38,217 nt of DNA, taken from assembly GCA_016781705.1 (NCBI GenBank), contig JADDPV010000147.1, forward strand, positions 1 through 38,217. Reading direction: 5' to 3'. Below, piece by piece: positions 1 to 38,217 of this stretch. The position numbers and the translations under genes were made by a program. Every line of letters starts with the position of its first letter. Positions within the stretch are counted from its first letter, which is position 1. The DNA is from Rubrobacter sp. Lineage in GTDB: Bacteria; Actinomycetota; Rubrobacteria; Rubrobacterales; Rubrobacteraceae. The notes under the pieces are model-generated. The model was given only the letters and a program-made list of their open reading frames with translations, searched no databases and was not told where the DNA came from.

Positions 1-1
1 C

Positions 2-397
2 GTCTGGCGCAACGCCGCCGGCTTCGATCCCTCGCGGGCTAGCTTCTCGACCTGGGTCCACCGCGTAACCCGCAACCGCGCCACCGACCTCGCGCGCCGC
101 CGGCGGGCTCGCGTGAGGACCGTGGCCCCGGTGCCCGACGACGCCCTCCCCGGCGAGGAGAACGACGCCGCCGAGGAGGTCCTGCGCGGCTTCGACGTGG
201 TGGGCGTGCTCTCGAAGCTCTCGCCCGAGCACCGGGAGGTCCTCGTGCTCGCCTACTTCGGCGGGCTCTCGCAGCGCGAGATCTCCACCCGCACCAACAC
301 CCCTTTGGGCACGATCAAGAGCCGCACCACCGCGGCCCTGCGCACCGCTCGCAAGCGCCTCGAAGAACGCTCCCCAAGGAGCCGCGAGGATGGATAG
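2..397 (+). CDS. ECF-family RNA polymerase sigma factor (5' truncated by window edge)
   Basis: The frame is open from base 2 (VWRNAAGFDPSRASFSTWVHRVTRNRATDLARRRRAR...), typical sigma region 2. It continues into the region 4 helix-turn-helix (LSPEHREVLVLAYFGGLSQREISTRTNTPLGTIKSRTTAALRTARKRL). Confidence 0.95.
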   Translation, partial: VWRNAAGFDPSRASFSTWVHRVTRNRATDLARRRRARVRTVAPVPDDALPGEENDAAEEVLRGFDVVGVLSKLSPEHREVLVLAYFGGLSQREISTRTNTPLGTIKSRTTAALRTARKRLEERSPRSREDG

Positions 398-1118
398 CAG
401 GGACTACCCTGGAGCGGAGCACCGCGGGATCCGGGACCTCATGCTCGGACCCTACGTACTGGGTGCCCTGGGCTCGGACGAGGAGCGCGAGGTCGAGCGG
501 CACCTGCAACGGTGCCCCGCGTGCCGCCAAGAGGAGCGCCGCCTGCGCGAGACCCACGAGCGGCTCGCCGGGGCCGCCATAGCCAACGCCGCCGCGCCCC
601 CGCGCCTCAAGGAGCGCGTCCTCACCTCTCTACCCCCCCGAAGCGAGGACAGAGCGCCCGGCGGCGGGAGGGTGTCGTCCTCCCGGCCCGTACGCGGCGC
701 GGTCGCGGTGGCGGCGCTGTTGGTCCTCGCGCTGGTGGCGGCATACTACTACTCGGCCGGGAGCCTCGACCCTGCGGCGGAGACCGCGGCCCTGGCGCCG
801 ACAGGGCTCGCGCCGGACGCGGGCGGGGAGCTGGAGGTGAGGGCTTCGGGCGTGGGCGCGGAGGCCGACCTCGAGGTCTGGGGCTTGCCCGCAACGGGCC
901 CGAACGAATACTATGAGCTGTGGTTCGGCCGGGAGGAGGGGCGTGTCAGCGCGGGCACGTTCACCGTGGACGCCGAGGGGCGGGGCAGGCTATCCACGAC
1001 GTGCCCAGAGGTGGCCGGCGGCTACCGGCGCGTCGGCGTCACCCTGGAGAGGTTCCCCGAGGAGCCGCGCCGCGACGGGGCGAAGGTGGTACTCGGCGGC
1101 GAGTTGCGGGATACGTAA
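390..1118 (+). CDS. Anti-sigma factor, RskA/zinc-finger type
   Basis: Overlaps the end of the sigma gene. N-terminal HxxxCxxC (RHLQRCPACRQE), a single TM segment (VAVAALLVLALVAAYYY) and an extracellular RskA-like domain (YYELWFGREEGRVSAGTFTVDAEGRG). Confidence 0.9.
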   Translation: MDSRDYPGAEHRGIRDLMLGPYVLGALGSDEEREVERHLQRCPACRQEERRLRETHERLAGAAIANAAAPPRLKERVLTSLPPRSEDRAPGGGRVSSSRPVRGAVAVAALLVLALVAAYYYSAGSLDPAAETAALAPTGLAPDAGGELEVRASGVGAEADLEVWGLPATGPNEYYELWFGREEGRVSAGTFTVDAEGRGRLSTTCPEVAGGYRRVGVTLERFPEEPRRDGAKVVLGGELRDT

Positions 1119-1145
1119 GAGCGGAACGATGGGGGAGGGGTACGG

Positions 1146-2023
1146 ATGGTGGCGGACGGCGGCGCGAACCTTGAGTGGGTCGAGTGGGGGAGGGGCGACG
1201 CCCCACGCGTGGCCCTGCTCGTCCACGGCCTCACGGGGCGGGCCGAGGCCTTCGAGGCCCTGGTCGAGGAGCTCGACCCGGCAGGGGGGCGCATCCCCGG
1301 TGGGGCCTGGCGCTTCCTCGCGCCGGACCTGCGCGGACGGGGGGCTTCGAGGGGCATGACCGAAGGCGAGGGCGGCATCCCGGAGCACGCGCGCGACCTG
1401 CTGGCGCTGCTGGACCGGGAGGGGTTGGAGAAGGTCGTCTTCGTCGGGCACTCGCTGGGGGCCATGATCGGGGTCCACCTCGCCGCCGAGCACCCCGAGC
1501 GCCTCTCCGGCCTCGTCCTCGTGGACGGCGGCGCGGACTTAACGGAGGGTATACGAGCCCTGACCTCGCCGGCCGTCGAGCGCCTGGAGCAGTCTTACTC
1601 GTCCCGCGAGGCCTACGTCGAGCACGTCAGGAGCCTCCCCATCTGGTCGGGGACCGCTGGGACGAGCGCCTGGAGCGCTACTTTGCCGGGGACGTGTACG
1701 AGGAGAACGTCGAGTGGCATCCGCTGGCGGACAGGGACGCCGTCCGGTGCGACGGCGAGAAGCTCACCGGCTTCCCGCTGAACGAGCGGCACCCGGAGAT
1801 ACGGTGCCCCACCCTCGTCCTGCTCTCCACGGTCGGCCTGCTGAACCCCGAGGAGGGCTTCATACTGCCCCCCGAAGAGGCCCGCCGCATGGAGCGAGTC
1901 ATCCCAGACTGCGACCTGGTCGAGGTCGAGAACACCAACCACTACGATGTCCTCTACTCCGCGCCAGAGACCACGGTCGAGGCGGTGCGCGCCTTTCTGG
2001 CGCGGATGGCCGGGGCTTCTTAG
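1146..2023 (+). pseudogene. Alpha/beta hydrolase with one frameshift near 1640-1655
   Basis: Frame 0 encodes VALLVHGLTGRAEAFEALVEEL...VVFVGHSLGAMIGVHLA. Frame 2 carries the C-terminal half WDERLERYFAGDVYEENVEWHPLAD...NTNHYDVLYSAPETTVEAVRAFLA. One missing base near 1645 would restore a single ORF. Confidence 0.85.
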
Positions 2024-2089
2024 GCTCGGAAGACCCGCAGTTTTGGGGCGCGGGGTGGGACCCGAGAGCGCGTCCCGTATACTCGTCCC

Positions 2090-4267
2090 ATGAGGCTCAT
2101 AGTCGCGGAGAAGCCGTCGGTCGGTCGGGACATCGCCCGCTCCCTGGGGACGCACCGCAAGCAGAAGGGCTCCCTCGCCGGGGAGGGTTGGACCGTCACG
2201 TGGGCGTTGGGGCACCTCGCGCAGCTCGCCCCACCAGATGCCTACGGCGAGAGGTACAAGAAGTGGCGCCTGGAGACCCTGCCCGTGCTCCCCGAGAGGT
2301 TCGAGGTCAGGGTCAACGCGAAGACCCGCGAGCAGTTCGGGGTCGTCAAGAAGCTCATGCAGGACCCGTCCGTGACCGAGGTGGTCAACGCGTGCGACGC
2401 CGGGCGGGAAGGTGAGCTCATCTTCTCCTACCTCTACGAGTTGTCCGGCTGCAAGAAGCCCGTCCTGCGGCTCTGGATCTCCTCCCTGACCCTCGAGGCG
2501 ATACGGGCCGGCTTCGCCTCTCTGCGCGACGGACGCGCGATGAAGCCCCTCGAAGACGCGGCGAGGAGCCGCGGCGAGGCCGACTGGATCGTGGGCATGA
2601 ACGCTACCCGCGCCTACTCCACCAGGTTCGGGAGCCCTGGCAACGTCCTCTCCGTCGGTCGCGTCCAGACCCCGACCCTCAAGCTCCTCGTGGACCGCGA
2701 AGCGGAGATCGAAGCCTTCCAGCCCGAGAAGTTCTGGACCGTCTACGCCCGCTTCGCCCGCGAAGGCGCTACCTACGACGGAGTCTGGTTCAAGGGCAAG
2801 GAGAACCGCCTCAAGGAGAAGGAAGCCGCCGAGGAGATAGCCGGAAAGGTGCGCGGCGGCACGGGCGTCGTAAAGAAAGCGGAGAAGAAGGTTGCCTCGG
2901 AGAGGCCGCCGCTCCTCTACGACCTCACCGAGCTGCAGCGCAACGCCAACGCGAAGTTCGGCTTCACCGCCGAGCGTACGCTCAAGGCGGCGCAGGCGCT
3001 CTACGAGGAGCGGAAGCTCATCACCTACCCCCGCACCTCCAGTCGCTACCTCACGAAGGACGTCATCCCCACGCTGAAGAAGCGCGTCGAGGCCGCGGGC
3101 GCGCTCCCCGCGCTTTCGGCGTTCGCCGAAAGTCTGTTGGCGCTACCGAAACTTCCCATCTCCGGACGCGTCGTGGACGACTCAAAGGTCACGGACCACC
3201 ACGCGATCGTCCCGACGAACAAAAAGGCTGCCGGGGAGCTGCCACCGGACGAGGCGAAGGTCTACGATCTCGTGGCGCGACGCTTCCTGGCGGTCTTCTT
3301 CCCGGCGGCCCGCTTCGAGAACACGACCGTCGTCACCGAGGCGCGTGGGGAGACCTTTCTCTCGCGCGGGAGGGTCGTGCTGGAGGCGGGGTGGCGGGCG
3401 TTGTATCCGGACGGGGTCGGCGGCAAGAGGGAGAAGGAGCCGCCCGTGCTGCCGCCCGTGGAGGTCGGACAGGAGTGGGTGGTGGCGAAGGTCGCGGTCA
3501 AGGAGGGGGAGACGAAGCCGCCGCCGCGCTACTCGGAGTCGGCGCTGCTAGGGGCGATGGAGACGGCGGGGAGGCTTGTCGAGGACGAGGAGTTGCGGCA
3601 GGCGATGAAGGACTCGGGGCTCGGGACGCCGGCGACGCGGGCGGCGACCATAGAGCGGCTGGTGGGGGTCGGGTATCTGGCGCGGGAGAAGAAAGTGCTC
3701 GTACCGACGGAGAAGGGGCGCGCCCTGATCGGGCTGCTGGGAGAGAGCCCCATCGCCTCGCCCGAGCTGACCGCGCGCTGGGAGGAACGCCTCGCGAAGA
3801 TGGAGCGCGGCGCCGACGGCGAAGCCCGCCGCCTCTTCGTCTCCGACATCAAACGCTTCGCCACCGCCCTCGTCGAGGAGGTGCGCAACAAGGAGGGGGA
3901 GAAGGTCGCCGCCCCCGCGAAAGCGCGCGCGGGACGCCGTACCGGATCCGGCTCGAACGGCGCCGCGACCGCGGGCGAGCCCCTGGGCGCGTGCCCCAGA
4001 TGCGGCGCGCCGGTGGTGGAGACGAAAAAGGCTTATGGCTGCTCGGCGTGGAAGACCGGCTGCAAGTTCGCCATCTGGAAGACGGTATCCGGTAAGCGGG
4101 TGACGGCCGCGCAGGCGAGACAACTCCTCACGAAGGGCCGCACCGGGCAGCTGAAGGGCTTCAAGAGCAAGGCCGGCAAGCCCTACTCCGCTGCGCTCGT
4201 CCTGGACGGGGAGCACAGGGTCAGGCTGGAGTTTGGGGACACTGGCGGGTCCTATCGCTCTGTATAA
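2090..4267 (+). CDS. topB: DNA topoisomerase III (type IA)
   Basis: Toprim motifs (MRLIVAEKPSVGRDIA, CDAGREGELIFSYLYE), active-site Tyr context LITYPRTSSRYL, C-terminal zinc ribbon CPRCGAPVVETKKAYGCSAWKTGCKFAIWK. Confidence 0.95.
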   Translation: MRLIVAEKPSVGRDIARSLGTHRKQKGSLAGEGWTVTWALGHLAQLAPPDAYGERYKKWRLETLPVLPERFEVRVNAKTREQFGVVKKLMQDPSVTEVVNACDAGREGELIFSYLYELSGCKKPVLRLWISSLTLEAIRAGFASLRDGRAMKPLEDAARSRGEADWIVGMNATRAYSTRFGSPGNVLSVGRVQTPTLKLLVDREAEIEAFQPEKFWTVYARFAREGATYDGVWFKGKENRLKEKEAAEEIAGKVRGGTGVVKKAEKKVASERPPLLYDLTELQRNANAKFGFTAERTLKAAQALYEERKLITYPRTSSRYLTKDVIPTLKKRVEAAGALPALSAFAESLLALPKLPISGRVVDDSKVTDHHAIVPTNKKAAGELPPDEAKVYDLVARRFLAVFFPAARFENTTVVTEARGETFLSRGRVVLEAGWRALYPDGVGGKREKEPPVLPPVEVGQEWVVAKVAVKEGETKPPPRYSESALLGAMETAGRLVEDEELRQAMKDSGLGTPATRAATIERLVGVGYLAREKKVLVPTEKGRALIGLLGESPIASPELTARWEERLAKMERGADGEARRLFVSDIKRFATALVEEVRNKEGEKVAAPAKARAGRRTGSGSNGAATAGEPLGACPRCGAPVVETKKAYGCSAWKTGCKFAIWKTVSGKRVTAAQARQLLTKGRTGQLKGFKSKAGKPYSAALVLDGEHRVRLEFGDTGGSYRSV

Positions 4268-4398
4268 GGTGGCTCACCGGGTGGTAAGCGCAGGTTAGAA
4301 CCCAAGACTGATGCTGGTAAACGAACTATTAACTGTTGCTGACGTTACGGGACGCTGCCAGGCGCTTCTCCAGATCGACTCCCGGTAACCACCTGCCA

Positions 4399-4418
4399 CG
4401 CTCGTCGATCGACGAGCG
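4399..4418. promoter_or_regulatory. Perfect 20-bp palindrome CGCTCGTCGATCGACGAGCG, possible operator
   Basis: Read directly; 10-bp arms with no spacer, in the topB to oxidoreductase intergenic region. No T-tract follows. Confidence 0.5.
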
Positions 4419-4566
4419 CGGCGAACGTTGCTAGTCTGTGCCTTCGCAGAGGCATTGTCGGGAGGCGCGGTCGCTGGACTGTGCGCGCTAGAGGTCCAAG
4501 GGAGGAGCCGGGTTGTGATCCGCCCGGTAGTCCTTCCTCCGTCGGGCGGTTACACTCCGTAGCCGT

Positions 4567-5808
4567 ATGAAGGTCATCATCGTAGGGGCCGGGCTGGCCG
4601 GCCTGACATGTGCAAAGGTGTTGATGGAGCGTGGCGCCGAGGTCTCCGTCTTCGAGGCGTCCGACGGGGTCGGCGGCCGCGTGCGCACCGACGAGCGCGA
4701 CGGTTTCCTCCTCGACCGGGGCTTCCAGGTGTACTTCACCGCTTATCCCGCGGCCAGGCGGCACCTGGACCACGCGGCGCTGGACTTGAGGGCGTTCGAC
4801 CCCGGCGCTGTCGTTCGCCGGGGCCGCGAGGCGAGCGTACTCTCGGACCCTTTGCGCGACCCCGCGGCGCTTGTGCCCTCGCTCCTCTCCAGCGCGGCGA
4901 CCTTCGGCGACAAGGTCACGACCCTCGCGCGCGCGGTGGCCTCCTCGACGGAGAGGGCCGAGTCCGCCAGCGCGACGGACGGCGGCGCCGACGCGTCGAG
5001 CCTCGAGTACCTGCGGGCCAGCGGCTTCTCCGAGGGGTTCATAGACGACTTTTTCCGGCCGTTCTACGGCGGCATCTTCCTGGACCGCTCGCTCTCTACC
5101 TCCGCGCGCGTCTTGCGCTTCACGTTCAGGATGCTCGCAGCGGGCAGGACCTGCGTGCCGGCGCGCGGCATCGGCGAGATCCCCGAACAGCTCGCCTCCC
5201 GCCTCCCGCTCGACGCCGCTCGCACGGACAGCCCCGTCGAGGAGCTCCTGCGGGACGCCGGCCGGGTTGCTGGCGTAAGGACCCCCGGCGGTGACGAGCA
5301 CGAGGCCGATGCCGTGGTGGTGGCGCCGGAGGCGGGGCGGCTCGCGGGGGTTCCTGCCCCGGAGGAGTCGGTGGGGCAGGTGTGCGCCTACTACGCCGCG
5401 CAGAGGTTAAATGGCGGGAGGAAGATCCTGCTAAACGCCGACGCGGGCGGGTTCGTGAACAACGCCGTGGAGATAAGCGCCGTCGCCCCGTCGTACGCGC
5501 CCCACGGGCAAAGCCTCCTCAACGTCGTCGCCCTGGAGGGTTTCGAGCTCTCGGACGAGGAGGTCTTTCGCCGCGGCGTCGAGGACATCAGCTCGTGGTT
5601 TCCGGAGGCCGACCTCGCGCCGCTCGCCGTCTACCGCGTCCCCTACGCCCAGTTCGTCCAGCCGCCGGGCATCCACGACGGTCTGCCGGGGAACCGCACC
5701 GAGACGCCAGGGCTGTTCGTCGCCGGGGAGTACACGGAGGACTCCTCGATAAACGGCTCGATGCTCTCCGGGGAGAAGGCTGCTCTGGAGGTTCTTGGTG
5801 AACGCTAA
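4567..5808 (+). CDS. NAD(P)/FAD-dependent oxidoreductase (phytoene desaturase/protoporphyrinogen oxidase-like)
   Basis: N-terminal Rossmann motif MKVIIVGAGLAGLTCAKVLMERGAEVSVFEASDGVGGRVRTD and C-terminal FAD motif GLFVAGEYTEDSSINGSMLSGEKAA. Confidence 0.9.
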   Translation: MKVIIVGAGLAGLTCAKVLMERGAEVSVFEASDGVGGRVRTDERDGFLLDRGFQVYFTAYPAARRHLDHAALDLRAFDPGAVVRRGREASVLSDPLRDPAALVPSLLSSAATFGDKVTTLARAVASSTERAESASATDGGADASSLEYLRASGFSEGFIDDFFRPFYGGIFLDRSLSTSARVLRFTFRMLAAGRTCVPARGIGEIPEQLASRLPLDAARTDSPVEELLRDAGRVAGVRTPGGDEHEADAVVVAPEAGRLAGVPAPEESVGQVCAYYAAQRLNGGRKILLNADAGGFVNNAVEISAVAPSYAPHGQSLLNVVALEGFELSDEEVFRRGVEDISSWFPEADLAPLAVYRVPYAQFVQPPGIHDGLPGNRTETPGLFVAGEYTEDSSINGSMLSGEKAALEVLGER

Positions 5809-6556
5809 GAACGGGCAGGTCCCGGCGCTGAAGATAGAGGGTTTGAAGAAGACCTACTCGAACGGGCTCGTGGCGCTGGATGGGCTCTCTCTGGAGGTTG
5901 GGGCCGGCCGGTTCTTTGGTCTGCTCGGGCCGAACGGGGCGGGGAAGACGACGCTCATCAACGCGGTGGTCAGCCTGGCGCGCCCGGACGAGGGGAAGGT
6001 CGAGGTCTTCGGGAGGGACGCCTACCGGGAGTTCCGGGAGGCGCGGCGCATGATCGGGTTGTCGCCGCAGGAGATCAACCTGGACAAGTTCCTCACCGTG
6101 GAGGAGACGCTGCTCTACCACGCCGGCTACTATGGGGTGCCCAGGGACAAGGCCAGAGACAGGGCCGTGGAGCTCCTGGAGCGGTTCGCGCTGGTGGAGA
6201 AGCGCAAGGATCGGGTGAACACCCTCTCGGGCGGGATGAAGCGGCGGGTGATGTTCGCCCGCGCCCTGATGCACGACCCGAAGGTGCTCTTCCTGGACGA
6301 GCCGACGGCCGGGGTGGACGTGGAGCTGCGGCACTCGCTCTGGGAGTACATCCAGGAGTTGAACCACGCGGGGTTGACGATCCTCCTGACGACGCATTAT
6401 CTGGAGGAGGCCGAGGAGCTGTGCGAGGAGGTCGCGCTGTTAACCGGCGGCAAGATAGTCGCCCAGGACACGAGCGCGGGCCTCAAGGAGCGGTTCGGGG
6501 CGAAGAGCATCGAGGAGGTCTACCTCAAGGCGGTGGGGCGTGCTGCTGAGCGGTAG
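5795..6556 (+). CDS. ABC transporter ATP-binding protein
   Basis: Walker A GPNGAGKTT, signature LSGGMKRR, Walker B VLFLDEPTAGVD. Overlaps the upstream and downstream genes. Confidence 0.95.
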   Translation: MVNAKNGQVPALKIEGLKKTYSNGLVALDGLSLEVGAGRFFGLLGPNGAGKTTLINAVVSLARPDEGKVEVFGRDAYREFREARRMIGLSPQEINLDKFLTVEETLLYHAGYYGVPRDKARDRAVELLERFALVEKRKDRVNTLSGGMKRRVMFARALMHDPKVLFLDEPTAGVDVELRHSLWEYIQELNHAGLTILLTTHYLEEAEELCEEVALLTGGKIVAQDTSAGLKERFGAKSIEEVYLKAVGRAAER

Positions 6557-7307
6557 GCCGTTCCTGACGCTGCTCCGGCGCGAGGTCCTGCGCTTCACCC
6601 GCGTGTGGATCCAGACGCTCATCCCGTCGCTCCTGACGTCGCTCCTGTACCTGGTGGTCTTTGGCGTCGCCTTGGGCGGGCGCATCCGCGAGGTGGACGG
6701 CGTCCCCTACCTGGAGTACATCCTGCCGGGGGTGGCACTGATGAGCCTGATCACGGGCTCGCAAATGAACTCCAGTTGGTCGGTCTTCGACGCCAAGCGC
6801 GAGCGGTACATCGACGAGATCCTCATCAGCCCGATGGGCGACTGGCAGATAGCCCTCGCCTACTCTTTGGGCGGGACCTTGCGGGGCGTCGTCATGGGCC
6901 TCGGGGTCTTCGCCGTGGGGGCGCCGTTCGTCGGGGTGAGCATCGCGCACCCGGGGTTGTTGTTGCTGATCGCGTTTCTCTCGTCCTTCGCTTTCGCCTC
7001 CCTCGGGACGATGGTGGGCGCTCTGGCGACGCACATAGACCACGTCTCGCTCCTGACGAACGTGGTGATACAGCCGCTGGCTTTCTTGGGGGGCGTGTTC
7101 TACTCGGTGGAGATGTTGCCCCCGTTCCTGCGCGTGGCGACGCTGTTCGACCCGATCTTCCACATGGTGGACGCCACCCGCTACGCGACGCTTCAGACCT
7201 CCGACCTCAACCCCTACCCGACGCTCGTGGTGGTCTTCCTCCTCGCTACCCTCGCCTTTTCGGGCGCCTGGTGGGCCATAAGCAGGGGGCCGAATCTCCG
7301 CTACTGA
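6540..7307 (+). CDS. ABC-2 type transporter permease
   Basis: Multi-TM protein (LTLLRREVLRFTRVWIQTLIPSLLTSLLYLVVFGVALGG...) with an ABC-2 C-terminus (QPLAFLGGVFYSVEMLPPFLRVATLFDPIFHMVDATRYA). Confidence 0.92.
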   Translation: MLLSGRPFLTLLRREVLRFTRVWIQTLIPSLLTSLLYLVVFGVALGGRIREVDGVPYLEYILPGVALMSLITGSQMNSSWSVFDAKRERYIDEILISPMGDWQIALAYSLGGTLRGVVMGLGVFAVGAPFVGVSIAHPGLLLLIAFLSSFAFASLGTMVGALATHIDHVSLLTNVVIQPLAFLGGVFYSVEMLPPFLRVATLFDPIFHMVDATRYATLQTSDLNPYPTLVVVFLLATLAFSGAWWAISRGPNLRY

Positions 7308-7362
7308 GACAACGGGTCCGGCGAAGGCCGGCGCGGCGAAGGCCTCCAACGCCTGGCCGTTC

Positions 7363-8502
7363 GTGCTGCTCGTCTTCGGGACGAGCCGGCTGTTCTTCTT
7401 CTGCGCGGGGACGCTCGCGGCGATCTTCCTGCCGTGGGCGATACCGGCCGGCTCGGTCCTGGAGCCGCCCGGGTTCCTCGACTACTGGGCGCACTGGGAC
7501 GGGGCGTGGTACGCGGAGATCGCTACCGAAGGCTACGGGGCCCGCGACCCCGCGAGCACCGCGTTCTTCCCCCTCTTCCCGATGCTCGTGAGCGTGGGCA
7601 GCGCCCTCGGCGGCGGCCCGGCCCTGTGGGGTGTGCTCGTCTCACTCGCCGCCACGCTCTTCGCGACGTACTTCGTCTACCGAGTCGCGGAGAAGCACGC
7701 GGGCGTAGGGTCCGCGCGGGCCGCGACGCTGTGCTTCTCGTTCTTCCCGACGGCGTTCTTTCTCAATGCCCCGTACACCGAGGCGCTCTTCGTGGCGTTC
7801 ACCGCCGGATCTTACTGGGCGGCGTATGTCAGGCGGGATCTCCTGCTCGCGGGCGTCCTCGGGGCGTTGGCCGCCGCGACGCGCAACCTCGGGGTGCTAC
7901 TGCTCATCCCGCTCCTCTACGAGTGGCTGCGCGCCCGGAGGGAGTTCGGGTGGCGCGGGCTCTTTGCGCTCGGGCTCGTGCCCACGGGGCTGCTGGGATA
8001 CGCGGCCTTCCTGTGGGCGCGGTTCGGGGACCCAGTGATCTTCGCCCGCCAGCAGGCCGCGTACTGGGGGCGCGAGCTGACCGACCCGGGCGATACGCTG
8101 GCGCGCGCCTGGGCCGCCGCCGCCGACGGGATGCGCTATGTCCTCGACCCCGCGACCCTGTTCGTCGAGACCGATCCCACGCCCGCGCTCTCCGCCTCGA
8201 ACACGCTCAACCTCGTCTTCCTCGCCCTCTTCCTCGTAATAATGGGCGTCGGGTTCGTCGTGTTGCCGCCGGGGCTCTCCCTGTACACCTTCGTCGTGAC
8301 GCTCTTGCCCGTGCTAACGCCGACACCGTCGTTCCCCCTGATGAGCCTGCCGCGCTTCATGCTCGGCTCCTTCCCGCTCTTCCTCGTCCTCGGCTTCGTG
8401 CTCTCGAAGAGCAGGCCCGCGCTGTACGTCTGGCTCGTAGCGAGCGGCGTCCTGGGGGCTGCCCTCACCGCGATGTTCGCGACCTGGCGCTGGGTGGCCT
8501 GA
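7363..8502 (+). CDS. Mannosyltransferase, PIG-V-like polytopic family; start uncertain
   Basis: Polytopic protein with DYWAHWDGAWYAEIATEGYGARDPASTAFFPLFPMLVSVGSALGG, resembling the PIG-V luminal-loop region. Confidence 0.75.
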   Translation: MLLVFGTSRLFFFCAGTLAAIFLPWAIPAGSVLEPPGFLDYWAHWDGAWYAEIATEGYGARDPASTAFFPLFPMLVSVGSALGGGPALWGVLVSLAATLFATYFVYRVAEKHAGVGSARAATLCFSFFPTAFFLNAPYTEALFVAFTAGSYWAAYVRRDLLLAGVLGALAAATRNLGVLLLIPLLYEWLRARREFGWRGLFALGLVPTGLLGYAAFLWARFGDPVIFARQQAAYWGRELTDPGDTLARAWAAAADGMRYVLDPATLFVETDPTPALSASNTLNLVFLALFLVIMGVGFVVLPPGLSLYTFVVTLLPVLTPTPSFPLMSLPRFMLGSFPLFLVLGFVLSKSRPALYVWLVASGVLGAALTAMFATWRWVA

Positions 8503-8680
8503 GAGGACTACGAAGACGGGAGGTCGCAGGGAACACGGCCGGGGCGATGGCCTCCCGTCCGGGCGTCCGCGCCGGGTCTTGCGCTGGCTGCGATCTCTGG
8601 ATAAATCCGCATCAATAGCAGCAAAGAGAGCTGGTTGCCTGGCAGGTTAGGACCGACCCCCCGAAGGGACGAGAAAGAGA

Positions 8681-9060
8681 ATGGGGCGAACGATGGGGGT
8701 TCTGGCGTTGGGGACACTGATCCTGGTGCTGACGGCGGGCGGCACGTTGGCGCAGGTGGGGAACTTCACTACTGCTCCGAGCAGGACCCTGGTACGCTGG
8801 AGTGCCGCGGCATCGGCGAGATAGGATACATCACCGGCTCCGAGGCGCGCGACGAGATCCGAGCCCTCGCCGGCAACAACTTCGTGAAGGCCAGGGGCGG
8901 CGAGGATCTGATGCACAGCAACGGCGGCGACCTGTTGCACGACAACGTCATGAGCAACCTCTCGGATGACGAGTTGCGCGGCGGCTGCGGCAGCGACCTG
9001 CTCGTCGACGGCAGGGGCAACGACGAGCTCAAGACCCCAGACCAGGGTGGTGAAGCTTAG
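8681..9060 (+). pseudogene. Secreted RTX/hemolysin-type calcium-binding-like protein, frameshifted after the signal peptide
   Basis: Frame 2: MGRTMGVLALGTLILVLTAGGTLAQVGNFT (signal peptide). Frame 1: GYITGSEARDEIRALAGNNFVKARGGEDLMHSNGGDLLHDN...LRGGCGSDLLVDGRGNDELK (degenerate GGxGxD repeats). Confidence 0.7.
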
Positions 9061-9160
9061 CGCCGCGCCAGGACGGCGGGGACCTAGCCCCGAGTCATCA
9101 CCGGCTGAAGAAAGCAACGGTAAGAGAACAAAGAGCAGGAGAAAGCAACCGCCCTGAAAG

Positions 9161-9983
9161 TCAAGGTGACGTCACGTGAGTAGGGCGCCAAGGGGTGTGA
9201 TCTCTGATCACAGCGTTGAGGGTGGCGAGCGGCTTGCGGGCGCCCGCGATGAGCGCCACTTTCTTGGGTTTGCCGGCCTTCAGGAGCCGCTCGTAGAAGG
9301 CCCTCACGGCGGGATTGTGCCGGGAGGCGGCGGAGAGAGGGACGCTATGTAGAAGAACGCGGCCTGTACCCTGCTCCTGCCACCGCCTCACACCTCTCGC
9401 TTGTCGCCCAGCCTGCCGGAGGAGTCGCGGTTGAACGGGGCAACACCCACCAAGGAGGCGGAAAGGCGCCTGTGTGAGAGCGCGCCGAGCTCGGCGAGGA
9501 GCGTCGTTGGGGCGAGGAGCACGGGGCCTACGCCGGGCGCGCTGCGCGAGAGCGCCTCGTTCTCGCGCCAGGCCTCGGTCACCGCGATCGCCTCGTCCAG
9601 GTCTCGGTCGGTACGGGCGCGCTCCTGCTCCAACCAGCGGACATGGGCGGACATGTGCTTCCTTACCGGCATGGAGGAGGTCGCCGAGAGGCGGCGGTTG
9701 TTCTCGGCGACGAGCACGCCGATGAGCTGCCTCCTGCGGTCGAGAATCTCACGCAGAAGAAGCGAGGCTTCCTCGTCGGTCAGAGTCCGGGGTTCGGGCC
9801 TCATCGCCTCGGCGAAGCGTGCGAGGACCTCGGTGATACGGGCGACGAGGTCCTCGACGATGCCCCCGGGGTCGTTGCCGGCGGCCGAGAAGCTCTCGCC
9901 CGTGGGGCGGATCACCACGTCCAGGCGCTCCCTTGACACGTCCACCCCAAAACGTAGCGGGTCGGCCTTCCTGGGTCGTTCAA
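9161..9983 (-). mobile_element. Degraded IS110-family transposase
   Basis: N-terminal VDVSRERLDVVIRPTGE. The middle jumps from DLVARITE to VLARFAEAMRPEPRTL. The helix-bearing C-terminal half has APGVGPVLLAPTTLLAELGALSHRRLSASLVGVAPFNRDSSGRLGDKRE. The end is RHNPAVRAFYERLLKAGKPKKVALIAGARKPLATLNAVIRDHTPW in another frame. A plausible TTG start at 9983 follows AAGGAG. Confidence 0.88.
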
Positions 9984-9998
9984 CGCGGTTCTCCTTCC

Positions 9999-10022
9999 TC
10001 TCGACGAAGGTCTCGACGAAGG
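9999..10022. repeat. 12-bp tandem duplication TCTCGACGAAGG x2
   Basis: Two exact adjacent copies, 9999-10010 and 10011-10022. Confidence 0.85.
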
Positions 10023-10031
10023 CTCGTCCCT

Positions 10032-10065
10032 GCCGATGCGGCTTCGCGGGCTATGCCGCATCGGC
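10032..10065. repeat. Stem-loop: 11-bp perfect arms GCCGATGCGGC/GCCGCATCGGC with 12-nt loop, upstream of the IS110 transposase
   Basis: Read directly from the sequence. Confidence 0.7.
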
Positions 10066-10218
10066 TCGGGCAACCGTTCGGGCTCCTCCTCCCCACGGAC
10101 CACAGAGGGCGCGACGACCAAGGCTTTCTCGCGGTCTTCGAGACCGAGGAGACACACGGTCTGCCACACTTACATAGGCGGCCGCAATTTACGACCAAGA
10201 ACCAACATACGAGGAGAT

Positions 10219-10596
10219 ATGATGCAAAGTCGTCATGTTGTCTGCATATTCATCCTGGGGATCACCAGTCTGATCTTCACCGCCTGCGGAAACGATCAAG
10301 GACAGGGTGGCCCGGCGCAGAAAGCCACGGATAATGTCGCCAAGCCGAGCTTCGACACCGTACAGAGCCTGGTGCGGGAGTTCGTAAAGCCACGAAGACC
10401 GTCACGAAGAGGAACGGCAGCGGCGATCTGTGGCGCGCCTTCCCAACGCTACCGCGCCCCGCACCGCTCCATCAGGCGCCGCGTCTCCCCGAGCACCGCC
10501 CTGCTGACATCCCCGCCGGAAGAACCTTCGGCGCGCACGGGTCGCCCGAAAGCGACCCTCGTGGCCACATCGCGCAGCGCGGGCGTCATCATCTGA
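10219..10596 (+). CDS. Short putative lipoprotein or remnant; only the N-terminal ~45 aa look genuine
   Basis: RBS GAGGAG before ATGATG; lipobox LIFTAC in MMQSRHVVCIFILGITSLIFTACGNDQGQ. The C-terminal half looks non-coding and overlaps the antisense tail of the acyltransferase. Confidence 0.4.
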   Translation: MMQSRHVVCIFILGITSLIFTACGNDQGQGGPAQKATDNVAKPSFDTVQSLVREFVKPRRPSRRGTAAAICGAPSQRYRAPHRSIRRRVSPSTALLTSPPEEPSARTGRPKATLVATSRSAGVII

Positions 10597-11378
10597 AGCG
10601 TGGCGGCGAGTCACTCGCGGTCCTCCTTCCTGCGCCGCAGGAAGATCAGGGGGTTGCGCAAGGCGTTGGAGGAGATCACACCGCTTACGATGGCCGGGAC
10701 GACTGCGAGCCCCGGCACGAGCCGCGCGAAGAGGTCCACGCTTGCCGACCAGCGCCCGAGCGCCTCGACCGCGCCGGGTAGCACTGCGGGGTCAGGCTCG
10801 ATCCTCCCGCCGGGGAACGTCAATACCGCGCCGCCGCTCCTCAGGTATCGGGCAGCGGCCCGGACGACCACGAGGCGCCCCGGCGACGCCTCCGATACCG
10901 TCAAAAGGTATCGTGAGGTGTTCGGGAGTGCCTCCAGGAACGGTCGTTCCGCCGCCACCACGCGCAGGTCCGCCCTCGGGGTCGCGGCGAACAGGGCGAC
11001 GGCGTCGCCCAGCCCCGGGTGGTTCGCGACGAGCAGCACCGGGCCCTCCCACGGTACGTTCCTCACGCCCTCGACCTCCAGGTGCCGGGCCATCCGCTCC
11101 GTCGCCCACGCGCCACCCGCCGCCAGGCCCGCCTCGCCCACTACGTGATCGTAGGTCGCCACCTGGCGCGCCAGGCGCCGCGCCGGGACGCGGGCGAGAA
11201 GCTCCAGCGTGCGCCGGGCTACGCCGCGCCGCGGCCCGTTCAGGCCGAAGGCGGAGAGCATATCGGCGGCGCACAACGCCGCCGTGAGCGTCTCGACCCG
11301 CTCCGAACCCTCCGGCGTGAGAGCCGGGCCTAAGGCGGGCGGCCGAGGGGCGTCATCTAGCATGGCGTGCCGATCCAT
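10449..11378 (-). pseudogene. 1-acyl-glycerol-3-phosphate acyltransferase-like (PlsC) with in-frame TGA at 10611-10613
   Basis: GPVLLVANHPGLGDAVALFAA...VLTFPGGRIEPDP...NALRNPLIFLRRRKEDRE, then TGA. The same frame continues coding-like: LAATLQMMTPALRDVATRVAFGRPVRAEGSSGGDVSRAVLGETRRLMERCGAR. Confidence 0.75.
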
Positions 11379-11434
11379 ACTACACGTTTACGCAAGGACT
11401 TCGGGGGAGGTTCGCGGGTCGAGTCTTTGGGGCT

Positions 11435-11845
11435 CTAACCGGAGCGGGTATCGCGGCGTAGCCGGAGGATCTCGACGGCCGAGCCGGCCAGGACGGTATC
11501 GTCCAGCCGGACGTTCGGCTTGGCGACCTTGACGCGGACGGCCTCGACGGTGGGGTGCTCCTCCAGGACCGCGGCGGCTATCCTCTCGGCGACCGTCTCG
11601 GTCAGGCCGGCGGGCGGGCCCTCGGCGATCTCCTTCACCCGCCGGTGTACCTCACCGTAGTCCACCGTCCTCGTCAGGTCGTCGGAGAGCCCGGCGGGAC
11701 GCAGGTCCAGACGCAGCTCGATGTCCACGACGAAGGGCTGGCCCAGCTCGCGCTCGGCGGAAAGCGTCCCGTGGCGGCCGTGGAAAACCATACCCTCTAG
11801 CAGTATGCGGTCCCAGCTCGCGGGGTTTTCCTCTCTCCGGTCCAT
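11435..11845 (-). CDS. folB: Dihydroneopterin aldolase
   Basis: WDRILLEGMVFHGRHGTLSAERELGQPFVVDIELRLDLRPAGLSDDLTRTVDYGEVHRRVKEI...VRVKVAKPNVRLDDTVLAGSAVEILR, characteristic of FolB. Confidence 0.92.
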   Translation of the reverse strand: MDRREENPASWDRILLEGMVFHGRHGTLSAERELGQPFVVDIELRLDLRPAGLSDDLTRTVDYGEVHRRVKEIAEGPPAGLTETVAERIAAAVLEEHPTVEAVRVKVAKPNVRLDDTVLAGSAVEILRLRRDTRSG

Positions 11846-11942
11846 CCGGTACAGTATGACAGGATGTAGGTACTCGCGCGAAACGCGCCCGGACGGAGTC
11901 GTGCTAATCTTTCCCGGTGGGGAGGCCGCGAGATGGAGGGTG

Positions 11943-12617
11943 ATGGACCGTCCGACAGTCACCGTGAGCTACGCCCAGACGCTAGACGGGCGCCTGGCGA
12001 CCGCGACCGGTAGCTCGCGCTGGATCAGTTCCCCCGAGTCGCTGCGCTTCGCCCACGCCCTGCGCTCGGATCACGGCGCGGTGATGGTGGGCGCCGGCAC
12101 CGCGTGCAGGGACGATCCGCGCCTCACGGTACGCCTCGTCCCCGGCGAAGACCCCCTGCGCGTCGTCGTGGACGGCTCTTTGCGCACGCCGCTCACCGCC
12201 GCGATGCTCGCTAATGGGGCCGCCAAGGGCACCGTGCTCGCCGTGACGAACCGCGCCCCCGCCGACCGCCGCGAAAAGGCGCGCTCTTTGGGCGCGACGG
12301 TCCTGCTGCTGCCGACCGGCGGTGAGGGCCGGGTGGATCTGTGCGCGCTGTTGTCGGAACTTTATGTCCTGGGCGTGCGTTCGGTGCTGGTGGAGGGAGG
12401 GGCGGCCCTGATCACGTCCTTCCTGCGCGACCGGTTGGTGGACCGGCTCGCCGTGTGCATCGCGCCCAAAGTCCTCGGGAGCGGCATCGAAGCCGTCGGG
12501 GACCTCGGCATCCGCGAGTTGGCCGAGTCCTTGACGCTGACCGACACCTCCGTGGTTCCCTATGGCGTGGACCTCGTCCTCGAAGGCCGCGTCGAGTATC
12601 CGGACGACGCTCGTTGA
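11943..12617 (+). CDS. RibD C-terminal-type reductase (stand-alone pyrimidine reductase/DHFR-like)
   Basis: MDRPTVTVSYAQTLDGRLATATGSSRWISSPESLRFAHALRSDHGAVMVGAGTACRDDPRLTVR...VRSVLVEGGAALITSFLRDRLVDRLAVCIAPKVLG. No deaminase domain. Confidence 0.9.
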   Translation: MDRPTVTVSYAQTLDGRLATATGSSRWISSPESLRFAHALRSDHGAVMVGAGTACRDDPRLTVRLVPGEDPLRVVVDGSLRTPLTAAMLANGAAKGTVLAVTNRAPADRREKARSLGATVLLLPTGGEGRVDLCALLSELYVLGVRSVLVEGGAALITSFLRDRLVDRLAVCIAPKVLGSGIEAVGDLGIRELAESLTLTDTSVVPYGVDLVLEGRVEYPDDAR

Positions 12618-13666
12618 GGGCCGAACCGTCCTCGCGGCCCGCCCCGCGCGACGTGCTCGAAGCCCGCGCCCTCTGGTTCTCCGCACCGCGCACAGCGGAG
12701 ATGCGCCCGGAGAAGGTGCCGCCCCCCGGGCCGGGAGAGGTGCGCGTCCGGACGGTCGCCTCGGCTATAAGCCACGGGACCGAGATGCTCGTCTACCGCG
12801 GCGAGGTCCCTCCCGACCTGCCGCTCGACCTGCCCACCCTCGCCGGCGGCTTCGGGTTCCCGATCAAATATGGCTACGCCACGGTCGGGCGCGTCCTCGA
12901 CATCGGCCCGAACGTCCCGGACCTCGCCCCCGGAGACCGTGTCTTCGTCCACCACCCGCACCAGGACGTGTTCGTCGTGTCCGCTGACATGCCGGTGCGC
13001 CTCCCCGAAAATCTCGACCCTCTGCGCGGCCTCTTCTTCGCCAACCTCGAGACCGCGGTGAACGTCGTCCACGACACGCCCTTACGCCTCGGCGAAACGG
13101 CCTTCGTCTTCGGGCAGGGCGTGGTCGGTCTGTTGGTGACCCAGCTGCTCGAGCTCGCCGGGGCGGGGCGGGTGCTGGCCGTGGACCCCCTGGCAAAGCG
13201 GCGGGAACTGGCGCTCGCGGTGGGCGCGGACGAGGCGCTTGAGCCGGACGACGTGCCCGAGCGCGTCCTCGGTGCGACCGCCGGGCGGGGCGCGGACGTG
13301 GCGGTCGAGGTAAGCGGGTCGGGGGAGGCGCTACAGGCTGCCATAGACGCCGTTGCGGTCGAAGGGACGGTCGTGGTAGCGTCGTGGTACGGCGCGAAGC
13401 CCGTCGCGCTCGCGCTCGGGGGACGCTTCCACAGGGGGAGGGTGAAACTCCGGTCCTCGCAGGTCGGGCGGATAAACCCGAAGCTCCTTCCGCGCTGGGA
13501 CCGCGACCGTCGGACGGAGGCGGTGCTCGGTCTGTTGCCCCGGCTGCGGCTCGCGGAGCTCGTCTCGCACCGCCTCCCTTTCGAGGAGGCGCCGGACGCC
13601 CATCGGCTCGTGGACGAGCGCCCCGAAGAGGTGGTGCAGGTCATCCTTACGCACGGCGAGTTTTGA
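12614..13666 (+). CDS. Medium-chain dehydrogenase/reductase superfamily protein; atypical, no GHE motif and no Cys
   Basis: MDR fold motifs ISHGTEMLVYRGE, GDRVFVHHPHQDVFVV, ETAFVFGQGVVGLLVTQLLELAGAGRVLAVDPLAKRRELALAVGADEAL. TTG start overlaps the upstream TGA. Confidence 0.85.
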   Translation: MRAEPSSRPAPRDVLEARALWFSAPRTAEMRPEKVPPPGPGEVRVRTVASAISHGTEMLVYRGEVPPDLPLDLPTLAGGFGFPIKYGYATVGRVLDIGPNVPDLAPGDRVFVHHPHQDVFVVSADMPVRLPENLDPLRGLFFANLETAVNVVHDTPLRLGETAFVFGQGVVGLLVTQLLELAGAGRVLAVDPLAKRRELALAVGADEALEPDDVPERVLGATAGRGADVAVEVSGSGEALQAAIDAVAVEGTVVVASWYGAKPVALALGGRFHRGRVKLRSSQVGRINPKLLPRWDRDRRTEAVLGLLPRLRLAELVSHRLPFEEAPDAHRLVDERPEEVVQVILTHGEF

Positions 13667-13677
13667 GGAGGCACGGG

Positions 13678-14055
13678 ATGTACGAGATCTACGTCGCGGC
13701 GGGGTTCGAGGCGGCGCACCGGCTCGTCGGAGACTTCGGGCCGGCGACGAGGACCCACGGACACACCTATCGGATGGAGGTGATCGTGCGCGGCGAGCGC
13801 CTCATGAACGACGGGACCCTCTACGATATCGGCCGCCTGCGCCCGGCCGTCGAGGAGCTGGCCGCCTCGCTGCACTACCGCGACCTGAACGAGGTGCCGG
13901 ACCTCGCGGGTACGAACACCACGGCCGAGGCGGTGGCCCACTACTGTTGGGACAAACTCGCCCCGTCCCTGAACGACCAGGGCCTCGACTCGCTGACGGT
14001 ACGCATCTGGGAAAACTCGCAGGTCTACGCCGCCCGCGAGGACTCGCTGGCCTGA
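13678..14055 (+). CDS. 6-pyruvoyl-tetrahydropterin synthase/QueD-like protein lacking the canonical catalytic triad
   Basis: Zn-ligand pattern FEAAHRL...HGHTY, NTTAEAVAHY helix, pterin-anchor-like IWEN. Strong Shine-Dalgarno GAGGAGG. Confidence 0.88.
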   Translation: MYEIYVAAGFEAAHRLVGDFGPATRTHGHTYRMEVIVRGERLMNDGTLYDIGRLRPAVEELAASLHYRDLNEVPDLAGTNTTAEAVAHYCWDKLAPSLNDQGLDSLTVRIWENSQVYAAREDSLA

Positions 14056-14069
14056 CCCGGGGGTACTCT

Positions 14070-15167
14070 TTGCGCGTCGCCTTCGTCACGGTGGGGGAAA
14101 CGGGTCGCCTGACCGGCGGTTACCTCTACAATGCCCGCGTCATCGCGGGGCTGCGCGAGGAGGGGATCGAGGTGGAGGAGATCGTGGCCTCCGGGGCATC
14201 CCCGATCGAGCAGGAAGCTGCGGCGCCATGGTTCGACTTCGATGCCGGGCGCTTCGACGTGGCCGTCGTGGACGCGCTGGCCTGTGCCGTTTGCGCGCCC
14301 CACCTCGACCGCTGGCGCAAGATACTCCCTGTCGTGGCGATGGTCCACGAGCTGCCCAGCGTCGCTAACGGAGCCGCCCGTGACAGGAAGTTCGAGGAGC
14401 CGCTACTGCGCGCCGACCTCCTCGTGGCCGTGAGCGAGCACGGCGCGTCCATCCTGAAGAACCGGGGAGTGCCACTCGAACGCGTCCGCGTCGTTTCGCC
14501 CGGCTTCGACCGTCTCTCGCTACCGGCCGCCAACGCGGGGCCGTCCGTACGTGAAGATGCACCCTTACGCGTCCTCTGCGTGGCACAATGGATCCCGCGC
14601 AAAGGCATCCTGGACCTCGTGCGCGCGTGGAAGGCCCGCGAGCGGCCGGGCGCGACGCTCGAGCTCATAGGCGAGACGGACGCCGACCCCGAATACGCGG
14701 CCTGCGTGCGCCACGCCATAGCGGATTCACCGGACGCCTCCATCTCCGAGCGTGGTCGGGTCAGCGACGCGGCAGTCGCCGGGGCTTATGCCGCCGCGGA
14801 TCTCTTCGCGCTGCCCTCTCGCTACGAGGGCTACGGCATCGTCTACGCCGAGGCGCTCGCGCACGGGTTGCCGGTGATCGCGTGCGACACGGGTCCGGTC
14901 CCCGGGCTGGTCGGCGGGGAGGCCGCCATCCTCGTGCCACCGGGCGACGTTAGGGCTCTCTCCGGGGCCTTGGGGCTCTTGCTCGACGATACCGCGCTGC
15001 GGCGCCGGATGTCCGCCGCTGCCCGCCGCCGCGCCGCCGATCTACCACGCTGGAAAGATACCGTGACCGCCTTCTGGCGGGTCCTGCGGGAAGCGTTCGA
15101 GGCGCGCCGGGTCGACGCGTCCCCGTTGCAGAATCCTCCCGTGGACCGCACGGACCTTCGCGAGTAG
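14070..15167 (+). CDS. Glycosyltransferase family 4
   Basis: MRVAFVTVGETGRLTGGYLYNARVIAGLREEGIEVEEI...LRVLCVAQWIPRKGILDLVRAW...LFALPSRYEGYGIVYAEALAHGLPVIACDTGPVPGLVGGEAAILVPPGD. Confidence 0.92.
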   Translation: MRVAFVTVGETGRLTGGYLYNARVIAGLREEGIEVEEIVASGASPIEQEAAAPWFDFDAGRFDVAVVDALACAVCAPHLDRWRKILPVVAMVHELPSVANGAARDRKFEEPLLRADLLVAVSEHGASILKNRGVPLERVRVVSPGFDRLSLPAANAGPSVREDAPLRVLCVAQWIPRKGILDLVRAWKARERPGATLELIGETDADPEYAACVRHAIADSPDASISERGRVSDAAVAGAYAAADLFALPSRYEGYGIVYAEALAHGLPVIACDTGPVPGLVGGEAAILVPPGDVRALSGALGLLLDDTALRRRMSAAARRRAADLPRWKDTVTAFWRVLREAFEARRVDASPLQNPPVDRTDLRE

Positions 15168-15188
15168 AACCGGCGTTTCTGGAACGAG

Positions 15189-15990
15189 ATGGCGGGGGCA
15201 CACGAAAGCCACCGCGGGCACCTTGCTGGGTTCTTGCGCGGGGGCGGCAGCACGCTCCTCCCGGAGGAGCGGAGACTGCTCGGCGACCTCGGGAGCAAGA
15301 TGCTCCTCCATTTGCAGTGCAACTCCGGGGCGACTCTTTGAGCCTCGCCATGCTCGGGGCTGAGGTGGCCGGCGTGGACATCAGCGACGAGGCCATCTCC
15401 TCCGCCCACGCTCTCTCCGCCAGGACCGGCGTCCCGGCGAGCTTCGAGCGCGCCGACATCTACGATTGGCTGGCGGACGCGGCGCGAGCGGGACGACGCT
15501 TCGACGCCGCTTTCTCCTCCTACGGCGTCGTCTGCTGGCTACCCGACCTCGAAGCGTGGACCGAGGTATCGCCCCGCCATCCTCGAGCCCGGCGGGCGCT
15601 TCGTGCTCGTGGGCTTCCACCCGGCGGCGATGATGTTCGACGCGAACTGGAACCACGTCCACGACTACTACTCCGGCGGCGAGCCGCTTACCGAGGACGA
15701 GGGAGTAGGAGACTACGTGGGCGAGTCCTGGGGTGGCCTAACCCCCGCCAGGTTCGTCGAGGGCTCCGGGGTTTCGGGAACCACGAGCGTTGCCACCTGT
15801 TTCGGTGGGGGTTCGGAGAGGTCGGCACGGCCCTCGCCGGGGCCAGGTTGCGGATAACCGCCCTCGAGGAGTATCCGTACTCAAACGGCGAGCGCCTCTT
15901 CGCCGGGATGCGCGAACTGCCGGGGAGGCGCATAGTCCCATCTGAACTGGCTGGCATGGGTGAGAATTATGTCCACCGACACAGATGGTC
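15189..15990 (+). pseudogene. Class I SAM-dependent methyltransferase, three or more frameshifts and an atypical 3' end
   Basis: Pieces in alternating frames: LLGDLGSKMLLHLQCNSG / SLSLAMLGAEVAGVDISDEAISSAHALSARTGVPASFERADIYDWL / AILEPGGRFVLVGFHPAAMMFDANWNHVHDYYSGGEPL / NHERCHLFRWGFGEVGTALAGARLRITALEEYPYSNGERLFAGMRE. Confidence 0.85.
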
Positions 15991-16139
15991 TTCAGAGCCT
16001 TGGTTTGTAGATAGTGGCCAACGTGCCCTCGCTGGGCTTCGATCAACTGGTGTACCAACAGGTACTTATGCGCCTTCTTGTGAAGAAGAACATTCTCTGG
16101 AAGCGCCGTAGACGCTTAACCCGTCTAAAATCGCATGCG

Positions 16140-17183
16140 TTAACGGGAAAAGAAGAACGCGAGGGCGGCGATGACGTAGACGCCGCAGAGCATCGCGCCC
16201 TCCAGCCAGTTGGACTTGCCGTCGAGGGCGATGAAACCGGTAAGGACGACCGCCGCGCCCAGGGCGCCGAGCTCCAGGGGGGTGAAGACGAGGTCCAGGG
16301 GGTGACCGAGGAGGGGGCCGAGGAAGACCAGGATCGGCGTGACCAGCAGCGCGACCTGGATCGAGGAGCCCAGGGAGATCGCCATCGAGAAGTCCATGTC
16401 GTTCTTGTAGGCGATCTGGACGCCCACGATGTGCTCGGCGATGTTGCCGACGATGGGCACGAGTATCACGCCGACGAAGAGCTCGGAGATCCCAATCTCC
16501 TCCGTCATCGGCTCTATGGCCCCCACGAAGGCCTCGGAGACGTAGGCGACCGCGGCGGTCGCCCCGATGAGCAGCGCGAAGGAGGCCGCCCTGCCGAACG
16601 GCGCGTGCCCCTCGCCGGTGGCGATGCCCCCCTCGGGGCTGCGGAAGTAGAAGACCAGGTAAAGGATGTAGAGGACGAACATCACCACACCCACCTCGAT
16701 GCTCAAGGTGGTGGGGGAGCCACCGCCTCTTTGGGCCTCGGTGGCGACGAAGATCGTGGGCAGGACCAGGGCGGCGGCGACGATGGCAAGCATCGAGGCG
16801 TTTATCCCGGCGATGGTCGCCGAGAAGCTCTGGGTACCGTTCTTCAGGCCCCCGATGAGCAGGCTGGCCCCCAAAACCAGGAGCACGTTCCCGATTATGG
16901 AGCCGATGATCGAGGCCTTCACTACCGTCGTGAGGCCCGCCGAGAGGGCGAAGATAGTGATGATCAGCTCGGCGGCGTTGCCGAAGGTGGCGTTGAGGAT
17001 GCCCCCGATGCGTGGGCCGGCGTGGTGGCCTAGGCTCTCGGTGGCCTGCCCCAGCACCCACGCGAGCCCTATGAGGGCCAGCGAGGTCAGGGCGAAGATG
17101 AGGAGCACCGAGGCGTGCAGCAGCTCCACGACGACGACCGCGATCGTCAAGGCGATAGTCAGGCCGTAAGCGACTCTTCTCAT
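16140..17183 (-). CDS. Calcium/proton (cation) antiporter, CaCA family (Cax)
   Basis: GGILNATFGNAAELIITIFALSAGLTTVVKASIIGSIIGNVLLVLGASLLIGGLKNGTQSF and the second alpha repeat VPIVGNIAEHIVGVQIAYKNDMDFSMAISLGSSIQVALLVTPILVFL. Confidence 0.93.
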   Translation of the reverse strand: MRRVAYGLTIALTIAVVVVELLHASVLLIFALTSLALIGLAWVLGQATESLGHHAGPRIGGILNATFGNAAELIITIFALSAGLTTVVKASIIGSIIGNVLLVLGASLLIGGLKNGTQSFSATIAGINASMLAIVAAALVLPTIFVATEAQRGGGSPTTLSIEVGVVMFVLYILYLVFYFRSPEGGIATGEGHAPFGRAASFALLIGATAAVAYVSEAFVGAIEPMTEEIGISELFVGVILVPIVGNIAEHIVGVQIAYKNDMDFSMAISLGSSIQVALLVTPILVFLGPLLGHPLDLVFTPLELGALGAAVVLTGFIALDGKSNWLEGAMLCGVYVIAALAFFFSR

Positions 17184-17293
17184 CGGGTAATCCCTTCCGC
17201 GGATGGGCACGGCGCCGACTCTATACCCCGATGAACGCGCCCGGTATCCTATAAGATGAAGTAGGAAGACACCGGACCTCTAGGAGACGCCTT

Positions 17294-18052
17294 TTGATCG
17301 ACTACCACCTGCACGTCATAGCCCACGGTGACCGGCCGATGACAATCGAGAACATCCTCACTTACTGCGAGGTCGCCAAAAAGCGTGGCATCCGCCAGAT
17401 GGGCATCACCGAGCACGACCGCTACCTCGACGACATAGACTTCGCCGCCTTCCAGGAAGCCCGCGAAGAGTCTGAAGACGTCGGGCTGAGGTTGGGCATA
17501 GAGATAGACTTCGTGCCCGGCGCCGAGGAGCGGATGGAGCGCGATTCCACTGCGCTCCCCTACGATTACGTGATCGGGAGCGTCCACCGCGTTCAGGGCG
17601 AGGAGGTGGACCACCCCGAAGACCGCGACATCTACGAGAAGATGGACGCCTACGACCTCTACGCGGCGTACTACGCCAACGTGCGCGAGGCCGCGCTCTG
17701 TGGGCGCTTCGACGTCTTGGGGCACCCGGACCTCATAAAAATATTTCGCACCTTCCCCGACCGCGACATAACCCCCATGCTCGAAGAGACCGCCGACGCC
17801 GTCGCCGAGTCTGGCATCGTCGTGGACGTGAACGCTGCGGGGTTGCGGAAGCCGGTGGGCGAGGTCTACCCCTCGAAGAAGCTCCTGGAAATGTTCCACA
17901 AGAGGGACGTTCCCATCATCCTCTCTTCGGACGCTCACGCCCCGGATCAGGTCGGGCTAGGCTACGAGACGAGCGTGAAGCTCGTTCGCGAGGTGGGCTA
18001 CACGCAGGTCGTCACTTTCAAGGACCGCGAGCGGGGCACGCTGGCGCTGTGA
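17294..18052 (+). CDS. PHP-domain histidinol-phosphatase-like protein
   Basis: MIDYHLHVIAHGDRPMTIENILTYCEVAKKRGIRQMGITEHDRYL...FDVLGHPDLIKIF...VPIILSSDAHAPDQVGLGYE; PHP metal motifs. TTG start. Confidence 0.85.
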   Translation: MIDYHLHVIAHGDRPMTIENILTYCEVAKKRGIRQMGITEHDRYLDDIDFAAFQEAREESEDVGLRLGIEIDFVPGAEERMERDSTALPYDYVIGSVHRVQGEEVDHPEDRDIYEKMDAYDLYAAYYANVREAALCGRFDVLGHPDLIKIFRTFPDRDITPMLEETADAVAESGIVVDVNAAGLRKPVGEVYPSKKLLEMFHKRDVPIILSSDAHAPDQVGLGYETSVKLVREVGYTQVVTFKDRERGTLAL

Positions 18053-18759
18053 CCGAAGAGCTGTTCCTGCGCGACGCCTACCTCGAAGAGTTCGAGGCGA
18101 AGGTGCTGAGCCTCTCCGGCCGCGAGGTCGTCCTGGACCGCACGGCCTTCTACCCGGGCGGCGGGGGCCAGCCGGCGGACAGGGGCACTCTGGGCGTCGG
18201 CCCGATCGAGGCGAACGTCGTGGACACGCGACGCGACGGGGGACGGATCGTTCACGTCCTCGAAAGGGCGATACCGGAGACCGTGCGGGAGCTGAAGGGC
18301 GTCCTCGGCTGGGAGCGGCGTTACGCGCATATGCGCTACCACACCGCGCTGCACGTGCTCTCCGGCGTGATCTGGCAAAACTTCGGCGCGAAGGTCACCG
18401 GCGGCCAGATGCGCGCCGACCGCGCCCGCATGGACTTCTCGTTCCCCAAGGAGTGGACCGCTGGGGTGGTCAGGGAGATAGAGCGCCTCGCGAACGAGGC
18501 GCTCGCCGAGGGGCGCCCTGTTAGAGTCTACGAGCTACCGCGCGAAAAGGCGCTGGAGAACCCGGACCTCATCAGGACTCAGGTCAACCTCGTGCCGGAG
18601 CGGGTGAGGGTGGTGCGGGTCGTCGAGGTGGAGGGCATAGACGCCCAGGCGGACGGCGGGACGCACGTGGCGAACACGAGGGAGGTCGGGGAGATCGAGC
18701 TGACCGCCCACAAGAGCAAGGGGCGCCAGAACAAGCGCGTGGAGTTCGTGCTGCGATGA
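18049..18759 (+). CDS. Alanyl-tRNA editing protein (AlaX-like)
   Basis: RTAFYPGGGGQPADRGTLG, MRYHTALHVLSGV (HxxxH) and QADGGTHVANTREVGEI. Confidence 0.9.
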   Translation: MTEELFLRDAYLEEFEAKVLSLSGREVVLDRTAFYPGGGGQPADRGTLGVGPIEANVVDTRRDGGRIVHVLERAIPETVRELKGVLGWERRYAHMRYHTALHVLSGVIWQNFGAKVTGGQMRADRARMDFSFPKEWTAGVVREIERLANEALAEGRPVRVYELPREKALENPDLIRTQVNLVPERVRVVRVVEVEGIDAQADGGTHVANTREVGEIELTAHKSKGRQNKRVEFVLR

Positions 18760-19319
18760 CGAGGATAGCCGCGGTTCTCGCCGTTTCCTTGCTTCTCATT
18801 GCCGGCTGCGGCGGCGAGGAGGCCGCGCCTGGAGCCACCCAAGACGCCGGGGCGCCCACGCAAACCACCGCGGCTCCGGCCGAAGAGACGGGTGCCGCCA
18901 CGGAGGGTGCCGGTGGGGAGGCCTCATCGCCGTCGGAGCTCCCTACGGAAGCCGTCGTCATGAGGACCTCCGGCGGGGAGGAGGTCGAGGTTCGGGTCGA
19001 GATCGCCGACGACGACGCCGAGCGCCAGAGGGGGCTCATGGAGCGTACCGAGCTCGCCGAAAGCGCCGGCATGCTCTTCATCTTCGGGCGGGAGCGGCCG
19101 CTCTCGTTCTGGATGAAGGACACTCTCATACCGCTCTCCATCGCCTACGTTGACGAGGACGGCTACATCGTGGACATCCAGGACATGCAACCTCTGGACA
19201 CGACCGGGCACCTGTCCGCCGAGCCCGCGAAGTACGCCCTGGAGGTCAACCAGGGCTTCTTCGAGGAGCGTGGTATAGAGGTGGGGGACAGGGTGGAGGT
19301 GCCGGAGGGGCTCCGCTAG
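18756..19319 (+). CDS. DUF192-domain lipoprotein
   Basis: Lipobox LLLIAGCGG; DUF192 core RQRGLMERTELAESAGMLFIFGRERPLSFWMKDTLIPLSIAYVDEDGYIVDIQDMQPLD. Confidence 0.88.
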   Translation: MTRIAAVLAVSLLLIAGCGGEEAAPGATQDAGAPTQTTAAPAEETGAATEGAGGEASSPSELPTEAVVMRTSGGEEVEVRVEIADDDAERQRGLMERTELAESAGMLFIFGRERPLSFWMKDTLIPLSIAYVDEDGYIVDIQDMQPLDTTGHLSAEPAKYALEVNQGFFEERGIEVGDRVEVPEGLR

Positions 19320-19784
19320 GGCGCGGACGGCCCGCCGGACGCCGAACCTCCCCGCAAGGCGCACGACCATGAAGGGGGCCGAGGCGACGACGGAGGCGGC
19401 GTAGAGCTCCATCGCCCCCACGTGCGCGGTTCGAGTGGTCGCCGCGGTCCACGAGGTGGACCACGACCGGGAAGCCTGATCAGGCTTCTCCGGCCGGCGC
19501 GAGCGGGAGCAGGTAGAAGGCGACGTTGAAGGTCGTGACGCCGAGCTTTCGGACGTAACCTCCAGAGCTTCGGCTACGGTCTGGCGCAGGGCCTCGCTCT
19601 CGATGCCCGGCCCGATCACGACGAGATCCTTCTCCTTGACCGGGGTGAGGCTGGCGAAGGCCCGGACGCTACTCTGGGCAGGGATGCCGAGATCCACTGG
19701 GTCCTTGAAGCGGATATCGCGCGCCAGATCAGGCGGACGTCCTCGCGCTCTATGCTCGTGGGCAACCCCCTCGCCTTCACCTTT

Positions 19785-20069
19785 CTATGGTCGGTCGTCG
19801 GCGACGACGTCGGCCAGCAGCCCGGCGAGCGGGAACTTTTCCCAGTCCGCGGGCGGGATGTGCTCGTATGAGACCTCCAGCCGGATGTCATCGTCGGGGG
19901 GTGGGTGGTCGAGGAACTTGTACGAAGGATCGCCGGGCTCCATGTGCCATCCGCGCGGGAAGTCGAAGCGAACCGCGCTCCGCCCGAGGACGCAGATCTG
20001 GTGCCCCGGCCTCGCACTCCACCCGTGGTCCGCCTTCAGCCTGAAGGTTTGTTTCTCCCAACGATCCAT
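19785..20069 (-). pseudogene. Hypothetical protein, frameshifted at the 3' end
   Basis: MDRWEKQTFRLKADHGWSARPGHQICVLGRSAVRFDFPRGWHMEPGDPSYKFLDHPPPDDDIRLEVSYEHIPPADWEKFPLAGLLADVVADD. Coding-like sequence continues in another frame (HRKVKARGLPTSIEREDVRLIWR). Confidence 0.5.
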
Positions 20070-20117
20070 GAGCCTCCCAACATCCTGACGGCCCCGCCCC
20101 CAACCGAAACCCCCGGC

Positions 20118-21054
20118 TACCTCCCGACGGTATTCTCTCCTTCGAGGTGGGTGTAGAGCGCCTCACGGTCTATCTCGGCCGGTAGCGGCCCGACGTTGGT
20201 CAGCTTTAGCTCCACGACCTTGCGGGTGAAGAGGGCGGCGGCTCTCCGTCGAGCGTGGCGACGAGGAATCCGGCCCAGAAGGAGTCGCTCGCGCCGGCGG
20301 CGTCCACCGCTTCCACGGGCCGCGCGGGGACGTGAGCGGTTACCTTGCCGCTCTCGGAGACGAGGGCGTCCTCCCCTCCCATCATGAGGACGACGGTTTC
20401 GGGGCCGAGGTCGTGGAACATCTCGACGTACTACTCGGGCCCGTGACCCGAGCCGAAGAGGCGCCGGGCGTCGTCGGCGGAGGGCTTGGTGGTGTCCACG
20501 TGGCGGTACGCTTCGGCGATAACTTTTCTGGCCTCCTTGTGGTCCGGCCAGACGCGCCGGCTATAGTTCGGCGTGAGCGAGACGAGCTTGCTCCTTCGCG
20601 GGCCATCGCGAAGGCCCGGAACACGGCGGAGCGGCACGGCTCGCGCGAGAGAGGGCGAAGGTCGAGGCGCGCACCACTTTCGCCCGCTCGACGACCTCCT
20701 CCGGCCTCAAGAGGTAGTCGCCGCTGCGGGCGATCTCGAAATCGGGTCTGCCGCTGGTAGAGGGGACGAAGGCGACGGTGGTCCATCACCAGGTACTCTA
20801 TGGAGACCCCGTGGCGCTGCAGCTCGCTCTTGATGAACTGCGCGAAGGCCCCGATGCCGGTCTTGGAGACCGCTGCCGATTCGCCGCCCAGCTTGGCGAA
20901 GTTGACAGCTATGTTGGCCGGCGAACCCCCGAGGTAGCGTCTGAAGGTCGTGGCGTTCCTGAGTCAGTCCGTCTGCTCCACGGAGATGAAGTTCACCAGC
21001 GTCTCGCCTATGGCGAGGAGGTCCAGGGGTGTCCCGGCTGAGCCTTCTATCCGT
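20118..21054 (-). pseudogene. PfkB-family carbohydrate kinase with in-frame stops and frameshifts
   Basis: LDLLAIGETLVNFISVEQTD(TGA 20964-20966)LRNATTFRRYLGGSPANIAVNFAKLGGESAAVSKTGIGAFAQFIKSELQRHGV; VAFVPSTSGRPDFEIARSGDYLLRPEEVVERAKVVRASTFALSR; KLVSLTPNYSRRVWPDHKEARKVIAEAYRHVDTTKPS...GPE(TAG 20431-20433)YVEMFHDLGPETVVLMMGGEDALVS...VDAAGASDSFWAGFLVATLDGE; KVVELKLTNVGPLPAEIDREALYTHLE. Confidence 0.88.
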
Positions 21055-21322
21055 ACACTCTACACGACCGGCCTCGCGCCTACCTCTCGAGCCCGGCACG
21101 ATTTTCTAAGATAGGCGATCGTCGGACGCCCAGACCCCTGGACGTCTCCCCAGAAGCACGCCTCTTCGTTCGGGCTCCCGCTCTTCGGTTGGGGCGTGGT
21201 TCTTATACCGGCCGTGCTATCGGGTAGAGTCGTTCTTATCGCCGCCGCCCGATGACACCGAGTGGTAACTGGCCGGCGGCGCGGGATCGCGCGGGGCGGC
21301 AGTACGCTCGGAAGGAGAGACG

Positions 21323-21997
21323 GTGAGGCGCGGGCTCATGTTGCTGGTGATCGGGGCGGTGCAGATCGGGCTCTTCGCGGGGCTCGCCGCCGCCGGGGTG
21401 ATGGACTTTACCGACGAGTTCGACTCCTTCGACGCCGCCCGGTGGTCGAAGGGGAATCACAACCTTGGGCGAAGCTACCTGGACCCGAACAACGTGAGCG
21501 TCTCGGGCGGGAGATTGCAGATAAAGCTGCCCAAGCGCACACTCAACGGCGGCGAGATCCGGTCCACCGCCCTGTACGGCTACGGCACCTACGTCGCCCG
21601 GATACGGGTCCCGCACGCGCCCTCGTCCGTCACCGGCTTCTTCCTGTACTACCCGCCGGACTACGCGAGCGAGATAGACGTAGAGATCTACAACGACTCC
21701 TCGCGCCGCCTCGTGATGCACAGCACCTACTCCGGCGGACGCCAGACCCACACGGAGACCGTGGGTCTGCCCTTCGACCCGACGGCTGGCTTCCACGAGT
21801 ACCGCTTCGACTACGCCCCCGGCTCTGTGCGCTTCTACGCCGACGGCCGGCTCATGCGCACCTGGACCGACGGCATCCCCACCGCCTCGATGAACCTCTT
21901 CGTCAACGCCTGGTACCCGGCCTGGCTAGAGGGTCGCTCGTCGCCCCGCTTCGACCGCTACGTGCTGGTGGACAGGATCCAGCACACCAGCCCGTAG
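21323..21997 (+). CDS. Secreted glycoside hydrolase family 16-like protein
   Basis: N-terminal signal sequence; MDFTDEFDSFDAARWSKGNHNLGRSYLDPNNVSVSGGRLQIKLP; catalytic-type motif SEIDVEIYN; beta-jellyroll C-terminus FHEYRFDYAPGSVRFYADGRLMRTW. Confidence 0.88.
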   Translation: MRRGLMLLVIGAVQIGLFAGLAAAGVMDFTDEFDSFDAARWSKGNHNLGRSYLDPNNVSVSGGRLQIKLPKRTLNGGEIRSTALYGYGTYVARIRVPHAPSSVTGFFLYYPPDYASEIDVEIYNDSSRRLVMHSTYSGGRQTHTETVGLPFDPTAGFHEYRFDYAPGSVRFYADGRLMRTWTDGIPTASMNLFVNAWYPAWLEGRSSPRFDRYVLVDRIQHTSP

Positions 21998-22009
21998 ACC
22001 CCGTAACCG

Positions 22010-22498
22010 CTACCCGGAGATCCCCTTCTCCCGCAGCGCCCCCCGCAGCGCGCCCAAGAGGCGCAACAGCTCGCCCTGCTCCTCCTCGGAGAGCACGTCG
22101 AAGACCTCCGCGACCGCCGCCGGGTGCTCCTCGTACCGCTCGTCGCACGCCCGCGCCCCCCGATCGGTCATCTCGATCACGGTGGCCCGCCGGTCGGTGG
22201 GGTGGGGGCTGCGCCGCACCAACCCCTCTTTCTCCAGGGCGTCCACCAGCGCCGTGACGTTGCGCGGCGTCACCCCCAACTCGCCGCTAAGGTCGCTCAT
22301 GATTTTCGGCCCCCCACACCTCAACGCCGAGAGCAGCCGCATCCGGGCATAACTCAACCCGCCCTCAGGCAACCGCGATTTGATCCAGCGCATGTACGCC
22401 GGCCCGAACGCCGCAAATTCCCGGACTAGCCGCAGCCGAAGGTCCTCGCCGGAATCTCCCCCGGCCGTCCCAGCAACCCCTGTGAGCTCCCTCTCCAA
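22010..22498 (-). CDS. MarR-family transcriptional regulator
   Basis: LSYARMRLLSALRCGGPKIMSDLSGELGVTPRNVTALVDALEKEGLVRRSPHPTDRRATVIEMTDRGARACDERYE. Confidence 0.92.
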   Translation of the reverse strand: MERELTGVAGTAGGDSGEDLRLRLVREFAAFGPAYMRWIKSRLPEGGLSYARMRLLSALRCGGPKIMSDLSGELGVTPRNVTALVDALEKEGLVRRSPHPTDRRATVIEMTDRGARACDERYEEHPAAVAEVFDVLSEEEQGELLRLLGALRGALREKGISG

Positions 22499-22524
22499 CT
22501 CGACAGCTATCCTACCAGAAGCCG

Positions 22525-22576
22525 TTGTGATTATATATTGTACTTATTCACTTTATACTATATCATAGCATCACAA
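22525..22576. promoter_or_regulatory. AT-rich intergenic segment bounded by TTGTGAT/ATCACAA inverted repeat; likely promoter/operator
   Basis: TTGTGATTATATATTGTACTTATTCACTTTATACTATATCATAGCATCACAA lies between divergent marR and a membrane-protein gene and is far more AT-rich than its surroundings. Confidence 0.6.
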
Positions 22577-22682
22577 AGGGATATATCGGAAGGAGGACGG
22601 CAGGTTCGAAGGTTGGGAGGTTAGGACTGCGTTGGGCGGTAGGGTTTGGCGCCTGGGAAGGAGGCCGATCGTGGAAGCAGGG

Positions 22683-23111
22683 ATGGTCGGTGGTGTGTCG
22701 TCGGGGCGGGCGGCGTACCGGAGGCTGCTGTGGGTCGCGCCGCTCGCGGGCACGGGCGCGGCGGTCGCGAATGCGCAGATCTATCTGGTCGTTTCGGCGT
22801 TCGGGGCCATGCCTCTGGATGTCGTAGTGTCGGGGGGTGGGCCGGTCGCTCTCGGGCCGGTGGTCTTCGTTTCCTTTCTCCCCGCGCTCGTGGGGGCGCT
22901 CCTGTTCGCGTTGATGGGGCGTTTCACGCGGCGTCCGGTGAGGAATTTCCGCGTGGCGGCTGCGGTGGCGCTAGTGCTCTCGTTTGTCACGCCGTTCGCG
23001 CTGCCCGGCGCGCCGGTGGCTATGATCCTGGCGCTGCTGTCGATGCACGTGGTTGCGGCGGTCGTCATAACCGGCGTCCTCACGACGCTGGCGACGAGGG
23101 CGCAGGCTTGA
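22683..23111 (+). CDS. Four-TM membrane protein, DUF6069-like
   Basis: YRRLLWVAPLAGTGAAVANAQIYLVVSAFGAMP...VFVSFLPALVGALLFALMGRFTRRPVRNFRVAAAVALVLSFVTPFALPGAPVAMILALLSMHVVAAVVITGVLTTLA. Confidence 0.65.
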   Translation: MVGGVSSGRAAYRRLLWVAPLAGTGAAVANAQIYLVVSAFGAMPLDVVVSGGGPVALGPVVFVSFLPALVGALLFALMGRFTRRPVRNFRVAAAVALVLSFVTPFALPGAPVAMILALLSMHVVAAVVITGVLTTLATRAQA

Positions 23112-23619
23112 GCGCGACGGGGGACGCGGGGCGGTACGCAGCGTCCGCCGGCCGCTCCCGGCTTGCCGGGGCGGTCTTCCGGCTGATGGCCTGGACGCAC
23201 GTGCTTCCTCTGCAGTCTGACCGGCGGCGCTGTGGGCGGGAGGATAGGCGGCGTCCCGGTGGTGCTCCTCACGACGACCGGCCGCAAGACCGGCAAACGG
23301 AGGATCACGCCGCTCGTGTACCTCGCGGACGGGGAGGACCTGGTGGTCGTCGGCTCCGCGGGCGGCTTCAAGGACCCCTTCTATATAGGTGTCGAGCCTG
23401 CGCGCGAACCCGGAGGCCGAGGCGCAAGTCGGCGCCAAAAAGACGCGGGTTCGCGCCGCGGCCGCCAGGGGCGGGGAGTGTGATCTGCTGTGGCCCCGGC
23501 TCTCCGGGATGTTCCCGCGCTTCGAAGAGATGCAGCGAAGAGCGCCGCGCGAGCTGCCGGTGATCGTGCTGCGTCCCGTGGAGGGCGGCGTCGGGACGCG
23601 TGGTGGTCCCGGTTACTGA
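23108..23619 (+). pseudogene. Ddn-type nitroreductase/quinone reductase family protein with two frameshifts
   Basis: LAGAVFRLMAWTHVL / VGGRIGGVPVVLLTTTGRKTGKRRITPLVYLADGEDLVVVGSAGGFKDPF / LRANPEAEAQVGAKKTRVRAAAARGGECDLLWPRLSGMFPRFEEMQRRAPRELPVIVLRPV, in three different frames. Confidence 0.85.
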
Positions 23620-23696
23620 CCGGGAGCGGCGGTCGGGACGATACTCTTTCGCGGTGTAGACTCGACAAAGGAAGACTCGTAGCGAGAAGGAGAAGC

Positions 23697-24569
23697 GTGG
23701 TAGAGAAGAACGGCGGCGTAGACGGGAAGGTCGCCCTGATCACGGGCGGGACCGGCGGCATCGGCAAGGCCGCGGCGATGGCGCTCGCCGCGATGGGCGC
23801 CGAGGTGGTAGTGACCGGGCGCGACAAAGAGCGGGGCGAGAGGGCACTCGAGGAGATCCGGGACAAGTCCGGCAACCAGAAGGTCTCGCTCCTGCTCGCC
23901 GACCTCGCCGTGCAGGCCGAGGTGCGGCGTCTGGCGCAGGAGTTCCGGGATCGTCACGACCGGCTCGACGTCCTCGTCAACAACGCCGGGCTCATCCTCT
24001 CGGAGCGCACCGAGACACCGGACGGCATCGAGAAGACGCTCGCGATCAACCACCTCGCCCCATTCCTCCTCACCAACCTCCTGCTCGACCTGCTGAAAGC
24101 GAGCGCACCCAGCCGGGTCGTCACCGTCTCCTCGGGGGCGGAGCGCACGGGCCGGATGGACTTCGACGACCTGCAGAGCAGGAAGCGTTACGGTGGGTTC
24201 CGGGTCTACGGGACGACCAAGCTCGCCAACATCATGTTCACCTTCGAGCTGGCAAGGCGCCTGCAAGGCACGGGGGTGACGGCGACCTGCCTGCACCCCG
24301 GCGCGGTCAACACCAGCTTCGGCGCGAACAACCGCGGTCTCTCGATGCTCGTGTTCCGACTCTTCAAGCCATTCATGAAGACGCCCGAGGGAGGCGCGGA
24401 CACGCTCGTGTACCTCGCCGCCTCGCCCGAGGTCGAGGGGATGACCGGCAAGTACCTCGCCGACCGCAAGGTCATAACAGCGTCCCAGACCGCCTACGAC
24501 GAAGCGGCCCGCGAGAGGCTGTGGGAGGAGAGCGAGAAGCTCACCGGCCTGAAGCGGGTCGTGGCTTAG
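23697..24569 (+). CDS. SDR-family oxidoreductase (retinol dehydrogenase-like)
   Basis: GKVALITGGTGGIGKAAAMALAAMGAEVVVTGRD, LDVLVNNAGLI, VVTVSSGAERTGRMDFDDLQSRKRYGGFRVYGTTKLANIMFTFELARRL (YxxxK). Confidence 0.93.
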   Translation: MVEKNGGVDGKVALITGGTGGIGKAAAMALAAMGAEVVVTGRDKERGERALEEIRDKSGNQKVSLLLADLAVQAEVRRLAQEFRDRHDRLDVLVNNAGLILSERTETPDGIEKTLAINHLAPFLLTNLLLDLLKASAPSRVVTVSSGAERTGRMDFDDLQSRKRYGGFRVYGTTKLANIMFTFELARRLQGTGVTATCLHPGAVNTSFGANNRGLSMLVFRLFKPFMKTPEGGADTLVYLAASPEVEGMTGKYLADRKVITASQTAYDEAARERLWEESEKLTGLKRVVA

Positions 24570-25606
24570 TGGCGGCCCAGGGAGCCGCCGGCATCGAGGT
24601 CGAGGGCCTCGTCCGCGAGTTTAGGAAAGGGCCGCGGGCTGTGGACGGCATCTACCTGACCGTGGAGCCGGGCGAGGTCTACGGCTTCCTCGGCCCCAAC
24701 GGCGCGGGCAAATCCACCACCGTCCTCATGCTCACCACGCTCCTGCCGCCCACCGGCGGCATAGCGCGCGTCGCCGGCTACGACATCGTGCGCGAGGGAC
24801 AGCAGGTGCGCGCCGCCATCGGCGCGGCGCTTCAGGAGGCCGCCCTCGACCCGTTCCTCACCGGCCGCGAGCACCTGAACCTGCAGGCCGCGCTGCACGG
24901 CCTCCCGCGCAAGGAGCGCAAGCGGCGCGGTGAGGAGTTGCTGCAGCGCGTCGGGCTCGAGGAGGCCGCCGATAGGCGGGTGCGCGGCTACTCCGGCGGG
25001 ATGAAGCGCAGGCTCGACCTCGCGCTAGCGCTCGTGCACGCGCCCAGCATACTCTTCCTCGACGAACCCACCACCGGCCTCGACCCGCAGAGCCGCTCGG
25101 CGCTGTGGTCGGAGGTCAGCCGGCTCGCGCGCGAGGAGGGCATGACCGTCTTCCTCACGACGCAGTACCTTGAGGAAGCCGACGTCTTGGCGGACAGGGT
25201 CGGGATCATCGACCGCGGCAAGATCGTCGCCGAGGACACCCCCGAGGCCCTGAAGGCCGAGATCGGACGCCCCAGCGTCGAAGCCACCCTGGCCGAGCCG
25301 AAGGAACGCGAGAGGGTCGCGAAGGTCCTCACTCGCTTTGGCGGCGAGATCGCCGCGCAGCCGGGCGCCGTGGCCGTCCGCCTCGACCATGGGGCGGGAG
25401 ACCTCGCCGACGTCGTGCGCGCGCTCGACCGGGAGGACCTGCGCGTCTCCAACCTCCGCCTCGACGAGCCGAGCCTCGACGACGTCTTCCTCGCCAAGAC
25501 CGGCCGGTCGCTGGAAGGCGCGGGCGACGCCCAGAGCGGCGCGGAGGAGACGGAAGGCGAAGCGGGCAGCGAGCCCGGGGGCGAGCCTGGGGAGGCGCGG
25601 GCGTAG
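24569..25606 (+). CDS. ABC transporter ATP-binding protein, DrrA-like
   Basis: IEVEGLVREFRKGPRAVDGIYLTVEPGEVYGFLGPNGAGKSTTVLMLTTLLPPTGGIARVAGYDIV...YSGGMKRRLDLALALVHAPSILFLDEPTTGLDPQSR. GTG start overlaps the SDR stop. Confidence 0.94.
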   Translation: MAAQGAAGIEVEGLVREFRKGPRAVDGIYLTVEPGEVYGFLGPNGAGKSTTVLMLTTLLPPTGGIARVAGYDIVREGQQVRAAIGAALQEAALDPFLTGREHLNLQAALHGLPRKERKRRGEELLQRVGLEEAADRRVRGYSGGMKRRLDLALALVHAPSILFLDEPTTGLDPQSRSALWSEVSRLAREEGMTVFLTTQYLEEADVLADRVGIIDRGKIVAEDTPEALKAEIGRPSVEATLAEPKERERVAKVLTRFGGEIAAQPGAVAVRLDHGAGDLADVVRALDREDLRVSNLRLDEPSLDDVFLAKTGRSLEGAGDAQSGAEETEGEAGSEPGGEPGEARA

Positions 25607-26385
25607 TGGGGGCGACGTTTTCGGTGCAGATGCTCAACCTCGCGCGGCGCTCAGTCGTGAGAACCTTGAGGCAGCCGGCGGTGGTGGTCTCGTCGCTCCT
25701 CTTCCCCTTGATGTTCTGGGGCATCAACTCCAGCGGGTTGGACGCGGCGTCGCGCATCCCCGGCTTCCCCGCGGACTCGTACCTGGACTTCTCGTTCGCC
25801 TTCCCGCTGGTGCAGGCCGCGCTCTTCGGCGCGGTCACCGCCGGCGCCGACCTCGCCCGCGACATCGAGACCGGCTTCCTCGATAGGCTCTCCCTCACGC
25901 CGATGCGCCCGGCCGCCCTACTCTCGGGGATGCTGATGGGCGTCGTGGCCCTGGGGCTGATTCAGGGCGTCGTGTTCCTGGCCGTCGGGCTCGCGTTCGG
26001 GGTACACATAAAAGCCGGGTTCGGGGGGATGCTCCTGATCGTGCTGTTCATGATGCTCGTTGCCCTGGGCTTCGGGAGCATGGGGGCGATACTGGCTCTG
26101 CGAACGGGCTCGGGCGAGGCCGTGGAGAGCGCCTTCCCGCTGTTCTTCGTCGCGATATTCCTGTCCAGCATCAACTTGCCGCGCGACCTGATCGAGGCGG
26201 ACTGGTTCCGCCTGATCGCGACCCTCAACCCGGTCTCCTACCTGGTCGAGGGGATGCGTTCCCTGATCATATCGGGCTGGGACCCGCGCCCCCTCGCTCT
26301 GGGCTTCGGCTGCGCCCTCGGCCTCATCGCCCTCACCGTCGCGGGCGCCGCCGCGGCCCTCAGAACCAGGATGGCGCGCTCGTGA
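25606..26385 (+). CDS. ABC-2 type permease (DrrB-like)
   Basis: NLARRSVVRTLRQPAVVVSSLLFPLMFWGINSSGLDAAS...DIETGFLDRLSLTPMRPAALLSGMLMG...LNPVSYLVEGMRSLIISGWD. Confidence 0.92.
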   Translation: MGATFSVQMLNLARRSVVRTLRQPAVVVSSLLFPLMFWGINSSGLDAASRIPGFPADSYLDFSFAFPLVQAALFGAVTAGADLARDIETGFLDRLSLTPMRPAALLSGMLMGVVALGLIQGVVFLAVGLAFGVHIKAGFGGMLLIVLFMMLVALGFGSMGAILALRTGSGEAVESAFPLFFVAIFLSSINLPRDLIEADWFRLIATLNPVSYLVEGMRSLIISGWDPRPLALGFGCALGLIALTVAGAAAALRTRMARS

Positions 26386-27182
26386 GCGGCGGGGCAGGCG
26401 TGTCCGGGCGCGGCTCCTTCGGCGGGTTCTTCTCGGTGGCGGGGGCGGTGGCGTGGCGGCAGGTCTACAAGTACTTCACCAACCCGGCGTTCCTCGCGCC
26501 GGCGCTGTTCCCCTTGTTCTTCTTCGTCGCCTTCGCCGGTGGGCTCACGCGGGTCGCGAGCGTGCCGGGCTTCGACTACGAGCCTGGCTACACGGCCTTC
26601 CAGTTCGTGTGGTCCTTGTTGCAGGCGGTGGCGTTGGGCGGCGCGTTCACCGGCTTCTCCATCGCCGGCGACTTCGAGAGCGGGTTCGCCAGCCGGCTCA
26701 TGCTCGCCGCCTCCGACCGGCGTGGCATCCTGCTCGGGTACGTCGTCGCCTCGGTGGTGCGGGCCACCGCGACGGGTACGCTCGTCACCGTCGTGGCGCT
26801 CCTCACCGGGATGCCGATGAGCGGCGGCGTGGACCTGTTCGGCCTCATAGGTCTCGCGCTGCTCGTGAACGTCGCCGCGACCCTCTTCGGGGCAGGCATC
26901 GCCATGATGCTGCGCACCCAGCAGGCCGGGCCGCTCATAAGGACGCCCATCTTCCTGGTACTGTTCCTCGCCCCCGTCTTCGTGCCGCTGGAGCTTCTGA
27001 GCGGCTGGATCGAGACGGTAGCCTACCTCAACCCGTTCACCACCATCCTGACCTCGGCGCGTGGCTTTCTGGCCGGCGAGCCTACCGGCGTCCTCTCGGC
27101 CTACGCCGTCGGCGCCGCCCTCGTCGTCGCCCTCGCCCTCTGGGCGCTCTACGGCCTGCGCCGCGCAGAGAGGTCGGCGTAA
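26382..27182 (+). CDS. ABC-2 type permease (second subunit)
   Basis: AVAWRQVYKYFTNPAFLAPALFPLFFFVAFAGGLTRVAS...DFESGFASRLMLAASDRRGILLGYV...LNPFTTILTSARGFLAGEP. Confidence 0.92.
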   Translation: MSGGAGVSGRGSFGGFFSVAGAVAWRQVYKYFTNPAFLAPALFPLFFFVAFAGGLTRVASVPGFDYEPGYTAFQFVWSLLQAVALGGAFTGFSIAGDFESGFASRLMLAASDRRGILLGYVVASVVRATATGTLVTVVALLTGMPMSGGVDLFGLIGLALLVNVAATLFGAGIAMMLRTQQAGPLIRTPIFLVLFLAPVFVPLELLSGWIETVAYLNPFTTILTSARGFLAGEPTGVLSAYAVGAALVVALALWALYGLRRAERSA

Positions 27183-27188
27183 CACCCC

Positions 27189-27902
27189 GTGGCGGCTCGA
27201 GAACCCCGCCGCGGACGCCCCTACAACCGCGCCATAGCCGCTGCCCAGAGGTGGGCGACGAAGCTGCACGTCGGCCTTTACGGAGTCACGGGCGGCAAGG
27301 TAGGGGGGCGTATGCTCGGCAGCCCCGTCCTGCTCCTCGGCACGCAGGGGCGCAAGAGCGGCAAAAGGAGGACGACCCCGCTCCTGTACCTCCGCGATGG
27401 CGACAACATGGTCGTGGTCGCCTCGAACGGCGGGACGAGCTCGCAGCCGGCGTGGTGGCTGAACCTGCAGGCGAGCCCGGAGGCCGCCGCGCAGGTGGGG
27501 GGCAGGAGGCTGCACGTCCGAGCGGAGGCGGTCGGGGGTGAGGAACGGCGCAGGCTCTGGGGACGGTTGGTGCAGATGTACGGGCCCTACGAAGGCTACC
27601 AGCGGAAGACCGACCGCGAGATACCGGTCGTCGTTCTGCGCCCGGTGGTAGGGTCCGGTCCTGGAAGTAAACCTCGTCGAAAGGAGAGCTTGATGGCGGA
27701 CGTGCCGACGATAACGCGCGAGGAGTTGAAGGAGAAGATGGACCGGGGGGACGACTTCGTGCTGTTGGAGGTGCTGGGGGAAGGGGCTTACCGCCAGGGG
27801 CACTTGCCGGGGGCGATCCGGTTCCAGGACCCCAAGGCCGCCCCCGAGGTGCTCCCCGACAAGGGCAAGGAGATCGTCGCCTACTGCTCGAACTTCAACT
27901 GA
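27189..27902 (+). CDS. Ddn-type (F420-dependent family) nitroreductase/quinone reductase, ORF continuous with the downstream rhodanese N-terminus
   Basis: GSPVLLLGTQGRKSGKRRTTPLLYLRDGDNMVVVASNGGTSSQPAWWLNLQASPEAAAQVGGRRLHVRAEAVGGEERRRLWGRLVQMYGPYEGYQRKTDREIPVVVLRPV. After ~27645 the frame enters the rhodanese coding region. Confidence 0.85.
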   Translation: MAAREPRRGRPYNRAIAAAQRWATKLHVGLYGVTGGKVGGRMLGSPVLLLGTQGRKSGKRRTTPLLYLRDGDNMVVVASNGGTSSQPAWWLNLQASPEAAAQVGGRRLHVRAEAVGGEERRRLWGRLVQMYGPYEGYQRKTDREIPVVVLRPVVGSGPGSKPRRKESLMADVPTITREELKEKMDRGDDFVLLEVLGEGAYRQGHLPGAIRFQDPKAAPEVLPDKGKEIVAYCSNFN

Positions 27903-28022
27903 CACTCCTCGACGCGGGTCGTCCGTGCGCTGGCGGCCATGGGATACGAGAGCGTCAAGGACTACGAGGGCGGCAAGCAGGACTGGATCGAGGCCGGCCT
28001 GCCTACCGAGAGCGGGAGTTGA
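27693..28022 (+). pseudogene. Rhodanese-like domain protein with in-frame TGA at 27900-27902
   Basis: AAAGGAGAGCTTGATG start; MADVPTITREELKEKMDRGDDFVLLEVLGEGAYRQGHLPGAIRFQDP...KEIVAYCSNFN(TGA)HSSTRVVRALAAMGYESVKDYEGGKQDWIEAGLPTESGS*. Confidence 0.8.
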
Positions 28023-28190
28023 AAGGCGGGTAGACGTTGCCGAGCAAGGCGCGGACGCTCTCGTTCGAGGGAAGGACCGGCTCGAAGGTTACCTGGCCCT
28101 GCCGGCGGAACCTCGCGCCGGCCCTTAGTAGACCGCAACGCGTGCAGACGGCGTCGGGGAAGCCCCGAATTGCTTGACGAACTCCTGACG

Positions 28191-29216
28191 CTACTTCTCG
28201 GAGCGCATCATAGCCTGTAAGCGGTCCCCGGCCAGCGCCCCGGCCGCCGTCGCGACCGTCACCACCGCGAGCGACGCGACGACCTCCAGCGGCTCCCATT
28301 TTGGGACGGCGAGAAACGACCGGAAACCCCACTCGCTGAAGACCAGCGCGGGGCCGAAGAGGAGCGCGGCCGGGAGGACGCCGCGCCCTTTCGTCATGAG
28401 GAGCGTGAGGTCCACGGCCAGCGCGGGGGCGAGCAGGAGGATCGGCGGGGCGGGGTTCTCGAAGGCATCCATCCCGACGAAGATCTGCATGGCGAGGAGT
28501 CGGAAGACAGTGTAGACGAGGGCCACGGCGGTCGCCGCTCCGAAGCGCCGGACGAGGCGCGCCGCGCCGACGAGGGGGACGGCGGCTAGCGGCCCGGCCA
28601 GGAGGGGGTAGAAGAGCGCGTCGCGCGCCTCCAGCCGGAAGTCCAGCCTGCCGAGCGCGAAGGTCGAGAGCGCGAGCGCGGCGGCGAAGAGCAGCACGAC
28701 GTTGGTCTCCGCCACCGTCGGCAGCTTTCGGCGGTTGCCACGGCGCAACCCGGCGCCCAGGGCGCAGGCCAGGCCGTAGGTGCCGACGAGCGCGCCAGAT
28801 AGACCCATGAGGTGCGGCGGGCTCCAGACGGTCACGTCGAGGCCGTAGAGGCGGTGCCACAGGTCGTCCAGAGGCGCCGCGGAGACCTGTACCATCGAGC
28901 CGAGGATGGCGACGGCAAAGCCCTGTCCGGCGCGCGTGGAGAGCGCGGCGCGGAAGGAGCCCGCGCGGCGGCGGGTCAGGAGGAGGCCGCCGAGGGAGGC
29001 GTAGAAGAAGAGGGCGGTGCCGGCGTAGATGGGGAGGTGCGGTGGGATCCAAAAAGACTCCCGCCCGAGCGTCGCGTGGTACCCCACGTCCCAGTACACG
29101 CCCAAGAGCCCCGCGAAGAGCGCGAAGATCCCCAGAGCGCCGAACGCCTGCGCCCCGAGCCCGACGGTCTCGTCGGTGGGCCTGGCGGCGGCCCCGGTTC
29201 GGGTCGAAGTAGCCAA
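28191..29216 (-). CDS. Polytopic membrane protein of unknown function
   Basis: TTG start 5 nt after GAGGAGG. Repeated hydrophobic segments (FGALGIFALFAGLLGVYWDVGYHATLGRESFWIPPHLPIYAGTALFFYASLGGLLL...). No family recognised with certainty. Confidence 0.75.
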   Translation of the reverse strand: MATSTRTGAAARPTDETVGLGAQAFGALGIFALFAGLLGVYWDVGYHATLGRESFWIPPHLPIYAGTALFFYASLGGLLLTRRRAGSFRAALSTRAGQGFAVAILGSMVQVSAAPLDDLWHRLYGLDVTVWSPPHLMGLSGALVGTYGLACALGAGLRRGNRRKLPTVAETNVVLLFAAALALSTFALGRLDFRLEARDALFYPLLAGPLAAVPLVGAARLVRRFGAATAVALVYTVFRLLAMQIFVGMDAFENPAPPILLLAPALAVDLTLLMTKGRGVLPAALLFGPALVFSEWGFRSFLAVPKWEPLEVVASLAVVTVATAAGALAGDRLQAMMRSEK

Positions 29217-29362
29217 ACGTTCCTCCTCACGGTCGCGGGACGCGGCCTGGCTTGCGGCCGCACCATACCGTACCACCGCCGGCGGGACGGCGGGCCGTAA
29301 CCTGGCGGGCCGGTGTTCCGTGTGCCATAGTAAATTCGTGGTGTTCGATGCGGGAGGTGTGG

Positions 29363-29704
29363 ATGAGGCGTGGCGTGGTGTGGATGGTGGGCTCCGTTGC
29401 GAGCGTCTTGCTAGTGTTGCTGCTCTCCGGGTGCGGTGGGACGAACACCGAGGGGCAGACGCTCCAGGAGGCGCGGCAGACCCTGGCCGACGCGGGGGTG
29501 CCGGAGGAGAACGTGACCGTGACCGGTACCGAGGCCGGCGGGGACCCCGAAACCCTCTCCGTCTGCGCGCAAAGGCCGAGCGGCGCAGAGCCTGGCGATA
29601 CCGTCACGCTGGAGGTGGCGACGACCTGCCCCGAGGCGGCGGAAGAAGACGACGATGACGACGACGACCGGAAGAAGCGCCGTTCGGGTGGGAGGAGACG
29701 ATGA
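29363..29704 (+). CDS. PASTA-like lipoprotein with acidic-to-basic tail
   Basis: Lipobox LLLSGCGG; GQTLQEARQTLADAGVPEENVTVTG...VCAQRPSGAEPGDTVTLEV resembles a PASTA repeat; tail EEDDDDDDDRKKRRSGGRRR. Confidence 0.7.
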   Translation: MRRGVVWMVGSVASVLLVLLLSGCGGTNTEGQTLQEARQTLADAGVPEENVTVTGTEAGGDPETLSVCAQRPSGAEPGDTVTLEVATTCPEAAEEDDDDDDDRKKRRSGGRRR

Positions 29705-30603
29705 CGTCGAACACTGAGGCGGGCACCGTCGGTAAGGGTGTCCGTCTGCACCACGCCACGCACGTCGTGCCGGGGATGACGGAGGAGCAGGCCAGGAAGG
29801 CGCGGCTGTTGGACGTGCCGACGGTCGTGGTGGTGCTGCTCGTGATCCCGGCTCTAGTCCTGCATTTCTCCGACCCTACTGGGGTGTTGCGGACGGTCAG
29901 CGTCGCGCTGAACTGGGCGATATACGGCTGGTTCGCCTTCGAGTTTGCCTGCATGCTCTACCTCTCCCCGAACGACCGCGAGTACTTCCGCAACAACAAG
30001 CTCGACGTCTTCGTCCTGGTCGCGACGTTCCCGGTGCTGCCGCCGGTCTTCCAGGCCCTGTGGGTCTTGCGGCTCCTCAGGCTCATAGACGTGCTCCCGT
30101 TCGTCCTCGGGAAGTTCGTCTCCATCACGCTGCTCCCCTATGCCGTGCTGCTCGCGTTCATCGCCGTCTTCGGCGGCGGGGTCGCCTTCGCCAGCTTCGA
30201 GGACGTGAGCGTCTTCGACGGCATCTACTGGGCCAACACCACCGTCAACACCGTCGGCTACGGCGACATCTCCGCCTCCACCACCGGGGGCAAGCTGCTC
30301 TCAATGGTGTTGCAGTGGACGGGGAACGTGGTCCTCGCGATGCTCATCGGCGGCGTCGCCGCGTTCGCCCAACGCGCGCTGCTTGGCGATCACGATGCGG
30401 AGCTAAGGGAGGACATCGAGGAGGTCGGAGAAGACGTCGAGGAGATCGAGGAGGATGTGGAGGACATCGAAGAGGACGTGGAGAGCCTCCTTCGGAACGT
30501 CAAGGGGCTCTCGGTGACCGACCGCGTGATCCTCAAGGAGCTGCACGACATAAAGCAGCGCCTCGACGGGGCGCGCCCGGAGAAGCCCGGCCGGGGCGGT
30601 TAG
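29701..30603 (+). CDS. Potassium channel family protein with acidic coiled-coil C-terminus
   Basis: Pore and filter FDGIYWANTTVNTVGYGDISASTTGGKLLSMVLQWTGNVVLAMLIGGVAAF; N-terminal TM bundle; C-terminal heptads. ATGA overlap with the upstream gene. Confidence 0.92.
   Translation: MTSNTEAGTVGKGVRLHHATHVVPGMTEEQARKARLLDVPTVVVVLLVIPALVLHFSDPTGVLRTVSVALNWAIYGWFAFEFACMLYLSPNDREYFRNNKLDVFVLVATFPVLPPVFQALWVLRLLRLIDVLPFVLGKFVSITLLPYAVLLAFIAVFGGGVAFASFEDVSVFDGIYWANTTVNTVGYGDISASTTGGKLLSMVLQWTGNVVLAMLIGGVAAFAQRALLGDHDAELREDIEEVGEDVEEIEEDVEDIEEDVESLLRNVKGLSVTDRVILKELHDIKQRLDGARPEKPGRGG
30409..30492 (+). repeat. Four in-frame 21-bp heptad-encoding units (EDIEEVG EDVEEIE EDVEDIE EDVESLL)
   Basis: Read directly from the channel gene. 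Confidence 0.85.
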
Positions 30604-31664
30604 CGCACCGCGGAAGCGGCGTCCATCACGCGCCGCAGGTGGGTATCGAAGGGCGGCTCGACGACGCCCTTCTCCGTGATGATCGCCGCTACGAGGTCGT
30701 TGGGCGTCACGTCGAAGGCGGGGTGCGCGGCGGTCACGCCCTCGGGCGCGAGGGGCTGGCCGGCGAGGTGCGTAACCTCGGCCGGGTCGCGCTCTTCTAT
30801 CGGTATCCCATCACCGCTCGCGATGCTCATGTCCACCGTCGAGGTCGGTGCGGCGACGTAGAAGGGGATGGAGTGCGCCCTGGCGAGCACGGCTAGGGTG
30901 TAGGTGCCGATCTTGTTCGCCACGTCACCGTTCGCCGCGATGCGGTCGGCCCCGACGATGACGCAGTCCACCTCGCCCCGGCGCATGAAGTGGCCGGCCG
31001 CGTTGTCCGTGATGAGGGTCTGATCCACCCCGGCGCGTTGCAGCTCCCACGCCGTCAGGCGGGAGCCCTGCAAGAAGGGCCTCGTCTCGTCCACGAGCAC
31101 GTGCAGCTTCTTGCCGAGGGCGTGTGCCGTCTTGATGGGAGCGAGCGCCGTCCCGTAGCCCGCGGTCGCCAATCCTCCGGCGTTGCAGTGCGTCAGGACG
31201 CGCGCGCCGCTCCGGAGCAGCGCCGCGCCGTGTCCCACGATCTCGCGGCACGCGCGCTCGTCCTCCTCGCGCACCGCGTGCGCCTCGACGAGCAGCCTGG
31301 CGGCGACCTCCGAAACCGGGACATCGGCGGTCTCAAGCGCCGCCCGCAGCATCCGGCTCGTGGCCCAGCTCAGGTTCACGGCGGTGGGCCGCGCCGCGTC
31401 CAGCGTAGCCTTCGCCGCCGCCAGCTCTTCGAGCAGGGCGGCAGGGTCGGTCATCGAGCTTTCCCGCGCCGCCAGGGCCATGCCGTAGGCGGCGGTGACG
31501 CCGATGGCGGGGGCCCCGCGCACGACCATGCTTCCTATAGCGGCGTCCACCTCCTCGACCGTCGTGCAGCGGACGGTCGCCCGCTCGCGCGGCAGCTTCG
31601 TCTGGTCGAGCAGGCACACCGCACCAGCCTCCCACCACACCGTCCGGAACGCGACCTCGTTCAT
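30600..31664 (-). CDS. mtnA: S-methyl-5-thioribose-1-phosphate isomerase
   Basis: RGAPAIGVTAAYGMALAA, LTHCNAGGLATAGYGTALAPIKTAHALGKKLHVLVDETRPFLQGSRLTAWEL, VDCVIVGADRIAANGDVANKIGTYTLAVLARAHSIPFYVAAPTSTVD. Confidence 0.93.
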   Translation of the reverse strand: MNEVAFRTVWWEAGAVCLLDQTKLPRERATVRCTTVEEVDAAIGSMVVRGAPAIGVTAAYGMALAARESSMTDPAALLEELAAAKATLDAARPTAVNLSWATSRMLRAALETADVPVSEVAARLLVEAHAVREEDERACREIVGHGAALLRSGARVLTHCNAGGLATAGYGTALAPIKTAHALGKKLHVLVDETRPFLQGSRLTAWELQRAGVDQTLITDNAAGHFMRRGEVDCVIVGADRIAANGDVANKIGTYTLAVLARAHSIPFYVAAPTSTVDMSIASGDGIPIEERDPAEVTHLAGQPLAPEGVTAAHPAFDVTPNDLVAAIITEKGVVEPPFDTHLRRVMDAASAVR

Positions 31665-31730
31665 ACCGCGGAGCATATCCCGATCGCGGCGGCGGTACAA
31701 CGCGTGAGTTCGTTTGGTAGACTCTCACGC

Positions 31731-31821
31731 GGAGAGGTGTCCGAGTTGGCCGAAGGAGCGCGACTGGAAATCGCGTAGGCGGTGTAAAGCCGTCTCGTGG
31801 GTTCGAATCCCACCCTCTCCG
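31731..31821 (+). tRNA. tRNA-Ser (anticodon GGA), no encoded CCA
   Basis: Acceptor GGAGAGG...CCTCTCC-G, anticodon loop CTGGAAA, long variable arm, T-arm GTGGGTTCGAATCCCAC, followed by CTTTTT. Confidence 0.95.
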
Positions 31822-31902
31822 CTTTTTCTCCGTATTTGCAGGCAGAACGCAAGGGGAGCGGGAGAAAGATGCGGAGGTCTTGAAGGACTTGGAGCGTGGA
31901 TC

Positions 31903-31923
31903 TACTGCAACCGTACTGCAACC
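31903..31923. repeat. Direct repeat TACTGCAACC x2 (11-bp period) downstream of tRNA-Ser
   Basis: TACTGCAACCGTACTGCAACCC, exact 10-bp copies at 31903-31912 and 31914-31923. Confidence 0.7.
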
Positions 31924-32025
31924 CCATCGGGCTTATCCGAGAAATTCGGCACGGCGGGTGGCTCGTCGACAGTTGAGGCCAGCGCTTGTCGAGGCTCGGT
32001 CAGGTAGAGGCCTGGGAGCAAAACG

Positions 32026-33679
32026 ATGAGCTTGGTCGAGAGAGTAACCTCTTTGTTCGCGGGCGGAAAGCGAACGGGTGAGCCCCTCGGCGCCGTCCAC
32101 GTCGTGGACCCTAGCCCGCTCGACTGGCTCTACGTCACGTACAACACCGTCGAGGAACTGGTCCGCGTTACCCCTAACGGGACCATCCGCCCGGCCGCGA
32201 TGAAGGGTTACCGATGGAAGGACGGAGGTCATACGCTCGAGATCAGCGTGCGCGAGGGCGAGAGGTTCCCCGACGGCGAGCCGCTCACCGCTTCGTCGGT
32301 CAAACGCGGCTTCGACGAGTCGGTGCGCTGGGCGGCCCCGCACCCGCCGGGCACCCACTTCAACCCCCTCCCGGGCACACGCTGCGAGGTGGTAGACGAG
32401 CACCGCGTGCGTGCGCTTCCATCTGCCCGCGCCGGACGGCCTCATGCTCGGAAAGTTGCGCGCGGTCCACATAATGAGTTCGCGCTTCTGGGACGAGATC
32501 GGCTTCGGTTACGAGCGCAACGGGAGCGGTGAGGGGCACTGGTGAGTGATCGACGCGCCGGGCCCGTGGGGCACCGGACCGTTCGTCCTCGCTGAGGGGT
32601 ACTCGTCGCTCGACGCCGAGCAAGCGACCATCAGCCGTGACCCCTTCGCCGCCACCTGGCTGCAGCGCGAGGATCGTACCCCCCGCGTGCGCCTCGTCGC
32701 GAACACGAACTACTGGGATAAGAGGCGTGGGCCGCGCCTGCGCGAGGTCCTCTTGCGCAACGACCTCTCCCCGGAGGAGGCGCTCGAGCTCGTCTGCACG
32801 ACCGAGGGCGAGGTAGACGTCGTCACCGAGGTCTCGCCCGCCGACGCCGAGCGCGTCGAGAACTCCGAGCACGCCAGGCTCGTCTCGATCGACGCGGTGC
32901 GGGCCGTCGCCGGGGTCATCAACCGCGACGCCGAAGGGCTGCCGCTCGGGGACAGGTACGCGCGGCAGGCGCTGAACCTCGCCGTCGACCGGGACCGGCT
33001 CGTGCGGGAGGCCACGTTCGGGCGGGCCCACCCGCTCGCCGGGCTCACCCCGCCGTAGGCGGTCACCTTCCTGCACCGCCTCCGGCCCTACCGGCACGAC
33101 CCGGCCCTCGCGGCCGCGTACTGGCACGACGCGTGGCGTAGAGCGGGCGGCGGGGGCCAGGGCCAAGCCCGTCCGATCCGCGTCGCCGCGCTGGGGGACG
33201 GGCTGGCGCGGGTGGCGCGGTGGGTCGCCTCGGACCTCCGGGAGGCGCTCGGCGTCGACGTCGAGGTGCCCGTCTATCGGGGCGAGGAGGAGCACGCGGC
33301 CCGGCGCCGACTGGCGGAGAAGGACCAGCCTCGGGAGTGGGACGTCCTCATCCTCGGGCACGGCGCGCAGGCCGCGGACGTGCCGCCACTCGAGCTGCAC
33401 CGCGCCTTCGTCGGCCAGACCGGCGAGTTCCGCGCCGGCCCCGTCGTGCCCGAGTTCGAGGCGCTCTATGAGGGACTCATGCGGAGGACCTCGAGGTTGA
33501 GGCTGGCCCGGGCCTCCTACCGGATAGATCGGTTCGTCTACGAGGAGGCTCTAGCGCTCTTCCTCTGCGCGCCGCGGGCTCTCTACGCGGTCAACAAGCA
33601 CGTCGATTTCACGGCGTACCGCACGACGTTCGAGCTCCCGGAGTGCCGGGTGAGCGGCGAGCATTGGTCGCGCCGATGA
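32026..33679 (+). pseudogene. Family-5 (peptide/nickel-type) ABC solute-binding protein with a frameshift near 32405, TGA 32543 and TAG 33056
   Basis: SPLDWLYVTYNTVEELVRVTPNGTIRPAAMKGYRWKDGGHTLEISVREGERFPDGEPLTASSVKRGFDE / VRFHLPAPDGLMLGKLRAVHIMSSRFWDEIGFGYERNGSGEGHW* / VIDAPGPWGTGPFVLAEGYSS...LNLAVDRDRLVREATFGRAHPLAGLTPP* / RPIRVAALGDGLARVARWVASDLREALGVDVEVPVY.... Confidence 0.85.
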
Positions 33680-34143
33680 GGCGCCCCGCCTCCCCGAGCC
33701 TCCTCGGCCGCTGCCAGCTACCGTCTCTATCCGTTCGAGAAGGCGGTCAAGAACCCTAGGGGATTATCGAAGAGTGTTGGGTCGACTGGCGAAGAGCAGG
33801 GGGCTGGTAACACGGCGGACGGCGGAAACCGATGCCGAACCGGGCGTGGCGCCTCCCATTGGTAAGGGTCCAAGCCACCAGCGTTCCGCTTCCGGCAACT
33901 GCCCGAGAGTGCCCGTCGCTCATCATGCGCCAGGTCTCCCTGCCATCGATGTTGCCGGCACAAGTAACGCGCCCAAAGGCCTTTTGTTCTCGCAAGAATG
34001 CCTCGTCCCCCTTATGCCCGCGCTCCGCGCTCGTGAAAACGGGCCTTCGGCATCCGAGGAGCGCCGCGATGGTATGCTGACGGCCGCGGGTGGAGGATCC
34101 GCCGGGGGGTAGGAGTCGTCGCGTGTGGAGGAGGTCGGTGCCG

Positions 34144-35604
34144 ATGCAGGAGACGCGCCGGATGGAGGTGAGAAACCTGATCGGGGGCCGCTGGCAGGTT
34201 GCCGGCGGCCGGGAGACCGAGCCCGTCTACGACCCTGCGACCGGAGAGACGATCGCCGAAACGCCTCTGAGCACCGGGGAAGACCTCGACCGCGCGGTGC
34301 GGGCGGCCGAGGAGGCGTTCCCGGCGTGGGCCGCGACGCCGGTGGTGGAGCGGGCGCGTGTCCTGTTCCGCTTCAAGATGCTCCTGGAGGAGCACTTTGA
34401 GGAGCTGCGGGACCTGGTCACCCTGGAGAACGGCAAGGACAGGAACGACGCCGCCGGCGAGGTCCGGCGCGGCATCGAGGTCGTGGAGTTCGCCTGCGGG
34501 ATGCCGACGCTGATGATGGGCGAGACCGTCCGGGACGCGGCGCGCGGGATAGACAATGTCTCTTACCGTTACCCGCTCGGGGTGGTCGCGGCCATCACGC
34601 CGTTCAACTTCCCTTGCATGGTACCGCTGTGGACGATCCCCGTGGCGATCGGGGCGGGGAACACGTACATCCTCAAGCCCTCGGAGAGGACGCCGCTCTC
34701 GGCGGTGCGGCTCGGGGAGCTCCTGCGCGAGGCCGGGCTGCCGGACGGTGTGTTCAACGTGTTGAACGGGGCGAGGGAGGCGGTGGACGCGATCCTCGAG
34801 CACCCCGGCATAAAGGCGGTCTCGTTCGTGGGCTCGCAGCCCGTCGCGAAGCACGTCTACAAGGGTGGGACGGCGACCGGCAAGAGGGTGCAGGCGCTCG
34901 CGGGGGCGAAGAACGCCATGATCGTGATGCCCGACGCGGTGCTCGACAAAGCCGTCCCGAACATCGTCTCCTCGGCCTACGGCAACGCCGGCGAGCGGTG
35001 CCTCGCCGGGAGCGTGCTCGTCGCGGTGGGCGACGTGGCCGACGAGCTGGTCGGGAGGCTCGAAGAGGCCGCGTCCGCGCTCAAGGTGGGACCGGGGAGC
35101 GAGGAGGGCTCGCAGCTCACCCCCGTCATCCGCGACTCGCACCGCCAGAAGGTAAAGGGGTACGTGGACCTGGGCGAAGAGGAGGGCGCGAGGGTCGTCC
35201 TCGACGGGCGCGAGCCGCCGCGGGAGGAGGGCTTCTTCATGGGGCCGACGCTGCTGGACAACGTCACCGGCGAGATGCGCGTGGGGCGCGAGGAGATCTT
35301 TGGCCCCGTCCTCTCGGTAGTGCGCGTGAACGACCTCGACGAGGCCATCGAGTTCACCAACGCCTCGCCCTTCGGCAACGCCTGCTCCATCTACACCGAG
35401 AACGGGGCGGCGGTCAGGCGCTGGCGCGAGCGCGTCGAGGCCGGGATGCTCGGGGTCAACACGGGCGTGGCGGCACCGATGGCGTTCTTCCCGTTCAACG
35501 GCATAAAGGGCTCCTTCTACGGAGATCTGCACGCCACGGGCAAGGACGGGGTGCGCTTCTTTACCGAGAACAAGGTCGAGATCACGCGCTGGCTCTCGGA
35601 ATAG
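34144..35604 (+). CDS. mmsA: CoA-acylating methylmalonate-semialdehyde dehydrogenase
   Basis: LIGGRWQVAGGRETEPVYDPATGETIAETPL, YPLGVVAAITPFNFPCMVPLWTIPVAIGAGNTYILKPSERTPLSA, ALAGAKNAMIVMPDA, GNAGERCLAGS (catalytic Cys), GIKGSFYGDLHATGKDGVRFFTENKVEITRW. Confidence 0.93.
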   Translation: MQETRRMEVRNLIGGRWQVAGGRETEPVYDPATGETIAETPLSTGEDLDRAVRAAEEAFPAWAATPVVERARVLFRFKMLLEEHFEELRDLVTLENGKDRNDAAGEVRRGIEVVEFACGMPTLMMGETVRDAARGIDNVSYRYPLGVVAAITPFNFPCMVPLWTIPVAIGAGNTYILKPSERTPLSAVRLGELLREAGLPDGVFNVLNGAREAVDAILEHPGIKAVSFVGSQPVAKHVYKGGTATGKRVQALAGAKNAMIVMPDAVLDKAVPNIVSSAYGNAGERCLAGSVLVAVGDVADELVGRLEEAASALKVGPGSEEGSQLTPVIRDSHRQKVKGYVDLGEEEGARVVLDGREPPREEGFFMGPTLLDNVTGEMRVGREEIFGPVLSVVRVNDLDEAIEFTNASPFGNACSIYTENGAAVRRWRERVEAGMLGVNTGVAAPMAFFPFNGIKGSFYGDLHATGKDGVRFFTENKVEITRWLSE

Positions 35605-35774
35605 TAGCTCAGGCGGTCGGCAAGGGAAGGGCGGTTCGCCGTCCCCTTTCGCTCGCCCGACGGGTATTGCGTGACGCTATCGGTTGACGCGCCCAACGGC
35701 AAGAGTCGGCCGCGGCTGGGCGTGAAGAAGGTCAAAGACCGCCTCGAAGCCCATGGAGTGGCCGCCGCTCCCTG

Positions 35775-37162
35775 TTAGGCAGCCCTCTGCTCCGGGTTAG
35801 AGGTCCCGGCCTCGCCGGTGGGTGGGTTCTCCCCGGCGAGCAGTTGGCGCTCCTCGGAGCGGAGCCCGAACAAGTCCATGCGGAAGGTCTCCGAGAGCAG
35901 GAGTATGGAGACGAAGCTCAGGAGGGCCACCGCGAACAGGTAGAGGGAGACCGACCACGACGCTCCAGTCAGGGAGAGCAGCCAACCGGAGATGATGGGC
36001 GCGAGGGCGGCCCCCAGGATGCCCGCGAGCGCGTAGCTCAGGGAGGCCCCCGAGTAGCGCACCCGCGTCCCGAAGAGCTCCGAGAAGAATGCCCCCATCG
36101 GCCCGTACACCGCCGACCAGGCGAACATCCCCACCGAGAAGGCCAGGGCGATCAGGACCGGGCTCCTCGTGTCGATCAGCCAGAACATCGGGAAGGCCCA
36201 GAGCCCTACGAAGCCCGTGCCCAGGAGCGCCAGGTTGCGTCGGCCGACCCTGTCCGAGGTCGCGGCGAAGAGCAGTATCCCCGCGCCCATGAATACTATC
36301 GAGATCATGGCGCAGTACAGCATGGTGGACCGCGCCAGCCCGAGCTGCTCTACTCCGTAAGCGATCGAGAAAACGGTCACGACGTAGAAGTACGCGAACA
36401 CCAGAGTCCCCGCGAGCGAGGCGAGCGCGACGGTCCTCGGGTAGGTGCGCAGCACGTCCACTATGGGTACGCGGGCTTCGGTCCTGGTCTCCATGACGCG
36501 CCTGAAGACCGGCGTCTCGGCCAGCTTCGCCCGGACGAAGAGCCCGACGAAGACGAGCACTATGCTAAACAGGAACGGTACCCGCCAGCCCCACGAGGCG
36601 AACTGCGCCTCGGAGAGGTTGGTGACGAGCAGCAAGAAGATCCCGCGGAGAGCAGATACCCGGGCGCCGGCCCGACCTGCGGGAAGCCCGAGTAGAAGGC
36701 GCGCTTGCCGGGCGGCGCGTGCTCAGAGGCCATCAAGACCGCCCCGCCCCACTCACCCCCGAGTCCGACGCCCTGCAAGAAGCGCAACACGACCAGCAGT
36801 ACCGGCGCCAGGACACCTATCTGCGCGTAGCCCGGCAGCAGCCCGACCAGGAACGTGGCGATCCCCATCGTCAGGAGCGAGACGATCAACATTGCCTTGC
36901 GCCCGACCCTGTCGCCGTAGTGCCCGAAGAGCACCCCGCCCAGAGGCCGCGCCAGGAAGGCCACCCCGTAGGTCGCGAAGGACGCCAACAAACCCAGGAC
37001 CGGGTCCAGCTCCGGGAAGAACAGCGCGGGGAACACTAGCGCCGCCGCAAGCCCGTAGATGTAGAAGTCGTAGAACTCGATGGCGGTGCCGATGAAGCTG
37101 GCGAACGCCACCTTCCTCATTGAGGTCTCCTGCACGACGCTCTCACCCGCGAGCCGCTCCAT
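35775..37162 (-). pseudogene. MFS transporter, metabolite:H+ symporter (MHS) family, one frameshift near 36620-36655
   Basis: N-terminal ASFIGTAIEFYDFYIYGLAAALVFPALFFPELDPVLGLLASFATYGVAFLARPLGGVLFGHYGDRVGRK...; C-terminal part in another frame LLLVTNLSEAQFASWGWRVPFLFSIVLVFVGLFVRAKLAETPVFRRV.... Confidence 0.88.
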
Positions 37163-37360
37163 ACAACTCCTTTCGAGATCGAACCCGACAACCGCTACGA
37201 GCAGGCATGTTAGTTGCCCCCGATGCGAACCGCAATGGCCTCCCCTGGCCTGGGGGATGTCCCCGGAGGCGCGCCGCCGGGACGTTGTATCATTGCCGCC
37301 GGACAGGGGAGGGGCGGTATGGTCCGTCTACGAGAGAGCTCCGAGCGAGGAGGAGGGCGA

Positions 37361-38209
37361 TGTACTTCGACCCCACACAAGAGCAGAAGCGGTGGCGGGA
37401 CCTCGCCCGCGAGTACGCGCAAGGCGAGATCCGGCCGCGAGCCGCGCAACTGGACGGGGAGCAGAAGTTCCCCTACGACATCATCGCTCGCATGGCCGGG
37501 CTCGGCCTGATGGGGATGACGATACCCGAGGAGTACGGCGGCTCCGGCGGGGACTTCGTGGCGTACAACCTGGCGCTGGAGGAGATCTGCCGCGCCGACA
37601 TCTCCGTCGGGATCACTATGGAGGCCCACGTCTCCCTGGGCTGCGCCCCCTCGCTGCCTTCGGGACCGAAGAGCAGAAGGAGCGCTTCCTCGGCGAGGTC
37701 GTCTGGGGCGGCAGGAAGCTCTGGGCCTTCGGTCTGACCGAGGAGAACGCCGGCACCGACGCCGGCGGGACGCAGACCACCGCCGAGCTTCGGGATGGCT
37801 AGTGGATCGTGAACGGATCGAAGAAGTGGATCACCAACGGCGGCACCGATATCACGGGGGGCGTGACGGCCATCGCCCGCACCGGCACCCGCGAGAACGG
37901 TAAGCCGGAGCTGACCGCGATCATCATCCCCCAGGACACGCCCGGCTTCACCCGCGGCCCCGGCTACGAGAAGACCGGCTGGCGCGCCTCCGACCAGCGC
38001 CCCTGTACTTCGAGGACTGCCGTGTGCCGGAGACCCACACTCTGGGCGAGCGCGGACGTGGCTTCGTGCGGTTCCTGCAGACGCTGGACGCGAGAAGGGT
38101 GGCGGTGGGCGCCCTCTCCGTCGGGCTGGCGCAGGCGTGCCTGGACGAGGCGCTCATTCGGGCGAAGGCGCAGCAACAGTTTGGACGTTCCATCTCAGCT
38201 GGACTTTAG
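37361..38209 (+). pseudogene. Acyl-CoA dehydrogenase with two or more frameshifts and TAG at 37800-37802; ends abruptly
   Basis: MYFDPTQEQKRWRDLAREYAQGEIRPRAAQLDGEQKFPYDIIARMAGLGLMGMTIPEEYGGSGGDFVAYNLALEEICRAD / AFGTEEQKERFLGEVVWGGRKLWAFGLTEENAGTDAGGTQTTAELRDG*WIVNGSKKWITNGG / CRVPETHTLGERGRGFVRFLQTLDARRVAVGALSVGLAQACLDEALIRAKAQQQFGRSIS. Confidence 0.88.
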
Positions 38210-38217
38210 CCATTCGA

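Follow-up and report, generated by a model that had tools for sequence, protein, structure and literature searches.

Results

Gene content of the locus

The window, by which we mean the whole stretch of 38,217 nucleotides analysed here, comes from a metagenome bin of a Rubrobacter sp. and carries a compact group of genes around a homologue of 6-pyruvoyl tetrahydropterin synthase (PTPS). This gene (13678–14055, plus strand) encodes a PTPS-IV-like protein of 125 aa, characterized by translation, Pfam, alignments and structure prediction, that keeps the zinc ligands of the family and lacks its catalytic triad; it is called zPTPS below. Upstream of it on the plus strand lie a stand-alone RibD_C reductase without a deaminase domain (11943–12617; Pfam PF01872, E 3.5e-52) and an MDR dehydrogenase of the zinc-type alcohol dehydrogenase superfamily (12614–13666; PF00107/PF08240), the start of which overlaps the end of RibD_C and which reads S-H-G-T-E at the usual catalytic zinc Cys site. 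Downstream, 14 bases past zPTPS, follows a GT4-family glycosyltransferase (14070–15167, plus strand; PF00534/PF13692) and then the remnant of a class I methyltransferase (15153–15946, plus strand), which in the assembly opens with a stop codon and changes frame several times. Successive genes from RibD_C to the methyltransferase overlap or are separated by 11–14 bases, and RibD_C, MDR and GT4 are conserved neighbours of zPTPS. A dihydroneopterin aldolase, FolB (11435–11845, minus strand; PF02152, E 8.5e-34), precedes the operon and is divergent from it in the window, while it is co-directional in Chloroflexota; its alignment shows that the Glu, Tyr and Lys known to act in FolB catalysis are retained. 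GTP cyclohydrolase II (GCH II; PF00925) was not found beside zPTPS in this cluster.

Relatives carry the methyltransferase after GT4 intact, in one case (L043) in the same frame as GT4; the copy in the window is either a pseudogene or an assembly error. An acyltransferase-like protein (10611–11378, minus strand) and a calcium/proton exchanger (16140–17210, minus strand) flank the cluster in many Rubrobacteraceae and are probably neighbours rather than parts of it. Further out, positions 9388–10050 (minus strand) match an IS110-family RNA-guided transposase at 35 bits, below the cut-off, and are likely a remnant.

Residues and fold of zPTPS

The original prediction, made from the sequence of this gene, had read three zinc histidines (H14, H27 and H29), the pterin-anchoring glutamate E112 and the conserved NTTAEAVAHY segment, and translation and a Pfam search (PTPS PF01242 over residues 3–119, E 1.2e-30) bear out the frame, the coordinates and all of these residues. 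Its further claim that the Cys/Asp/His triad is lost agrees with our alignment to canonical proteins, in which Ala23 stands at the catalytic Cys, His66 at the Asp and Tyr67 at the His, and so does the claimed absence of the PTPS-III glutamate: Thr24 takes the place of the Glu of ExxHGH, at a position that is variable in relatives. The AlphaFold2 model (mean pLDDT 97.2) is matched best in Foldseek by SCO6650 of Streptomyces coelicolor (3d7j, TM 0.92/0.86) and then by E. coli QueD (TM ~0.80), and the matches to 3d7j, 3qna and 1gtq place the protein in the T-fold. Its 59 bits against the TIGR03367 QueD equivalog lie below the cut-off of 89 bits.

Compared with the named subfamilies, zPTPS resembles QueD/PTPS-I (E. 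coli 4NTK, 3QNA) in its T-fold (TM 0.80), zinc histidines and anchor Glu. It differs in the absence of the CxxxHGH Cys and of the Asp-His pair (Ala23, His66 and Tyr67 instead), in having no queuosine neighbours, and in that the window's genome has a separate, normal QueD of its own (L001, with CSRVHGH and LDHRHLN). The PTPS-II motif CxxxxxHGH (PMC5041015) is likewise absent, with Gly21 six residues before HGH. The original prediction had argued for a role different from the known PTPS and QueD chemistries; for PTPS-I, -II and -III this holds by signature residues, but it had overlooked a group, PTPS-IV, in which loss of the triad is already known, SCO6650 included. PTPS-IV, cluster-node 62 of the AGeNNT network in PMC5445326, is defined there by an FGPAQ signature and by PF00925 and PF01872 neighbours. 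Of these neighbours, PF01872 lies beside the window's gene, while PF00925 was seen in Chloroflexota and actinobacterial relatives and not beside the gene in the window. The description of the node mentions no FolB, MDR, GT4, methyltransferase or pathway, and it calls PF00925 FolE2.

Conservation

Within Rubrobacteraceae, all 26 aligned zPTPS sequences (68–100% identity) have retained the zinc ligands while the triad is missing, and a genome scan found the protein also in Chloroflexota, in Chloroflexus, Roseiflexaceae, Sphaerobacter, Thermoflexus and other bins; such a pattern is most unlikely to be accidental. Among 32 zinc-type sequences from the two groups, Ala23, H27, H29 and E112 are present in every one, H14 in 31, Asp50 in 30, Tyr67 in 29 and His66 in 28. 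Y31, Y67, T82, E84 and D50 are nearly invariant across two phyla, like the zinc ligands and E112. The FGPA motif is near-invariant too; the residue after it is T in the window, 6/32 close relatives have Q there, as does the SCO6650 type, and some Chloroflexota members read FGPAQ. In a tree, zPTPS and the SCO6650 type stand apart from canonical COG0720 proteins (support 97/95), which are represented by three rows only, one of them long-branched. We considered and rejected sequencing error as the source of the triad substitutions, as identical residues occur in 32 sequences, and also the decay of a QueD, as the substitutions are fixed in relatives and an ordinary QueD is present elsewhere in the genome.

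SCO6650 (PDB 3D7J, PTPS-IV), the closest fold match, is also the best sequence match to zPTPS (E 2.8e-14). The two have in common the FGPA motif and the loss of the Cys and of the Asp-His pair, with N/H-Y-R at the site of the pair, and Streptomyces relatives of SCO6650 also have MDR, GT4 and methyltransferase neighbours. They differ in the zinc site, since the SCO6650 type reads HGA and has lost the third zinc His, whereas zPTPS reads HGH and retains H14, H27 and H29. They differ also in their surroundings: SCO6650-type clusters (MDR-PTPS-GT-MT-membrane protein, where MT is the methyltransferase) include a Met-type GCH II besides the membrane protein, and no FolB, while FolB and RibD_C stand alongside zPTPS in the window. 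SCO6650 itself, reportedly without zinc and without PTPS activity, was not mentioned in the literature that we searched. In the three Streptomyces-type loci in which the GCH II motif was read (L054, L194 and L195), Met replaces Tyr (RAMALQ), and in two Streptomyces loci (L054 and L197) a creatininase-family gene adjoins GCH II; two other genomes (G351 and G189) have a Tyr-type GCH II with RibD_C alongside. The actinobacterial branch pairs Met-type GCH II with a creatininase-family protein in Streptomyces, and Tyr-type GCH II with RibD_C elsewhere, a pattern that speaks for the pathway proposed below. The Met-type enzyme SCO6655 is said to stop at the formyl intermediate. A creatininase-family formamidase deformylates this GCH II intermediate (PMC9478397), and that paper was the only relevant match in our literature search on the cluster.

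The cluster in relatives

The RibD_C-MDR-zPTPS-GT4 operon recurs in about 18 Rubrobacteraceae loci. The order in Chloroflexota, with identities assigned by Pfam, is methyltransferase-FolB-RibD_C-MDR-zPTPS-GT4, often with GCH II on the opposite strand, or else GCH II-RibD_C-MDR-zPTPS-GT4. Within 4.5 kb of zPTPS we counted GT4 at 40, MDR at 38, RibD_C at 36, FolB at 25, the methyltransferase at 19 and GCH II at 12 of 43 loci, all of them lower bounds because many of these loci lie on short, truncated contigs. RibD_C, MDR and GT4 occur together within this distance at 33/43 zPTPS loci vs 0/37 other COG0720 loci in a single scan. FolB is missing from about one third of the clusters with adequate flanks. 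Several key relatives are, like the window, metagenome bins. In the window's bin (G000) the cluster occurs three times (C275, C206 and C281), the copies being about 79% identical, and the assembly probably mixes strains or species. In one Chloroflexus-type genome (L200 in G125) there are two near-identical zPTPS copies, at 9658–10029 and 13820–14191, with a partial GT4 between them.

Other pterin and folate genes

FolE (GCH I) is present in most Rubrobacteraceae, the window's genome included, and in Chloroflexus, and a simple replacement of FolE by the cluster in Rubrobacteraceae was rejected on this ground. Five cluster-bearing bins (G068, G069, G070, G072 and G073) were searched for FolE, FolE2, FolK and FolP, and none of these was found. 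The sole Pterin_bind domain in these bins lies within a frame of ~1200 aa, as in MetH, and is not FolP, and the single FolB of each is that of the cluster. In a further bin (G071), FolE, FolE2 and FolB were not found, while FolK and FolP are present; FolK and FolP were also not found in the Chloroflexus-type genomes.

Among 67 Chloroflexota genomes, FolB occurs in 13/18 with zPTPS vs 3/49 without it (Fisher p 1.4e-7, a guide only, as the genomes are related and the value overstates their independence). FolB is unrelated to FolK in Chloroflexota genomes (p 0.40). FolB as a mere folate neighbour in this phylum was rejected, since it tracks zPTPS and not FolK. In one of the 13 genomes with both genes (G172), FolB is of the folate type and adjoins FolK.

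Discussion

We suggest that zPTPS is an active enzyme, that it belongs to a PTPS-IV branch which has kept its zinc site, and that it functions in a pathway dedicated to one small molecule and fed by the product of GCH II. We give this reading a probability of roughly 0.45. With the same confidence, a little short of even odds, we propose that the cluster as a whole encodes the route from GCH II through RibD_C, MDR, zPTPS and FolB to glycosylation and methylation. More tentative is the reading that Chloroflexota and Rubrobacteraceae may make pterins independently of GCH I, with a triad-less zinc PTPS closing the ring before the cut by FolB and glycosylation. FolE is present in most Rubrobacteraceae, so a bypass of it is not needed there. 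The clusters without FolB, and that of the window without GCH II, also count against the pathway.

From the anatomy of the cluster, its conservation and co-occurrence, the residues seen in FolB and GCH II, and several cluster-bearing genomes in which FolE, FolE2, FolK and FolP were not found, we infer the following order of reactions. GCH II, whose zinc cysteines and catalytic Tyr are retained in the clusters (KAYALQ), would supply 2,5-diamino-6-ribosylamino-4(3H)-pyrimidinone 5'-phosphate. The stand-alone RibD_C could then reduce the ribosyl to a ribityl chain; its nearest solved relatives are archaeal-type 2,5-diamino-6-ribosylamino-pyrimidinone 5'-phosphate reductases (6p8c, 126 bits; 2azn, 115), with a weaker match to bacterial RibD (91 bits). 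As no deaminase takes part, the 2-amino group that a pterin needs would stay in place. MDR, whose PDB relatives are butanediol, threonine and iditol dehydrogenases, would next turn the ribityl C2'-OH into a ketone, as polyol dehydrogenases do, and attack of the 5-amino group on this ketone would yield 7,8-dihydroneopterin (phosphate). GCH I reaches the same keto intermediate by an Amadori rearrangement. Dihydroneopterin, the product of such a closure, is what FolB acts on, and FolB would then cut the side chain to give 6-hydroxymethyl-dihydropterin, and decoration by GT4 and the methyltransferase could lead to a pterin glycoside comparable to cyanopterin.

In this pathway E112 of zPTPS would hold the ring, and its zinc site together with Tyr67/His66 would most likely aid ring closure or a later tautomerization. 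The protein is the natural candidate for closure or a subsequent step because E112 and the zinc site are kept and only side-chain shuttling residues are lost; the triad may be dispensable because it serves side-chain proton shuttling in PTPS and QueD. We regard the placement of zPTPS at ring closure or at the step after it as the weakest link of the pathway, and ring closure could be spontaneous, which would count against such a role. The zinc, too, is possibly not essential to a reaction shared with the SCO6650-type relatives, because these lack the third zinc His.

The strongest competitor, although unlikely in our view, is that zPTPS acts on a pterin made by FolE and that the cluster remodels dihydroneopterin without any GCH II-derived intermediate, by RibD_C (a DHFR-like fold) reduction, side-chain oxidation by MDR and glycosylation. 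The presence of FolE in most cluster-bearing Rubrobacteraceae and Chloroflexus genomes fits this, and FolB, zPTPS and possibly GT4 are pterin-handling families. Against it stand six cluster-bearing genomes in which neither FolE nor FolE2 was found, the many Chloroflexota and actinobacteria that have GCH II inside the cluster, and the fact that pyrimidine reductases are closest to RibD_C.

The original prediction had left a choice between new chemistry and a binding or pseudoenzyme role. Of the two we favour new chemistry; that zPTPS serves the pathway only as a subunit that binds pterin or acts as a scaffold, with no catalytic activity, is rather improbable. Such a subunit would account for the replacement of the whole triad and for an HGA branch in which one zinc ligand is gone as well. 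It fits poorly with residues held near-invariant across two phyla (the zinc ligands, E112, Y31, Y67, T82, E84 and D50) and with a gene inside the operon core. The invariance of the zinc site makes an enzymatic step likelier, and so does the gene's fixed place in a biosynthetic operon with RibD_C, MDR, FolB, GT4 and often GCH II.

We give still less weight to the idea that the cluster serves the synthesis of coenzyme F420/FO or of riboflavin, for which GCH II and RibD_C provide precursors, and with F420 an unpublished link of PTPS-IV is mentioned in PMC5041015. However, a full-length RibD separate from the cluster is found in nearly all cluster-bearing genomes, the cluster is without a deaminase, and the known F420 route has no place for FolB, GT4 and the methyltransferase. 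Finally, COG0720 members can replace FolB and the cluster FolB is the only FolB in many Rubrobacteraceae, but that zPTPS is a PTPS-III/VI-like aldolase substitute feeding FolK is hardly credible given that ExxHGH is absent, FolB itself adjoins zPTPS, FolK and FolP were not found in several of the genomes with the cluster, and zPTPS does not track FolK (p 0.79).

The GCH II-fed route that we favour has partial counterparts in known systems. As far as the literature searched shows, the zinc-keeping branch, the operon with FolB, GT4 and the methyltransferase, and the pathway proposal are new. The cyanobacterial cyanopterin/pteridine glycoside pathway (PgtA, BGluT; PMC3546692) likewise joins a pterin and a glycosyltransferase, and the methylated sugar and 6-hydroxymethylpterin core of cyanopterin match the proposed product; that pathway, however, uses GCH I, and no operon of RibD_C, MDR and zPTPS has been described for cyanopterin. 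The window's GT4 matches a UDP-glucose:tetrahydrobiopterin glucosyltransferase (5ze7) weakly, at 32 bits. In Chlamydia, RibA and TrpF reportedly (Adams et al., 2014) bypass FolE and convert the GCH II product to dihydroneopterin phosphate without GCH I. The Chlamydia bypass relies on an Amadori rearrangement by TrpF, whereas the route proposed here would proceed by reduction and re-oxidation.

PTPS-IV has a known structure and no assigned function, and the zinc-keeping branch with its seven-gene context offers a concrete pathway that can be tested. If the proposal is true, pterins are made without GCH I, a PTPS-fold enzyme can act without the known catalytic motifs, a glycosylated pterin that has yet to be described is produced in two phyla, and the label '6-pyruvoyl tetrahydropterin synthase' carried by zPTPS genes should be corrected.

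Additional observations on FolB and FolE genes

The window's genome has a second FolB beside FolK and FolP (G000:C4:4827-6952); its FolB match contains a TGA. Elsewhere in the same genome (G000:C32:1322-4192; L001, L005 and L140), FolE2 lies near two QueD-like matches, the first of which ends after the HGH motif. The FolE genes of several Rubrobacteraceae, L207 (G023:C73), L208 (G018:C15) and G015:C230, appear to be split in frame by intein-like insertions. These start with CVASKQ or CYDRETEILT and end at HN/C or GN/C, and there are two of them in G023.
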